From an uncultured Erysipelotrichaceae bacterium (GTDB taxonomy: Bacteria; Bacillota_I; Bacilli_A; RF39; UBA660): 53,354 bases of DNA. The first letter of the stretch is position 1, and each line of letters opens with the position of its first letter. Below are positions 1 through 53,354 of this stretch, one piece after another. The translations under genes and the position numbers were made by a program. The stretch is from NCBI GenBank assembly GCA_902793375.1, contig CADBDE010000002.1, positions 79,810-133,163 on the forward strand, in the 5' to 3' direction. The notes beneath the pieces are model-generated. The model was given only the letters and a program-made list of their open reading frames with translations. It did no database searches and was not told where the DNA came from.

Positions 1-658
1 TTTTATCATTACCTTGTTTATAATAAAGAATAAATAGTGGAAATAACATTTCTAGGTTTTCTTCAGGATATTTTTTATATAACTTAAGCATATCATTTTC
101 TTCTTCTAAAAATGCATATATTGCCATAATAAGATATCTAGCACCTGTATTATCATTTTCATTTAATTTTAATATTTCCTTACATACATCACGTGCTTGT
201 TTTATCTTACCATCTAAAATTAAATAGTTAGCTTTAGCAAACAAACCTCTAATATATGGTCTAGTTTCAAATATTCCATAGAAGTGTCCTATATTATCTT
301 TTTTAAAGTATTCTTCATCTTCTAATCTATCTTTTTCAAACTCTAATCCTTCTTCTAATAGTTTCCATCTTTTAAGTGGATTATCTTCTAAATGTACTTG
401 AAATAGTATTGCATCAAAACAATCAGGACACATATCATATGCTTCTTTTGCATACTTTATAGCTTGTGTTTTTGATTTAGCATTTTCCGCTTTTTCCAAC
501 AACTCATAAGCGTCATCTAGTATTGTATTAGTATAATCTATTTCACCAGCATTATATTTTTGCATAAATTCTTGTAATTTTTCATTAAGTTCTTTTTCAT
601 CTTTAGCATCAGTATTTGCTAAAAATTCATTAATCATATTATTAAATTTATTATCCAT
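1..658 (-). CDS. TPR-repeat protein, N-terminal part (cut by window edge)
   Basis: An open frame starts at ATG 656-658 behind an AGGTGAT-type ribosome-binding site and runs off the left edge, giving about 219 residues without a stop. The protein is acidic and helical, with TPR-like pairs such as AKEAYDMCPDCFDAILFQV and a later segment with LKLNENDNTGARYLIMAIYA. The second segment resembles the ST7/TPR family seen in Firmicutes. It has no signal peptide or membrane segment, so it is probably a cytoplasmic scaffold protein. The partner is unknown. The TPR assignment is by pattern only. Confidence 0.7.
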   Translation of the reverse strand, partial: MDNKFNNMINEFLANTDAKDEKELNEKLQEFMQKYNAGEIDYTNTILDDAYELLEKAENAKSKTQAIKYAKEAYDMCPDCFDAILFQVHLEDNPLKRWKLLEEGLEFEKDRLEDEEYFKKDNIGHFYGIFETRPYIRGLFAKANYLILDGKIKQARDVCKEILKLNENDNTGARYLIMAIYAFLEEENDMLKLYKKYPEENLEMLFPLFILYYKQGNDK

Positions 659-687
659 TTACATCACCTAATACTTTTTTATTTTAG

Positions 688-717
688 AAAGTTATTACGG
701 TTAAACGTAATAACTTT
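688..717 (-). terminator. Hairpin between the BRO-like and TPR genes
   Basis: Perfect 12-bp arms (AAAGTTATTACG at 688-699 and its complement at 706-717) flank a 6-nt loop. It lies after the stop of the gene at 750-1604. The trailing T-run is better on the plus strand, so minus-strand terminator activity is only likely. Confidence 0.5.
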
Positions 718-749
718 TTGTTTTTCAAAATTATTACATCTTAGAGTAA

Positions 750-1604
750 TTAATTTTTCATTTCAATTTCTCTTTCATCTACATATTGATAGTTTAAAGC
801 ATTTGCATTAGTAACTACACTCTCACCTAGTTCACTTTCCAAATCTTTTCTTGCATTTCCAGCAATTTTACCACCACGTCTTGCTACATCTATATTTTCA
901 TTTAAACCCTTTGGGTTTTTCTTTTTGGCAATTTCTCTTGTTGCTATTTCTCCTAAATCTGCAAGTGCTACTTCAACATCAGTCATATTATCTCTTAATG
1001 ATTCTTTCCTAAGGCCTTTAAATGATTTATATTGTTTTGCAGTCATGCCAGACCATTCTTTATAAATCTCATTAGTTAGAATTGCATATTCTTTTGATTC
1101 AGTTATTCCACCATCTTTCCATACATCAGTAAGTTGTTTTCTATCCTGAATTCCTTTAATTCTTTTTGCAATCCAGTTTTCATCATAACCTTTAGCTCTA
1201 TATAAGTCTATCGCTCTTTGTGCCGCTAATGAAGGATCAAATGTTTCATCTATTCTCTCACTTCCAAGTTTTGCAAGCCATTGTTTTATTGGCTCTGCAT
1301 TTTTACTAGGAATAGATTCGATAATTCTAAACATTCCTTCTATATCAACAACATCAGTCATACGATATTTTCCATCTTGTGCTTTTAATTTCAAAGCGTG
1401 ACAATTTGTCACGGTTTCATTTCCTTCTTCTTTTAAACGTTGTTTTAATTTTCTCCAATAGGCTTGTTTATCCTTACTCTCAGAAACAACTCCAACTAAA
1501 TCAACAACACTTATAAAGTATTTTTCTTGTTCTTTGTCCCAAACAGTTCTAATTGTTTCATTATTAAATATTTTATTTACTAAGTGCATTTTATCTTGAT
1601 TCAT
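750..1604 (-). CDS. BRO-N/DinD-like phage-type regulator
   Basis: A 284-residue protein if started at ATG 1602-1604, which has a perfect AAAGGAGG site upstream; an earlier in-frame start at 1637 lacks one. The N-terminal ~110 residues (FNNETIRTVWDKE, YFISVVDLVGV, YWRKLKQRLKEEG, MTDVVDIEGMFRIIESIPS) match the BRO-N domain of phage antirepressors and DinD proteins. The C-terminus has the RRGGKIAGNARKDLE segment typical of DinD-like members. Such proteins are DNA-binding regulators carried by phages and integrative elements. It sits at the edge of the mobile segment, beyond a palindrome array and the serine recombinase, so it is probably cargo of the same element. Family assignment is confident; function is not. 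Confidence 0.8.
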   Translation of the reverse strand: MNQDKMHLVNKIFNNETIRTVWDKEQEKYFISVVDLVGVVSESKDKQAYWRKLKQRLKEEGNETVTNCHALKLKAQDGKYRMTDVVDIEGMFRIIESIPSKNAEPIKQWLAKLGSERIDETFDPSLAAQRAIDLYRAKGYDENWIAKRIKGIQDRKQLTDVWKDGGITESKEYAILTNEIYKEWSGMTAKQYKSFKGLRKESLRDNMTDVEVALADLGEIATREIAKKKNPKGLNENIDVARRGGKIAGNARKDLESELGESVVTNANALNYQYVDEREIEMKN

Positions 1605-1685
1605 AAGATACCTCCTTTGTTGTATATATTGTATCAAACATTTGTTCTTATTTCAACACTTTTACAAGTAATTTATTAATAATAA

Positions 1686-1989
1686 TCTTCTCGACAACTT
1701 GTCAGAAAGTTTAACTTCGTCGCCACTTGCGACAAAGTTAGTTTTTTTAAAAATATTAATAGAATCAAAGCAATAATTATTATTCCTTCAAATTTAACAT
1801 TGCAACTTCTGTTCAATTTGGTCAGAAGTTTTATATAAACTTCGACCAAATTGGTCGTAAGTTTAATTATCCTACTTCCATTCAAGTGGGTGGGAAGTTA
1901 TAGTACAATTATGCTAACTTTGGTTCAAATTGGACGGAAGTTAATTAATCATTCATATTAGTAACTTGTGCTCAAGTTGGTCACAAGTT
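1686..1989. repeat. Array of seven ~27-bp imperfect palindromes
   Basis: Units lie at about 1686-1711, 1713-1739, 1804-1830, 1838-1863, 1873-1899, 1916-1942 and 1963-1989. Each begins with AACTT (or a close variant), has a centre such as CAAATTGG or CAAGTTGG, and ends with AAGTT. Each is a dyad whose arms differ between units but stay complementary, for example GTCGC/GCGAC at 1719-1735 and TTCGACC/GGTCGTAA at 1841-1860. Compensatory arm changes imply selection on pairing or dyad binding. The array fills the 475-bp gap between the BRO-like gene and the recombinase. I see no coding potential there; an open frame at 1676-1885 is chance. Confidence 0.75.
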
Positions 1990-2054
1990 TGTTATAATAA
2001 TTATATTCAATAATTTTACACATAATTTCTTTGTATTTTCGCCTCTATATGTAC

Positions 2055-2077
2055 GAAGTTAGTAATAAACTAACTTC
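2055..2077 (-). terminator. Hairpin just downstream of the recombinase gene
   Basis: GAAGTTAGT (2055-2063) and ACTAACTTC (2069-2077) form a perfect 9-bp stem with a 5-nt loop directly after the recombinase stop. The T-run is weak, so it may instead be a relative of the neighbouring palindromes. Confidence 0.4.
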
Positions 2078-2079
2078 AA

Positions 2080-3666
2080 TTAATCAATATCATTTAATAA
2101 ACTGAATTTATAAAATATTTCAATGTTTCTATCTTTATCAATAACTATTTTATCAATAATAGATTGTAATAATTCTCTATTCGGATTATCTAGATTTATT
2201 AATTCTTTAATTTTATCTTCATAGTTTTTCATTTCTTTTGATGACTCTTTTTTCTTTTTATCCAATGTTTGTAGTTCTTCTATTCTAAATTTAGATTGAT
2301 TTAGTAATATTTCTGTTTCTCTTGATAATCTTTTATAAGTATCCTCTGAAATATTACCTTTAAATTTATCATCATATAGCATATCAATTTTAGCATTGTA
2401 TTCTTTAATTTTTTTATTCAAAAAATTAATTTCTTCTGTTGTGCTTTCTTTAGAAGTATTTTTATCATTTATAAGTCGTGCTAATGATTTAACGTCAATC
2501 TCATCTAAATATTTCTTACAAGTACTTTTAATAGTACTTAGTAATGCTTCTTCTAATTTATCATAAGGCATAAAATGTGGATAACATAAATGTCTTCTTG
2601 GATCCCTAGAATATCTATTACAATTAACAGTCCAATAATCATGATTTTTTCGGTAAGTAACCGTTAAAGTATTGCCACATTCCTGACAATAAATAAGATT
2701 TTCAAATAATCTTTTTTCTCTATCAGTTTGCGTTTTTTGTTTTCTTTTAACATTACTTTGAACTTTATTAAAAACTTCTTTACTAACTAGTGGTTCATGA
2801 GTATTCTCTACAATTATCCATGCTTCTTTATTAAGAGCAACTTTTTTTTGAGATTTATATGATAATTTAGTTTGTACATTTTGCACCATATCACCTGTGT
2901 ACATTTGATTTTTTAATATTTTCTTTACTGATGAAACAGTCCATATAGGATTGAATTTTTGTTTTGAACCTTCTTTCTTTTTGTATAAACTTGGTGTTGG
3001 ATATTTACAACCATTGAGATAACTTGCAATATCACTTACACTTACACCATTATTTGCCATTTCAAATATCTTTTTAACAATAAAGGCAGTATCAGGATTA
3101 GGTAATAAATGTCCTTTATCTTCTGGGTCTCTCATATACCCAAAGCTAGTCTCACTTCCAATAAATTTTCCATCTTCTTTTTTATTTCTTAAAATAGAAC
3201 GTATCTTTTTAGAATTATCTCTACTTGTCATATCATTAAATACTGATTTAAAAGGTATCATTTCATTTCCAACATTATTTAAAAAAGTATCTACTTGATC
3301 AAGTACAGCAATATATCTAACTTTTTTTAAAAGAAAATACTCATCTACATAATAACCACAAGTAACATAATTTCTACCAAGTCTAGATAAATCTTTTGTT
3401 ATAACACAGTTTATTCTACCATTTTCTATATCTTCAAGTAATCTTTTAAAGCCTGGTCTATCAAAATTAGTACCAGTAAATCCATCATCAATATATTCAT
3501 CGACAAAGGTAAATTCATTTTGTTTTACAAAACTCATTAATAAATTTCTTTGATTAATAATACTTTCACTTTCTGATTCATAACTTTTATCAGAATCTGC
3601 TTCAGATAATCTTATATATAATCCTACTCTATAGTAACTAGGGTGTTGTAATATAGTGTTATACAC
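2080..3666 (-). CDS. Large serine recombinase (site-specific integrase)
   Basis: A 528-residue protein starting at GTG 3664-3666 with AAGGAG 8 nt upstream. It has a resolvase domain at ~12-160 with the nucleophile Ser21 (GLYIRLSEAD) and the catalytic stretch DLSRLGRN at ~92-99. A recombinase domain follows at ~170-300, then a zinc ribbon with Cys327, Cys330, Cys349 and Cys361, then a coiled coil at ~410-495. The length and order match TndX/TnpX-type enzymes that excise and insert integrative elements through a covalent phosphoserine intermediate. The gene neighbours replication-like, defence and TnpV genes and is probably the integrase of that segment. All catalytic landmarks are present, so it looks functional. 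Confidence 0.95.
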   Translation of the reverse strand: MYNTILQHPSYYRVGLYIRLSEADSDKSYESESESIINQRNLLMSFVKQNEFTFVDEYIDDGFTGTNFDRPGFKRLLEDIENGRINCVITKDLSRLGRNYVTCGYYVDEYFLLKKVRYIAVLDQVDTFLNNVGNEMIPFKSVFNDMTSRDNSKKIRSILRNKKEDGKFIGSETSFGYMRDPEDKGHLLPNPDTAFIVKKIFEMANNGVSVSDIASYLNGCKYPTPSLYKKKEGSKQKFNPIWTVSSVKKILKNQMYTGDMVQNVQTKLSYKSQKKVALNKEAWIIVENTHEPLVSKEVFNKVQSNVKRKQKTQTDREKRLFENLIYCQECGNTLTVTYRKNHDYWTVNCNRYSRDPRRHLCYPHFMPYDKLEEALLSTIKSTCKKYLDEIDVKSLARLINDKNTSKESTTEEINFLNKKIKEYNAKIDMLYDDKFKGNISEDTYKRLSRETEILLNQSKFRIEELQTLDKKKKESSKEMKNYEDKIKELINLDNPNRELLQSIIDKIVIDKDRNIEIFYKFSLLNDID

Positions 3667-3741
3667 GGCTTCTACTCCTTTCTTTTGTATAACATTTAAA
3701 GCCTAGATTCAGTCTACCATTAAAATAGACATATAACAAAT

Positions 3742-3837
3742 CTAAGATTTTATTAAAACACATTTTATATATCCAATTATCAAATCATTAATAGTAGAAT
3801 TATCATCTTTTTTAAAGGATTCCTTAATATTAAACAT
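3742..3837 (-). CDS. Small ORF upstream of the recombinase, 31 aa
   Basis: ATG 3835-3837 follows AAGAGGTGAAAT, a convincing ribosome-binding site. The frame encodes MFNIKESFKKDDNSTINDLI and about 11 more residues before TAG at 3742. It lies between the broken HTH gene and the recombinase on the same strand. No family is recognised. A translated leader or small accessory peptide of the element is possible. Confidence 0.45.
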   Translation of the reverse strand: MFNIKESFKKDDNSTINDLIIGYIKCVLIKS

Positions 3838-3883
3838 ATTTCACCTCTTAAAAAATTCTATGATAATTTTTCCCATAATATTT

Positions 3884-4386
3884 TTATTCCTCCTCTTTTT
3901 TAAATTCTTCTAATAATTTATTCAGTTCTTCAAGTTCTTCTTCAGTTGGTGATTCACTTTTAATTAGTTGTCCATTCCAATATTCATTACCCAACTCATC
4001 CTTGTAATATATTTTATTTATATTACTTTTATTATATTGTTTAAAGTTTGATTGAATACTAGAATTAAAGTTTTCTTTAATACCCTGTATCTTATTCTTT
4101 AATACATGGTCAAGTGTAATTGTACGTTTAGAATTATTAGTACTATCTTTTCATATTTCAAATTAATATAATTTAAAGAGGCGAGATGATTAATACTTTT
4201 AGATATTGTTTGCTTACTATATCCATGAATATTCATAAAATAACTATTAGTAGCCCAACAATATTTTTTATTCTTACACAAAGAAATTATGTGTAGCAAT
4301 AATAACTTTTCTAAAGATGATATTCTACTATCACTTAATACCGATATTGGTAAAATTGGATTTATAAATTCTTCCATAGTATCCAT
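3884..4386 (-). pseudogene. Frameshifted replication-type helix-turn-helix gene
   Basis: The 5' part, from ATG 4384-4386, reads as an HTH_36/replication-initiator-like domain (ISSLEKLLLLHIISLCKNKK, CWATNSYFMNIHGYSKQTIS, KSINHLASLNYINLKYEK). The frame then drifts to an early stop at 4099. In the next frame the reading continues as DSTNNSKRTITLDHVLKNKI through YYKDELGNEYWNGQLI to an acidic tail ending at TAA 3884-3886. One extra A in the AAAA run at 4148-4151 would restore a single 167-residue protein. This gene type commonly sits near integrases in ICEs and plasmids. It is either a real slippage mutation or a sequencing error. Confidence 0.7.
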
Positions 4387-4417
4387 TCTATAGAATCATA
4401 CATAAAATATATCTTTA

Positions 4418-4433
4418 TAAAAGTGCACTTTTA
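4418..4433. promoter_or_regulatory. 16-bp perfect palindrome
   Basis: TAAAAGTGCACTTTTA is a perfect palindrome about 30 bp upstream of the broken HTH gene and downstream of the reverse transcriptase gene. It is a plausible operator for an element-encoded regulator. The role is inferred from symmetry and position only. Confidence 0.4.
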
Positions 4434-4535
4434 CATACTACTTCTCCTAGGTGTTTTCATCTTACATCAAATAAAAATTAAAAGATATTGTACAAAAAAG
4501 AAAAAAGGAATACAAACTATACTCCCATATGAATA

Positions 4536-5771
4536 TTACTTTTTATAATTTATCAACTTATCTTTATTTTTATTTATAAATTCCATTAATGTACCATTTT
4601 TATATGCATCAAATATTTTTCTTTCACATTTTATTTGTTCAACTCTTTGAACTTTTACGTGAAAAGCATAATTCTTTTTATTCTTATCTATTACTTCCTT
4701 TATATGTTTCCTATTCTTTTTTGTTGATGATGGTTCTACATATTCTATTGTATTAAACATCCCATTCAAAGAAATAAAACATTTCCACTTTTTAATGTAT
4801 TCAAATTCATTTTTAGGTTCGCCCATTGAAATAAACTTATTAAACAGTTTATTCATTTTTGAATGCATCTTTTTTGAAGCTCTTACGCAATATCTTTTAA
4901 CTGTTAATCCTGTAATTAACGGTAATATTAATTGCTCATTTGGCCCTAATTCTTTTTCAATGTCAATTATCTTAATTTTTTTCTCGCTAATTGAATGATT
5001 ATAATCTTTTAAGATACTACTAACTTCAGCAACTAAATCATTAGGATCAAAAGTACTATCCTTATAAGAAAATGATAAATCATCAACATATGTACTAAAT
5101 CTACAATTATATTTTATAGCCACATTATTTATTTTATCAAACATTTCCTTATAAGATAGAAAGCTGACTATAGGACTAGTTGGATATCCCTGTGGAATAA
5201 TCCTCGCTCCAGTAGATGGAGAATCAATAGGCACAGTAACAATTTTTGCCATCCTATCTGCAACATCACTTTCATAAACAATTATATTGCCATCTTTATC
5301 TTTTTTCTCTTTTACCATATGTAATCCAGACTCTTTAGCAAAAAAATTCTTAATTTGTTTAAATTTACAATTTGGAAAAAAGCTATTTATATCTAATAAA
5401 ATAAATTTTGTGTTACCTATATGGTATAAAGCATTTCTTTTATAATCACTTTCTTTTTTCGAAAATAAATATTCTGGCATTTTTATTTGTGATAAATAAA
5501 AACATATTTGCCTTAATACTTTTTTATGCTTATCACAACTATCACTAAATTCTCTATACTTGCTTGGTGAATAATCAGTTGGTTTTTTATCAAATATCTC
5601 TTTAGTTACCTTAGATTGATAGAATGTTCTTTTTTTATTTAGAAAATGATAATCAGGATTTCTTATCTCTTTTGTATGTACTTTTAAATCTTTATTTGAT
5701 AATAATTTAGCTAATTTTCTTTTACTATAACATGCATATAAACTATTTTTATAAACTGTATTTGTTATCAT
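4536..5771 (-). CDS. Retron-type reverse transcriptase
   Basis: A 411-residue protein starting at ATG 5771 with GAGGTGACAAT upstream. Motifs in order: NALYH at 113-117 (retron NAxxH), DINSFFPN at 127-134 (motif A, catalytic Asp127), IPQGYPTSPIVS at 192-203, YVDD at 228-231 (catalytic pair Asp230/Asp231), and ITGLTV at 286-291 matching the retron VTG motif. Having both NAxxH-like and VTG-like motifs separates it from group II intron and DRT/Abi enzymes. It is longer than typical retron RTs (~310-340), with extra sequence after VTG that is rich in Lys/Glu. Retrons make a branched RNA-DNA from an upstream ncRNA and act in phage defence. A small membrane protein and a structured region lie directly upstream. 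Confidence 0.85.
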   Translation of the reverse strand: MITNTVYKNSLYACYSKRKLAKLLSNKDLKVHTKEIRNPDYHFLNKKRTFYQSKVTKEIFDKKPTDYSPSKYREFSDSCDKHKKVLRQICFYLSQIKMPEYLFSKKESDYKRNALYHIGNTKFILLDINSFFPNCKFKQIKNFFAKESGLHMVKEKKDKDGNIIVYESDVADRMAKIVTVPIDSPSTGARIIPQGYPTSPIVSFLSYKEMFDKINNVAIKYNCRFSTYVDDLSFSYKDSTFDPNDLVAEVSSILKDYNHSISEKKIKIIDIEKELGPNEQLILPLITGLTVKRYCVRASKKMHSKMNKLFNKFISMGEPKNEFEYIKKWKCFISLNGMFNTIEYVEPSSTKKNRKHIKEVIDKNKKNYAFHVKVQRVEQIKCERKIFDAYKNGTLMEFINKNKDKLINYKK

Positions 5772-5790
5772 ATTGTCACCTCTAAAAAAG

Positions 5791-5811
5791 GAAAAAGCGC
5801 TAAATGCGCTT
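5791..5811 (-). terminator. Terminator-like hairpin 20 bp before the RT start
   Basis: Read on the minus strand, AAGCGC (5811-5806) and GCGCTT (5800-5795) form a stem with an ATTTA loop, followed by TTTCC and TTTTTT. It lies between the small membrane ORF and the RT gene, so read-through here would control RT expression. It overlaps one arm of the long-range inverted repeat. Confidence 0.5.
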
Positions 5812-6140
5812 CAACGGTTAATTAAAAGACAATACTTCGCTCGTTATGAGAATGCCACCTTATTATTAAAATTTGATTTATTTGAACGAATCTTATAAAC
5901 AATATACATAATAATTGCTAGACTTTGAAATACTCCAAAATCATAATAACCCATAATAAGTATAAATACTATTATAGAATCAAATGGCTTTATCATTTTT
6001 GATTTATTTCGTAAAGAGATAATAATCTCATTTACTTTTTTGCTCATATTTTTTCTCACTTTTTTCACCTCCTATTTAATTTTTAAAAATAAATAAAAGG
6101 TGACACGACCGATGTTTTAATTAACCTCTTCGCATTTAGC
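5799..6140 (-). repeat. Long-range inverted repeat flanking the small membrane ORF
   Basis: The left arm, GCTAAATGC (5799-5807) plus GGTTAATTAAAA (5816-5827), is the complement of the right arm, TTTTAATTAACC (6115-6126) plus GCATTTAGC (6132-6140). That gives 21 paired bases around a short internal loop. In a minus-strand transcript the arms would enclose the small membrane ORF and pair across part of the terminator-like hairpin at 5795-5811. This could be an antiterminator, the a1/a2 stem of a retron ncRNA, or a remnant of a small insertion. Confidence 0.7.
5844..6059 (-). CDS. Small membrane protein upstream of the retron RT
   Basis: A protein of about 71 residues. The best start is GTG 6057-6059, 8 nt after AGGAGG; ATG 6045-6047 is a fallback. 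It has a basic N-terminus (MRKNMSKKVNEIIISLRNKS), a hydrophobic segment with IIVFILIMGYYDFGVF, a second with LAIIMYIVYKI, then a short basic tail. It looks like one hairpin of two membrane spans. It lies in the same direction as the RT, 72 bp upstream, inside the long-range inverted repeat. Some retrons use membrane-damaging effectors, so this may be one. I know no matching family, so the effector role is inference. Confidence 0.6.
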   Translation of the reverse strand: MRKNMSKKVNEIIISLRNKSKMIKPFDSIIVFILIMGYYDFGVFQSLAIIMYIVYKIRSNKSNFNNKVAFS

Positions 6141-6330
6141 TTTCCAGTGGTATGATGGAATAATGTTTGTAGGTGATGAGACAGCTTGACTGGCTCAGCA
6201 CCACAAACATCCAGCATAGCATTTATTTGCTTGCAAATCTCCCAACGTCCCATAAATTTGAGCACACAGTATTATTTCAACTGCCATTATTATTTGTAAT
6301 TATCCAGTTATTGCCTGCTTTCAAATTACA
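6110..6330 (-). ncRNA. Candidate retron msr-msd RNA region
   Basis: About 220 nt of non-coding, comparatively GC-rich sequence follow a TATAAT box, just upstream of the small membrane ORF and RT. It contains a long hairpin at 6163-6210: ATGTTTGT pairs with ACAAACAT, then GGTG with CACC, TGAG with CTCA, and CAG with CTG, separated by single-base bulges. A second hairpin (TTGTAATT with AATTACAA) lies near the 5' end. The 5' segment TGTTGTAATT can also pair at 9 of 10 positions with AATTAAAACA near 6112-6121, as expected for a1/a2. The limits and identity are inferred from position and structure, not recognised by sequence. Confidence 0.45.
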
Positions 6331-6336
6331 ACAGAT

Positions 6337-6366
6337 ATTATATCATATTTTTTATTTATATTTTCA
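6337..6366 (-). promoter_or_regulatory. Promoter for the retron ncRNA/RT unit
   Basis: TATAAT (minus strand, 6342-6337) is preceded 18 bp upstream by TGAAAA (6366-6361). The -35 overlaps the last codons of the upstream specificity-subunit gene. Transcription would start near 6330. Confidence 0.45.
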
Positions 6367-7494
6367 TCTTTCTGCAATTAATTGTGAAATTTTTAATAAA
6401 TTATCATGTTTTTCATCCATTATTTCATTTATAGTTAATTTTTCTAAAATTTTCATATATTTTTCTATAAATTCATAATTAATTTTGTTATTAACAAATG
6501 GTAATACTATTTCCACATTTTTTATTACATCTTCATTAAATGATGTTTGTCCCCACGAAAAATTTTGAAATGCCTTTCTCATTGCAGTTATAAAATATAA
6601 CCCTAATCGTCTATTTAATTTACCATTTTTAAATTTCATTACTTTTATCTTATCACCAGTAAAATAATGTTCCTCTTGATAAAAAATTGTAGCAGTATCT
6701 TGACCAAATGAAATAGTTTCCTTTGAATTCAAATACATTTCATCTTCAGTTATATATCCCTTAATACCATTATTAATGTTACTTCTAACTACATATGGAT
6801 ATTTACCATCAAATTTAACTGTATTAGCATTAAATTTCTTTCTTGAAGATACTACATCAAATAATTCCCCAATTCTAACATTTTTATATTCTATTTTATT
6901 ATTATTTATCATATCTAATAGATTCTTGTCGTCAATTGTAATGTCTAAATTATTTAAATTCATCTGATTTTTATATTTGTTTTTAAGTTCATCATGCTCT
7001 TTTTTTATAGAGATCAGTAGTTCTTTTTGCATATCGTTTATGTATTGTTCCATATAGTTAAAGTCTAACTCTCCTAAATCATTTATAGGTAATAAAACAA
7101 CCATGTCAGCAACGATTTTACGATTAAATTTTGTTGCGTAATCAAATCTACCTTTAGCTAATTTTTTAAAAAGTGTTAGAAAATATAATAAAGGTTTTTC
7201 AGTCCATTTATCTTTATTGCTTTTTGGATATAATCCTTGAATATGTGAATATCCAATATAGTCATTAGGTTGATAAAATATTGCATCACCAGTAGTTGTA
7301 TCACTAAACGTAATCATATTTCCCTTTTCTGTAGCTGCTAATGACGTATAACCACCAATTCCATTATTTATACTTGTATTTGTTATAACTGGTATTTTCC
7401 CACTTGTTTTAAATAGATTATTATTTGTCAAATCATATCTTTTAGTTGGATGAATATCAAAAAGTTCTCCAATTTTATAATTTTTATATTCCAA
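6364..7494 (-). CDS. Type I/BcgB-like restriction-modification specificity subunit
   Basis: About 376 residues. TTG 7492-7494 is chosen because GGAGGTG lies 8 nt upstream; the longer frame from 7509 would contain that site. The protein has two homologous halves, one starting EYKNYKIGELFDIHP and the other at ~205 starting EYKNVRIGELFDVVSS. Each is a target-recognition domain followed by a helical spacer, as in HsdS/Methylase_S. Conserved NNGIGGY and NNGIKGY segments mark the two TRDs. It lies 15 bp after the methylase-nuclease gene. Together they resemble BcgI, in which subunit A cuts and methylates and subunit B (341 aa) reads a bipartite DNA target. Confidence 0.88.
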   Translation of the reverse strand: MEYKNYKIGELFDIHPTKRYDLTNNNLFKTSGKIPVITNTSINNGIGGYTSLAATEKGNMITFSDTTTGDAIFYQPNDYIGYSHIQGLYPKSNKDKWTEKPLLYFLTLFKKLAKGRFDYATKFNRKIVADMVVLLPINDLGELDFNYMEQYINDMQKELLISIKKEHDELKNKYKNQMNLNNLDITIDDKNLLDMINNNKIEYKNVRIGELFDVVSSRKKFNANTVKFDGKYPYVVRSNINNGIKGYITEDEMYLNSKETISFGQDTATIFYQEEHYFTGDKIKVMKFKNGKLNRRLGLYFITAMRKAFQNFSWGQTSFNEDVIKNVEIVLPFVNNKINYEFIEKYMKILEKLTINEIMDEKHDNLLKISQLIAER

Positions 7495-7509
7495 TTGAAA
7501 CACCTCCAA

Positions 7510-9513
7510 CTAATAATAAAATTTAACTTTCCAATCAAGATACTCTTTAATGGTATTTTTAAAGTCTTCTTCGGTTGGTACCGTATTAATTTTTTTATGC
7601 TGAGAAAAAGTCCAGTCATCGCCATTTAAGCTTATTGAATCTTCTATATATTCTTCTTCTGAGAAATAATTTAAGTAACTTTTACCATATAAAACCAAAT
7701 TAACTATTTCATCATATCTTTCATATGCATTATTAGTATTTTTCAAATTAACATCTTGTCCAGATTTTTTTCTATTTTGTCTAGTATATCCATCATTTGT
7801 GAAATCAATAAATTTGACAATTTGTTTTTCATTATGTGGAATACCAATATTAAATATATAAATTGCTGTTTGTACACCTGCTTTTCCTTTAAATATGTCA
7901 GGCATATGAATACTTGCTAGTAACGAATTATTTTGCAAAAGTCTTTTAGTATATGGTATACCAATACCACTACCTGCATTTTCTTGAATTAATATTGCAG
8001 CTCTACCATTTTTCATTTTGCTCAATGCTTTTTCAACGAAAATGAAGCCTTTTCCTGGAGCAGAATATGGTGGATTCAATAAAAATACATTAGCGGGAAA
8101 ATCTTCACCATTTAATTCCCCTTGCTCGTACTTACCGTCAAATTCAGTCAAACTATCTTTATGAATAATATTTGAAGATCCATCACCCATTAAAATCATA
8201 TTTAAAACTGCTAATAAATAAATATCAGATCTTTTTTCAATACCAAGTAATTGTTGATATTTAATTTTAGATATTTTTTCTTTTAATTCTTTTGGACTTT
8301 TTATTCTTTCTTCAGCATCTCTTATCATCAATTTCATTGATGAAATTAGGAAACCTGCAGAACCTACTGCATAATCCCAAACATAGCTGTCTTTATTAAC
8401 TTGAGCCAATTTTGCCATCAATTCAGTTACATATCTAGGTGTCAATACTACATCATTTTTATCACTATCAGGTATATCAACCCAAGCATTAAGTACATTA
8501 AATAATTTACCAGTAAAATCCAAATGTCTTGCAGATGTGAATATAGGCATTATTTCATTCTTTACAATTGTATAAACTTTTTTTAATTTACTTTCTCCAT
8601 TTATCGGCTTCCATAAATCTGAATATATAAATACTCTTGATAAATCATTAATAATCATATGTTTTTTTTCTTGAGGCAAATTTCTTTCTTCTAAAAAAGA
8701 ATCAATTTTATTTATAATCACTGTACCATCATTTACTTTACTTCCAATTTCTCCTTTTAAATCATTTATTTCAAGTGGGGATACTTTGTTATCCACCCCT
8801 AGACCTGCCATAATTAATCCTGTCACCAATTCAACCCTTGATCCAACTGATATTTTTAAGTCATCCTGCATAACCTGATTTAAATTTTTCAATTTGATTT
8901 CAATATCATTTTCAACTTCTTTAGACTTTTTTTCTATTTCTTCTGGAGTCAAATTTAATTTATTAATTCTATCTATTAATTCATCAATATTGTTTGGAAG
9001 TAAAAATGTTAAATCATCATAATCATCAATCTTTTTAGGAATAAAATAATTTTCAGCAGATACATAATATACCCCAAGTTCAAGTTTAATCTTATCTAAT
9101 TGATAATATCCATTAAGTCCTATTGCAATTACCTCTTTATAACTTTCAGTATGTTCTATTATTGCATCAGCGTAATGAATGGCACCATTAACAGCATATT
9201 TATTAATATTACTAAAATGTGGACTCCCATCTTTAGTCTTATTTTCAATTTCACCAGATGAATTTAGTTTTATAAAATCTCCTTTTTTACCTTTTACTTC
9301 TATCATTACAGGTATATGTCGTAAATCTTTTGTTTCTATAAATAATTTAATATCTGGAAAATTCTTGCCAGAGCCTCCACTTTTTGATGGGGCAATTTTT
9401 AATGCTTTTTCTATTTCTGAGTTAATAACTTCAGTTTTTGTATAATATTTTATCTCTGCTAATTGTTTTTTTGCAATATCTTCTACTTGTTCCTCTATGC
9501 TACTTTTACTCAT
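7510..9513 (-). CDS. BcgI-like fused endonuclease/N6-adenine methyltransferase
   Basis: A 667-residue protein. The N-terminus carries a PD-(D/E)xK nuclease: Pro53-Asp54 (NFPDIKLFIE) and Glu72-x-Lys74 (VMIEVKG). A helical connector follows to ~320. The N6-adenine methylase domain has motif I DYAVGSAGF at 380-388 and motif IV NPPY at 480-483. One chain can therefore both cut and methylate, with DNA choice from the S-like subunit downstream. BcgI subunit A has the same order and about the same size (637 aa). The start ATG 9511-9513 follows AAGGAG inside the upstream ribbon-helix-helix gene, so the genes are translationally coupled. All key residues are present. Confidence 0.9.
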   Translation of the reverse strand: MSKSSIEEQVEDIAKKQLAEIKYYTKTEVINSEIEKALKIAPSKSGGSGKNFPDIKLFIETKDLRHIPVMIEVKGKKGDFIKLNSSGEIENKTKDGSPHFSNINKYAVNGAIHYADAIIEHTESYKEVIAIGLNGYYQLDKIKLELGVYYVSAENYFIPKKIDDYDDLTFLLPNNIDELIDRINKLNLTPEEIEKKSKEVENDIEIKLKNLNQVMQDDLKISVGSRVELVTGLIMAGLGVDNKVSPLEINDLKGEIGSKVNDGTVIINKIDSFLEERNLPQEKKHMIINDLSRVFIYSDLWKPINGESKLKKVYTIVKNEIMPIFTSARHLDFTGKLFNVLNAWVDIPDSDKNDVVLTPRYVTELMAKLAQVNKDSYVWDYAVGSAGFLISSMKLMIRDAEERIKSPKELKEKISKIKYQQLLGIEKRSDIYLLAVLNMILMGDGSSNIIHKDSLTEFDGKYEQGELNGEDFPANVFLLNPPYSAPGKGFIFVEKALSKMKNGRAAILIQENAGSGIGIPYTKRLLQNNSLLASIHMPDIFKGKAGVQTAIYIFNIGIPHNEKQIVKFIDFTNDGYTRQNRKKSGQDVNLKNTNNAYERYDEIVNLVLYGKSYLNYFSEEEYIEDSISLNGDDWTFSQHKKINTVPTEEDFKNTIKEYLDWKVKFYY

Positions 9514-9514
9514 A

Positions 9515-9685
9515 CTACTTACTCTCCTTATTCATTTTTTCATTAATGGCTTCCACAACAAATTTATTTATGCTATATCCTCTGTTATTATTTTTTTGAG
9601 AGTGAACAAAATCACTAACTTTTTTATATAGCTCCGGAGTCATTCTTAATGGTATCGAAATTTTTTCTTCTTTCTTTTTATCCAT
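9515..9685 (-). CDS. Ribbon-helix-helix regulator of the RM operon
   Basis: A 56-residue protein starting at ATG 9683-9685 behind AGAGGGATAAT. The sequence KISIPLRMTPELYKKVSDFV followed by GYSINKFVVEAINEKM is a CopG/Arc-type ribbon-helix-helix fold, with the IPLRM strand contacting DNA. It is the first gene of the RM operon and ends 1 nt before the methylase start. A dyad of ATCAT/ATGAT half-sites lies just upstream, consistent with autoregulation. It resembles controller proteins that time restriction-modification expression, but uses an RHH fold rather than the usual HTH C-protein fold. Confidence 0.85.
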   Translation of the reverse strand: MDKKKEEKISIPLRMTPELYKKVSDFVHSQKNNNRGYSINKFVVEAINEKMNKESK

Positions 9686-9702
9686 ATTATCCCTCTTTAT
9701 TT

Positions 9703-9734
9703 TGATATCATTATATCATAATATGATGATATCA
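9703..9734. promoter_or_regulatory. Operator/promoter of the RM operon
   Basis: TGATATCAT (9703-9711) and ATGATATCA (9726-9734) are inverted copies, with a further ATCAT/ATGAT pair between them. The minus-strand -10 TATAAT lies inside, at 9715-9710. Repeated ATCAT half-sites overlapping a -10 box fit a cooperative RHH repressor. Confidence 0.6.
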
Positions 9735-9752
9735 TTTTTCAAAAAATTAATC

Positions 9753-9816
9753 AAGGGGTTTGGGAGTAATCCCACAAAAGAATTTCATACGGGAGTACAA
9801 ATTCAGTGCTGGCTAG
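9753..9816. repeat. Intergenic repeat, copy 1
   Basis: AAGGGGTTTGGGAGTAATCC, then about 24 bp of spacer, then CAAATTCAGTGCTGGCTAG. Related copies occur at 22283-22345 and 26067-26198 in the same orientation. The minus-strand translation of all three begins LASTEF and later has a PQS/YSQ segment, so it may be a decayed coding end. Function unknown. Confidence 0.6.
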
Positions 9817-9843
9817 ACAATGCAATGACTCCTAAACAGCATT

Positions 9844-9872
9844 TTGACACTATTAGAAGTTAGTGATATAAT
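9844..9872 (+). promoter_or_regulatory. Consensus sigma-70-type promoter
   Basis: TTGACA (9844-9849) and TATAAT (9867-9872) are both perfect hexamers with 17-bp spacing, 51 bp before the small ORF at 9924. It diverges from the RM operon. Confidence 0.75.
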
Positions 9873-9923
9873 CCATTTAAGTACAAGGATATTTGTACAA
9901 ATATTAAATGAAAGGAGGACAAT

Positions 9924-10091
9924 ATGGTATATCAAATAATGAATTATTGGGATATGATTGATAGATGCAAATTATATAACAACATGATTCTAATATCTCA
10001 AAGAAGAGTAAACCCTAATCAAGTATTGTATGACACTATTCGTAATGAACTAGCTAAAAAATACGTAAAACAAGTATTTAATATTAGATAG
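9924..10091 (+). CDS. Small ORF with strong expression signals, 55 aa
   Basis: ATG 9924 follows AAAGGAGGACAAT, and the frame ends at TAG 10089-10091. The peptide starts MVYQIMNYWDMIDRCKLYNN and ends in a basic KKYVKQVFNIR stretch. It has a consensus promoter upstream and a strong terminator downstream, so it is a self-contained unit. It runs opposite to the defence genes. No family is recognised; a phage- or element-type small protein is likely. Confidence 0.7.
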   Translation: MVYQIMNYWDMIDRCKLYNNMILISQRRVNPNQVLYDTIRNELAKKYVKQVFNIR

Positions 10092-10118
10092 GAAGGTAAA
10101 TATGTTTGTAAAAACATA

Positions 10119-10160
10119 AAAACACTATTTAACAAATGAATGTTAGATAGTGTTTTATTT
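10119..10160. terminator. Bidirectional terminator
   Basis: A 16-bp stem (10119-10134 with 10141-10156, one G-U pair) closes a 6-nt loop and is followed by ATTTTT on the plus strand. A-runs on the other side allow it to end the minus-strand gene at 10161 as well. Confidence 0.85.
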
Positions 10161-10460
10161 TTAATAAAATTTCTTTAATATCAATGGATTATCTTTTACT
10201 ATTTTTAAATTATATTTTATTCTTAATATCTTATTTATAGATGGTATTAATTTATCTATGTCACATCTTACATTAAATATATCTATTGCTGAATTAATAT
10301 GATTATAAAGTGGTGCTTTAGAAAGTACTCTCTTATAAAAATTATCTGCTATATAAAAGGCTACTACATTGGGTATTACAAATTCTTTCAGATAGTTATC
10401 ATAATTAATACATACAGGTAAGTATATTCTTTCAAATTCTTCATCAGTAATATCACACAT
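10161..10460 (-). CDS. Hypothetical protein next to tnpV, 99 aa
   Basis: The frame starts at ATG 10460 and overlaps the 3' end of the TnpV-family gene by 8 bp, so it is translationally coupled. The protein begins MCDITDEEFERIYLPVCINY and is mixed helical with no signal or membrane span. I do not recognise it. The coupling suggests that it belongs to the same mobile unit as tnpV. Confidence 0.6.
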   Translation of the reverse strand: MCDITDEEFERIYLPVCINYDNYLKEFVIPNVVAFYIADNFYKRVLSKAPLYNHINSAIDIFNVRCDIDKLIPSINKILRIKYNLKIVKDNPLILKKFY

Positions 10461-10803
10461 AGATATACTCCTTTAAAATTATTTCTTCTACTGCGTTTTT
10501 TATATTATTCATTTTACTTACCCAAAGCATTTGATTATCTTGTTTTAATTTTTCATTAATATTTTCTTTTTCAGCAAGTTCTTTAATTAAATTTTGCACC
10601 TTCTCCATAACAGTAATGTCTATATCATGTAGATATTCATTTAAATTGTCATTCATTAGTAAATCAAAGTATAATCCAAGTTTATATTTTTTAATATATT
10701 CTAGCCTTAATAATCCATATTTTTCTATATTAAATTGAACTTTTTCTTTTAATATTAAATTTGGTAATAAATAGTCACCTTTTTTAGTGTAACTAATATT
10801 CAT
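10453..10803 (-). CDS. tnpV: TnpV-family transposon protein
   Basis: A 116-residue protein. It matches the TnpV family of Tn4451-type elements along its length: an opening YTKKGDYLLPNLIL, the basic core KYGLLRLEYIKKYKLGLYFD, the acidic helix YLHDIDITVMEKVQNLIKEL, and the signature QMLWVSKMNNIKNAVEEIIL near the C-terminus. TnpV is a cytoplasmic accessory protein of mobilisable transposons with no defined biochemical role. It overlaps the 99-aa gene downstream and lies 33 bp from the truncated amidase, which suggests an element boundary here. Confidence 0.9.
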   Translation of the reverse strand: MNISYTKKGDYLLPNLILKEKVQFNIEKYGLLRLEYIKKYKLGLYFDLLMNDNLNEYLHDIDITVMEKVQNLIKELAEKENINEKLKQDNQMLWVSKMNNIKNAVEEIILKEYIYV

Positions 10804-10835
10804 AACATTTCTCCATTTCTTATTATTTTTAGGCT

Positions 10836-11150
10836 TTAATTGTTATACTTAATATTTGTTACACTTTGACCTTCGGCACCCCCTGCATTTATGTGATTGG
10901 AAAGTATTATTACGTCTTCATCATTACCAAATGAATTTAACATTCTTCTTAATCTTTCAGTTCTTCCAATATCTTCATCATCTGTTCTTGTAATTGCTAC
11001 AGGAACTCCTAGTTCTTGTAATCTATTATAAATATAGTTTGCTGCTTGCAAGTTAAAATCTTTTTCTTTAATATTTCCGTTAATTGCACCAGGATCACTT
11101 CCACCATGTCCTGCATCAACAACTACTCTTTTAGTAGTATTTCCATTCAT
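10836..11150 (-). pseudogene. 3'-truncated N-acetylmuramoyl-L-alanine amidase
   Basis: The start is ATG 11148-11150 behind AGGTGATTATA. About 104 residues of an Amidase_3 (CwlD-like) domain are present: zinc ligand His in DAGHGG, Glu in KEKDFNLQ, and His in ILSNHINAGG. Family members continue another ~60-70 residues with the catalytic Glu, but here the frame stops at 10836 after NIKYNN. The break faces the TnpV gene, so the 3' end was probably lost on element insertion or deletion. Two more remnants of the same gene start lie at 30985-31041 and about 37240-37310. It has no signal peptide. Confidence 0.75.
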
Positions 11151-11199
11151 TATAATCACCTATAGTAGTGTATGTATATTTGCTATTTATGTTAATAAA

Positions 11200-11221
11200 A
11201 AATGTGCATATTTGCACATTT
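11200..11221. promoter_or_regulatory. 9-bp perfect hairpin
   Basis: AAATGTGCA (11200-11208) pairs with TGCACATTT (11213-11221) around TATT, about 50 bp upstream of the truncated amidase. It lacks a T-run, so it may be an operator. Confidence 0.35.
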
Positions 11222-11286
11222 CTAATCTATTACTTACACATAGAATTATTATCAAATGCCATATCATAATCGCTGATGATATTATA

Positions 11287-11313
11287 ACATGAAAAAAGTA
11301 GTCTTAACTACTT
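11287..11313 (-). terminator. Terminator of the zinc-ribbon membrane protein gene
   Basis: On the minus strand AAGTAGT pairs with ACTACTT (11313-11296) and TTTTTC follows. It lies 17 bp after the stop of the gene at 11330. Confidence 0.75.
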
Positions 11314-11329
11314 ATAAATGGTACAAAAA

Positions 11330-11908
11330 TTAAAATAAATAGATTTTAAAATAGAAAATCATCATAATTAAAGCAAATGATAAAAACATAACAATTATTA
11401 CACCATTATAGTTGTATTTACTATCTTTTATAACAAGTTCCTTTATTTCTTCAAACGATTTACCTGGATTATTTTTAATTATTTTATTTATTCTATATTT
11501 TCTATTATCTAGTAGTATTCTCTCAAAACTAAATATATAAAATATATAAACTGCTATACAGGCAATTAAGATAAAGAAATATAGATAAAAGTAAAATCCA
11601 TAATTTGCTAATGCATATGCTTCAAAATTAGGCATTAATTTCAAAAAAATTAACAAGGAAATTATACTATAAAAAGCACATTTATACATCTTACAATATA
11701 TTGCATAAAAATAGTTGAATATCATATATAGCAAAGATATACCATTAACTTTTATTCTTTCCCCTTTATTTGGATAATACACTTTTAATAATTCCAAATT
11801 ATATATTTCAGAAAACTTTTCAATGTCATTTGATTCAAATAATTCACCACATCTAGGGCAAAATTTTGAATCATTTTTTATTTTATTATTACATTTTGGA
11901 CAAATCAT
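11330..11908 (-). CDS. Zinc-ribbon membrane protein
   Basis: A 192-residue protein. An N-terminal double-CxxC zinc ribbon (MICPKCNNKIKNDSKFCPRC) is followed by a soluble linker, then three or four membrane spans at ~65-95, ~98-127 and ~170-190. It shares the ribbon, linker and membrane pattern with the plus-strand gene at 26256-26810, so they are paralogues. Zinc-ribbon plus membrane proteins of this kind are common in low-GC gut Firmicutes, with no assigned role. It ends the run of membrane genes that starts near 20307. Confidence 0.75.
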   Translation of the reverse strand: MICPKCNNKIKNDSKFCPRCGELFESNDIEKFSEIYNLELLKVYYPNKGERIKVNGISLLYMIFNYFYAIYCKMYKCAFYSIISLLIFLKLMPNFEAYALANYGFYFYLYFFILIACIAVYIFYIFSFERILLDNRKYRINKIIKNNPGKSFEEIKELVIKDSKYNYNGVIIVMFLSFALIMMIFYFKIYLF

Positions 11909-11916
11909 TCTATCAC

Positions 11917-12498
11917 CTACTCAACCACAACAAAAAATTCTATAATAGTTTTTATTTTTCCATGATGTAATTTTACAACAAAAGAATAATTACCTTTCTC
12001 GTTTATTACTTTACTTAAATCTGTAATATATTCTCCGTCATAAATAATATATTTTTTATCATAACCTTTTAACATCTTATTATATATAGTCAGATTATCA
12101 AAAACTATATTATCTATTTCTTCAATATTATTATTGTTTTCATCATACCCAAGACATTTAGTTTTAGCATTACTTAATGATGTTTCAGTATAACAATTAT
12201 ACCCAGTTATATTAATTACATTATTATCTTCTAAATTTATGTGTGATACCATATCACCTTCAACTAATACTTCAGTTTTTGTTCTATATAGTGTAAATGG
12301 TAATATTGTCGTATATTCTTTAACTGTCATTGTTAATCCTTTTAATGAATTATTAATATGTAATTTATACATTGGATTATTAAATGTATGAGTCGTTTCA
12401 ATTTCTATTTGACCTATAGTTAACTTAAAAATAGTATAAAAAATTATAATTAATAATACTACTATTGGTTTAAAATATTTTTCAATATATTTTGACAT
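11917..12498 (-). CDS. Membrane-anchored exported protein of unknown function
   Basis: A 193-residue protein with a short cytoplasmic start (MSKYIEKYFK), one membrane span (PIVVLLIIIFYTIFKLTIG), and an extracytoplasmic beta-rich domain. The domain contains a possible disulfide pair (YNCYTE and TKCLG). It lies 8 bp upstream of the zinc-ribbon gene in the same direction. No family is recognised. Confidence 0.65.
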   Translation of the reverse strand: MSKYIEKYFKPIVVLLIIIFYTIFKLTIGQIEIETTHTFNNPMYKLHINNSLKGLTMTVKEYTTILPFTLYRTKTEVLVEGDMVSHINLEDNNVINITGYNCYTETSLSNAKTKCLGYDENNNNIEEIDNIVFDNLTIYNKMLKGYDKKYIIYDGEYITDLSKVINEKGNYSFVVKLHHGKIKTIIEFFVVVE

Positions 12499-12526
12499 AT
12501 TACCTCCTATTTAATTTAAAATAATA

Positions 12527-12738
12527 TTAGTTTATTATTTTTAATTCAATTAATAAGTCTATCACTGCTCCAACGAACAAAAAAGTTCTAACAATTACAT
12601 AAAATAGTATTTTCTCAAATAAAGATTCTGAAAGTGGCTTATTTTTTTTAACAAACTATGATTATAAGAAAATTCCATAGATTGTTTATAAAAAATACAA
12701 ATAATTATCAAAATTATATCTAAAATATTCTTTATCAT
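12527..12738 (-). pseudogene. Small two-span membrane protein gene, frameshifted
   Basis: ATG 12736-12738 follows TAGGAGAAAATTTT. The first frame encodes MIKNILDIILIIICIFYKQS and continues to LLKK at the eight-A run 12642-12649. In the next frame the sequence continues NKPLSESLFEKILFYVIVRT through a second hydrophobic stretch (FLFVGAVIDLLIEL) to TAA 12527-12529. One additional A would give a single ~70-residue protein with two membrane spans. It is real slippage or a homopolymer sequencing error. Confidence 0.6.
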
Positions 12739-12749
12739 AAAATTTTCTC

Positions 12750-13493
12750 CTAATTATTGATTTTTTTATAGTATTTTACTAAATATTTTTTTATTTTTTT
12801 ATATAAACCTTTAATAAATGGTTCATAATTTTTTGACAAATATATTCCTCCATCTTTGATACTTGTACACACTATAGCTTTATGTGTATATGCTCTATCA
12901 AAAATAATTTTTTCTTTACTTAATAATTCTTTTAAACAGTTACCATTTTGATTTGTTACTATAACATATATTAATTGTAATCCGCCAATTTTCATACCTA
13001 CAATGCTTTCTGAAAAATAATTATTCATTTTGTTTATTATTGTTTCTTTGTTTGATGAGTCTATAAAATCTAAATGATAGATAACAACTATACTATAGCA
13101 ACTATTGTGATAAGACTTAATATACATTTTTAATTCATTTTTAGAATTAATTAATTCATATTCATTCTCAGCCATAATTCTTTTTATATCATTACTGAAC
13201 TGTTTATATGTTTTATATGGACTTTGAAATATATCAGGTTCAATTTTCACATTTGCTTTTGTTAGTTTTTTTTCTAATTTTGTTTTTTTAACGGCAATTT
13301 TTCTCTCCTCAATAATTGCAGAACTAATTAAATATAATACTCCAGAAATAAAGGCTATTATTCCTAAAATTACAGGAATTAAATTAGAAATATGAAATAC
13401 TAGACAGATAATATAAACTAATATAAAAGAACTCCATCCTATAATAGTTAAGTAAAAAAATAAATAATGCAAAAATCTAATTAATTTTTTCAT
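12750..13493 (-). CDS. Two-span membrane protein with cytoplasmic domain
   Basis: A 247-residue protein. Two N-terminal spans (LHYLFFYLTIIGWSSFILVY and a second at ~36-60) precede a Lys-rich helix and a ~180-residue soluble domain. That domain has alternating strands and helices (SIVVIYHLDFIDSSNKETII, GLQLIYVIVTNQNG) and a basic C-terminus (KKIKKYLVKYYKKINN). No catalytic motif is visible and no family is recognised. It is spaced as part of the same run as its neighbours. Confidence 0.6.
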   Translation of the reverse strand: MKKLIRFLHYLFFYLTIIGWSSFILVYIICLVFHISNLIPVILGIIAFISGVLYLISSAIIEERKIAVKKTKLEKKLTKANVKIEPDIFQSPYKTYKQFSNDIKRIMAENEYELINSKNELKMYIKSYHNSCYSIVVIYHLDFIDSSNKETIINKMNNYFSESIVGMKIGGLQLIYVIVTNQNGNCLKELLSKEKIIFDRAYTHKAIVCTSIKDGGIYLSKNYEPFIKGLYKKIKKYLVKYYKKINN

Positions 13494-13508
13494 TCTATTA
13501 CTCCTTTA

Positions 13509-14141
13509 TTATTCCTTTTCTTTTATAGCAATTACATCTTCTGACTCAAAAGTATAAATATAAGATAGTCTATTGTTTTTAAACTTATATAATTCATACG
13601 GACTATGCCAATTAACATTCAATGCTACTACAACATAATAATCATTTTTTAGTCTTATTATTTTTGATTTCAAAATAGTATGATCAACATCTGTTATTAA
13701 ATCTATTATTCTATTTAATGTTTCATCAATATTAATTTCATTATCATTTTTATCAACAATGGTACATGCATCTAGACGATAATTTACTATTTTGTTTGAT
13801 GGTCTATCAATATATGAATCAAAACAACCATTAAGATAGTAAATATCATTTTCATCATAATCAAAATTCTTTGTTTTTCTTTTGTACTCCCTATCGTTTA
13901 CTTCATAATAATATATTTCTTCATTTGTTACATCTTTTGTAACTACATAAATAGAATTTACAAATACACTTTTATATAGAAAAAAGTATAATATTAAACT
14001 TATTACTCCTAAAACAGAAATAATAATTAATGACTTAAAAATTGTTTCTTTTTGCTTTATATTAAGATGTTTTCTTATCAAAATATAAATTGATAACAAT
14101 AATAAAAAAATTATAAAAATTACAAAAAAATCTATAACCAT
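13509..14141 (-). CDS. Membrane-anchored exported protein
   Basis: A 210-residue protein with two adjacent hydrophobic segments (FFVIFIIFLLLLSIYILI and IIISVLGVISLILYFFLY) and a ~140-residue outer domain rich in Asp/Asn/Tyr. That domain contains NGCFDSYID and LDACTIVDKND, a likely Cys pair. No family is recognised. It is 15 bp upstream of the gene at 12750-13493. Confidence 0.6.
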   Translation of the reverse strand: MVIDFFVIFIIFLLLLSIYILIRKHLNIKQKETIFKSLIIISVLGVISLILYFFLYKSVFVNSIYVVTKDVTNEEIYYYEVNDREYKRKTKNFDYDENDIYYLNGCFDSYIDRPSNKIVNYRLDACTIVDKNDNEINIDETLNRIIDLITDVDHTILKSKIIRLKNDYYVVVALNVNWHSPYELYKFKNNRLSYIYTFESEDVIAIKEKE

Positions 14142-14170
14142 AAAATTAACTCCTTTTATTAAAATCTACT

Positions 14171-14467
14171 CTAACAAGATTTATTTAATGAGCCAAAATA
14201 CCATTTTCCTATTTCTCTACAAATGATAAACAATATAATTGCAATAATTATACATAAAATTGCCTTTATTAATTTATTAAATAATTCTTTTTTTATTTTG
14301 CCAGTTAGAATATCAGTTATTATATCTATCATTATTAAAATACTCAAAACAATTAAAGTAAAAGGAACAATGAACGTAAATATAAAAAATAAACTACTTG
14401 GAATATAAGTTTGAAATAGTTTTTCAATAAATGATCGATTATCAATACACATTATTAAATTATTCAT
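14171..14467 (-). CDS. Small membrane protein with MCIDNRSFIEKLFQ motif, copy A
   Basis: A 98-residue protein. It opens MNNLIMCIDNRSFIEKLFQT and continues YIPSSLFFIF, then has two or three membrane spans and a basic loop. The first ~30 residues are nearly identical to the gene at 18694-18987, while the rest has diverged, so the N-terminal segment is probably functional. It overlaps the start region of the gene at 14460-15281 by 8 bp. No known family. Confidence 0.65.
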   Translation of the reverse strand: MNNLIMCIDNRSFIEKLFQTYIPSSLFFIFTFIVPFTLIVLSILIMIDIITDILTGKIKKELFNKLIKAILCIIIAIILFIICREIGKWYFGSLNKSC

Positions 14468-15281
14468 TTATATCATCCTTTACTTTTTTATTATACATAG
14501 AATTTAATAACAATTGATAAGTATTCTCATCCATCTTATATGGCAGTTCTTTATTATCATGTTTATCATATGATCTTTGATAAATAATAGAATAATCAGA
14601 CTTATCAAATATCACTAATTTTAAATCTCTTTCATAATTAAAAGCACCATTTTCTTCTCCTACTAAAAAGTACTCTTTATCAGTATTCATTACAGCTCGT
14701 CCATTATTTGAAATATCATTATAGATTTGTTGATATTCATCTTCGTTTGCTTTTACTTCTAAATAAACATCATATCTAATATCTGAAACACTATGTCTAT
14801 ATCTATAATTGTATTCTTTAACTTCATAAGAGGATAAATCTTTAGGCATAAATGAAGTATTGTACAAGTTAGAATCAAATTTTAAATAGTCATCAATATT
14901 AGTTGTTCTTGATTCAAATAGTGGATAAATTGAAATACAGATAAAGAATTGTACAACTACTATTAAACTAAAAATAGACATCAACACGATAAATAATCCT
15001 CTTATGTATTTATTATCTTTTTTTATTAAATAATAGATTATACAAATAATAATTGGAATTAAGTATGTTATTAAGTATTTAAAAATAGAAAATATATTTT
15101 CATTTATATATGGATACTTAACTCTTCTATAATTAATAATAATAGATAGAAGCATTAACGAAATACAAATAGCTATAGTAATAATAATTCCTTTTTTTGA
15201 TTCTTTTAATAGTAATTTTCTACATACGCCAAAAGAGCAAAGGAATGCTACTAATACAATAGCAATAAATTCACTATTCAT
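14460..15281 (-). CDS. Polytopic membrane protein with exported C-terminal domain
   Basis: A 273-residue protein with four hydrophobic segments in the first ~130 residues (IAIVLVAFLCSFGVC, GIIITIAICISLMLLSIII, YLITYLIPIIICIIYYLI, GLFIVLMSIFSLIVVVQFFI). A ~140-residue Tyr/Asp-rich domain follows, containing RYDVYLEVKANEDEYQQIYN. It overlaps the downstream small membrane gene by 8 bp, implying coupling. No family is recognised. Confidence 0.65.
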   Translation of the reverse strand: MNSEFIAIVLVAFLCSFGVCRKLLLKESKKGIIITIAICISLMLLSIIINYRRVKYPYINENIFSIFKYLITYLIPIIICIIYYLIKKDNKYIRGLFIVLMSIFSLIVVVQFFICISIYPLFESRTTNIDDYLKFDSNLYNTSFMPKDLSSYEVKEYNYRYRHSVSDIRYDVYLEVKANEDEYQQIYNDISNNGRAVMNTDKEYFLVGEENGAFNYERDLKLVIFDKSDYSIIYQRSYDKHDNKELPYKMDENTYQLLLNSMYNKKVKDDINE

Positions 15282-15344
15282 GTTATCACCTCTATTATTA
15301 ATTATAATTTAATCTTACACATGATTTTAAATCTATATCAATTA

Positions 15345-15797
15345 TTAATTAGTTTTTTTATCATCAGGGCAAATAAAACTCTCAAAATCATTTTCATAAT
15401 ATTTTGGGGATACTACTCTATTACACATCAACCATTCTAGTTGATCATCATATTCAGAATCCTTATAATCTTTACAATGAAGATAAACATCTACTTTCCA
15501 TTCATTATCTATTACTTTTCCATGTACAACGGTATCACAATAACTTTCTTCATCTACATCTAAAAAAATACTTTTATCTGCTCCTCTTCTTTTTTTATCA
15601 ATTAAATCATCCTCATAAAGCCATTGTTCTCCATTATCATTGTATTTTATTGGATATCTTAGATTTAGATATGCTAACGATTCTTTTTCTACTTCTTTCT
15701 TTATCTCATCATATCTTTCACTGTTTTCTTTTTTATTACATCCAACAATTAATAATAAAACAACCAGAATTATTAAACTTTTATTTATCTTTTTCAT
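15345..15797 (-). CDS. Lipoprotein of unknown function
   Basis: About 150 residues from ATG 15795-15797, which has GGGGAG upstream; a longer frame from 15830 lacks a site. The N-terminus MKKINKSLIILVVLLLIVGC is a typical lipoprotein signal ending in the lipobox LIVGC. The mature part is short and acidic with four Cys (SYCDT, LHCKD, LMCNR, FICPD), probably two disulfides. It lies 1 bp after the YcxB-like gene, so it is co-expressed and membrane-tethered. Confidence 0.75.
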   Translation of the reverse strand: MKKINKSLIILVVLLLIVGCNKKENSERYDEIKKEVEKESLAYLNLRYPIKYNDNGEQWLYEDDLIDKKRRGADKSIFLDVDEESYCDTVVHGKVIDNEWKVDVYLHCKDYKDSEYDDQLEWLMCNRVVSPKYYENDFESFICPDDKKTN

Positions 15798-15798
15798 A

Positions 15799-16365
15799 TT
15801 ACTCCCCACTATAATATTTATTGTGAACAATTACATTTTCTTTTTGTAAATCTACTAATCCTTTTAAAACTTTATCTTTATGTCTTATATCTAAAGATAA
15901 TAAAGGAACCATTTTATCATCATTGATAAATGTAATAGAATACTTACTTATAAGAATATGTTTAACACTATCCCATTTAACTTCATGTTTTGATTCTGAA
16001 TCATTAATTATTCTAGTATTTTTAATTCCTTTTTTATCCATTTCAAATACTGAAGTCCCACCTGAATTAATATAATCATTTATTAATTTCTTATGGTTTG
16101 AATAAGATGCACTAGCAATAAATATATATGCTAAAGCTATAACAACTATAAACATATTAATAAATGTTTGATCTAATATGAATGAAATTATACCCACTAT
16201 TAATAAACACAATGATACGATACTAACAAAAAGAATAAATTTTGTCATACGATATATTTTTATATTTGGATTACTAAGTAATTTATTGTGTTTTTTAGCT
16301 ATATATAACAATTCATCATAATAATCTTTAGACCCTCTTTCAGTTGATTTTATTTCTGTTTTCAT
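15799..16365 (-). CDS. YcxB-like membrane protein
   Basis: A 188-residue protein from ATG 16363-16365 with TGGAGGATAATT upstream. Soluble N-terminal ~45 residues are followed by two spans (FILFVSIVSLCLLIVGIISF and FINMFIVVIALAYIFIASAS), then a C-terminal beta domain. That domain contains FEMDKKGIKN and VKWDSVKHILISKYSITFIN, matching the YcxB C-terminal domain pattern. The role of YcxB-like proteins is unknown. Confidence 0.65.
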   Translation of the reverse strand: MKTEIKSTERGSKDYYDELLYIAKKHNKLLSNPNIKIYRMTKFILFVSIVSLCLLIVGIISFILDQTFINMFIVVIALAYIFIASASYSNHKKLINDYINSGGTSVFEMDKKGIKNTRIINDSESKHEVKWDSVKHILISKYSITFINDDKMVPLLSLDIRHKDKVLKGLVDLQKENVIVHNKYYSGE

Positions 16366-16422
16366 AATTATCCTCCACAACTCTTCTATATTATATTTTT
16401 TTAATTATTAAAGTATTTTAAA

Positions 16423-17472
16423 TTATTTAAACACATTGTTATTTATTTTTTTGAAATTTTCATATTTTAAAAAATATAATTCATTATCTAATACATACAT
16501 ATGTCCTGATTCAACAAATTCAGAGATTGATAAATCATTCACATCAACTACCTTATTTGTACTACCTTGACCATTAGCGTAAATAATTTTATTATTAAAG
16601 AATATCATTTCGTTAAGATTATTATCATTTACAACTGCAACTTCACTTATTTGTTTTGTATTTAAATCGTATTTATAAAAATGCTTTTTTCCTTTTTCAT
16701 ATATTGTTTTTTCATCTAAAAAGTATAATGTATTATTACTCAAATACATATGTCTTGGAAAATCAGTAATACAATTTGTAGTTTTGTCTAGCAAATTATA
16801 ATTATATAATTTTTTATCATTTGAATAAAATAAATCATTATCTTTTATAAGGAATAATCCAGAATTATTTCTTTCTACTATTTTTTCACAATTTTTTCCT
16901 TCTAAATCACACTGATAAATAATTCCGATATCTTCTATTGGAAACTTAACTTTTCGATCTTCAAGTTCACCTAACCAACCAGCATTAACAGTACAATATA
17001 ATTTATCATTAATAATATTTAAGTTTACACAATTTTCTTTAATTCTTTCTTTTTTTGTTCCATCTAATTTTATTTTATATACATCATCATAATAAATGCC
17101 TTTTGATTCATATACTTTTACATAGTAAATCCATTCTCCAATTACATTTATATCAATAATATCTCCAGAAACAATTTTTGTTTTATTACTACCATCTTCT
17201 TTACTTATATATAAACCATCATCATTTAATGAATAATAAATCCATCCGTCTTGTTTGGCCATTCTCCCGTGATTAAAAATGTTATTTGTATCATTTCCAA
17301 TTATATTCTTTTTATAGTCTTCATCTAATTGAGACACTATTTTATGTGGAAAAAAATAATATAAACATAATCCAAAGATAAAAATGCATACCAAAAAAAC
17401 AATCACTCCTCTTTCTTTTTTATGATTACTACAAGAAAGATCCAATTTTTCATGGTTTATTTCATTCTTCAT
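16423..17472 (-). CDS. Membrane-anchored DUF5050-like beta-propeller
   Basis: A 349-residue protein. A short cytoplasmic segment and one span (GVIVFLVCIFIFGLCLYYFF) precede an extracytoplasmic domain of repeated blades such as DGWIYYSLNDDGLYISKEDG, GEWIYYVKVY, NDKLYCTVN and NNTLYFLDEK. The W-I-Y-Y / G-S-x-K-x-K blade pattern is that of DUF5050 propellers, which are surface domains thought to bind ligands or proteins. It lies 1 bp after the PH-like gene. Confidence 0.75.
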   Translation of the reverse strand: MKNEINHEKLDLSCSNHKKERGVIVFLVCIFIFGLCLYYFFPHKIVSQLDEDYKKNIIGNDTNNIFNHGRMAKQDGWIYYSLNDDGLYISKEDGSNKTKIVSGDIIDINVIGEWIYYVKVYESKGIYYDDVYKIKLDGTKKERIKENCVNLNIINDKLYCTVNAGWLGELEDRKVKFPIEDIGIIYQCDLEGKNCEKIVERNNSGLFLIKDNDLFYSNDKKLYNYNLLDKTTNCITDFPRHMYLSNNTLYFLDEKTIYEKGKKHFYKYDLNTKQISEVAVVNDNNLNEMIFFNNKIIYANGQGSTNKVVDVNDLSISEFVESGHMYVLDNELYFLKYENFKKINNNVFK

Positions 17473-17473
17473 A

Positions 17474-17797
17474 TTAATTCTCCTGTATTTTTTTACCTAT
17501 TTCTTTTGTTTTTAAATTGAAATAATTCCCATTTTTTAATAAATATTTATTATTTTTGATACTATCTATTTCTGAAATATCTATTGAGAATATTTCTTCT
17601 TTATTTCTAAAATAATTAACTCCTTTAGATATTCTTAAAGTTTCTTGATAATCTGTACCATCTGGGTAATCCAAAAGAATAAGTCTCATATTCGTTAATA
17701 TAACACTTACATCTCTTTCCTTACCTTCATATAGCAGTATACAATTATCTTCAATCAGTTCAATTTTTTCATTTTTTAATTTCTTAAAATTATACAT
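17474..17797 (-). CDS. PH/GRAM-like small domain protein
   Basis: A 107-residue protein. The strand pattern around LYEGKERDVSVILTNMRLIL and the following EEIFSIDISEIDSIKN resembles bacterial PH-like (YokE/GRAM) domains, where TNxRLI is typical. No membrane span or catalytic motif. It precedes the propeller gene by 1 bp and may be its cytoplasmic partner. The assignment is by motif only. Confidence 0.5.
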   Translation of the reverse strand: MYNFKKLKNEKIELIEDNCILLYEGKERDVSVILTNMRLILLDYPDGTDYQETLRISKGVNYFRNKEEIFSIDISEIDSIKNNKYLLKNGNYFNLKTKEIGKKIQEN

Positions 17798-17814
17798 ATA
17801 ATAACTCCTCCTAT

Positions 17815-18201
17815 TTATAACTCAAGTGAATTATATTGTTCATGAGTACACGAGTAAAATAATAATTTATTATTTTTGAACATAGATAAATCTTCAAGAT
17901 CATCTAAATCAAAATCGCTCTTATATCTTAACAAATACTTTTTTGATTCATTATTTAATTTAAAATAATAATTAATCATTAATCTATTACAAACTGTTAC
18001 AGAATTAAAAAACTGGATTTCATGCTTAATCAAATTATCTTTTAATTCTTTTGGCAATCTATATATAGGATTTTTACCATCATTACAAATTGACTTATTA
18101 AACTCTCTTTTTCTATCAATTATAAATCCAACATCACTATAAAAATTCCAAAAGAAAGTAGTATCTTCCTTACCATATTTAGTTTTTTTTTCCAACATCA
18201 T
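17815..18201 (-). CDS. Hypothetical protein, possibly the 3' part of the next gene
   Basis: The frame encodes TKYGKEDTTFFWNFYSDVGF and ~105 more residues. The start codons at its 5' end lack a ribosome-binding site and lie inside the upstream gene, next to a nine-A run at 18183-18191. Removing one A fuses it in frame with 18179-18664 (ADDVGKK followed by TKYGKED). I think these are one ~285-residue gene split by an indel. No family is recognised. Confidence 0.5.
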   Translation of the reverse strand: MMLEKKTKYGKEDTTFFWNFYSDVGFIIDRKREFNKSICNDGKNPIYRLPKELKDNLIKHEIQFFNSVTVCNRLMINYYFKLNNESKKYLLRYKSDFDLDDLEDLSMFKNNKLLFYSCTHEQYNSLEL

Positions 18202-18664
18202 CTGCTATAAATGAGCATTTAAAAAAATCATCCTTAATTTTTTTAATTTCAGAATCACTATATCCCTCTCTTTTAAAACTATTGATTGCCTCCTTATGAA
18301 AAAACATATCAGTTATTTTCTTCTTGTTTTTCTTATTGCAATAATCATAACATTCTTTTTCTATTTCATTATATAATTCTTCAAAATTTGGATATTTTTT
18401 CAACTTCTTAATATTTTTATCATAATAATTTTCTAATTTATTTTTTTGTTTTTTTTCAAGTTGATTTAAAGCATTCAAATAATCATCCTCTGTTACTTTA
18501 AATCTTATATAATGTTTCTCTAGTATTTTTTCTCTTTCTTCTCCTTTTGTACTATTCATAATCATATCTAATTCTTCGTCACTGCAATCATAATCACAAA
18601 TTTGCCCTGTTAATGAAAATGTATCATAATCTGAATACTTATCTAATATTTTCTTTATTTCCAT
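18179..18664 (-). CDS. Hypothetical helical protein, possibly the 5' part of a split gene
   Basis: ATG 18662-18664 has GAGGTG 9 nt upstream. The ~161-residue product is helical and charged, begins MEIKKILDKYSDYDTFSLTG and has a Cys/Asp patch (QICDYDCSDEE). It ends in GKKN at a nine-A run, and the downstream frame continues in a plausible way. Cytoplasmic; no family is recognised. Confidence 0.55.
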   Translation of the reverse strand: MEIKKILDKYSDYDTFSLTGQICDYDCSDEELDMIMNSTKGEEREKILEKHYIRFKVTEDDYLNALNQLEKKQKNKLENYYDKNIKKLKKYPNFEELYNEIEKECYDYCNKKNKKKITDMFFHKEAINSFKREGYSDSEIKKIKDDFFKCSFIADDVGKKN

Positions 18665-18693
18665 CCTAGCAATCACCTCACTTATTTATATAA

Positions 18694-18987
18694 TTATATA
18701 CACTTATTCATATCATTACGAGCTTGTCCCCAAAGCCAGCCAACAAACATAACTATAACAAATAGTATTATTGCCATAATTATAAAACCAATTGCCTTTT
18801 TAATTAATTTCTTTCTACTATTTTTATTATTTGTAGTAAAAAAATTAATTATATATATAAATGATAGAACTAATAAAACAAATGGAATGCATAATCCACA
18901 AATAACGAATAAACTATTTGGAATATAATCTTGGAATAGTTTTTCAATAAATGAACGATTATCAATACACATTAATAAATTAATCAT
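18694..18987 (-). CDS. Small membrane protein with MCIDNRSFIEKLFQ motif, copy B
   Basis: A 97-residue protein from ATG 18985-18987 behind AGAGGTGATATC; the longer frame from 19044 is not supported. It opens MINLLMCIDNRSFIEKLFQD then YIPNSLFVIC, almost the same as the gene at 14171-14467. Three membrane spans follow, with a basic NSRKKLIKKA loop. The paired copies mark a duplication within this membrane-gene cluster. Confidence 0.65.
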   Translation of the reverse strand: MINLLMCIDNRSFIEKLFQDYIPNSLFVICGLCIPFVLLVLSFIYIINFFTTNNKNSRKKLIKKAIGFIIMAIILFVIVMFVGWLWGQARNDMNKCI

Positions 18988-19059
18988 GATATCACCTCTA
19001 TAAAGCAAATTACTTTTTAATAATTTGTTGTTACAAAATACCAATTATTTTGTATTTTT

Positions 19060-20307
19060 TCATACATATTCCTCAAATTTTATTATTACTAAAATATTAT
19101 TTTTAAAATTATAACTCATTGAATAAATAATATGATTTCCATTTTCTCTTATAGGAGTATCATAACTATTTGTAGTTTCATCATAGATAGAATAATAGCA
19201 ATCATCAATTTTTCCGTTACTATTAATCAAATAATCATGTAGTTCTATATCTAAATCATATATTTTGCCCCAATTATTATTATTTTTAATTTCTTCTAAA
19301 ATAATATCTGCATCTTTTCCATTTTTGAAGTAAGCAGCTGAAAGCATTTCTTTGTCTTCTACAACTTTAAAATACATTCCATTTTTAGGTATTTCAAAGT
19401 TTAATATTTCCTTTTTTTCGAAAAATGTTTTGTAATCACTTCTTGCTTTATAATTATCATAACCTAAAGAAATAAATACTATTAAAACACTTGTTATAAA
19501 TGCACAAGCAATACTCCAATTACACTTAATTCCTATTCTTTTAAGCCTTAGTGCTAATATATATAACGCAGTTGGAAATATAATTAATAACAAAGAGTAT
19601 TCATAATAATCAATAATTAAATAACTATCAATATTTTCTTTGAATATTTTTAATATTTCAAGCTTAGTTTCAGGAAATACTTTTAAAAGAGCTTCTGGTA
19701 ATTGACTTTTTGCAACTACTGATGGAATAACATTAACAAAAAATAATGATAAAATTGATAAAACAAATAGAATATTAAGTATTACAAGATGTTTTTTATA
19801 CTTTGTTTTGCTCTCTACGTATTCCTTTTCTTTTATAATTTTTAATCTTATAAAATTTATTAATTTTTCATCTTCTTTTTTCTTATCAAAATATACTAAG
19901 GTTCTTTTATCAACAGAGAAATATAAAATATAATCATTTTCAAAATAGTTAGAAACATTCTTATACCCATATATATCTTTATCAATCATTAAGTATTTGT
20001 CATTTAAAGAAATATTGAATAAGTTTTTTAATTTTTTATACTTTGATTTTAATAATAATTTATTAATTATTAATGTAATAATATATGTGAGATAAGATAA
20101 AACTAATCCTCCTGCAAGTATAGTTATTATTGCAGAGTGTTCACTTGGTTTTTCATCGAAAATGTAATCGAGTAAAGCTAATACCAAAAATATTCCTAAT
20201 ACTATTAATGCTTTCTTTAAATACAATGGAAAAGTAGTTTTTCGTACCCTTTTGTAATCACTATATGATAGTTCTATTATTTTTTTATATTCTTTTTCAT
20301 TTTTCAT
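19060..20307 (-). CDS. Polytopic membrane protein coupled to an XRE regulator
   Basis: A 415-residue protein from ATG 20305-20307 (AAGAGGAGC 6 nt upstream), 1 bp after the XRE-membrane regulator. It has two N-terminal spans, a ~100-residue cytoplasmic loop with a YLMIDKDIYGYKNVS/YILYFSVDKRTLVYF strand pattern, three further spans (~200-220, ~262-285, ~290-310), and an extracytoplasmic C-terminal domain. The immediate coupling suggests that the regulator senses or controls it. No family is recognised. Confidence 0.65.
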   Translation of the reverse strand: MKNEKEYKKIIELSYSDYKRVRKTTFPLYLKKALIVLGIFLVLALLDYIFDEKPSEHSAIITILAGGLVLSYLTYIITLIINKLLLKSKYKKLKNLFNISLNDKYLMIDKDIYGYKNVSNYFENDYILYFSVDKRTLVYFDKKKEDEKLINFIRLKIIKEKEYVESKTKYKKHLVILNILFVLSILSLFFVNVIPSVVAKSQLPEALLKVFPETKLEILKIFKENIDSYLIIDYYEYSLLLIIFPTALYILALRLKRIGIKCNWSIACAFITSVLIVFISLGYDNYKARSDYKTFFEKKEILNFEIPKNGMYFKVVEDKEMLSAAYFKNGKDADIILEEIKNNNNWGKIYDLDIELHDYLINSNGKIDDCYYSIYDETTNSYDTPIRENGNHIIYSMSYNFKNNILVIIKFEEYV

Positions 20308-20308
20308 A

Positions 20309-21019
20309 TCAATGCTCCTCTTGGATAAATCCTGCTGGTTTAAAACTATACATGTAATTATTTCCATCTTTTTCAACTATAATTCTTAATTCAATTTTGT
20401 CATATTCTTTTTCTTCAATTTTTTTAATCTCAAAATTTCTAGTATAATATTCAAAAACTTTATATATAGATCTTGGATGATCTTCAATTCCTACTTCCTC
20501 AGTTAAAAGTTTATCATTATATAATAATTGAAGTCTATAATTGTCAATTATTTTATCTTGATCTGTTCCATAGTACATTTCATCAACTGATAAAAATTGA
20601 ATATATATTATTGTTCTCTCCATATTTGTAGCAATTTGACCACGTACTTTAACACTTCCAACTATTTTTGTGTTATCAAATGTTTTTATTGTCCATTTAT
20701 AGTGATTTTTTATTATTTTAATTGCAACTAAACAAAAAATTATTAATGAAATAATTATTAAGAAAATTGATATAAATTTTATTTTTTTTGATTTTCTAAT
20801 ATTTTTATCTTCTCCATAAATAATACTTTCAACATTTGTATCGAGTATATCTGCAAGTTTTTTAATATTATCTATATCTGGCAATAAACTTCCTCTTTCC
20901 CATTTAGAAATAGTATTATTGCTTACAAAAAGTTTATCTCCTAATTCTTTTTGAGAATATCCTTTTTTCTTTCTTAAATAAGTTATGTAATTACCAATTT
21001 TTTTTGAATCATCATCCAT
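20309..21019 (-). CDS. XRE-type membrane-tethered regulator 1
   Basis: A 236-residue protein. The N-terminal HTH at ~7-66 (YITYLRKKKGYSQKELGDKL, VSNNTISKWERGSLLPDI) is of the Cro/C1 type. One span (ISIFLIIISLIIFCLVAIKI) follows, then an outer domain of ~130 residues. The topology is a one-component receptor: DNA-binding inside, ligand domain outside. Overlapping palindromes at 21084-21110 upstream fit autoregulation. Confidence 0.85.
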   Translation of the reverse strand: MDDDSKKIGNYITYLRKKKGYSQKELGDKLFVSNNTISKWERGSLLPDIDNIKKLADILDTNVESIIYGEDKNIRKSKKIKFISIFLIIISLIIFCLVAIKIIKNHYKWTIKTFDNTKIVGSVKVRGQIATNMERTIIYIQFLSVDEMYYGTDQDKIIDNYRLQLLYNDKLLTEEVGIEDHPRSIYKVFEYYTRNFEIKKIEEKEYDKIELRIIVEKDGNNYMYSFKPAGFIQEEH

Positions 21020-21083
21020 AATAAATCCCTTTTTCTTTAAATAGATTATAACATATATTTTTTTTATATAATATCTCTTATTA

Positions 21084-21110
21084 GGATAATGATTATCTAA
21101 TTTAGATAAT
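21084..21110. promoter_or_regulatory. Operator candidate for XRE regulator 1
   Basis: ATTATCTAA (21092-21100) and TTAGATAAT (21102-21110) form a 9-bp-arm palindrome with a 1-nt centre. It overlaps a second dyad, GATAATGATTATC, from 21085. It lies ~65-90 bp upstream of the regulator start. Confidence 0.55.
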
Positions 21111-21117
21111 TATAAAA

Positions 21118-21139
21118 AAAGTACTAATAATAGTACTTT
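21118..21139 (-). terminator. Terminator of XRE regulator 2 gene
   Basis: AAAGTACT (21118-21125) pairs with AGTACTTT (21132-21139); the minus-strand side continues in a run of Ts. It overlaps the stop of the gene at 21138. Confidence 0.75.
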
Positions 21140-22208
21140 ATTTAATTTCAATTGTTCCAATTAAATCAATTAGGAAATCTTCATCTGCAAATCTAGAATC
21201 AGTAGTTACAAAACCATACCTTCTTCCATCTCTTAATATAGTTACTTGTGTTACAGTTATTCCATTTTTAGTTCCAAGATTTAATATATATCCCAAATAA
21301 TCTCCTTTAATATAAGTAATACTATCTATTTGTGGAACAGCTATAGCAACAAAAGTATTAAATGAATAGTTTTCCATCATTTCTCTTTTACTCATAAATA
21401 TATTATTTTCTTTGTAATAATTATCAGCTATATATTTATAAAAATCTACATCATTATTTATATCATTTTTTAATAAGAAATACTTTCTATCTGCAGCATT
21501 AAATTTTTTTTCAAAAGAACTATCACCATCGCCTGCATCACCAACTGCAATGTCTGAAGTATATGTATCTATTAATTGATAATTGCTATTTTCATTTTGG
21601 AAAGTGATTCCATATGATTTGTCTCCATCTTTTTTCTTGAATAAATATGGTTGTATATCAACTACTTCTCCTTCTTGCTCATATCCATCTAATACGTTTT
21701 TCATTTTAAAATTATCTAATACAAAATAATCAGATTCAGGAATAGTTCTTTTATAAATTTTTATTTCTTTATTATTTTTAAGGCCTTTTAATATCTCATC
21801 AACATTATCTGGTTTTTTATAAGTGTAATCATTCAATAAACTATACTTATATCCAAAAAATATTAATATAAATAACACTACTATTGTTAAAATTGTATAT
21901 ATAATATTTTTTACCCTACTTTTCTTTATTTTCTTGTTTGAATAATCCAAAGTGTTTTTTATTACTTCATCAGATTTAATTTGTATATTACTATTTTCTA
22001 TTCTTTCACCATTCAACAATTCTGTAATGGATACTTCTAAGATTTCACAAAGAGGTTTAAGAAGAGACATATCCATTAATGATAAACCTCTTTCCCATTT
22101 ACTTACAGCATTTTTTGTTATTCCAAGTTTATGTGCCAATTCTTCTTGAGTAAGATTTTTCCCCTTACGAAGTTCTGCAATAAACTTACCTATTTTTTCT
22201 TGATTCAT
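21138..22208 (-). CDS. XRE-type membrane-tethered regulator 2
   Basis: A 356-residue protein from ATG 22208 with AGGAGGTATCAAA upstream. The HTH at ~5-65 (FIAELRKGKNLTQEELAHKL, ITKNAVSKWERGLS) ends in the LLNGERIEN linker shared with its paralogues. One span (VKNIIYTILTIVVLFILIFF) and a ~240-residue outer domain follow. That domain has an acidic DAGDGDSSFEKKFN loop and a terminal TVTQVTILRDGRRYGFVTTD segment. It is a likely one-component sensor; the ligand is unknown. A TGATAC/GTATCA dyad covers its ribosome-binding site. Confidence 0.85.
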   Translation of the reverse strand: MNQEKIGKFIAELRKGKNLTQEELAHKLGITKNAVSKWERGLSLMDMSLLKPLCEILEVSITELLNGERIENSNIQIKSDEVIKNTLDYSNKKIKKSRVKNIIYTILTIVVLFILIFFGYKYSLLNDYTYKKPDNVDEILKGLKNNKEIKIYKRTIPESDYFVLDNFKMKNVLDGYEQEGEVVDIQPYLFKKKDGDKSYGITFQNENSNYQLIDTYTSDIAVGDAGDGDSSFEKKFNAADRKYFLLKNDINNDVDFYKYIADNYYKENNIFMSKREMMENYSFNTFVAIAVPQIDSITYIKGDYLGYILNLGTKNGITVTQVTILRDGRRYGFVTTDSRFADEDFLIDLIGTIEIK

Positions 22209-22210
22209 TT

Positions 22211-22235
22211 TGATACCTCCTAGTATATAGTATCA
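22211..22235. promoter_or_regulatory. Operator candidate for XRE regulator 2
   Basis: TGATAC (22211-22216) and GTATCA (22230-22235) are inverted half-sites 13 bp apart. They cover the AGGAGG site and the region just upstream of the start. Binding there would block expression of the regulator's own gene. Confidence 0.5.
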
Positions 22236-22282
22236 TCAATCATCAAAAAATCAAACATACCATTAGTTCACTTATAAAAAAT

Positions 22283-22345
22283 AAGGGATTGGGAGTACCC
22301 ATTATATAGAATTTGAAAATGTAATACAAATTCAGTGCTTGCTCG
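22283..22345. repeat. Intergenic repeat, copy 2
   Basis: AAGGGATTGGGAGTACCCAT at the left and CAAATTCAGTGCTTGCTCG at 22327-22345, with the same order as copies 1 and 3. The right part runs into the open frame at 22335. Minus-strand translation gives LASTEF-like sequence only if CTCG is read as CTAG, so this copy has drifted. Confidence 0.6.
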
Positions 22346-22532
22346 TGCTGAAAACAACATAAAAAAGATAAAACATATTCTTAAATATCATGATGGTCCA
22401 GTATATAAGACAATGAAGAAAGAAGATATAGATTTCTTTGATGAACAATTTAAACAAACTCTTCTTATGAATGAAATGTTCAAGAAAGAATATACCGAAA
22501 GAATAAAGCAATTTGAAAAAATGAAAAAGTAA
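22335..22532 (+). CDS. Small charged ORF, possibly a gene remnant, 65 aa
   Basis: The frame opens at GTG 22335 inside the repeat element, without a ribosome-binding site. The frame just upstream is interrupted by stops. The product is helical and charged (MLARAENNIKKIKHILKYHD, then VYKTMKKEDIDFF and KEYTERIKQFEKMKK) and is followed by a proper terminator. Codon use looks real, so it may be the 3' end of a decayed gene. No family is recognised. Confidence 0.4.
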   Translation: MLARAENNIKKIKHILKYHDGPVYKTMKKEDIDFFDEQFKQTLLMNEMFKKEYTERIKQFEKMKK

Positions 22533-22536
22533 CAAA

Positions 22537-22560
22537 AAGAATCAGGTTAAACTGATTCTT
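22537..22560. terminator. Bidirectional terminator
   Basis: AAGAATCAG (22537-22545) pairs with CTGATTCTT (22552-22560), with ATTATTT after it. It sits between convergent frames ending at 22532 and 22562. Confidence 0.75.
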
Positions 22561-22561
22561 A

Positions 22562-23359
22562 TTATTTGTTTAAATTCATTAATTTACCACTTAACATTTT
22601 TTCAATGTAGTTATCATCACTAAAACATTTTATCTTATGTGACTTGCTTAATAATTCTCTAAGTTCAGCATCATTTGCTTTTTCAAATTTACTAATAGAA
22701 TATTCTGTATAATATACATCAATATTGTCGTTTTTTAGATTAAAGTTATGATGTGTTCCTTGTCGCCAATAATTATCTCCATCTAAACGATTTATTCCTT
22801 TCTTCAATTCCCAAGCGTAGAAATCTTTGTGTTTTTTTAGTAATGTACAGTTGAAGATATAGATGTCTTTCCCATCCAGTCCTTTTATAATATAATGCTC
22901 GTTTAAAATTGACGTTCCATTTATACTAAAAGTTAATTCATTATTATATACATTACAAGTCATCATCCCAACATCAAATGAGATGGTTTCTTCGGATAGA
23001 TTATAATATGCAATATATCCCCACAAGGCAAACAGAAGTACAATGGCAGTAATAATGCACAATTTGATTTTATTTTTTCTTTTCTTTTTTAAGGAATCTG
23101 CTAGTTTAACTATATTGACTTCAAGTGTGTTGATATATTTTTCATTGTCTACTTTTTCCCCACTCATTAGATCATTAATTGTAATATCAAGTACTTTACA
23201 CAATTCTGGAAATAAAGATAAGTCTGGCATGCATTTCCCAGTTTCCCATTTTGATACTGATTTATCACTTACTCCAAGTTTTTCTCCAAGATCGGCTTGA
23301 GTCATTTTTTTAAATTTTCTTCTTTCACTTATAAACTTTCCTATTTTTTCTTGATTCAC
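22562..23359 (-). CDS. XRE-type membrane-tethered regulator 3
   Basis: A 265-residue protein from GTG 23357-23359 with AAAGGAGG upstream. The HTH at ~5-65 (FISERRKFKKMTQADLGEKL, VSDKSVSKWETGKCMPDL) carries an LMSGEKVDN linker, followed by one span (IKLCIITAIVLLFALWGYIA) and an outer domain of ~140 residues. The outer domain shows no similarity to those of regulators 1 and 2, so the family has swapped sensors. The start codon lies inside a 9-bp palindrome, suggesting tight self-repression. Confidence 0.85.
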   Translation of the reverse strand: MNQEKIGKFISERRKFKKMTQADLGEKLGVSDKSVSKWETGKCMPDLSLFPELCKVLDITINDLMSGEKVDNEKYINTLEVNIVKLADSLKKKRKNKIKLCIITAIVLLFALWGYIAYYNLSEETISFDVGMMTCNVYNNELTFSINGTSILNEHYIIKGLDGKDIYIFNCTLLKKHKDFYAWELKKGINRLDGDNYWRQGTHHNFNLKNDNIDVYYTEYSISKFEKANDAELRELLSKSHKIKCFSDDNYIEKMLSGKLMNLNK

Positions 23360-23381
23360 GAATATTCCTCCTTTCGTGAAT
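23354..23381. promoter_or_regulatory. Operator covering RBS and start of XRE regulator 3
   Basis: ATTCACGAA (23354-23362) and TTCGTGAAT (23373-23381) are perfect inverted arms. They flank the ribosome-binding site, and the left arm contains the GTG start. Confidence 0.6.
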
Positions 23382-23442
23382 AATATTAATTCAAAAAACT
23401 ATTAAATAACACCTATTAAAAGTAGAATTATAATATTTTTAA

Positions 23443-24987
23443 TTAATTTTTAACATCCCTTTTTATAAATACTATATTTGATATTATATAACATGTAACA
23501 AAAGTAACTAATGAAATTATAATACCATATACTTCTGACGCATATGAAACATCAACAGAACCTAAATAATCTTCAGTTACAGTGATAACACTGCTGAACA
23601 TAAAATAAGGAAATGGTAAAAAAGATAATAACGATAAATGATAATTATAAATAAAATGCCACATAAAAGGTGAAATAATTGCAAAAATCATACATAATCC
23701 ATTTGTAAGTCCAGAATTTAAGGTAATCGTTGAAATCATAAAAACTATTGATATAAAAGCTAATACTGGAATACTACAATAAAATATTTGTTTTATTATA
23801 TAAATAATATAATTTACTTCAATAATTTTTCCGTTTTCATATAAAATCTTTGGAGTTATTAAATCATTAAAACCATATTTTAATCCTGCAAATAATAATA
23901 TAAGTAGTAATGCAGTAAACCAGATAATATATGTTTCTAAAATAAGATATAAAAATTTACTAAGGAGAATCTTCCACCTTTTGTTTGAAGTTGTTAGTAA
24001 TAATTTTTCAGTACCTTTATTATGTTCTTTGCTAACAATATTACCATCTAATAAAACAACTAATATCATAACTACAATTGATAAATCTAATATTCCATTG
24101 ACACAAGATTTGGTGCTAATATAAATCGATTCTGCACCTACGCTAATTGCACCATATGAAATATCTTGCTTTATTACTTTATCTATTGAATATTCTAATA
24201 TTTCTCTATCTTTTTTTAATATAGAATCTCTTAAATTATTTGCTCTTTTACTTTCATAAGTAAAGATTCCTAATGATCTTAGTTGATCAATATTTTTTAC
24301 TAAATAACTTTCTTCCTCTACTTTGTTGTCAATAATTACTTTATAATATTTTGCTTCTAATTCAGAAATATTATATATCCCAATTGCATCGTCTATTTTA
24401 TTATTTAACATGTATTCGATATATTTATAATATTTATTATCTTTAAAAAGATCTTCAAAATCAGATTTAGTCTTTAACATCATTTCTTGTTCTTGATTTA
24501 ACTCTTCAATATTCATATTTGATAGCTTTTCCAAATAATTTTGATACATCAAAGTAAATTCATAGTCATCTTTTATCCAACTAATGTCTACTTTTTTATC
24601 TACTTTATATTTTTCAATCCAAAAAATTAATGTATCAATTTTAACAATTAATCTACTTAATTCATGTTGCCAGCTTTGTGTTGATAAATTATTGTATTTT
24701 TCACTTTTCAAAAGTTTATTATACATTTCATATTTTTTTTGGTTTGAGAATAAATACCATTCCTTTTTTATTTGATTTGTATCTGGATGACTTTTGTAAA
24801 AATCAATTTGATTTTTAAAATATGAAACACTTTGCTCTAAAATAACTTTATTATTATTTGTAATCTTCAACTCATCTATATAGTTTTTTCCTACTATAGA
24901 AATTAATAAGATAATCAAGATTATTATAATTTTTTTAATTTTGAAATTCTTTATGAATTCTCCTTTTATTAAATCAATTATTTTCAT
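23443..24987 (-). CDS. ABC-2-type permease
   Basis: A 514-residue protein. One span at ~18-34 (IIIILIILLISIVGKNYI) precedes a ~240-residue extracytoplasmic helical domain. About five more spans lie in the last 230 residues (ILDLSIVVMILVVLLDGNIV through VYGIIISLVTFVTCYIISNI). The segment GNIVSKEHNKGTEKLLLTTS is typical of ABC-2 permeases. It overlaps the XRE-ABC ATPase gene by 14 bp and is its obvious partner. Substrate unknown; peptide or lantibiotic export and immunity is typical for this type. Confidence 0.85.
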   Translation of the reverse strand: MKIIDLIKGEFIKNFKIKKIIIILIILLISIVGKNYIDELKITNNNKVILEQSVSYFKNQIDFYKSHPDTNQIKKEWYLFSNQKKYEMYNKLLKSEKYNNLSTQSWQHELSRLIVKIDTLIFWIEKYKVDKKVDISWIKDDYEFTLMYQNYLEKLSNMNIEELNQEQEMMLKTKSDFEDLFKDNKYYKYIEYMLNNKIDDAIGIYNISELEAKYYKVIIDNKVEEESYLVKNIDQLRSLGIFTYESKRANNLRDSILKKDREILEYSIDKVIKQDISYGAISVGAESIYISTKSCVNGILDLSIVVMILVVLLDGNIVSKEHNKGTEKLLLTTSNKRWKILLSKFLYLILETYIIWFTALLLILLFAGLKYGFNDLITPKILYENGKIIEVNYIIYIIKQIFYCSIPVLAFISIVFMISTITLNSGLTNGLCMIFAIISPFMWHFIYNYHLSLLSFLPFPYFMFSSVITVTEDYLGSVDVSYASEVYGIIISLVTFVTCYIISNIVFIKRDVKN

Positions 24988-25957
24988 TATACAAATTCTC
25001 CTCTACATTTTTAGTTCTCCTTAAAAATTCATCTTCCAAACTAATATGCTTATTTTTAATTTCTTCTATCCCAAAATTGCTTAATAACTTTCCTTCTTTT
25101 ATTATAATTATTCTATCGCAAATATTTTCTACTTCTGCAAGTATATGACTACTTATTAAAATACTCATGTTTTCTTTTTCACTTAAATATTTTAATATTT
25201 TTCTTAAATCTTTAATACCATATGGGTCTAATCCGTTTGTCGGCTCATCTAATATTAGTATTTTGGGTTTTCGTATTAATGCAGCAGCAAGACCTAGTCT
25301 TTGCTTCATACCAAGAGAATAACTCTTTACATTATCTTTTATTCTATCTTCTAGGCCAACAAGTTTAACTACGCTATTAATAATACTAGTATCTTTTATA
25401 TGATTTGTTAAACATACAATTTGTAAATTTTTCCATCCTGAAATGTTTTGATATAAATCAGGATTTTCTACTATTGAACCAACTTTTGATAAAGCATTTT
25501 CTAATTCATTGTCTATTAAATAATTACATATTTTTATTGTTCCTGTATCTGCTTTATATAAACTTAAAATTGTTTTTATTAAAGTTGTTTTCCCAGCACC
25601 ATTAGGACCAATTAACCCAACTATATCTCCTTCATATATCTTCAAATTAACATTACTTAGTATTTTTCTTTTTCCAAAAGACTTCGATAAATTATGAACA
25701 TCAAGAACAATAGAGTGATGATTAGGATCTGTTTCTTTTTTCTTAAAGTCTCTCTCTCCATTTAATAATTCTTTTTCTGTCACACAAAATTCTTTTCCAA
25801 GATCTTTTAAAGTTTGTATATCTGGAATACCTCTTCCTGTTTCCCACTTTGATACTGCTTTATCGGTTACATGAAGTTTATCTGCTAATTCTTGTTGTGT
25901 CATATTCTTTTCTTTTCTAAGATTTAAAATGAAAGTACCTATTTTTTCATAGTCCAT
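24974..25957 (-). CDS. XRE-HTH fused to ABC-transporter ATPase
   Basis: A 327-residue protein. HTH residues ~4-66 (FILNLRKEKNMTQQELADKL, VTDKAVSKWETGRGIPDI) are joined by an LLNGERDF linker to an ABC domain. This has Walker A GPNGAGKTTL at ~117, a signature SLGMKQRLGL at ~214, Walker B ILILDEPTNGLD and the switch SSHILAEV. The linker is the one seen in the membrane-tethered XRE paralogues. The protein could couple transporter activity to repression of its own operon. A start-proximal GAGGTGATTTA and a TATAAT box lie upstream. The fusion is continuous, with no sign of a frameshift. Confidence 0.9.
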   Translation of the reverse strand: MDYEKIGTFILNLRKEKNMTQQELADKLHVTDKAVSKWETGRGIPDIQTLKDLGKEFCVTEKELLNGERDFKKKETDPNHHSIVLDVHNLSKSFGKRKILSNVNLKIYEGDIVGLIGPNGAGKTTLIKTILSLYKADTGTIKICNYLIDNELENALSKVGSIVENPDLYQNISGWKNLQIVCLTNHIKDTSIINSVVKLVGLEDRIKDNVKSYSLGMKQRLGLAAALIRKPKILILDEPTNGLDPYGIKDLRKILKYLSEKENMSILISSHILAEVENICDRIIIIKEGKLLSNFGIEEIKNKHISLEDEFLRRTKNVEENLYNENN

Positions 25958-26002
25958 TTAAATCACCTCAAATTAATTATACAATAAGTCAATAATATTG
26001 CT

Positions 26003-26021
26003 TCTCTACTTTGAGTAGAGA
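26003..26021. promoter_or_regulatory. Operator candidate for the XRE-ABC operon
   Basis: TCTCTACT (26003-26010) and AGTAGAGA (26014-26021) form an 8-bp palindrome with a 3-nt centre, 46 bp upstream of the start and just upstream of a minus-strand TATAAT near 25979. Confidence 0.55.
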
Positions 26022-26027
26022 TTAGAA

Positions 26028-26062
26028 TAAAAAAAGAAAATTAAGTAATAAACTTAATTTTT
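26028..26062 (-). terminator. Hairpin with T-run on the minus strand
   Basis: AAAATTAAG (26037-26045) pairs with CTTAATTTT around TAATAAA. The minus strand continues TTTTCTTTTTTT. No intact minus-strand gene precedes it, so it may terminate transcription from a decayed unit at 26067-26198. Confidence 0.5.
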
Positions 26063-26066
26063 ATGC

Positions 26067-26198
26067 AAAGGGGATTGGGGAAAAACTCCCATTAGATATT
26101 TTGGTTTGTGGCACTTGGCCATAAATTCAGTACTTGCTAGTCAACATAGAAAGTACTGAAATGAGGTTGTATGACAAATTCAGTACTTGCTAGTAACA
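26067..26198. repeat. Intergenic repeat, copy 3, with duplicated 3' part
   Basis: AAAGGGGATTGGGGAAAAAC at the left and two copies of AAATTCAGTACTTGCTAGT (from 26123 and 26177). Minus-strand translation from the first copy gives LASTEFMAKCHKPKYLMGVF before PQSP. No gene is otherwise visible in 25958-26255 apart from the operator and the hairpin. Confidence 0.6.
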
Positions 26199-26255
26199 TG
26201 ATATTTTATTATAAATTATTTTTATGATATAATTTTTATGAAAGGATAAGTATAT

Positions 26256-26810
26256 ATGATATGTCCGAAATGTAATTCTAAATTTAAAGGACAATTAAAT
26301 TTTTGTCCTAGATGCGGTAACTTATTTAATTCTAAAATAGTAGATGAATTTTCAGAAAAATATGCATCCTATGATGTAGAACAATATATTCAATATAATT
26401 TTGAAAATAATGGAAATCCTAAAGATGAATATTTTTTATTTGGTTGGTTTTATGCAATATCTAAAAAAATGATTAGAACAACTATCTATTTATTATTATG
26501 GTTTCTTTTCATATTATACTGTATAAAAAAATGGGATGGAGTAATACTATTATTTATAAGAATGTTTCCTTTAAGCGGACCATTATTAGTATTTCTAGTA
26601 GTATTATTTGTTAAATATCATCCAGTATTATTAAGTAGCTTGCTCAACAAAGATATAATGTCTAAATATAGAAAATTATTAAGTAATTCTAAAAAATGTA
26701 GCAAAGAAGAACTTATTAAGAAAATTGTTGAACAAAATAAAATCGATTATAAATTATTATTTTTATCTATATTTGTTTCCGTAATATTAATATTATTTAT
26801 ATTTTTATAA
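26256..26810 (+). CDS. Zinc-ribbon membrane protein, paralogue
   Basis: A 184-residue protein from ATG 26256 with AAAGGAT upstream. The N-terminal ribbon MICPKCNSKFKGQLNFCPRC has four Cys. It is followed by a ~50-residue linker and three spans (~75-95, ~100-118, ~160-184). It is homologous to the minus-strand gene at 11330-11908. One of the few plus-strand genes here. The role is unknown. Confidence 0.75.
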   Translation: MICPKCNSKFKGQLNFCPRCGNLFNSKIVDEFSEKYASYDVEQYIQYNFENNGNPKDEYFLFGWFYAISKKMIRTTIYLLLWFLFILYCIKKWDGVILLFIRMFPLSGPLLVFLVVLFVKYHPVLLSSLLNKDIMSKYRKLLSNSKKCSKEELIKKIVEQNKIDYKLLFLSIFVSVILILFIFL

Positions 26811-26813
26811 AAC

Positions 26814-26840
26814 AAAAAACTATCATCAAGATAGTTTTTT
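26814..26840. terminator. Bidirectional terminator
   Basis: AAAAAACTATC (26814-26824) pairs with GATAGTTTTTT (26830-26840) between convergent genes; T-runs are present on both strands. Confidence 0.85.
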
Positions 26841-29397
26841 ACTTATTATTTATTGCATCTATTGGTTTCATTTTAGATATTTTAAGAGTTACACTTATTA
26901 CCGATAATAGTACAACTACTACAAAGAATACAAACATTATAATTAATGAATTAAATGTTATTCCAAATAAATTTACATCAAATACTTCTATTAAATTCTT
27001 GCCTAGTAATAGACTGTTTTCTCCTTTAGCATATAATATAACCAATAATATTGATATTAAATAAGAAACGAATCCTATTAATAATCCTTGTATTGAATAT
27101 ATTTTAGATACATCTTTTTTTGTTGTCCCAAGAGCTCTCAATATTCCAATTTCTTTTTTATTATCTGTAATAGATAATCCTATAAAGTTAAATAATACTA
27201 GGATTGCAAATAATGAGAATACAAGACCAATTATTAAAATGTATTTAGCAGCAACCTTCATAGTAAATTCATGTTGTGAAATATTACCAATGAAATCATT
27301 TGTAGCTATATATTGTGTTCCATCTATTGGATATTCCTTAAAGAAATCATTATAATCATTTATATCTTTAGTTAAAACATATAATTGAATTTTATATTTT
27401 TCATCACTATTTTTATTTAATATTTCAGGAGTTGAATAGTAAAATTCATCATCTAACACAACACCAATTATTCTAATACTCAAAAGTTCATCATTATTAT
27501 TAGTATTCCCATTTTCATCTTCTTCTTCATAAAATTTTATCAAAGATAGTGTCATTAATTTATTAGTAATTTCATTTTCTTTAATATAATTAGTGACAAA
27601 CTCCGTCTTATATTCTTCACTAGATTTAGTTGGATCCAAGTCTTTATTTTTTATAATGTAATCATTCATGTCTTTTGTGAATTCTCCATTAGATATTTTA
27701 TCTAAATAACTAGAATTAACAATTACACCATTTGTATCAAGTTTTCCAAGTTCTTCTAGACCATTTTCAGTATAAACTTTCATTGGTTCAAATACTTTTA
27801 TACTATGCATTTCTTCTTCTCTTTCAAAACGAAAATATCTGATATCATTTTGTTTTAATTCTATGTTATCTTTAAATCCTTCCAATGCATAAAAATGTAC
27901 TGGGTATTGATAGATATATTTATTTATTATTTTTTTCTTTTCTATTGATAAATTATCTCTTCTTATTTCTTCACGGCTTAGACTTTTTAATTCTTCAAAT
28001 TCACTTAAATCATCATCAATAATTCCTGAGATAATAACCTTACTATTTCCAAATTGTAATTCTTTTTTACTTGAAACTAATTCTTGATAATCCTTTGGTT
28101 TAAATAATTCTGTTTCTCCACTTTCACTATAAAGATTAACTCCATATTCTATTATAAAATCTGCAAGTGGTTTTATTATTACAATTTCACTATAATCTTT
28201 AGGAATACTTCCTATTAGTTTAAAATTAAATTCTTCTTTTTTTAATTCACCAAAAGCACTTCCAAATCTATAATTAGAATAGAAATATCCTAAGCTATTT
28301 ATTTCTTCATCATTCATATCTCTTTTTAAATGAGAATTGTTTATTGGAAAATAAAATCTTTTCTGTAATTTAGTTTCTTTTTCATTTGATAGTTTATTAT
28401 ACTCTTCTTCACTTATATAATTTGAAGTGTTATAACAATTTAACCAATATCCACTTAATGGACACATTCCATATTTAGTTGTTAATTTATTTATCTCAAT
28501 GAATTTCATATCAAATTCATTTGCTACTCTTTCTATCTCTTTACTACTTCTTAAATTGTTTTGCATTACTGCAAATCCAAAAAATGATAAAGCAAAAGAT
28601 ATTAATAATATTGAAAGTATTAATTTACCTTTTCTACCAAACATATTCTTTATTGCAAATCTAAATGCTTCACCAAATGGTAAATGATTTTTCTTTAATG
28701 TATAATTGTTTTCTTCTTGATTAATATTAGAATTAGTATCACTTATTACAACTCCATCTTGAAGGCTTATTATCCTATCTCCATAAGTATTAGCACTTTC
28801 TTCATCATGAGATACTACTATAACTAACCTTTCTTGTGATAGATTTTTAAGTATTTCAAAAATATTTTTTGAACTTTCACTATCTAAATTACCTGTAGGT
28901 TCGTCTGCAAGTATTATGCTGGGATTTTTAACTAATGCTCTTGCAATAGCAACTCTTTGCTTTTGTCCACCAGATAATTCATTTACTTTTCTTTTTGCAA
29001 GATCTTTTATTCCTACTTTATCTAAAACATCTAGTACTACATTATCATCAATTTTTTCACTTTGAAGTTTTAAAGCATATGATACATTATCAAATACATT
29101 ATATTTTTCTATTAAGTTATATTCTTGAAACACAAATCCAACACTTGTATTTCTATAAGAATCATAATCCTTACTTTTAAATGAGTCAAAACTTTTTCCT
29201 TTAAATATTATTTCTCCACTTGTTGGAACATCAAGTCCACCTAAAATATTTAAAAGTGTACTCTTGCCACATCCACTTTTTCCTAGGATAAAAGTCATAC
29301 CTATATTATTAAAAGATATGTTAATATTCTTTAAAGCTTCAGTATAATTAGTATTTTTAGATTTATATATTTTATTAACATTTTTTAACTCTATCAT
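26839..29397 (-). CDS. MacB/FtsX-type ABC transporter, ATPase-permease fusion
   Basis: An 852-residue protein. The ABC domain (1-225) has Walker A GKSGCGKSTL, signature LSGGQKQRVAIARAL and Walker B IILADEPTGNLD. A span at ~255-275 precedes a ~430-residue extracytoplasmic domain. Three C-terminal FtsX spans follow (LFAILVLFNFIGLSITDN, GLLIGFVSYLISILLVILYA and one near 815-835). The order matches mechanotransmission ABC proteins used for peptide efflux and resistance. The start ATG 29397 has AGGAGATTACT upstream. It is intact, unlike the paralogue at 37425-39835. Confidence 0.92.
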   Translation of the reverse strand: MIELKNVNKIYKSKNTNYTEALKNINISFNNIGMTFILGKSGCGKSTLLNILGGLDVPTSGEIIFKGKSFDSFKSKDYDSYRNTSVGFVFQEYNLIEKYNVFDNVSYALKLQSEKIDDNVVLDVLDKVGIKDLAKRKVNELSGGQKQRVAIARALVKNPSIILADEPTGNLDSESSKNIFEILKNLSQERLVIVVSHDEESANTYGDRIISLQDGVVISDTNSNINQEENNYTLKKNHLPFGEAFRFAIKNMFGRKGKLILSILLISFALSFFGFAVMQNNLRSSKEIERVANEFDMKFIEINKLTTKYGMCPLSGYWLNCYNTSNYISEEEYNKLSNEKETKLQKRFYFPINNSHLKRDMNDEEINSLGYFYSNYRFGSAFGELKKEEFNFKLIGSIPKDYSEIVIIKPLADFIIEYGVNLYSESGETELFKPKDYQELVSSKKELQFGNSKVIISGIIDDDLSEFEELKSLSREEIRRDNLSIEKKKIINKYIYQYPVHFYALEGFKDNIELKQNDIRYFRFEREEEMHSIKVFEPMKVYTENGLEELGKLDTNGVIVNSSYLDKISNGEFTKDMNDYIIKNKDLDPTKSSEEYKTEFVTNYIKENEITNKLMTLSLIKFYEEEDENGNTNNNDELLSIRIIGVVLDDEFYYSTPEILNKNSDEKYKIQLYVLTKDINDYNDFFKEYPIDGTQYIATNDFIGNISQHEFTMKVAAKYILIIGLVFSLFAILVLFNFIGLSITDNKKEIGILRALGTTKKDVSKIYSIQGLLIGFVSYLISILLVILYAKGENSLLLGKNLIEVFDVNLFGITFNSLIIMFVFFVVVVLLSVISVTLKISKMKPIDAINNK

Positions 29398-29432
29398 AGT
29401 AATCTCCTATTCTATTAAAATTATAACATAAC

Positions 29433-29474
29433 ATTGACTATAATATAATTATTTGTTATTATATTATAGTCAAT
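29433..29474. promoter_or_regulatory. 17-bp-arm palindrome with possible overlapping promoters
   Basis: ATTGACTATAATATAAT (29433-29449) is perfectly inverted at 29458-29474 around an 8-nt centre. It contains TTGACT and, 17 bp on, TATTAT on the plus strand, and by symmetry a similar pair on the minus strand. It lies between the MacB-like gene and a terminated non-coding stretch. Confidence 0.6.
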
Positions 29475-29533
29475 TTTGGTCTATCATCAGTTAGGATTGT
29501 TGGATCAAACCCGTGTTAGCGCAAAGTGCTGCT
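29475..29533 (+). other. Unassigned ~60-nt non-coding stretch
   Basis: A relatively GC-rich segment (TTGGATCAAACCCGTGTTAG then CGCAAAGTGCTGCT) lies between a promoter-like palindrome and a strong terminator. It could be a ~100-nt small RNA. I recognise no riboswitch or tRNA in it. It has faint similarity to the intergenic repeat (GGATTG, then AGTGCTGCT). Confidence 0.3.
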
Positions 29534-29570
29534 AAAAAAAGCAATCAATAATTAATTGGTTGCTTTTTTT
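29534..29570. terminator. Strong bidirectional terminator
   Basis: A 15-bp stem with one G-U pair (29534-29548 with 29556-29570) has T-runs on both strands. It ends the ATPase gene at 29582 on the minus strand and any plus-strand RNA from 29475. Confidence 0.85.
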
Positions 29571-29581
29571 ATACTATTTTA

Positions 29582-30811
29582 TTAAAGATTATTATTATGT
29601 ATCATAAAATCAACTATATTTACATTATTAATTCCATCAACATTTTTATTTATAACAAAATCCATTAAAAACATATATCTTGGATACATATCTCTAATTT
29701 CATAGAATGGTTTATATTCCCTTTCTTCCGTTTTCTCATCATCTATATTTTTTGAAACTTGTATATAATAATAATTTTCACTGTCTTTTCTAACTATAAA
29801 ATCACATTCTAATTTTCCAATTTTTCCTACACTTAAACTATAATCTTTACTAATTAAATAATTATGTAAAACATTCTCAAGTATTGGTCCATAATTTATT
29901 CTATTATCAGTATTTTGTGAAAAATATATACTTGTATCAGCTAAATAATACTTTCTCTCTCCATTTAATACTTCTTTTGATTTTATATCAAAAGTATCAC
30001 ATCTATATAATATTTTAGCATTTACTAAAATATCAATATATCTTTCAATTGTTCTATCATCTATTGATATTTTTTTACTATTATAATATTCCTTTATGCT
30101 ACTAACTGAAATCATTGATCCAAAATTATTAATTACGAATTTTTGTATTGAATCGAATAAATCTTTATTTTTTATTTTTTCATTTGGTCTAATATCTTTT
30201 TTAAAAATATCTGATATTAAATTTTGAACATATCTATGTTTATCATCTATATTATCATACTTTATTGCTCCAGGAAAACCACCATTTCTAATATAATCAA
30301 TAAATTCATTATATATGTTTTCATCAACTTTTTTTTCAAAATATTTCTTCATTTCAACATATTCATAGAAATTTAATGGCAACATTTCAATTTCTATTTT
30401 GCGACCAGTAAGTTTTGTAGCAAGCTCACCAGATAATAAATACGAATTAGAACCAGTGATAAATATTGAAATGTTCCCTTCATTTCTAAAGGATTCAATT
30501 ACCGATTCATAGTTTTTTACATTTTGAACTTCATCTATAAATAAGTATTTAAAATCATTATCAACTAATAAAGAAGTTATTACTTGTTCAAGTTGTTCTG
30601 GTGTTTTAATTCCTTTATATGGTCTTTTATCCAATTTTATATCTATTATATCTTTTTTATTAATTCCTCTATCTAGTAATTCTTCTTTAACCATATCCAG
30701 TAAAGATGATTTACCACATCTTCTTATACCAGTTATAACCTTAATCATTTCATAATCATCATAAAAGCCTCTTATTTGGTTTAAATAATCTTCTCTTTTA
30801 TATATCTTCAT
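29582..30811 (-). CDS. DUF4143-type AAA ATPase
   Basis: A 409-residue protein from ATG 30809-30811 (GGGTGATTTAT upstream); the longer frame from 30910 lacks a site. Walker A is GIRRCGKSSLL near residue 26, Walker B YLFIDEVQ near 88, and sensor ITGSNSYLLSGELATKLTGR near 120. A winged-helix middle section and a C-terminal DUF4143 nuclease-like domain follow (YYLADTSIYF, ECDFIVRKDSENYYYIQVS). The family is widespread in anaerobes, mostly as single genes, with proposed defence or DNA roles but none proven. Confidence 0.9.
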   Translation of the reverse strand: MKIYKREDYLNQIRGFYDDYEMIKVITGIRRCGKSSLLDMVKEELLDRGINKKDIIDIKLDKRPYKGIKTPEQLEQVITSLLVDNDFKYLFIDEVQNVKNYESVIESFRNEGNISIFITGSNSYLLSGELATKLTGRKIEIEMLPLNFYEYVEMKKYFEKKVDENIYNEFIDYIRNGGFPGAIKYDNIDDKHRYVQNLISDIFKKDIRPNEKIKNKDLFDSIQKFVINNFGSMISVSSIKEYYNSKKISIDDRTIERYIDILVNAKILYRCDTFDIKSKEVLNGERKYYLADTSIYFSQNTDNRINYGPILENVLHNYLISKDYSLSVGKIGKLECDFIVRKDSENYYYIQVSKNIDDEKTEEREYKPFYEIRDMYPRYMFLMDFVINKNVDGINNVNIVDFMIHNNNL

Positions 30812-30984
30812 ATAAATCACCCAATACAAATATATCAAAAAATTCACGAAAAAGCAAGTTATCAACATATTTTTACCACATAGTATTAATTTTATGTCAA
30901 TAACTCGCATTTTCGCAGCTTTCTTTTTACAATTGTTTAGTTTAAAATTTCACGATTAATTAGCCATTTATCATTTTGGGCTTT

Positions 30985-31041
30985 TCAGTGTCCTCCATGA
31001 CCTGCATCAACAACTACTCTTTTCTGAGTATTTCCATTCAT
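30985..31041 (-). pseudogene. Amidase gene remnant (first 18 codons)
   Basis: AGGTGATTAAA and ATG 31039-31041 lead into MNGNTQKRVVVDAGHGGH, then TGA. It matches the start of the truncated amidase at 10836-11150 almost exactly and then loses all similarity. The surrounding 325-bp gap otherwise holds only a terminator at 31095-31122 and the promoter region of the ATPase gene, with a TTGACA near 30900. Confidence 0.7.
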
Positions 31042-31094
31042 TTTAATCACCTACATTAATGTATGTAATTGATTAAAAGTTGCGAAAGTAATTA

Positions 31095-31122
31095 AAAGAG
31101 TCAAAACATTTTTTGACTCTTT
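31095..31122 (-). terminator. Terminator of the AsnRS-peptidase operon
   Basis: AAAGAGTCAAAA (31095-31106) pairs with TTTTGACTCTTT (31111-31122), 15 bp after the peptidase stop, with T-rich flanks on the minus strand. Confidence 0.85.
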
Positions 31123-31136
31123 ATTACTGAAAATTG

Positions 31137-31907
31137 TTATTTAATCAATAAATATTTAAATTTTTTAAATTGTTTTTCGTTTGTAAGCTTTTGATTAACA
31201 TATTTATTATTTTTCCAAAATGCCTTAATAACATACGGCTTTTTAACATTTTCCTTTTTATATTTACTATTTATTATTCTGTATTTGTCATCAATGATTT
31301 CTAATGCAGATCTATTTGAAAGCAATAGTCCAATCATATTATTATTTTTTAGTTGTTCTTTAGTAGATTCATATCTACCTTTTTCATTAACATGTGGTGT
31401 TACAAATAAATTATACCAGTCCAAGCATTTAACTATTTCAAATCCACTTTCATTATCAGAATTGCATGAATTAAACCAACAAACAGCACCTGCTGATATA
31501 CCACAAATTACTTTTCCTTCTTGCCAAGCATTATATAGTAATTTATCAAACTTTGTTTTTTTCCATAATTTTATCATTGAGTCAGTGTCACCACCGCCCT
31601 CGTAAATAATATCTGCCCATTCTAATTTTTCTTTTACAAGATTCAAATCATTTAATTCATCACTTCTTAGATGTTTACAATTACATCCAAACATATCACC
31701 ATATATTTTTTTCATTGTTTCAAAATAACTATCTTGGATTTCTAAAGAAAATGAAAATGAATGACATATAAATAAATAGTTTGGTTTTTCTTTATTTGCT
31801 AATTTTACTATTTCTTTATCTATTTCATAAGTTTCATAGTCTAACTTTTTTCCATTTTCATCAATCCTACCATTTTCTCCCCCACCAATAGCAACTATCT
31901 TTCTCAT
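31137..31907 (-). CDS. Peptidase S51 (dipeptidase E-like)
   Basis: A 256-residue protein from ATG 31907 with TAGGAGGAAAA upstream. The nucleophile elbow is GISAGA with Ser138, preceded by the EGGGDTDSMIKLW oxyanion region at ~103-115. VTPHVNEKGRYE at ~170-180 supplies a likely His. These are family S51 features; E. coli PepE cleaves dipeptides with N-terminal Asp. It is the last gene of the operon, 8 bp after AsnRS. A peptidase specific for Asp next to asparagine-activating enzymes may process or detoxify an Asp/Asn-containing product. Specificity is inferred. Confidence 0.85.
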   Translation of the reverse strand: MRKIVAIGGGENGRIDENGKKLDYETYEIDKEIVKLANKEKPNYLFICHSFSFSLEIQDSYFETMKKIYGDMFGCNCKHLRSDELNDLNLVKEKLEWADIIYEGGGDTDSMIKLWKKTKFDKLLYNAWQEGKVICGISAGAVCWFNSCNSDNESGFEIVKCLDWYNLFVTPHVNEKGRYESTKEQLKNNNMIGLLLSNRSALEIIDDKYRIINSKYKKENVKKPYVIKAFWKNNKYVNQKLTNEKQFKKFKYLLIK

Positions 31908-31915
31908 TTTTCCTC

Positions 31916-33310
31916 CTACATAATAAATCTCTTAACTTTTGTTCTTGGGAAAGGAATTGTATCCCTAATATTTTCCATTCCTGTTGCATACATTACTAAT
32001 CTCTCAAATCCAATTCCAAAACCACTATGAGGAACAGTACCATATTTTCTTAAATCTAAATACCATTTATAATCTTCCTCACTCATATTTAATTCTTTAA
32101 TTCTTTTCTCGAGCAATTCAAAATTATCCTCTCTTTGACTTGCTCCTATTAATTCTCCTATTCCAGGAACTAATAAATCAGTTGCTGCAACTGTTTTTCC
32201 ATCTGGATTTTGTTTCATATAAAATGATTTTATTTCCTTTGGATAATTAGTTATAAATACAGGCTTTTTATATATAACATCTGTTAAATATCTTTCATGT
32301 TCACTTTTTAAGTCACATCCCCAATATACAGGATATTCAAATTTTTCTCCACATTTTTCTAATATTTTTATAGCATCAGTATAATCAAGTCTTGCAAAGT
32401 CACTATTTACCACATTTTGCAATCTTTCAATTAAGCCATGATCATAAAACTTATTAAAAAATTTCATCTCTTCAGGGCATTCATCTAACACTCTTTTTAG
32501 AACATATTTTACAACATCTGTTTCTATTTCTATTAAGTCATCAAGATCAGCAAATGCGATTTCTGGTTCAACTTGCCAAAATTCTGCTGCATGTCTTTTT
32601 GTATTAGAATTGTCAGCTCTAAATGTTGGTCCAAATGTATATACCTTTCCTAGAGCACAAGCCATTGCTTCTGCTTCTAATTGTCCAGATACAGTAAGTC
32701 CAACTTTCTTTCCAAAGAAATCTTTATTATCAACATCTGGATCATATTGTTTTTTAGATATTTCATCAATATCTAATGTCGTTGCTCTAAACATTTCTCC
32801 AGCACCCTCACAATCACTAGGTGTAAAAATTGGAGTATTTACATATGTATAATTATTTTCTTGAAAATAATCGTGAATTGCCTTAGTCATAACACTTCTT
32901 ACCCTAAATACTGCATTAAATGTGTTTGTTCTAACTCTTAGATGAGGTATTTCTCTTAAAGTTTCTAAATTTTGTTTCTTCTTTTGAATTGGATAATCAA
33001 GTGGACAGTCACCTAGTAATTTTGCATTTTTAACAACCAATTCTACATTTTGTTTTTGATTCTGAGATAATACAACATTACCATTTACTTCAATTGATGA
33101 TCCTACTGTAAGACTATCAAAAAACTCTTTTACTTTATCATCACTTTTATCTATAACTAATTGTAAATTTTTTAGTGAGGTCCCATCATTAAGTTCAACA
33201 AAGCATACATTCTTTGAATTTCTTATAGACTTTACCCATCCACAAATAGTTAAATCTTCTCCTACATATTTTCCATCTTTTAAAACCAATTTAATATCTT
33301 CATGTTTCAT
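31916..33310 (-). CDS. asnS: Asparaginyl-tRNA synthetase, canonical copy
   Basis: A 464-residue protein of normal AsnRS length. The OB-fold anticodon-binding domain at 1-105 has CGWVKSIRNSKNVCFVELND. The class II core has motif 2 FRADNSNTKRHAAEFWQVEP near 230 and motif 3 GFGIGFERLVMYATGMENIR near 440. Asn-site residues agree with E. coli AsnRS: SDCEGAGEM (165-173), NYPKEIKSFYM, DGKTVAATD and GASQRE. It makes Asn-tRNA via Asn-AMP in the cytoplasm. It lies 12 bp after the divergent paralogue. It is presumably the housekeeping enzyme, but sits inside an operon of non-translation genes. Confidence 0.95.
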   Translation of the reverse strand: MKHEDIKLVLKDGKYVGEDLTICGWVKSIRNSKNVCFVELNDGTSLKNLQLVIDKSDDKVKEFFDSLTVGSSIEVNGNVVLSQNQKQNVELVVKNAKLLGDCPLDYPIQKKKQNLETLREIPHLRVRTNTFNAVFRVRSVMTKAIHDYFQENNYTYVNTPIFTPSDCEGAGEMFRATTLDIDEISKKQYDPDVDNKDFFGKKVGLTVSGQLEAEAMACALGKVYTFGPTFRADNSNTKRHAAEFWQVEPEIAFADLDDLIEIETDVVKYVLKRVLDECPEEMKFFNKFYDHGLIERLQNVVNSDFARLDYTDAIKILEKCGEKFEYPVYWGCDLKSEHERYLTDVIYKKPVFITNYPKEIKSFYMKQNPDGKTVAATDLLVPGIGELIGASQREDNFELLEKRIKELNMSEEDYKWYLDLRKYGTVPHSGFGIGFERLVMYATGMENIRDTIPFPRTKVKRFIM

Positions 33311-33322
33311 TTTTATTCCCCC

Positions 33323-34714
33323 TTACATTTTTAAACTTTTACACTTACTTCTTGGAAATGGAATTGTGTCTCTTATATTATCAATACTAGTTGTATACAT
33401 TAGTAGTCTTTCTAGACCTAAACCAAAACCACTATGTGGAACAGAACCATATTTTCTAGTATCTAAATACCATTTATAATCATTTTCATCCATATTTAAT
33501 TCTCTTATTCTATTTAATAGTTTGTTGTAATCTGCTTCTTTTTCGCAAGCTCCTATTATGTCTCCAATTTTTGGAAAATGAAGATCAGATGATGCAACCG
33601 TTCTTTCATCATCATTCACCTTTACATAAAATGGTTTTATTTCTTTAGGTGAGTTATTTAAAAATACTGGTTTATGAAAAACATCTTCTGTTAGAAATTT
33701 AATATGTTCTGCCTTCAACCCTTTTCCCCAATCAACAGGATATTCAAATTCTCGCATAGAATCTTTAAGTATTTTTATTGCTTCAGTATAATCTAAATCT
33801 ACGAAATCCGTTTCTAATGAATTTAATAATTTATCAGTTAAATTATGATCATAGTATTTTGTAAAAAATGCTATTTCATCAGGGCACTCTTTTAATACTC
33901 TTCTTATAACAAATTTAAACATTCCCTTAATATCTTCTTTTATTTCATTTATGTTTGTAAATGCAGCCTCTGGTTCGACAATCCAAAACTCAGATAAATG
34001 TTTTTTAGTATTTGAGTTATCAGCTCTAAATGAAGGAGCAAAAGTATAAACTCTATTAAACCCATTAATCATAGCTTCCGCTTCTAATTGTCCAGAAACA
34101 GATAGAAATACTTTTCTTCCAAAAAAATCATCTTTATCAACATCTGGATTATATTCTTTTTTAGATATATCATTTATATCTAATGTTGTTAATCTAAACA
34201 AATCCCCTGCTCCTTCACACATACTTGCAGTTATTATTGGTGGATTTACATATGTATAACCATTTTCTTGAAAATAATCATGAATTGCCTTTGACAAAAC
34301 ACTTCTCACTCTAAATACTGCATTAAATGTATTTGTTCTTGCTCTTAAGTGTGGCATTTCTCTTAATGTTTCAAGATTTTGTTTCTTTTTTTGAATTGGA
34401 AAATCATTTGGGCAATTACCAATTATTTTTAAATTGCTAACATTTAGTTCAACTTTTTGATTTTCGTTTTGTGATTCAACAACAGTACCATTTACTGAAA
34501 TAGATGAACCAATCTTTAAATTATTTATTTGTTCTTGATCAAACTTCTCTTTATCAATAACTAATTGCAAATTTTTTAATGATGTTCCATCATTTAATTC
34601 AATAAAACACACATTTTTTGAATTTCTAACTGATTTTATCCAACCACATACAACAGTGTTAGTATTAAAGTATGCATCATCTTTTAATATATTTTTTATA
34701 TCAATATGTTTCAT
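33323..34714 (-). CDS. Divergent AsnRS paralogue
   Basis: A 463-residue protein alignable with the downstream AsnRS over its full length. ATP-binding motifs remain (FRADNSNTKKHLSEFWIVEP and GFGLGLERLLMYTTSIDNIR). The amino-acid pocket is altered: SDCEGAGE becomes SMCEGAGD (164-171), MACAL becomes INGF, NYPKEIKSFYM becomes NSPKEIKPFYV, DGKTVAATD becomes DERTVASSD and GASQRE becomes GACEKE. The duplicate is older than a recent copy and has specifically changed pocket residues. It may activate another amino acid, act as an amide ligase, or be an inhibitor-resistant AsnRS. It lies 10 bp after the radical SAM gene. Confidence 0.85.
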   Translation of the reverse strand: MKHIDIKNILKDDAYFNTNTVVCGWIKSVRNSKNVCFIELNDGTSLKNLQLVIDKEKFDQEQINNLKIGSSISVNGTVVESQNENQKVELNVSNLKIIGNCPNDFPIQKKKQNLETLREMPHLRARTNTFNAVFRVRSVLSKAIHDYFQENGYTYVNPPIITASMCEGAGDLFRLTTLDINDISKKEYNPDVDKDDFFGRKVFLSVSGQLEAEAMINGFNRVYTFAPSFRADNSNTKKHLSEFWIVEPEAAFTNINEIKEDIKGMFKFVIRRVLKECPDEIAFFTKYYDHNLTDKLLNSLETDFVDLDYTEAIKILKDSMREFEYPVDWGKGLKAEHIKFLTEDVFHKPVFLNNSPKEIKPFYVKVNDDERTVASSDLHFPKIGDIIGACEKEADYNKLLNRIRELNMDENDYKWYLDTRKYGSVPHSGFGLGLERLLMYTTSIDNIRDTIPFPRSKCKSLKM

Positions 34715-34724
34715 AAATAATCTC

Positions 34725-35573
34725 CTATTTCATCTTCAAGTATCTAATAATTTTTGGCCAATCCTTTTCTTCTTTTATATTTCCTATTATTCTTCTATTA
34801 TTTCTTTTCAAATTACAAGTAGATGAAACATAAGCATCACCAGAATTATCTATTAAAATATATAATTTATTTCTTGTTTTTGTGTTTTTAAATTGAATTC
34901 TTTCATCATTGTATTCTTTTTCAATTTTCTCTTTTATTTCTAAAAATTTACTTTCACTTATTTCAAATAAATGTTTATTTAGTTTTCCAAATTTTCCAAA
35001 TGATTCAAATTCAAATATTTGCCATTTTTTTACGTACTCTAAAGATTTAATAATCTTAGCTATTTCAAAAATATCATCAATATTTCCTTTATGAAGTACA
35101 GTATTAATGCAAATATCTGCTCCATATTTATGTAATTCATTACATATCTCTATTTGTTGATTAACTATTTCATCTTTTGTTGGTCTAAACAATGAAAATA
35201 CCTTATTTGTCGAACCATCTATTGGTATACCAATCATATCAACTGTTCTTGCAAGATCTTTAGCACTAGTTTGAGGAATTGTTATTTTGGAATTAACCTT
35301 AATCTCTTTTAATATAGATGTTCCTAATGTATCTAAAGATATATAATATCCAATTTTTTTAATTTCTTTTAATAAATCAATAATATCCGGTCTAGTTAAT
35401 GGATCTCCACCACATATTGTAATTTTTTTTATACCCTTTTTGTTCGCATAACCTAAGAAATTTAATATTTTATCAGTTTCTAACATTTCACCACATTTTT
35501 CTTCTCTTGAATGGCTATAGCATCCTTTACAATAGATAAAACATCTTTGACTGACAAATATATTTAAATGCAT
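34725..35573 (-). CDS. Radical SAM enzyme
   Basis: A 282-residue protein from ATG 35573 with GGGGGAGATGAT upstream. The cluster motif is Cys11-x3-Cys15-x2-Cys18 (SQRCFIYCKGCYS), and the SAM-binding GGD is in ITICGGDPLTRPDI near 55. A partial TIM barrel follows. No SPASM or twitch Cys cluster is obvious at the C-terminus (STCNLKRNNR has only one Cys). The enzyme would make a 5'-deoxyadenosyl radical to modify an unknown substrate. Its place between the HAD-HIT gene and the AsnRS paralogue ties it to that pathway. Confidence 0.9.
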   Translation of the reverse strand: MHLNIFVSQRCFIYCKGCYSHSREEKCGEMLETDKILNFLGYANKKGIKKITICGGDPLTRPDIIDLLKEIKKIGYYISLDTLGTSILKEIKVNSKITIPQTSAKDLARTVDMIGIPIDGSTNKVFSLFRPTKDEIVNQQIEICNELHKYGADICINTVLHKGNIDDIFEIAKIIKSLEYVKKWQIFEFESFGKFGKLNKHLFEISESKFLEIKEKIEKEYNDERIQFKNTKTRNKLYILIDNSGDAYVSSTCNLKRNNRRIIGNIKEEKDWPKIIRYLKMK

Positions 35574-35595
35574 ATTATCATCTCCCCCTCATTTT

Positions 35596-36807
35596 TTATT
35601 TTAAATATGATATTTTTTTAGTTAATATGTCATCTTGTCCTTTCAAATCTATTTTTTCAAAATACTCTCTCATCTTGTTGTTATAGTCTATAATCTTGTT
35701 TATTTCTTCTTTTGGAACAAAGCTATCTAGGTAACTCTTAACATCAAAGTCCAATAAATCTGGTGATGTTGTTCCATTTACTGGTAATAACCAGAAGTGA
35801 ACATTTACAAACGGATCTGATTTCTCATTTGATAATAAGTGTGCATAATTTAATCCAAGTGCCTTTCTCATTGCTTCTTTTGATTTTTTTAAAATAAATG
35901 AAAATCTTAGAAATGTCACATCATCAAGTAAATCAAATGCTCTATATGTTTTGGATAGTGACAATATATAAAATCCAGGGCAAGAAAACTTAGGATCTGC
36001 TCTAAGAATAATTCCATTATGTTCATATATTGGAATATTCTGCACTGGAATATATTCCGGATACATCTCCATAAAATCTGCTCTTGATAAGTCTTCTGGT
36101 ACTAAATAACCTCTATAATTTTTTGTACCACCATAAAAGTATACAAATCTCATTCCTTTCGGCTCTTTAGGAAATTCATCTCTCCTATCTACATCGTAGA
36201 ATTCAAGCGGTTTATTGTTTTTTTTCATATTTTCCCCTCCTTTTAAAAAATAATATATTTTAAACCAATCATTAACTCTAATTATTGAATTATCATTTTC
36301 TTTGATGTTATATCTGGTCGAATATATTAATACCGGTATTTTAGTTTTCTCTTCTACTTTTTTACAATTGTTATAGTTATCATCAATGAATACATCTATT
36401 TTGTATTTAATACAATCATTAACTTTATCTTTACTATCAATTATTAATAAATCATATTTATAATTATGCTTTTTTAACCACATTTCTGTTAATTTAAACA
36501 TATTATTTTTTATTTCATTTTCACTTCTTGATGTTATGAATATTATTTCATTTCCTTCTTTTTTTAATTTATTAATAATTTTAATTGAATCATTTTTTGC
36601 TTCTGTATTATTTAATACTTCTTCTAAATATTGATCTAAAAATTCTTTAATATTTTTTTTATTCCATCCAAATGATTTTTGGGGATCCAGTGTAGTTTGA
36701 TCAATTATATGATTTATTTTTTTTTCATTATTATATTTCTTAGCATATTTAACAAATGTATCACTTGAATTTGTTATAGTATCATCAATATCAATTCCAA
36801 TTCTCAT
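35596..36807 (-). CDS. HAD phosphatase joined in frame to a HIT-fold domain
   Basis: From ATG 36805-36807 the first ~190 residues form a HAD phosphatase of the 5'(3')-nucleotidase type: motif I RIGIDIDDTI, motif II FITSRS, motif IV VFIDDNYNNC. The second ~210 residues look like a HIT fold (GIILRADPKFSCPGFYIL, then DPFVNVHFWLLPV). They have only one His where active HIT enzymes have an HxHxH triad. The sequence AGGAGGGGAAAAT, then ATG 36226-36228, lies in frame between them, so the HIT part may also be made alone (35596-36228). Either it is a true fusion with a leftover start, or a missing T hides a stop. First gene of the operon. Confidence 0.75.
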   Translation of the reverse strand: MRIGIDIDDTITNSSDTFVKYAKKYNNEKKINHIIDQTTLDPQKSFGWNKKNIKEFLDQYLEEVLNNTEAKNDSIKIINKLKKEGNEIIFITSRSENEIKNNMFKLTEMWLKKHNYKYDLLIIDSKDKVNDCIKYKIDVFIDDNYNNCKKVEEKTKIPVLIYSTRYNIKENDNSIIRVNDWFKIYYFLKGGENMKKNNKPLEFYDVDRRDEFPKEPKGMRFVYFYGGTKNYRGYLVPEDLSRADFMEMYPEYIPVQNIPIYEHNGIILRADPKFSCPGFYILSLSKTYRAFDLLDDVTFLRFSFILKKSKEAMRKALGLNYAHLLSNEKSDPFVNVHFWLLPVNGTTSPDLLDFDVKSYLDSFVPKEEINKIIDYNNKMREYFEKIDLKGQDDILTKKISYLK

Positions 36808-36849
36808 ATTATCATTTCCCTTATTATTGTACAAAAAAACAGCAATCAA

Positions 36850-37424
36850 TTATTATACACAATCAATTACCGTTTTGAGACACATTAAATATTTTTTTAA
36901 TCAAGCAGCATAAGAATAATGAGCTAGAGCAAATCAAGCATCCAACTATGTTTTCTACAATAAAATTAAAAATGTTATACAAAACATAATTACCCATATA
37001 CATACTTTTCCTTTTTTGATTTGTTAAAAATAAGAATACTATCGTTTATAATATTTGTCAATACATTTTTTTTTAAATATTTTAAAAATATTAATGAATT
37101 AGTTAAATTTTTTTTATAATTCTATTTCTAAAAAAGTATATGGGTAGATGAATAAAAAAAGAAAAAGTAATTATTCTTTTTCTTTTTTATTATCATATTT
37201 CAAATTCTAGATATTTATTTAATGAAATGTATTCATAAATTTTATCACGATTAATTATCATTTATTTTTTTGGTTTTTTCAGTATCCATTATGACTCATG
37301 ATAGTTGAAAAAAAGATATTATTTAAAGTATCTAATTTATTTTCTCATCCAACTATTCATTTTTCATACAAACCTCTAATAATTAAAATATTAATTCTAA
37401 AAAAAGAAAGACTATCTTTCTTTT
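36850..37424. other. Long AT-rich intergenic region with decayed sequence
   Basis: No gene is visible in these 575 bp. A hairpin at 37155-37188 (13-bp arms made of A/G and C/T runs) is followed by T-runs on the minus strand. The amidase-related remnant at about 37240-37310 and a terminator at 37400-37426 fill the right part. The left part (36850-37150) shows only A/T-rich sequence with some CATCCAACTAT words. It probably also holds the promoter of the HAD-HIT operon, which I cannot place. Confidence 0.5.
37240..37310 (-). pseudogene. Degenerate amidase-related remnant
   Basis: The segment with CACGATTAATTA, then TTTTTTCAGTATCC, aligns base by base with 30950-31005, where the intact first codons of the amidase lie (CACGATTAATTA, then CTTTTCAGTGTCC). 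The coding part is too changed to translate. It is a third copy of the same broken locus. Confidence 0.5.
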
Positions 37425-37426
37425 TT
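37400..37426 (-). terminator. Terminator of the broken ABC transporter gene
   Basis: AAAAAAGAAAGA (37400-37411) pairs with TCTTTCTTTTTT (37415-37426) around CTA; the minus strand ends in a T-run. It overlaps the gene stop at 37425. Confidence 0.8.
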
Positions 37427-39835
37427 ATTCACTTCTAAGAGCCACAACAGGATCTTTCTTAGCAGCCATCTTAGCAGGTATTATTCCTGCTATTACATTT
37501 AAACCAACACTTATTAAAATTAAGAAAATTGATCCTCCAATAGATAATACAGCAATATTAGAAATATCAGCAAACTTTTCTACTAGAGCATTTATTGGCT
37601 GACATATTAAGAAAGCAACAAATATTCCTAAACATCCAGCAAACAACCCTTCAATAATTGTTTCAGCTATAAATACTCTTGAAACATCTTTTTTACTTGC
37701 ACCAATTACTCTTAAAATACCTATTTCTTTAGTTCTTTCTAATACTGAAATATAAGTGATAATTGAAATCATTATACTTGAAACAATCAAACTAATTGCA
37801 ACAAAACCAATCAATACCACTGATATTATACTAATTATCGTAGTTAAGCCATCAACTAGCATTTTTAATGAATCAGTATAGTCAATAACATATTGTTCAT
37901 TTCCATCCTTCTTTTGTTCTTCATTATACTTATCAATAATTGAAATTATTTTTTCTTTTGAATCAAAATCTTTTGGATAAATATTAATAATAGATGGATT
38001 ATCTAAATCAGCAATTCCTAGCTGTTTAGTTACATCTTCATATGTTGTATCTGTATCACTAAATTTAACTCCAGTTAATACATTTATTTCTTTATTACTT
38101 GTTTGGTCTTTATAAATATCCTTTTTACTAATTTCATTAATTACATATTCAGTAAGAGAATGTTTGTAACCAACTTTATCATATACAGCATCTTTCCTAG
38201 CTCTTAAAATTCCTACTACTTTAATATCTATTCCATTATTAACTAGATTTTTCATATAATTATAATCATTTGAAACATCAATATATATTCCATTTGTTTT
38301 TTTATAATAATCTGCATTTAATACAAGTTTATAATTATTATTTAATAAATCCTCATAAGAATATTTTGTTGAACTATTTTTATCAATTTCTTCCATATTA
38401 TTTTTCATTTCTGCTCTATCTTTTATATCTAATGCATATAAAACTGAATCTGAAATAATATTATCTTTTGATACTAATATAACAACTTCATTATATTCTC
38501 TTGGGAATGTACCAGCTAGTACTTCATATTGATTACTTAAGAATTCTTCATTGTCAAGCATTTCAGTGAAAACACTTTCAGTCTTTGTATAAGAACTCAT
38601 TACACTTTTTACATCATCACTTTCAATAGGAATTCCAGAAAATACGCTAAACGTATTTGGATTTACTTTAATACTTCTTGTTGAATAAATTTGTAAATCT
38701 AAATTATATCCATAAGAAATTTCTGTTGCATTCTTTTTAAATTAATCATTTCCTTCGATATATTTTTTAAATTTTGTTAAATCATTCTTTTTTATCATTC
38801 CATCTGTTATAATTCTAATTTTTTTGCGATATCATTTTTAGAACATACATTTCCTTTTTCACATTCTATTTTATCTTCTTCTATAGAAAATAATTTTGAA
38901 ATATCAATTTTATCTTTTTCAACTTGAATTGGAAAACTTGTTAATGAATCCCTTTCCATTTGTTTAACGTATCCTTTAACACCATTAGTTAGTGAAAGAA
39001 TTAAGGCTATTCCAATTATACCAATTGATCCAGCTAGAGCAGTTAATATTGTTCTACCCATTTTAGTTAATAGATTATTATAAGACAATCCAAGAGATGT
39101 TAATAGTGACATAGAAGTTTTAGTAATAGTTTTGTCTTTTTTATTATCTTTCTTTTCTTTAACTGGATTAGAATCTTTAAGAATTAATCCATCTTTTAAT
39201 TCAATTATTCTTGTAGAATACTTTTTAGCTATTTCTGGGTTATGAGTAACCATTATGATTAATCTATCTTTAGCTACTTCTTTTAATAATTCCATTATTT
39301 GAACACTTGTTTCAGAATCAAGTGCTCCTGTTGGTTCATCAGCTAAAATTATTTCTGGGTCATTTACTAATGCTCTAGCTATAGCAACTCTTTGCATTTG
39401 CCCTCCAGATAACTGATTTTGTTTTTTATTAATATGTTCTTCTAGTCCAACTTTTATAAGAGCTTCTTTTGCTCTTCTTTTTCTCTCTTCTTTAGAAACT
39501 CCAGATAAAGTAAGAGCAATTTCTACATTTGATAAAACACTTTGATGTCCTATTAAATTATAACTTTGAAATATAAAACCAACTCTATAATTTCTATAAC
39601 TATCCCAATCTCTATTAGAATAATTCTTAGTAGAATTTCCATCAATTATTAGATCTCCATCATCATATTTGTCTAAACCACCAATAATATTTAATAAAGT
39701 TGTTTTACCACTTCCAGATGCACCTAAAATTGAAGTAAATTCATTACTTCTAAATTTAACGTTAATTACTTTTAATACTTGTTGTTCATTATAACCAATA
39801 TAATAACTTTTTTTAATATTCTTTAATTCAAGCAT
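37425..39835 (-). pseudogene. Broken MacB/FtsX-type ABC transporter
   Basis: The 5' part (38807-39835) encodes a full ABC domain (Walker A GASGSGKTTL, LSGGQMQRVAIARAL, IILADEPTGALD) and the first permease span (ILTALAGSIGIIGIALILSL). It goes out of frame at a seven-A run at 38819-38825. One more A restores KIRIITDGMIKKNDLTKFKK. The same frame then meets TAA at 38742-38744 and continues as FKKNATEISYGYN into the 3' part. That part has three FtsX spans and ends at 37425 (KERTKEIGILRVIGASKKDV-type loop). A frameshift plus a nonsense codon argue for real loss, not only sequencing error. It is a paralogue of the intact 26839-29397 gene. Confidence 0.8.
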
Positions 39836-39848
39836 TCTTACATCAACA

Positions 39849-40403
39849 TCAATTCTTTTTACTTATTATGTTAATTATATCTTTCTCAATTTTAATAGAA
39901 GCTTTATCTAAAAAATCAAGGAATTCCATTTTATTTAATACTTTTGTATTACCTTCTTTTTTAATATCTAAGTAACTAATATTATCCACTAATTTTTTAT
40001 TATTAAATTCTTTTAAATAATTAGATAATACATTTTTTATATAATCAATATCTATATTAAAGTGATTTATAATATCTATATTTAATATATCATAATCCCT
40101 ATATATTGCATCATTTTTAAATAAGTCATAATCATACTTAGTTAAATATTCATCAAAATAATATTTATCTAATAGTAAATGTGATAAATATCCAATATCT
40201 AAACTATTTGTTAAATTTAATGATTTAACAGCTATATTAATATTAGGAATCTCATATATTTTTCCTTTTATTTTATAATGACTTTTTTCTTTATCATCAT
40301 ATAAATCTGGTAAAATATTACCCTTAATAAAGTCATCTTTATCTACAGGTAACAATTTACTTAACTTTGTTGCAATTGCCATATGAGCAGACATACAAGG
40401 CAT
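39849..40403 (-). CDS. Zinc-dependent phospholipase C-like protein
   Basis: About 184 residues from ATG 40401-40403 (AAAGGA 11 nt upstream). The pattern MPCMSAHMAIATKL, GNILPDLYDDKEKSHYKI and IGYLSHLLLDKYYFDEYL gives the spaced His/Asp set of the Zn_dep_PLPC family, seen in many Firmicutes as small cytoplasmic proteins. The substrate is unknown. It lies 13 bp upstream of the broken ABC gene. Confidence 0.7.
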   Translation of the reverse strand: MPCMSAHMAIATKLSKLLPVDKDDFIKGNILPDLYDDKEKSHYKIKGKIYEIPNINIAVKSLNLTNSLDIGYLSHLLLDKYYFDEYLTKYDYDLFKNDAIYRDYDILNIDIINHFNIDIDYIKNVLSNYLKEFNNKKLVDNISYLDIKKEGNTKVLNKMEFLDFLDKASIKIEKDIINIISKKN

Positions 40404-40535
40404 AATAGTCACATTCCTTTTAATAACGTATTTATTATATCAAAAAATATAAAAGAATATAGTAATTTATATGTTTTTTTTAATATTTATTTTTTACACA
40501 TTAATAAATAATACATATAATACTTTAGGTGATTT

Positions 40536-41331
40536 AATGATTAGTTTTTTTGAAAGCTTAAATCCAGTTACTCAAGCATTATTTGCAACATTATTTACTT
40601 GGTTTATAACCTTATTAGGAGCTTCACTTGTATTTTTATTTAAAAAATTAAATAAAAATATAATGGATGGTATGCTTGGATTTGCTGCTGGAATTATGAT
40701 ATCTGCTTCATTTTTTTCACTTCTCTCTCCAGCAATAGAAATGTCTAATAAATTAAATATTAATGTTCCTTTTATAACATCAATGGGATTTATATTTGGT
40801 GGATTATTACTTTTTATTGGAGATAAAATTTTTGAGCATTTTAATATAAAAAGTAAACAATCAAATAATAGAAAAAGAATTGCTTTGTTAGTTTTATCAA
40901 TTACTCTTCATAATATACCAGAAGGATTAGCAGTTGGAGTTGCATTTGGATCAATAGCATATGGTCTTGATGGAGCTACGCTTGGAAGTGCATGTATTTT
41001 AGCCCTTGGAATTGGAATACAAAATTTTCCTGAAGGTACTGCAGTAAGTGTTCCTCTTAGAAGAGAGGGATTATCAAGAAGAAAAGCATTTTTTTGGGGA
41101 CAATTAAGTGGAATTGTCGAACCAATATCAGGGGTAATTGGAGCGTTATTAGTATTAAAAATAAGAATAATTCTTCCATTTTTGTTATCATTTGCTGCTG
41201 GTGCTATGATATATGTTGTAATTCAAGAGTTGATTCCCGCAAGTCAAACCAATAAAAGAAAAGACTTAATGGCATTATTTAGTTTAATTGGTTTTGTAGT
41301 AATGATGATATTAGATATTTCAATAAAATAA
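40536..41331 (+). CDS. ZIP-family metal transporter
   Basis: About 264 residues from ATG 40536 with AGGTGATTTA upstream; the frame from 40471 has no site. It has eight predicted spans. The two metal-site helices are conserved: ITLHNIPEGLAVGVAF in span 4 and LGIGIQNFPEGTAVSVPL in span 5, and the IVEPISGVIGALLV helix is also typical. It imports zinc or related divalent metals across the membrane. Convergent with the deacetylase gene; monocistronic. Confidence 0.93.
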
Positions 41332-41353
41332 AAATGTCCTAAAGACATTTTTT
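41331..41353. terminator. Bidirectional terminator
   Basis: AAAATGTC (41331-41338) pairs with GACATTTT (41344-41351) around CTAAA, between convergent genes, with T-run TTTATTT. Confidence 0.85.
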
Positions 41354-42308
41354 ATTTGTTTATCATATTACTTTCATAGAATAGTGGAAGTAAAATATAA
41401 CCTTTATTTTGAAGATATTCTATTACTTCTGGAAGCATAGATGTTGTAATGCTATTATAGTCGTGTAATAAAATTACTTCAATATTATCATTTAAATAAG
41501 ATGTTAACATATTCCATGCTTGTTGTTTATTTTGAATATCTTTTCCATCACCATTTTCGGCAGTCCAATCTGTCCATCCGTAACCTATTTTTCTTAATTC
41601 TTCAGTTACCATATTAAAACCATTTTCTCCAAGTTTTGCTTTTGCAGTTGGAATACCTCCTGGAAATCTTAATATATTAGTTATATATCCTCCTGTTTGT
41701 TCTTTAATATGTTCATGTTGTTTATTTACTGCATCCATAAAAGTACTTGGATTATTATATAAACCTTTAAATATTCCATGAGTAAATGTATGATTAGCTA
41801 TCGTATGTCCTCTTTGAAGATATTCTTTATAAAGTGAATAACAATTTTCACTTTTTTTATCAAAACAATTTTCTCCATTTATATTAGTTAAAAAGAAAGT
41901 TGCTTTAACATCATATTTATCTAATATTTCGAATATTTTATGAGTATTATAATATGGTCCATCATCAAATGTTAAATAAGCTATTTTTTTATCTGAAGTA
42001 CCCGCTAAAATTTCATCTTCAAGTTTTTTAATATTATTAAAATACTCTTTTTTTACTTTAGTGATTTCTCCATCTAAATTATCATATGATTTTAATTTTT
42101 CTTCTAGTTCATTTAATTCTTTTTCAACAGTTTCATATTCTTGTTGCTTTCCTTTATATTCTATATTTATTTCTTCATTCTTTTTTTCTAAGTCCTTTTT
42201 CTTATTACTATAATAAAACCATAAAGAAGCTGATCCAATAATTATTAACAAAAGAAGAAACTCGCAAATTATAAATTTTCTGCCATTTCTTTTGCTTTCT
42301 TTTGCCAT
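41352..42308 (-). CDS. Membrane-anchored polysaccharide deacetylase
   Basis: A 318-residue protein. One span (FIICEFLLLLIIIGSASLWF) and a coiled coil (~35-95) precede a NodB domain. Motif 1 is YLTFDDGPYYN (metal-binding Asp), motif 2 NHTFTH, motif 3 RFPGG, then DWTAENGD and the terminal ILLHD. It removes acetyl groups from peptidoglycan N-acetylglucosamine, or a similar sugar, outside the cell. The gene overlaps the small coiled-coil gene by 40 bp. Confidence 0.92.
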   Translation of the reverse strand: MAKESKRNGRKFIICEFLLLLIIIGSASLWFYYSNKKKDLEKKNEEINIEYKGKQQEYETVEKELNELEEKLKSYDNLDGEITKVKKEYFNNIKKLEDEILAGTSDKKIAYLTFDDGPYYNTHKIFEILDKYDVKATFFLTNINGENCFDKKSENCYSLYKEYLQRGHTIANHTFTHGIFKGLYNNPSTFMDAVNKQHEHIKEQTGGYITNILRFPGGIPTAKAKLGENGFNMVTEELRKIGYGWTDWTAENGDGKDIQNKQQAWNMLTSYLNDNIEVILLHDYNSITTSMLPEVIEYLQNKGYILLPLFYESNMINK

Positions 42309-42538
42309 TTCTCTAACTCTTCTATTTTATCTTTCTTTTCTTCTTTTATTTTAGTTTCTTCTTCTTGTTTTTCTTGAATTTTTTCTTTTGTTTCTTTCAT
42401 TTTTTCTTCTATTTCTTGAATCAAAGTATTATCGTCATTTTTCTTTTTCTTATTATAGTAATTACTAAATTCTAAAACTGCAAATACTACTGCTACTATA
42501 GTAATTATTAATGTTAGAACAAGAACTATTTTCTTCAT
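42269..42538 (-). CDS. Small membrane-anchored coiled-coil protein
   Basis: An 89-residue protein. MKKIVLVLTLIITIVAVVFA is a signal anchor. The rest is a Lys/Glu coiled coil (IEEKMKETKEKIQEKQEEET and onward). It overlaps and precedes the deacetylase, which also has an anchored coiled coil, so the two may pair at the membrane. No family is recognised. Confidence 0.7.
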   Translation of the reverse strand: MKKIVLVLTLIITIVAVVFAVLEFSNYYNKKKKNDDNTLIQEIEEKMKETKEKIQEKQEEETKIKEEKKDKIEELEKWQKKAKEMAENL

Positions 42539-42642
42539 ACTATCACCATCTTTATTTTATTATATTAATTCGTATCAGTCAACACACTGAATTTGACTTT
42601 TATTATTTTAAAGATTATACTTTTAGTATTGGAGATGATTTA

Positions 42643-43905
42643 ATGGAATTCGTTGAAAATATTGAAAAAAATAAATATGAAAAGTTTGTTGAAAATCATA
42701 AAACTAAATCACACTTCTTACAAAGTTATGATTGGGGAACTTTTTCAAAAGAAAATAAAAATGTTACACCATACTATGTTGGTCTTGTTGATGACAAAAA
42801 TAAATTAGTTGCAACAGCTCTTTTATTACAAAGAAAACTGTATTTAGGATATTCATATTATTATTCTCCTAGAGGATTTGTTTGTGATTATGATAATAAA
42901 GATGTTATTAAAGAATTAACTAATGGTATTAAAGAATTTGCTAAAAAGAAAAAAGCTTTATTCTTAAAAATAGATCCAGATATTAAACTTCAAAATCTTG
43001 ATATAGATGGTAATAAAATAGAAGAAAATAATAACTATGAATTAGTTAATTATTTAAAAAGTCTTGGTTATAAACATCTTGGATATAATAAAGCATTTGA
43101 ACATAATCAACCTAGATATACTTTTAGATTAGACTTAACACAAGGATTAGAAAGTATTAAAAATAATTTTCATTCTACTACAAAAAAAGTAATCAATAAA
43201 GGTAATCCTTATGAATTAGAAGTATTTAAAAATGATGAAAAATATATTGATGATTTTTATAAAACAATGGAAGATACTGCTAATAGAGAAAATATTTCAA
43301 TTTATTCAAAAGAATATTATTTAAATTTTTATAAAGATTTACACAAAAACAATCATAGCGATATTTATATTGTTTATTTAAATAAAAAGAAAACATTAAA
43401 TATTTTAAATAAGAATTTAAAAGATATGAAAACAAATCAAGAAAACTTAACTAGTGAAAATAAGAAGAAAGAATTACAAAATCAAATAGATAAATTAGAA
43501 AAATTAATAAATGAAATAAAAGAAGTTAAAGAAGATAAAATTCCTCTTTCATCAATTATTACTGCAAAATATGGTGATAAAGTATGGACAATACATGGTG
43601 GAAATCATTCAATGTTAAGAAGTATGAATTCAAATTACTTAATATATTATGAAATTATTAAAGATGCTGTGGAAGAAGGATATAAGACAATTGATTTCTT
43701 TGGAACATCATATAATCCAACAAAAGATGATCCAGAATATGGAATATGGTTGTTTAAAAAGAGACTTGGCGGAGAATATACAGAGTTTATTGGTGAATTT
43801 GATTATATATTTAAAGGATTTACTTATAAATTATTTAATATGTTAGTTCCTATTCATAGAAAAATATCTAAAATAAAAAGTAAAAAGAAGAATAAGCAAA
43901 ATTAA
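42643..43905 (+). CDS. FemABX-family peptidyltransferase, copy 1
   Basis: A 420-residue protein from ATG 42643 with GGAGATGATTTA upstream. Two GNAT-like halves are split by a helical arm (~245-300: DMKTNQENLTSENKKKELQN), as in FemA/FemX/MurM. Conserved stretches include YYYSPRGFVCDY, FLKIDPDIKL and IDFFGTSYNPTKDDPEYG. It adds amino acids from aminoacyl-tRNA to the peptidoglycan stem peptide. A second family member lies convergent next to it. Confidence 0.9.
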   Translation: MEFVENIEKNKYEKFVENHKTKSHFLQSYDWGTFSKENKNVTPYYVGLVDDKNKLVATALLLQRKLYLGYSYYYSPRGFVCDYDNKDVIKELTNGIKEFAKKKKALFLKIDPDIKLQNLDIDGNKIEENNNYELVNYLKSLGYKHLGYNKAFEHNQPRYTFRLDLTQGLESIKNNFHSTTKKVINKGNPYELEVFKNDEKYIDDFYKTMEDTANRENISIYSKEYYLNFYKDLHKNNHSDIYIVYLNKKKTLNILNKNLKDMKTNQENLTSENKKKELQNQIDKLEKLINEIKEVKEDKIPLSSIITAKYGDKVWTIHGGNHSMLRSMNSNYLIYYEIIKDAVEEGYKTIDFFGTSYNPTKDDPEYGIWLFKKRLGGEYTEFIGEFDYIFKGFTYKLFNMLVPIHRKISKIKSKKKNKQN

Positions 43906-43919
43906 TGCTTATTTTTTTA
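43891..43919. terminator. Bidirectional terminator
   Basis: AATAAGCA (43891-43898) pairs with TGCTTATT (43906-43913) followed by TTTTT. It overlaps both convergent stops. Confidence 0.8.
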
Positions 43920-45162
43920 CTATTCTTTTTACTTTTCTTAAAAAATTAAATACTTTATAAGTAGTTCCTATTGGAAGAGTAAATTCTCCAATATATTCTA
44001 CTACATTACCATTAAAACCTTTTTTAAATTCATAAATACCATAATATTTATTTGATGAATTAAAGTCTCCTGCAATACCATAAAAGTTAGCATACTTAAA
44101 TCCCATATCTATTGCATCTTTTATATGTGCATCATATAGTGCATATTTAGGGTAAAACTTCTTGTATTGCGTTAAAGTACCACTGCTTAGTGAAATATAG
44201 TCAGTACCAGATTTCATCGAAATTAGGGCCCCTATATCAACTCCATTGGGGTGTTCTTTTAATAATTCTTTTGCATATTTTATTTCTTCATTATATTTAA
44301 TTATTAAATTATCTGATACTTCTTTTTTATTCAATAATTTACTGCCAACCATTCCAGTCTTCATTTTTTCTTCAATATCTTTGTTATTTTCTTTTTCATT
44401 TTTAAGTTTTTCTTCTGTTTTACTTAAATATAATTTTGGATCAATATATGCCATATATACTTTTATATTATTAGGCATATTTTCAAACATAGATTTATAG
44501 TAGTCATAACTCTTAGTATTAAATTGATCTCTTTCTGCAGTTTCTTTAAATATATCAGATAAACTTTTTATATCATCTACATTCCCTATTCTAATATGAA
44601 CTCCGTTGTTATATGTAGCTTCAACATTTTTTCTCGTAGATTTAATAAAATTACTTTTTAATTCTTCATAATCTCCTTTAAGTTCTAGTCTATAAACCCA
44701 TCTAACTTGCATTGTTTCAAAATAATTATTAAATCCAAAATGAATAAATCCTAAATCTTTTAAATTATTTATTACTTCATCATTTGCTTTATCATCAATT
44801 ATTTCACCATTTGATGATCTAATTCTATATATTATATTTGGATCTATTGTTAAACTCATTCCATTTTTTTTCTTAATATATTCTTTTATTTTATCCACAA
44901 AAAATGTTAATAATTCTTTATTGTTATAATCTATTAAGAATCCACGAGATGAATAAAATCTTTTTTTCTTCATAAACGTTCCAATAGAATACATTAAAGT
45001 TGCTGCAACTACTTTTTTATTTTCTTTTACACCAACAAGATAACATTTTATATTATTATTTTCTTTAAAATTTTTTAAATCAAGTGTTTGCATATATGAT
45101 TCTTGTTTGTGAGTACTCGCAAATTTTTCAAATTCTTTTTCAGTTAGTTCAACAAATTCCAT
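43909..45162 (-). CDS. FemABX-family peptidyltransferase, copy 2
   Basis: A 417-residue protein from ATG 45162 with AGGAGATGACATA upstream. It shares the two-domain plan and helical arm (LKNEKENNKDIEEKMKTGMV). It also has RFYSSRGFLIDY, LTIDPNIIYR and ANFYGIAGDFNSSNKYYGIY. The two copies are clearly related but diverged, so they probably add different residues of an interpeptide bridge. Cytoplasmic or membrane-associated. Confidence 0.9.
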   Translation of the reverse strand: MEFVELTEKEFEKFASTHKQESYMQTLDLKNFKENNNIKCYLVGVKENKKVVAATLMYSIGTFMKKKRFYSSRGFLIDYNNKELLTFFVDKIKEYIKKKNGMSLTIDPNIIYRIRSSNGEIIDDKANDEVINNLKDLGFIHFGFNNYFETMQVRWVYRLELKGDYEELKSNFIKSTRKNVEATYNNGVHIRIGNVDDIKSLSDIFKETAERDQFNTKSYDYYKSMFENMPNNIKVYMAYIDPKLYLSKTEEKLKNEKENNKDIEEKMKTGMVGSKLLNKKEVSDNLIIKYNEEIKYAKELLKEHPNGVDIGALISMKSGTDYISLSSGTLTQYKKFYPKYALYDAHIKDAIDMGFKYANFYGIAGDFNSSNKYYGIYEFKKGFNGNVVEYIGEFTLPIGTTYKVFNFLRKVKRIVKK

Positions 45163-45219
45163 TATGTCATCTCCTATATATAGATTATATCATAAAAATA
45201 GGAATTACTTATATAATTC

Positions 45220-46338
45220 CTATTCTTCTATTCTTTCTGTAAGTGTCAACTCAGCTGTTTTTTCTTTTGTTCCTCTAATATAAGTTATTTTTATTTCGTC
45301 TCCAGCTTTATGTTTGTATAGTAAGTATTTTAGGTGAGCTACATTTTTTACTCTATCATTATCAATTTTAATGATAACATCGCCAGCCTTCAATCCTGCA
45401 GCGTCTGCAGCACTTCCCTTTGTAGTATCAACAACTACTATACCATCAGTTATAGAGCTATCCAATTCTATTTGATATCTTGAAAGTACTAATGTATCAG
45501 TTACATTTGCATAAGAAATGCCTAAGAAAGGTCTTTCTATCTCTTTACCTTTTTCTAATTCATCAATATGTTTCATAACATCATCAATTTTAATTGCGAA
45601 GCCCATACCTTCTATACTATTATTAACAAATTTAAGTGATGTTATTCCAATTACTTCACCATTAACATTTACTAGTGCTCCTCCACTATTTCCTGGGTTA
45701 ATAGAAGCATCAATTTGTATAACGTCTTGTACCCAATCATTTTTAGAATCAACAGAAACTGTAACTTTTCTATCTAATCCTGATACATATCCACCAGTTA
45801 CCGTATTATAGTATTCTTCATCAACTGGTGTACCTATTGCAACAACAGTATCACCTATTTCAACTTCTTCAGAAGATCCTATTTTTGCTATTGATATAAC
45901 TTTATCCTTTGATATTCTTAATACTGCAACATCTAAATATTTGTCTCCTCCAAGATATTCAGCATCTATTTCTTCATTACTAGCATTTACTATACTAAGA
46001 GAAGTTGATTTATCTACAACATGTTGATTCGTAAGAACATATCCATAATTATCATCTACCTTATATATGAATCCACTACCTGATCCATTGTATTGTCCAT
46101 TTTTATAATTTTTAACCATTACAACTGAATCATATACTTTTTTAACAGTTTCTTTAATTCCACCATTTTCTACAACCATTGTCCCACTCATACAATTAGA
46201 ACAACTATTATATACTTTTGATTCTTCATTACCGTTAACTAATTTATTACTATTATTAAAAAATAATAAATAAGTAAGTTCTCCTCCGGCAATAAATGAA
46301 AGTAATACTGTAATAGTTATTAATATTCTATTCTTCAT
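45220..46338 (-). CDS. HtrA/DegP-type serine protease
   Basis: A 372-residue protein. The anchor ILITITVLLSFIAGGELTYL precedes a trypsin-like domain with His106 (YVLTNQHVVD), Asp136 (KYLDVAVLRI) and Ser218 (INPGNSGGAL), then a PDZ domain at ~275-365 (AADAAGLKAGDVIIKIDND). Surface quality-control protease. An additional CSNC pair lies in the linker. Its start overlaps the Abi_2 gene by 11 bp, so the two are co-expressed, an uncommon pairing. Confidence 0.95.
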   Translation of the reverse strand: MKNRILITITVLLSFIAGGELTYLLFFNNSNKLVNGNEESKVYNSCSNCMSGTMVVENGGIKETVKKVYDSVVMVKNYKNGQYNGSGSGFIYKVDDNYGYVLTNQHVVDKSTSLSIVNASNEEIDAEYLGGDKYLDVAVLRISKDKVISIAKIGSSEEVEIGDTVVAIGTPVDEEYYNTVTGGYVSGLDRKVTVSVDSKNDWVQDVIQIDASINPGNSGGALVNVNGEVIGITSLKFVNNSIEGMGFAIKIDDVMKHIDELEKGKEIERPFLGISYANVTDTLVLSRYQIELDSSITDGIVVVDTTKGSAADAAGLKAGDVIIKIDNDRVKNVAHLKYLLYKHKAGDEIKITYIRGTKEKTAELTLTERIEE

Positions 46339-47281
46339 TTACTGGCCTCTTTTCTATATTTGCAATTTCCTTCCAATTACTTGGAAATCCCATTCTTTCA
46401 AGTACAGAATCAATTGAAATTGTATGAAGATTAATCGATAAATTGTCAATTATTTTATCCAATTCTAAAATAAAATTCTTAACATCATCATTTGATAGTA
46501 TTTGCCTTAGAATTATAAGTAAAGCAAATAGATCATTTTTTCCTTTTGTATATTCTCCATCCTCTTTAGGAATTCCAAGCAAAATATGATAAACAGTATT
46601 ATTAATAGTTCTTTGAGTTTTGTTTTCATATAATATATCTTCATGTGCACATACATTTCTATAGTTAGCTAATATTGAAAAATAATTTGATAATTCATCA
46701 GTATCTATATTGTATACTCTTGAAATAGCTATTTTATCTTCATGTTTTAGTATAGTAAAAAACTCACTAATTATACCAAAAGATAATACTTTAACTAAAA
46801 CCCATAAAGGAATATAACCATAGTTATTTAAGTAATGCATAGTTGCACTATGTTGATATCCATTAACTCTAACCTGTCTTTTCATTTTTCTTATTAAATC
46901 ATTAACTTGTCTACTTTTTTCTGGCGACATATCGAAATTTGCAGGTTTTAAATAATCATTTTCTTTATAACCATATTTTTTTGATAATTGATATGAAAAA
47001 ATAGATTTAGCATTATTCTCAACAATTAACAAATTCTTAAATATTAGATTTCTAAATTGCCTATCAAATAAAAATATACTATATAATTCTTCAAATGTAG
47101 CACCCTTGATATACATTTTAGGATTATTTTTTTGCATAAGTAAATGCCTATATCCTGTTAAAAAGAAATAATTCTCCCTTAATAGAACATTCTTAGCATA
47201 TTCCTCATTATCAATAATTAACCCCTTATACCTAAATATTTCAATTTGTTCGTCGAGATTTTTAAATTGTTTATCTCTCAT
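46328..47281 (-). CDS. Abi_2 (AbiD/F-like) HEPN protein
   Basis: About 317 residues from ATG 47279-47281 with GGTGAT upstream. The start KNLDEQIEIFRYKGLIIDNE and NYFFLTGYRHLL match the Abi_2 family. The HEPN RNase motif Rx4H is present as RNVCAHEDILYE near residue 228. Such proteins stop phage growth by cutting RNA or otherwise poisoning the infected cell. It is the first gene of a two-gene unit with the HtrA protease. No obvious antitoxin is adjacent. Confidence 0.9.
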   Translation of the reverse strand: MRDKQFKNLDEQIEIFRYKGLIIDNEEYAKNVLLRENYFFLTGYRHLLMQKNNPKMYIKGATFEELYSIFLFDRQFRNLIFKNLLIVENNAKSIFSYQLSKKYGYKENDYLKPANFDMSPEKSRQVNDLIRKMKRQVRVNGYQHSATMHYLNNYGYIPLWVLVKVLSFGIISEFFTILKHEDKIAISRVYNIDTDELSNYFSILANYRNVCAHEDILYENKTQRTINNTVYHILLGIPKEDGEYTKGKNDLFALLIILRQILSNDDVKNFILELDKIIDNLSINLHTISIDSVLERMGFPSNWKEIANIEKRPVNEE

Positions 47282-47368
47282 TAGTATCACCATAATAAGT
47301 ATACCATAATAGTAATATTTAATGATGAAAAATATGTGAAAAAAATAATATTTTTATTAAAAAATTAA

Positions 47369-47392
47369 AACAAGACTATTACTAGCCTTGTT
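47369..47392 (-). terminator. Terminator of the Lys-rich membrane protein gene
   Basis: AACAAG and CTA (47369-47378) pair with TAG and CTTGTT (47383-47392) with a 1-nt internal mismatch, then a T-run on the minus strand. It overlaps the stop. Confidence 0.7.
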
Positions 47393-48872
47393 TTCTTTTT
47401 AATCCATTTATTAAATCTATTGTTATTTCTTTCGTATCATCTATTTTAGTAACAAGATCTTTTTTAATAACAATCGTAGGTCTAATATAATAAGACTTTG
47501 TTGGGCTTGTTAGAATAAATGTTCCACGAGATGTTACAACAAAAACTTTATCGTTTTGCTCTGATAATATCCACCATTGTTGAATATAAACACCTGCAAG
47601 CCAATTATCTTGATTCCACTCATCTCCATAGTTCATTCTTTCTCTTATCTTAACATATTCCTTAGAAGTTAATATGCTCATTTCTTCAATTTCTCCAACT
47701 CCTGGTTCATATCTTTTTTTGTATGAATCACTTAATAAGTTAGCAACAGAATTTTCAATAGAAGAATCATATTGTGCTTTACCAGTACTATTATATGGTA
47801 CAACATCTCCTGAATCGATAACTCCATTATTATCAACATCTACAACATGATTAGCAAGCAATTTTATAGTATCCTCGCTAGAATCAGAATCAACAATAAC
47901 ACGCCATGTTGTGTTATCATTTAATATAACACTATCACCTATTCTAAAAGATTCATATACTGCCAATTTTTTTCTAACATAATCATTATATTTAATCAAA
48001 GAGTATACTGTCACAGTAATAATTATACCTATAATTAAAAGTATTATAAAGGTTTTCTTTATACTCTCTTTACTCTTCTTCTTTCTTTCTTCTAATTCCC
48101 TTTCATCAATTGATTCAAAAATAGAACTTCTTATTTTTCCTTTAAAAGTCTTTGGAATTTCCTCTTTACTCTTTATTACTTTATTATTTTTAGTATTAAT
48201 TGTTTTCCATTCTTTTGGAAACTCTATTTTACTTTTTTTCTTTTTTAATTCTTTTAGTTTTTGCTTATCTTTTCTCTTCTTTTCTTTAAGGCGATTTTTT
48301 TCTTCCTTTTCCTTTTGTTTTTTTTCTTTCTTCTTTTTTCTTTTTTCTTCTCTAATCTTTATTCTATCTAACTTTTTCTGTTCTTTTAAAGATACTAACT
48401 CTTTTGAAGTATCATCTTTTTCTTCTTTTTCAACCTTTATAATATTATTAGGAATAGTCGTTTTTTCATTAATAAGTAACTCGTCAATACCTACTAATTC
48501 TTTTTCATCAATATTATGCTTTGGTTCTTCCTTTTTCTTATCATTTTTTAGTTTTCTTTTTATATTATTTGGTGCTTTAACAATTCTAGTTTTTTTCTCT
48601 TTTAGTGTTTTAGTATCTTTTTTCTCAGGCTTTATTTCTTTATCATTAATTAATAAATTCTTTTCTTCTATAACTACTTCATTATTTATTGAAGTTTTAG
48701 GCTTCTTCTTAACAGTAGAGGATTTAGTAGTTGTTTTGGTTGTTGTTTTTTTCCCTTTTATAGAAGCTTTGGCTAATGTTTGTTTAGCAACTTTTTTATT
48801 TTTTATACTAATAGTTTTAGTACTTCTTGTAGCTGATGTTGTTTTAGTCTTTTTTTCTTTTTCCTCTGCCAT
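47382..48872 (-). CDS. Lys/Glu-rich membrane protein with DUF6273-like surface domain
   Basis: A 496-residue protein. The first ~265 residues are a low-complexity Lys/Thr/Glu region (KKTTTKTTTKSSTVKKKPKT, then KKKEKKQKEKEEKN) that is probably cytoplasmic. One span (FIILLIIGIIITVTVYSLIK) and a ~185-residue surface domain follow, with RIGDSVILNDNTTWRVIVDS, GDEWNQDNWLAGVYIQQWWI and a final YYIRPTIVIKKDL. The W-x-V and R-P-x-I-V-I signature is shared with the C-terminal domain of the prepilin at 51541-52743. This resembles DUF6273. The basic tail may bind RNA or DNA. Function unknown. Confidence 0.7.
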   Translation of the reverse strand: MAEEKEKKTKTTSATRSTKTISIKNKKVAKQTLAKASIKGKKTTTKTTTKSSTVKKKPKTSINNEVVIEEKNLLINDKEIKPEKKDTKTLKEKKTRIVKAPNNIKRKLKNDKKKEEPKHNIDEKELVGIDELLINEKTTIPNNIIKVEKEEKDDTSKELVSLKEQKKLDRIKIREEKRKKKKEKKQKEKEEKNRLKEKKRKDKQKLKELKKKKSKIEFPKEWKTINTKNNKVIKSKEEIPKTFKGKIRSSIFESIDERELEERKKKSKESIKKTFIILLIIGIIITVTVYSLIKYNDYVRKKLAVYESFRIGDSVILNDNTTWRVIVDSDSSEDTIKLLANHVVDVDNNGVIDSGDVVPYNSTGKAQYDSSIENSVANLLSDSYKKRYEPGVGEIEEMSILTSKEYVKIRERMNYGDEWNQDNWLAGVYIQQWWILSEQNDKVFVVTSRGTFILTSPTKSYYIRPTIVIKKDLVTKIDDTKEITIDLINGLKRKQG

Positions 48873-48908
48873 TAAGACACCTCCTTCTCTATCAATTTAG
48901 TATATTTT

Positions 48909-49913
48909 TTACGATAATTTAACACTAGATCTAGCGTTAAGTGATGAGTCTGCAGTTATACCTTTTTTATATGCATAGTACGCAGCTGCACCAATCATTG
49001 AAGCATTATCTGTGCAGTATTTAAGTTCTGGATAACTACATTCTATTTTATTATTCTCACATTCTTTTTTCAAATTTTCTCTAATACCACTATTTGCTGC
49101 CACTCCTCCAGCAATTATTAGTCTATTTACATTCTTATCTTTTAGTGCTTTTATTGTTTTCTTTGTTATTGTCTCAACAACAACATCTTGAAACGATTTA
49201 GCTAGATTTTCCTTATTTAACTTTATTCCTTTTTGATCATAGTTATGTGCTAAATTTATAACAGCACTTTTTAATCCACTAAAACTGAAATTGTAGCTAT
49301 CATCATTCAAAGGAATTGGTAAATTATATTCATGGATTCCAATTTTAGCCATTTTATCTATAACTGGTCCTCCAGGATATCCAACACCTATAACTCTTGC
49401 TACTTTATCATAACTTTCTCCAACTGCATCATCAAGAGTTTCACCAAGTTTTTCAAACTCATATTCATCTTTCATATATACAAGTTCAGTATGTCCTCCA
49501 CTTACAACAAGTGCTATTAATGGATATTCCATTTTTTTACATAAATTATTTGCATAAATATGACCTGCAATATGATGTACTGGAATAAGTGGTTTATTAT
49601 AGATAAATGCAAGTGTTTTTGCAGCCTCCACTCCAACAAGAAGTGATCCAATTAAACCTGGACCATAAGTTATTGCAATAGCATCTATATTATCCATAGT
49701 AAAATTTGCTTTTTTTAAGCATTCCTCTATAACCATTGTAATATTTTTTAAATGATGCCTACTTGCAATTTCTGGAACTACTCCACCAAAATTAGTATGT
49801 ATATCTATTTGAGATAGTATTACAGTTGAAACATCAACACAACCATTTTTAACTATAGAGCAACTTGTTTCGTCACAACTACTTTCTATTGCAAGAATAT
49901 ACATATCCTTCAT
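48909..49913 (-). CDS. tsaD: tRNA N6-threonylcarbamoyladenosine transferase TsaD
   Basis: A 334-residue ASKHA-fold protein with ILAIESSCDETSCSIV at the start, the metal-binding HHIAGHIYAN near 110, VSGGHTELVY near 132 and AGGVAANSGIRENL near 270. It transfers the threonylcarbamoyl group to A37 of ANN-decoding tRNAs with TsaB and TsaE, whose genes lie just upstream in the same run. It starts at 49913 next to the rimI stop, so it is coupled. Full-length and intact. Confidence 0.97.
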   Translation of the reverse strand: MKDMYILAIESSCDETSCSIVKNGCVDVSTVILSQIDIHTNFGGVVPEIASRHHLKNITMVIEECLKKANFTMDNIDAIAITYGPGLIGSLLVGVEAAKTLAFIYNKPLIPVHHIAGHIYANNLCKKMEYPLIALVVSGGHTELVYMKDEYEFEKLGETLDDAVGESYDKVARVIGVGYPGGPVIDKMAKIGIHEYNLPIPLNDDSYNFSFSGLKSAVINLAHNYDQKGIKLNKENLAKSFQDVVVETITKKTIKALKDKNVNRLIIAGGVAANSGIRENLKKECENNKIECSYPELKYCTDNASMIGAAAYYAYKKGITADSSLNARSSVKLS

Positions 49914-50354
49914 CTACATCATCTTTCTTTCCATCAAATAAGCATCTTCATTATCATAATAATTCTTTCTTATTGCTACTACTTTAAAATCATATTTTTC
50001 ATATAGCTTAATTGCATACACGTTTTTTTTATTTACTTCTAAAGTAATATTATCTATTTTTTTATCATTGCCAATTTTAATTAAATATTCTAGTAACAAT
50101 GAACCTATTTTTTTATTTCTATACACCTCTAAAACTTCAATATAAGAAATCTCAAATCTCTCATATAAGTCATAATAATTAACTACTCCTATTATATTAC
50201 TTTTTTCCATATAAATAAAGTATTTAGTGAATGCATTTTGCTTAAAATCACTAAAAATACTATTTTTAGAAAAAAAAGTTGGAAAATTGTTTTCAACTTT
50301 TTCTATTAATTTAACATCATCAATACTTAATTCTTTAATCATTTTCCTTTTCAC
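49914..50354 (-). CDS. rimI: GNAT acetyltransferase RimI
   Basis: A 146-residue GNAT. The acetyl-CoA loop RNKKIGSLLLEYL lies near 80-92, and TLEVNKKNVYAIKLYEKYDF near 100-120 is typical of RimI, which acetylates the N-terminus of ribosomal protein S18. It sits between tsaB and tsaD, as in many Firmicutes, and overlaps tsaB by 20 bp. Motif placement and context both support it; the exact substrate is inferred. Confidence 0.88.
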   Translation of the reverse strand: MKRKMIKELSIDDVKLIEKVENNFPTFFSKNSIFSDFKQNAFTKYFIYMEKSNIIGVVNYYDLYERFEISYIEVLEVYRNKKIGSLLLEYLIKIGNDKKIDNITLEVNKKNVYAIKLYEKYDFKVVAIRKNYYDNEDAYLMERKMM

Positions 50355-50985
50355 TCATCTTTTTTTCTTCTGCTTCAGTCATCTTTAAATAATTAGCATC
50401 AATAGAATGTGGGTTCACTGAATCTCTATCTTTAACCAAACTAACTATTTTTTCTATTTTAGGATCATATGGCTGTACATCATACTTAACATCAAGAACA
50501 TCATTTGTTACAAAACCGATTTTACCAATCATTGAATCCAATACTGCATTTAAAGTGTCATTAGAAACATACTTTTCATCCATGATAAAACTATTATTTT
50601 TTACATCATATATAGAAGTATATAAACAGCCTCGTCTTGCATCAATTGCTGGTACAGCATAATCATAATCGCCATCAATTGATATGGCCATAGCTTCTAA
50701 ACTAGAAATAGGTATTATTGGTATATTCTTAGCCCATGCAAAAGTTTTTGCAATAGTTAATCCAATTCTAATACCCGTAAAAGACCCTGGTCCATTTACA
50801 ACTATAATTTTACCTATATCGTCAGGTTGTATTCCCTTAACACTAAACATTTCTTCAATTCTAGGTAAAGTATACTCTGATAAGTTATTACCTAATTCTT
50901 CTTTTATTTCAGCTATAACAGAATCATTTTCAATTATTGCTGTATATAAAAAACTAGATGTAGTATCTAGATATAACGTTATCAT
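50335..50985 (-). CDS. tsaB: t6A pathway protein TsaB
   Basis: A 216-residue protein. The opening LYLDTTSSFLYTAIIENDSV and VVNGPGSFTGIRIGLTIAKT near 65-85 are TsaB signatures (degenerate ASKHA fold, partner of TsaD). The C-terminus is shortened to a charged tail (EAEEKKMSEKEND). It overlaps tsaE by 4 bp and rimI by 20 bp. It acts in the cytoplasm in the TsaBDE complex. Confidence 0.93.
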   Translation of the reverse strand: MITLYLDTTSSFLYTAIIENDSVIAEIKEELGNNLSEYTLPRIEEMFSVKGIQPDDIGKIIVVNGPGSFTGIRIGLTIAKTFAWAKNIPIIPISSLEAMAISIDGDYDYAVPAIDARRGCLYTSIYDVKNNSFIMDEKYVSNDTLNAVLDSMIGKIGFVTNDVLDVKYDVQPYDPKIEKIVSLVKDRDSVNPHSIDANYLKMTEAEEKKMSEKEND

Positions 50986-51434
50986 AAAACAGCCTCACAG
51001 ATTTCTTCATATTGTTGTCCGTGTGGATAAAAGATTAATGTTCTAGTTTCTTCATCTATTATTTTTATTCTTATATCAAGTCTTTCTTCTGGTAGATAAT
51101 CTCTTATCATATCAGCCCATTCAATAATAACCACTCCACCTTTTTTAAAGTAATCTTCAAGACCAATACCATCAACTTTACCATCAAGACGATATACGTC
51201 CATATGATATAAAGGCATTTCACCATTAAGATATTCTTTAATAATGTTAAAAGTAGGAGAAGTAATATTCTCTTCTATTCCTAGAGCTTGAGCAAATCCC
51301 TTTGTGAAAATTGTTTTACCACTTCCAAGATCTCCTTCAAGACAAATAATCATATTTTCAAATTTTTCTGACTCAAGATTCTGTGCTATTTCAATTGTTT
51401 CTCTTTCGTCATGAGTTGTAATTCTATAATCCAT
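50982..51434 (-). CDS. tsaE: t6A pathway ATPase TsaE
   Basis: A 150-residue protein from ATG 51432-51434 with GGTGATATT upstream; the longer frame from 51479 is not supported. Walker A is CLEGDLGSGKTIFTKG near 34, and SPTFNIIKEY and VVIIEWADMI are conserved. P-loop ATPase that recycles the TsaBD complex. First gene of the tsaE-tsaB-rimI-tsaD operon. Confidence 0.95.
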   Translation of the reverse strand: MDYRITTHDERETIEIAQNLESEKFENMIICLEGDLGSGKTIFTKGFAQALGIEENITSPTFNIIKEYLNGEMPLYHMDVYRLDGKVDGIGLEDYFKKGGVVIIEWADMIRDYLPEERLDIRIKIIDEETRTLIFYPHGQQYEEICEAVL

Positions 51435-51521
51435 AATATCACCAAAATTATTATAGCAAATATAAATATATTCGCTCAATAGTTTTGTATATTTTTACAC
51501 ATTTAAAATGTAAAATAAAAA

Positions 51522-51540
51522 AGCATGAATTACTCATACT
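51522..51540 (-). terminator. Terminator of the prepilin gene
   Basis: GCATGA (51523-51528) pairs with TCATAC (51534-51539) with one G-U pair, and the minus strand continues TTTTTT. The stem is short. Confidence 0.55.
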
Positions 51541-52743
51541 TTAAATAACTATTGCTGGACGAACTCCAAAATCAAGTTCTGAAGTTGGAGTAGTTGTACC
51601 AGGGTCTAAATATACATGTGATTTCCATATATGCCATTGATTAGTAGCAGTACCAAGCCAAAATTGTGTTTCCATAAGCTTAATTGAATTTCCTTGACTA
51701 AATTGATATGCTTCCTCTAAACTTAAAATTCTAGCCTCTTTAATATGTACTCCACTTTTTTCTAAATATGTTTTGTAATTTTGAATATGAATATATAAGT
51801 TACTATTAGAATCATATATATATGCACAATTTGTATCTGATTTAGAGCTACAATAATTACCAGGATAAGTAAGACCATCTCCTACTTTATTATCCCAATA
51901 AAATGAATTTGAAAATGCTATTATACCATAATGTGAATCAGTGACAGAGGTTGGTCGTTTTGTTTCTTCACTTTGTAATCCAAATCCTGAATCATTACTT
52001 GTATAATCTCTTACTTTATGCTGATAATGATCATAAATACTACCTACCTTCAAATTGTAATGTGAAAGAAGTAATAAATTAGTTCCATCATTACTTACAA
52101 CATAAAATTCTTCATCAAATATTTTTACTAAATCACCAACTACTACTGTAGATTTATCTTTTCCCTCTGGATATATAACGGGATTTTTTTCTTCTCCAGT
52201 TTCACCATTTATTTGAGACAATGCTTCGTTTGATCCATCTTTAGAACAACTACCACTACTGTTTTTTCTTATTAATACAGTATTTTCTCTTCCATCTATT
52301 CCTCTTGTTGTTGTTATGTCTGATGGACTTAAATCACTCTCAATATTATCTGTATCTAATTTATCAAATCTTATTATTTCTTTTATTCCTTGTCCAGCGT
52401 CATCCACACTTGTCCAGTAGTAAGTATATCCCTTACCATCATATGTTACTACTACGTAAGCTCCTCCTTCTACAAAATCTCCATATGGTGACTTAGTATC
52501 ATTTTCAGATTTTATGCATACAACATCTATATAATATGTAGTATTTGTATCATACATTTCAAACTCTCCAGAATTAACTATGTTTCTTGCACTACCAATT
52601 AACTGTTTTGCAGTATCTACATAAGCATTTTTTCTTGAATCACTTATATACTTTGTTACACTTGGTATTGCTATAATCATAAGAATTCCTAGAATAATTA
52701 TAACTGCTAATAACTCTATTAATGTGAATCCTTTTTTATTCAT
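51541..52743 (-). CDS. Prepilin-like protein with DUF6273-like C-terminal domain
   Basis: A 400-residue protein from ATG 52743 with AGGTGATAAT upstream. The N-terminus MNKKGFTLIELLAVIIILGI is a class III/type IV prepilin signal: peptidase cut before Phe6, Glu5 after the cut. A globular middle has two Cys (VVCIKSE, SGSCSKDG). The last ~200 residues form a separate domain ending ELDFGVRPAIVI, like the Lys-rich membrane protein at 47382-48872. No prepilin peptidase, ATPase or other pilins are nearby, so it is an orphan. Pilus-tip or surface adhesin is plausible. Confidence 0.85.
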   Translation of the reverse strand: MNKKGFTLIELLAVIIILGILMIIAIPSVTKYISDSRKNAYVDTAKQLIGSARNIVNSGEFEMYDTNTTYYIDVVCIKSENDTKSPYGDFVEGGAYVVVTYDGKGYTYYWTSVDDAGQGIKEIIRFDKLDTDNIESDLSPSDITTTRGIDGRENTVLIRKNSSGSCSKDGSNEALSQINGETGEEKNPVIYPEGKDKSTVVVGDLVKIFDEEFYVVSNDGTNLLLLSHYNLKVGSIYDHYQHKVRDYTSNDSGFGLQSEETKRPTSVTDSHYGIIAFSNSFYWDNKVGDGLTYPGNYCSSKSDTNCAYIYDSNSNLYIHIQNYKTYLEKSGVHIKEARILSLEEAYQFSQGNSIKLMETQFWLGTATNQWHIWKSHVYLDPGTTTPTSELDFGVRPAIVI

Positions 52744-52779
52744 ATTATCACCTAGTATAAGTATAACATAATAATTAAA

Positions 52780-52802
52780 AAATTCACAAAAACTGTGAAT
52801 TT
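52780..52802 (-). terminator. rRNA operon terminator
   Basis: AAATTCACA (52780-52788) pairs with TGTGAATTT (52794-52802); on the minus strand TTTTTTAATT follows. It lies right after the 5S rRNA. Confidence 0.85.
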
Positions 52803-52818
52803 ATTGCAAAAAAAAAAT

Positions 52819-52922
52819 TGCTGGCAACTTCCTATTTTCGCATACACTATCTTCGGCGTATAAGTGCTTGACTTCTGTGTTCGGGATGGGAACAGGTATT
52901 TCCACTTAGCTATTGTCACCAA
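52819..52922 (-). rRNA. rrf: 5S ribosomal RNA
   Basis: Read on the minus strand it contains the conserved CCCATCCCGAACACAGAAGT core followed by AAGC, with complementary ends (TTGGTGACA, and GTTGCCAGC near 52820). The ends are approximate. It follows 23S by ~80 bp in the usual order. An open frame overlapping it is spurious. Confidence 0.93.
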
Positions 52923-53002
52923 CAAAAATATTTGAGAAATAATTCTCTGAAAACTTAGATAATGTGTTTGTAAAGATCTAATCAAATATAAACAAATATG
53001 AT

Positions 53003-53354
<352 letters not shown>

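Follow-up and report, generated by a model that had tools for sequence, protein, structure and literature searches.

A candidate array of orphan parS-like sites with several ParB specificities, next to the integrase of a defence island in an Erysipelotrichaceae genome

Results

Host element and gene neighbourhood

In the window, by which the whole analysed stretch of 53,354 nucleotides is meant, an element of about 11 kb is inserted in an Amidase_3/LysM gene which is intact in relatives. The N-terminal half of the interrupted Amidase_3 gene is found at 10836..11159 on the minus strand and contains one end of the element, GTTACACTTTGACC, at 10858. The C-terminal half falls outside the window, immediately to its left, with the second junction some 235 bp before the first window position, and the other element end is GTCAAAATGTAAC.

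The genes of the element are all located on the minus strand. The order starts with TnpV (10453..10803), which is conserved near the end of the element away from the LSR, followed by the restriction-modification (RM) genes, encoding a IIG-like REase/N6-MTase (7510-9513) and a specificity subunit (6364-7509), and by a reverse transcriptase (4536..5771) with the defence-type RT_VI as its best PADLOC match. Then follow an HTH_36 protein (4099..4386), kept beside the integrase in relatives, and the amidase-specific integrase of the element, a large serine recombinase (LSR; 2080..3666) with Resolvase, Recombinase and Zn_ribbon_recom domains. The array described here (1685..1989) separates the LSR gene from the gene for a Bro-N protein (PADLOC PDC-S13; 750..1637, probable ATG at about 1603), which is cargo carried beyond the array and is followed by one more gene. 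No parB was present in the window element or in the unit-bearing relatives, so that the array has no cognate parA/parB there, and no matching ParB was detected in the window genome at E<=1e-30.

A separate hairpin, GAAGTTAGTAATAAACTAACTTC, occupies 2055..2077 directly after the LSR stop. It is conserved with the arms GAAGTTAGT...ACTAACTTC, has a polarity opposite to that of the array units and is not one of them.

The seven-unit array

The original prediction of seven related dyad units beside a serine recombinase was borne out, all seven being re-found within 1685-1989 as parS-like dyads to which no strand is assigned. These are unit 1 ATCTTCTCGACAACTTGTCAGAAAGTT (1685..1711), unit 2 AACTTCGTCGCCACTTGCGACAAAGTT (1713..1739), unit 3 AACTTCTGTTCAATTTGGTCAGAAGTT (1804..1830), unit 4 AACTTCGACCAAATTGGTCGTAAGTT (1838..1863, 26 bp), unit 5 TACTTCCATTCAAGTGGGTGGGAAGTT (1873..1899), unit 6 AACTTTGGTTCAAATTGGACGGAAGTT (1916..1942) and unit 7 AACTTGTGCTCAAGTTGGTCACAAGTT (1963..1989). 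Their start spacing is irregular as first described, with figures of about 28, 91, 34, 35, 43 and 47 bp, the earlier values being one base off in places. The inner arms differ between units and pair within units, though not perfectly: in units 1, 3, 5, 6 and 7, Watson-Crick pairing fails at 2-4 of the inner positions per unit. What had been called a TTGG-like centre is better described as a dyad half-site ending ...CA-nnn-TG. The array was rightly said not to be CRISPR: identical direct repeats and uniform spacing are absent, and no Cas domains were found among the element proteins scanned. A search of the array region for Rfam/RNA families gave no match.

The loose pattern AACTT-n6-AAnTT-n6-AAGTT with 3 mismatches was not enriched in the whole window (33 found vs 34 expected). 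On a combined score for outer motif and inner pairing, five stretches in the 53 kb reached at least 14, and all five were inside the array. The array is unusual as a cluster, not as individual matches. One isolated match elsewhere in the genome (C3:129341) was discarded as a terminator-like site after an AbiE-like gene.

The nature of the symmetry was investigated in 61 distinct units from related loci, for the choice of which only the outer and central bases counted. Pairing at inner positions 6-10 was seen in 68% of cases, compared to 31% with the right arms swapped among units (z=13). Mismatches in the LSR units displayed no G-T excess (43 G-T vs 37 A-C), and on the parB sense strand of the palindromes described below the numbers were 8 G-T vs 23 A-C. 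This absence of a G-T bias does not support selection for an RNA or single-strand hairpin. The symmetry is that of a double-stranded DNA dyad, with a variable part that is not the same in all units.

Distribution in related elements

By LSR similarity, 42 related loci were collected, nearly all of them at the same amidase site; the array and its relatives were read from MAG contigs. A unit scan of the 598 kb of related loci found units only just 3′ of the LSR stop, plus a few scattered weak matches, and a stricter unit score gave 2 matches in 598 kb of shuffled DNA from the relatives. Every relative with at least 89% LSR identity and a covered 3′ flank had units 3′ of the LSR, and relatives with 89-97% LSR identity had one to six. 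In the group with 57-60% LSR identity some elements had a single unit, L050 had nine and others had none, and no units were detected beside LSRs of <=51% identity at the same amidase site. In single-unit elements the unit is located 3-11 bp after the LSR stop codon, and 2-9 units were counted in others. An array of this kind thus recurs in related elements, at the same place 3′ of the LSR; neither absence from close relatives nor unpaired arms, which were to count against it, was observed. No LSR relatives were found in viral contigs, where a pattern scan gave 120 stretches, almost all with a single site.

The genes beyond the array differ from element to element, and other cargo can take the place of Bro-N in elements that keep the array. 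The units themselves decay and change shape fast between close relatives (L043/L044/L045). In L044 a unit 294 bp after the LSR stop is a hybrid, with the left arm of window unit 7 and a native right arm, which points to recombination or conversion among units. A crossover at the centre as the means of unit exchange fits some such hybrid arms but was set aside as not needed.

A single amidase gene serves as the integration site for the whole LSR clade with its variable defence cargo (L039-L079). The cargo types comprise Type IIG, EcoRI-like, TdeIII and Type III RM systems, a Gabija-like pair in L048 and the RT_VI in the window.

The palindrome inside parB genes

A half-site identical to that of the array, AACTTCnnnnCA, recurs as a palindrome in the parB of ICE/plasmid-type ParABs of Bacilli and Clostridia. 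An exact pattern search of 386 genomes of the family revealed, besides the LSR flanks, palindromes inside parB genes. The well-paired matches examined outside LSR flanks were all in parB, with the exception of one family match (L102/L283), and in a search of the phylum 6 of the 6 well-matched sites examined were inside parB. The exceptional match, at position 411 (G164:C38), is a lone well-paired unit, AACTTCCCGACAAATTGTCGGGAAGTA, that belongs neither to a parB nor to an LSR flank, and its contig carries a transposase-like gene.

From family genomes, plasmids, phages and viral contigs 60 distinct parB genes were gathered. In most of them the motif HQG is closely followed by a near-perfect palindrome, the centre of which is 3 bp long. 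The half-site logo of the 45 distinct palindromes from these 60 genes is AACTTC-variable-CA, the same as in the array. These palindromes were found by palindromicity alone, and their pairing rate of 87% is thus partly given by construction, which does not apply to the coevolution tests below. In two ParB-bearing records, phi-SsuZKB4_rum and one E. faecalis plasmid, no palindrome copies beyond parB were found, and one site is apparently all that the natural system requires. An earlier description of parS inside this parB family was not found in the open-access literature, and some may have been missed. In the genes of L082-L349 the parS-like palindrome is in the coding sequence, so that site and reader are inherited together.

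The ParBs are clear ParB/Spo0J homologues, and the fold of a model obtained with AlphaFold2 (mean pLDDT 83) matches ParB, Noc and KorB. Relative to the Spo0J and Noc structures, the palindrome-encoded segment is an insertion in the DNA-binding domain. In the model, the palindrome-encoded residues 140-151 form a loop with pLDDT<50, predicted to be disordered. A long helix at 120-139 precedes this loop, and the HTH, with its helices at 154-162 and 166-177, comes directly after it.

In L107, L093, L253, L285 and L286 the reading frame of parB breaks into two precisely at the palindrome, and in the two examined (L107 and L085/L285) an in-frame slippery A_AAA_AAG or A_AAA_AAC is located just upstream. 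These sequences make a programmed -1 frameshift in ParB probable, for which the palindrome would be the stimulator. The palindrome was also considered as an insertion target for another mobile element and rejected, as none of 26 parB matches in the family was interrupted there and the split ones were frameshifts.

Coevolution of the palindrome with the ParB recognition helix

For the palindrome to be parS, the specificity residues of ParB must be tracked by the variable bases. Among 43 ParBs the similarity of the half-sites was not related to overall ParB identity (rho 0.04). Permutation analysis of 34 non-redundant ParBs, with the residues encoded by the palindrome itself set aside, showed the strongest association for columns of the recognition helix S-x-x-Q-V (z 6.7 and 5.2), with a third helix column at z 4.0, and a column just after the palindrome was also associated (z 4.9). 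The associated column 236 aligns, in our own alignment via Spo0J matches, with Caulobacter R173, an experimentally proven ParB/Noc specificity residue (PMC7383237).

The recognition code that emerged for half-site bases 9-11 is approximate and has exceptions, e.g. L252. Helices of the type xNQ go with CCC, (A/S/Q/E)RQ with GCC, and GR(Q/K), ERT or YKT with GAC. Glu goes with CAC or CAA, Asp with CGC, Thr/Ser with ACC, TCC or CCC, and Ile with TTC. Prediction of the half-site by the most similar helix from a donor less than 60% identical was correct for 30 of the 43 ParBs, compared to 15 of 43 from the rest of the protein and 11.5±2.3 with shuffled helices. In an out-of-sample test of the code 23 of 34 half-sites were right, and six of the misses came from three genes in which the scan had missed the palindrome (L249, L250 and L260). 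The synonymous third base of a Gly codon in the palindrome likewise tracked the helix, being GGG with an Asn helix and GGC with an Arg helix (p=9e-4), so that the coupling acts on the DNA and not on the peptide. Since the arm tracks the recognition helix and not overall identity, also at synonymous codons, the intragenic palindrome is very probably parS.

Array half-sites and ParB classes

Dependence of the site on specificity residues is evident for the parB palindromes, and for the array by common half-sites only. The window half-sites CTCGAC, CGTCGC, CTGTTC, CTGACC and CCCACC are each identical to a parB half-site of a different helix type. CTCGAC, the left half of unit 1, is that of the L100 parB (helix SGRK, GAC class), and CGTCGC in unit 2 that of L270 (helix SKDQ, CGC class). 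Unit 3 has CTGTTC as in L267 (TTC class) and CTGACC as in L082, L086 and L237 (ACC class), and unit 5 has CCCACC as in L240 (helix SLTQ, ACC class). Both sides of unit 4 are of the ACC class, the classes of unit 6 are TTC and TCC, and those of unit 7 are ACC and CTC, the latter with an identical half-site in no parB seen. Several array units are asymmetric hybrids.

Of the 64 distinct half-site 6-mers in all LSR arrays, 19 were identical to parB half-sites, compared to 8.2±2.4 expected for independent positions (p<2e-4) and 11.9±2.5 under a Markov model (p=0.004). Most of the specificity classes seen are represented in L050, which alone displayed GAC, CAC, ACC, CGC, TTC and GCC. In genome G006 an array containing a CCCACC unit occurs together with a parB of identical half-site. 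Several array half-sites, e.g. GTGCTC, had no match among the ParBs collected here. The first palindrome after the LSR stop in L050 (11576-11602), TTCTGTGCAATATGCACAGAA, has a half-site in common with the parB palindrome of L322 (helix SQDQ), and a further specificity class TGC is possible from this pair of sequences.

Discussion

The coevolution of palindrome and recognition helix gives good reason to regard the units as sites for ParB-family proteins, and we hold this part of the reading with considerable confidence. Taken as a whole, the array probably represents orphan parS-like sites for the ParBs of other mobile elements, by which the island would capture or disturb their partition. The sites would cover several ParB specificities, of ICE/plasmid-type ParABs from gut Bacilli and Clostridia. 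The earlier idea of sites for a dimeric element protein is in keeping with this as regards the dimeric kind of protein, but not as regards a protein of the element itself, the best-supported candidates being the ParBs of other elements with several specificities.

That the units instead serve a non-ParB protein of the element or host, such as the LSR, Bro-N or HTH_36, and merely resemble parS, is suggested by their strict linkage to one LSR clade and by the conservation of HTH_36 beside the LSR. We consider it very unlikely, as one protein should not tolerate arms that vary between units and yet are symmetric within them, the array stays where Bro-N gives way to other cargo, and the half-site vocabulary is common with parB beyond chance. 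The LSR att arms at the amidase junctions, GTTACAnTTTGAC and GTCAAAnTGTAAC, are moreover unrelated to the units, and this, together with the unit-free LSRs of <=51% identity at the amidase site, also leaves the proposed recombinase accessory sites without support. A resemblance to loxP/rox or attC was dropped on the parB evidence, and the spacing differs.

Strong arm covariation is also what would be expected of hairpins, whether these form in RNA (3′ UTR or regulatory RNA) or in single-stranded DNA during its replication or transfer, the latter as originally suggested, and in the parB subset with the slippery site before the palindrome an RNA role is plausible. For the units an RNA hairpin role is unlikely, and hairpins of either kind are a highly improbable account of the array, given that G-U pairs are not in excess over A-C as they would be if tolerated on one strand, that no known RNA family matches, and that parB arm sequences follow the recognition helix, which is inexplicable by structure alone. 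Least credible, and already disfavoured, are non-functional palindromes kept symmetric by template-switch (quasi-palindrome) mutation; the quick decay and reshaping of units between close relatives would agree with such a process, but it accounts neither for the conservation of outer and inner bases in the half-site nor for the confinement to two contexts or the helix tracking. A further alternative accepts the units as ParB sites and makes them a sensor, in which a foreign ParB would load on the units and slide over the LSR gene, so that an arriving ICE or plasmid switches the integrase towards excision or silencing. The units always follow the LSR directly on its 3′ side, within a few base pairs of the stop codon in the simplest elements, ParB-family proteins spread from parS and can repress, with KorB among the fold matches, and the excision of SGI1 is timed by helper signals (PMC10954446). 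We regard sensing as rather unlikely, though less so than the preceding alternatives, because the sites are 3′ of the LSR gene and not at a promoter, and because up to nine units of many classes exceed the needs of a switch.

Partition hijack or interference, for which by analogy the chances appear slightly better than even, is favoured over sensing as the function of the putative parS-like sites. ParB dimers from a co-resident ICE or plasmid, supplied in trans, would load on the matching unit. By comparison with SGI1, the loaded units would give the excised island a partition site, and/or would titrate and misdirect the partition complex of the other element, i.e. act as centromere-type incompatibility. 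With many specificities in one island, the action could extend to many unrelated partition systems. Several points speak against this reading. Any partner must come and go, as no matching ParB was found in the window genome at the threshold given above, some array half-sites lack a match among the ParBs collected, and several units are asymmetric hybrids. The element is normally chromosomal, and in that state one array copy may titrate little ParB.

More tentatively, and as something we would rate a little below even, the array could be a broad-spectrum centromere decoy that interferes with, or rides on, the partition of any entering ICE or plasmid, as an anti-plasmid counterpart of the anti-phage cargo. 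Interference with competing plasmids is attractive since the islands carry restriction systems, the Gabija-like pair and other defence genes. Self-stabilisation after excision, or sensing of a helper by the spread of its ParB over the LSR gene, would suit this anatomy as well. To our knowledge, partition hijacking is otherwise known only from SGI1 and IncC plasmids. If the proposed reading is true, it would extend to a mobile defence island lineage of gut Firmicutes, with the added principle that one element holds sites for many partition systems. The analysis also provides a testable recognition code between the ParB helix and the probable parS within parB, and the array contents might list the ParBs that an element has met.

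Among known systems, the window element resembles Tn4451-type LSR elements in its LSR integrase and TnpV, but differs by its fixed amidase target, its defence cargo and the parS-like array, of which we know no equivalent in Tn4451. Some IMEs have a ParB, e.g. the streptococcal tet(O) fragment (reviewed in PMC5704250). The tet(O)-bearing record MN270279 encodes a ParB of the family described here, with the palindrome inside its gene and a serine recombinase nearby; in IMEs of this type parB is present, whereas the window element has the sites only. As in ParABS/parS and Noc-NBS, the site described here would be a dyad read by the HTH of a ParB fold with the specificity in the recognition helix (PMC7383237). 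It differs in its length of 27 bp, made up of 12-bp arms around a 3-bp centre, compared to about 16 bp, in its location inside parB at a predicted disordered loop by the HTH, and in a variable arm that differs between ParBs. The closest likeness in function would be to SGI1, whose parS mimics DR1 and DR2 bind the ParB of IncC plasmids, stabilise SGI1, and destabilise and help expel the helper plasmid (Muranyi et al. 2024, PMC10954446). Both are integrative elements without a ParABS of their own that carry palindromic parS-like sites. SGI1 has two near-identical sites and one helper, whereas the arrays of the LSR clade have up to nine sites of several classes, and the array in the window lies beside an LSR on a Firmicutes defence island without a known helper, where its role is proposed by analogy with SGI1.
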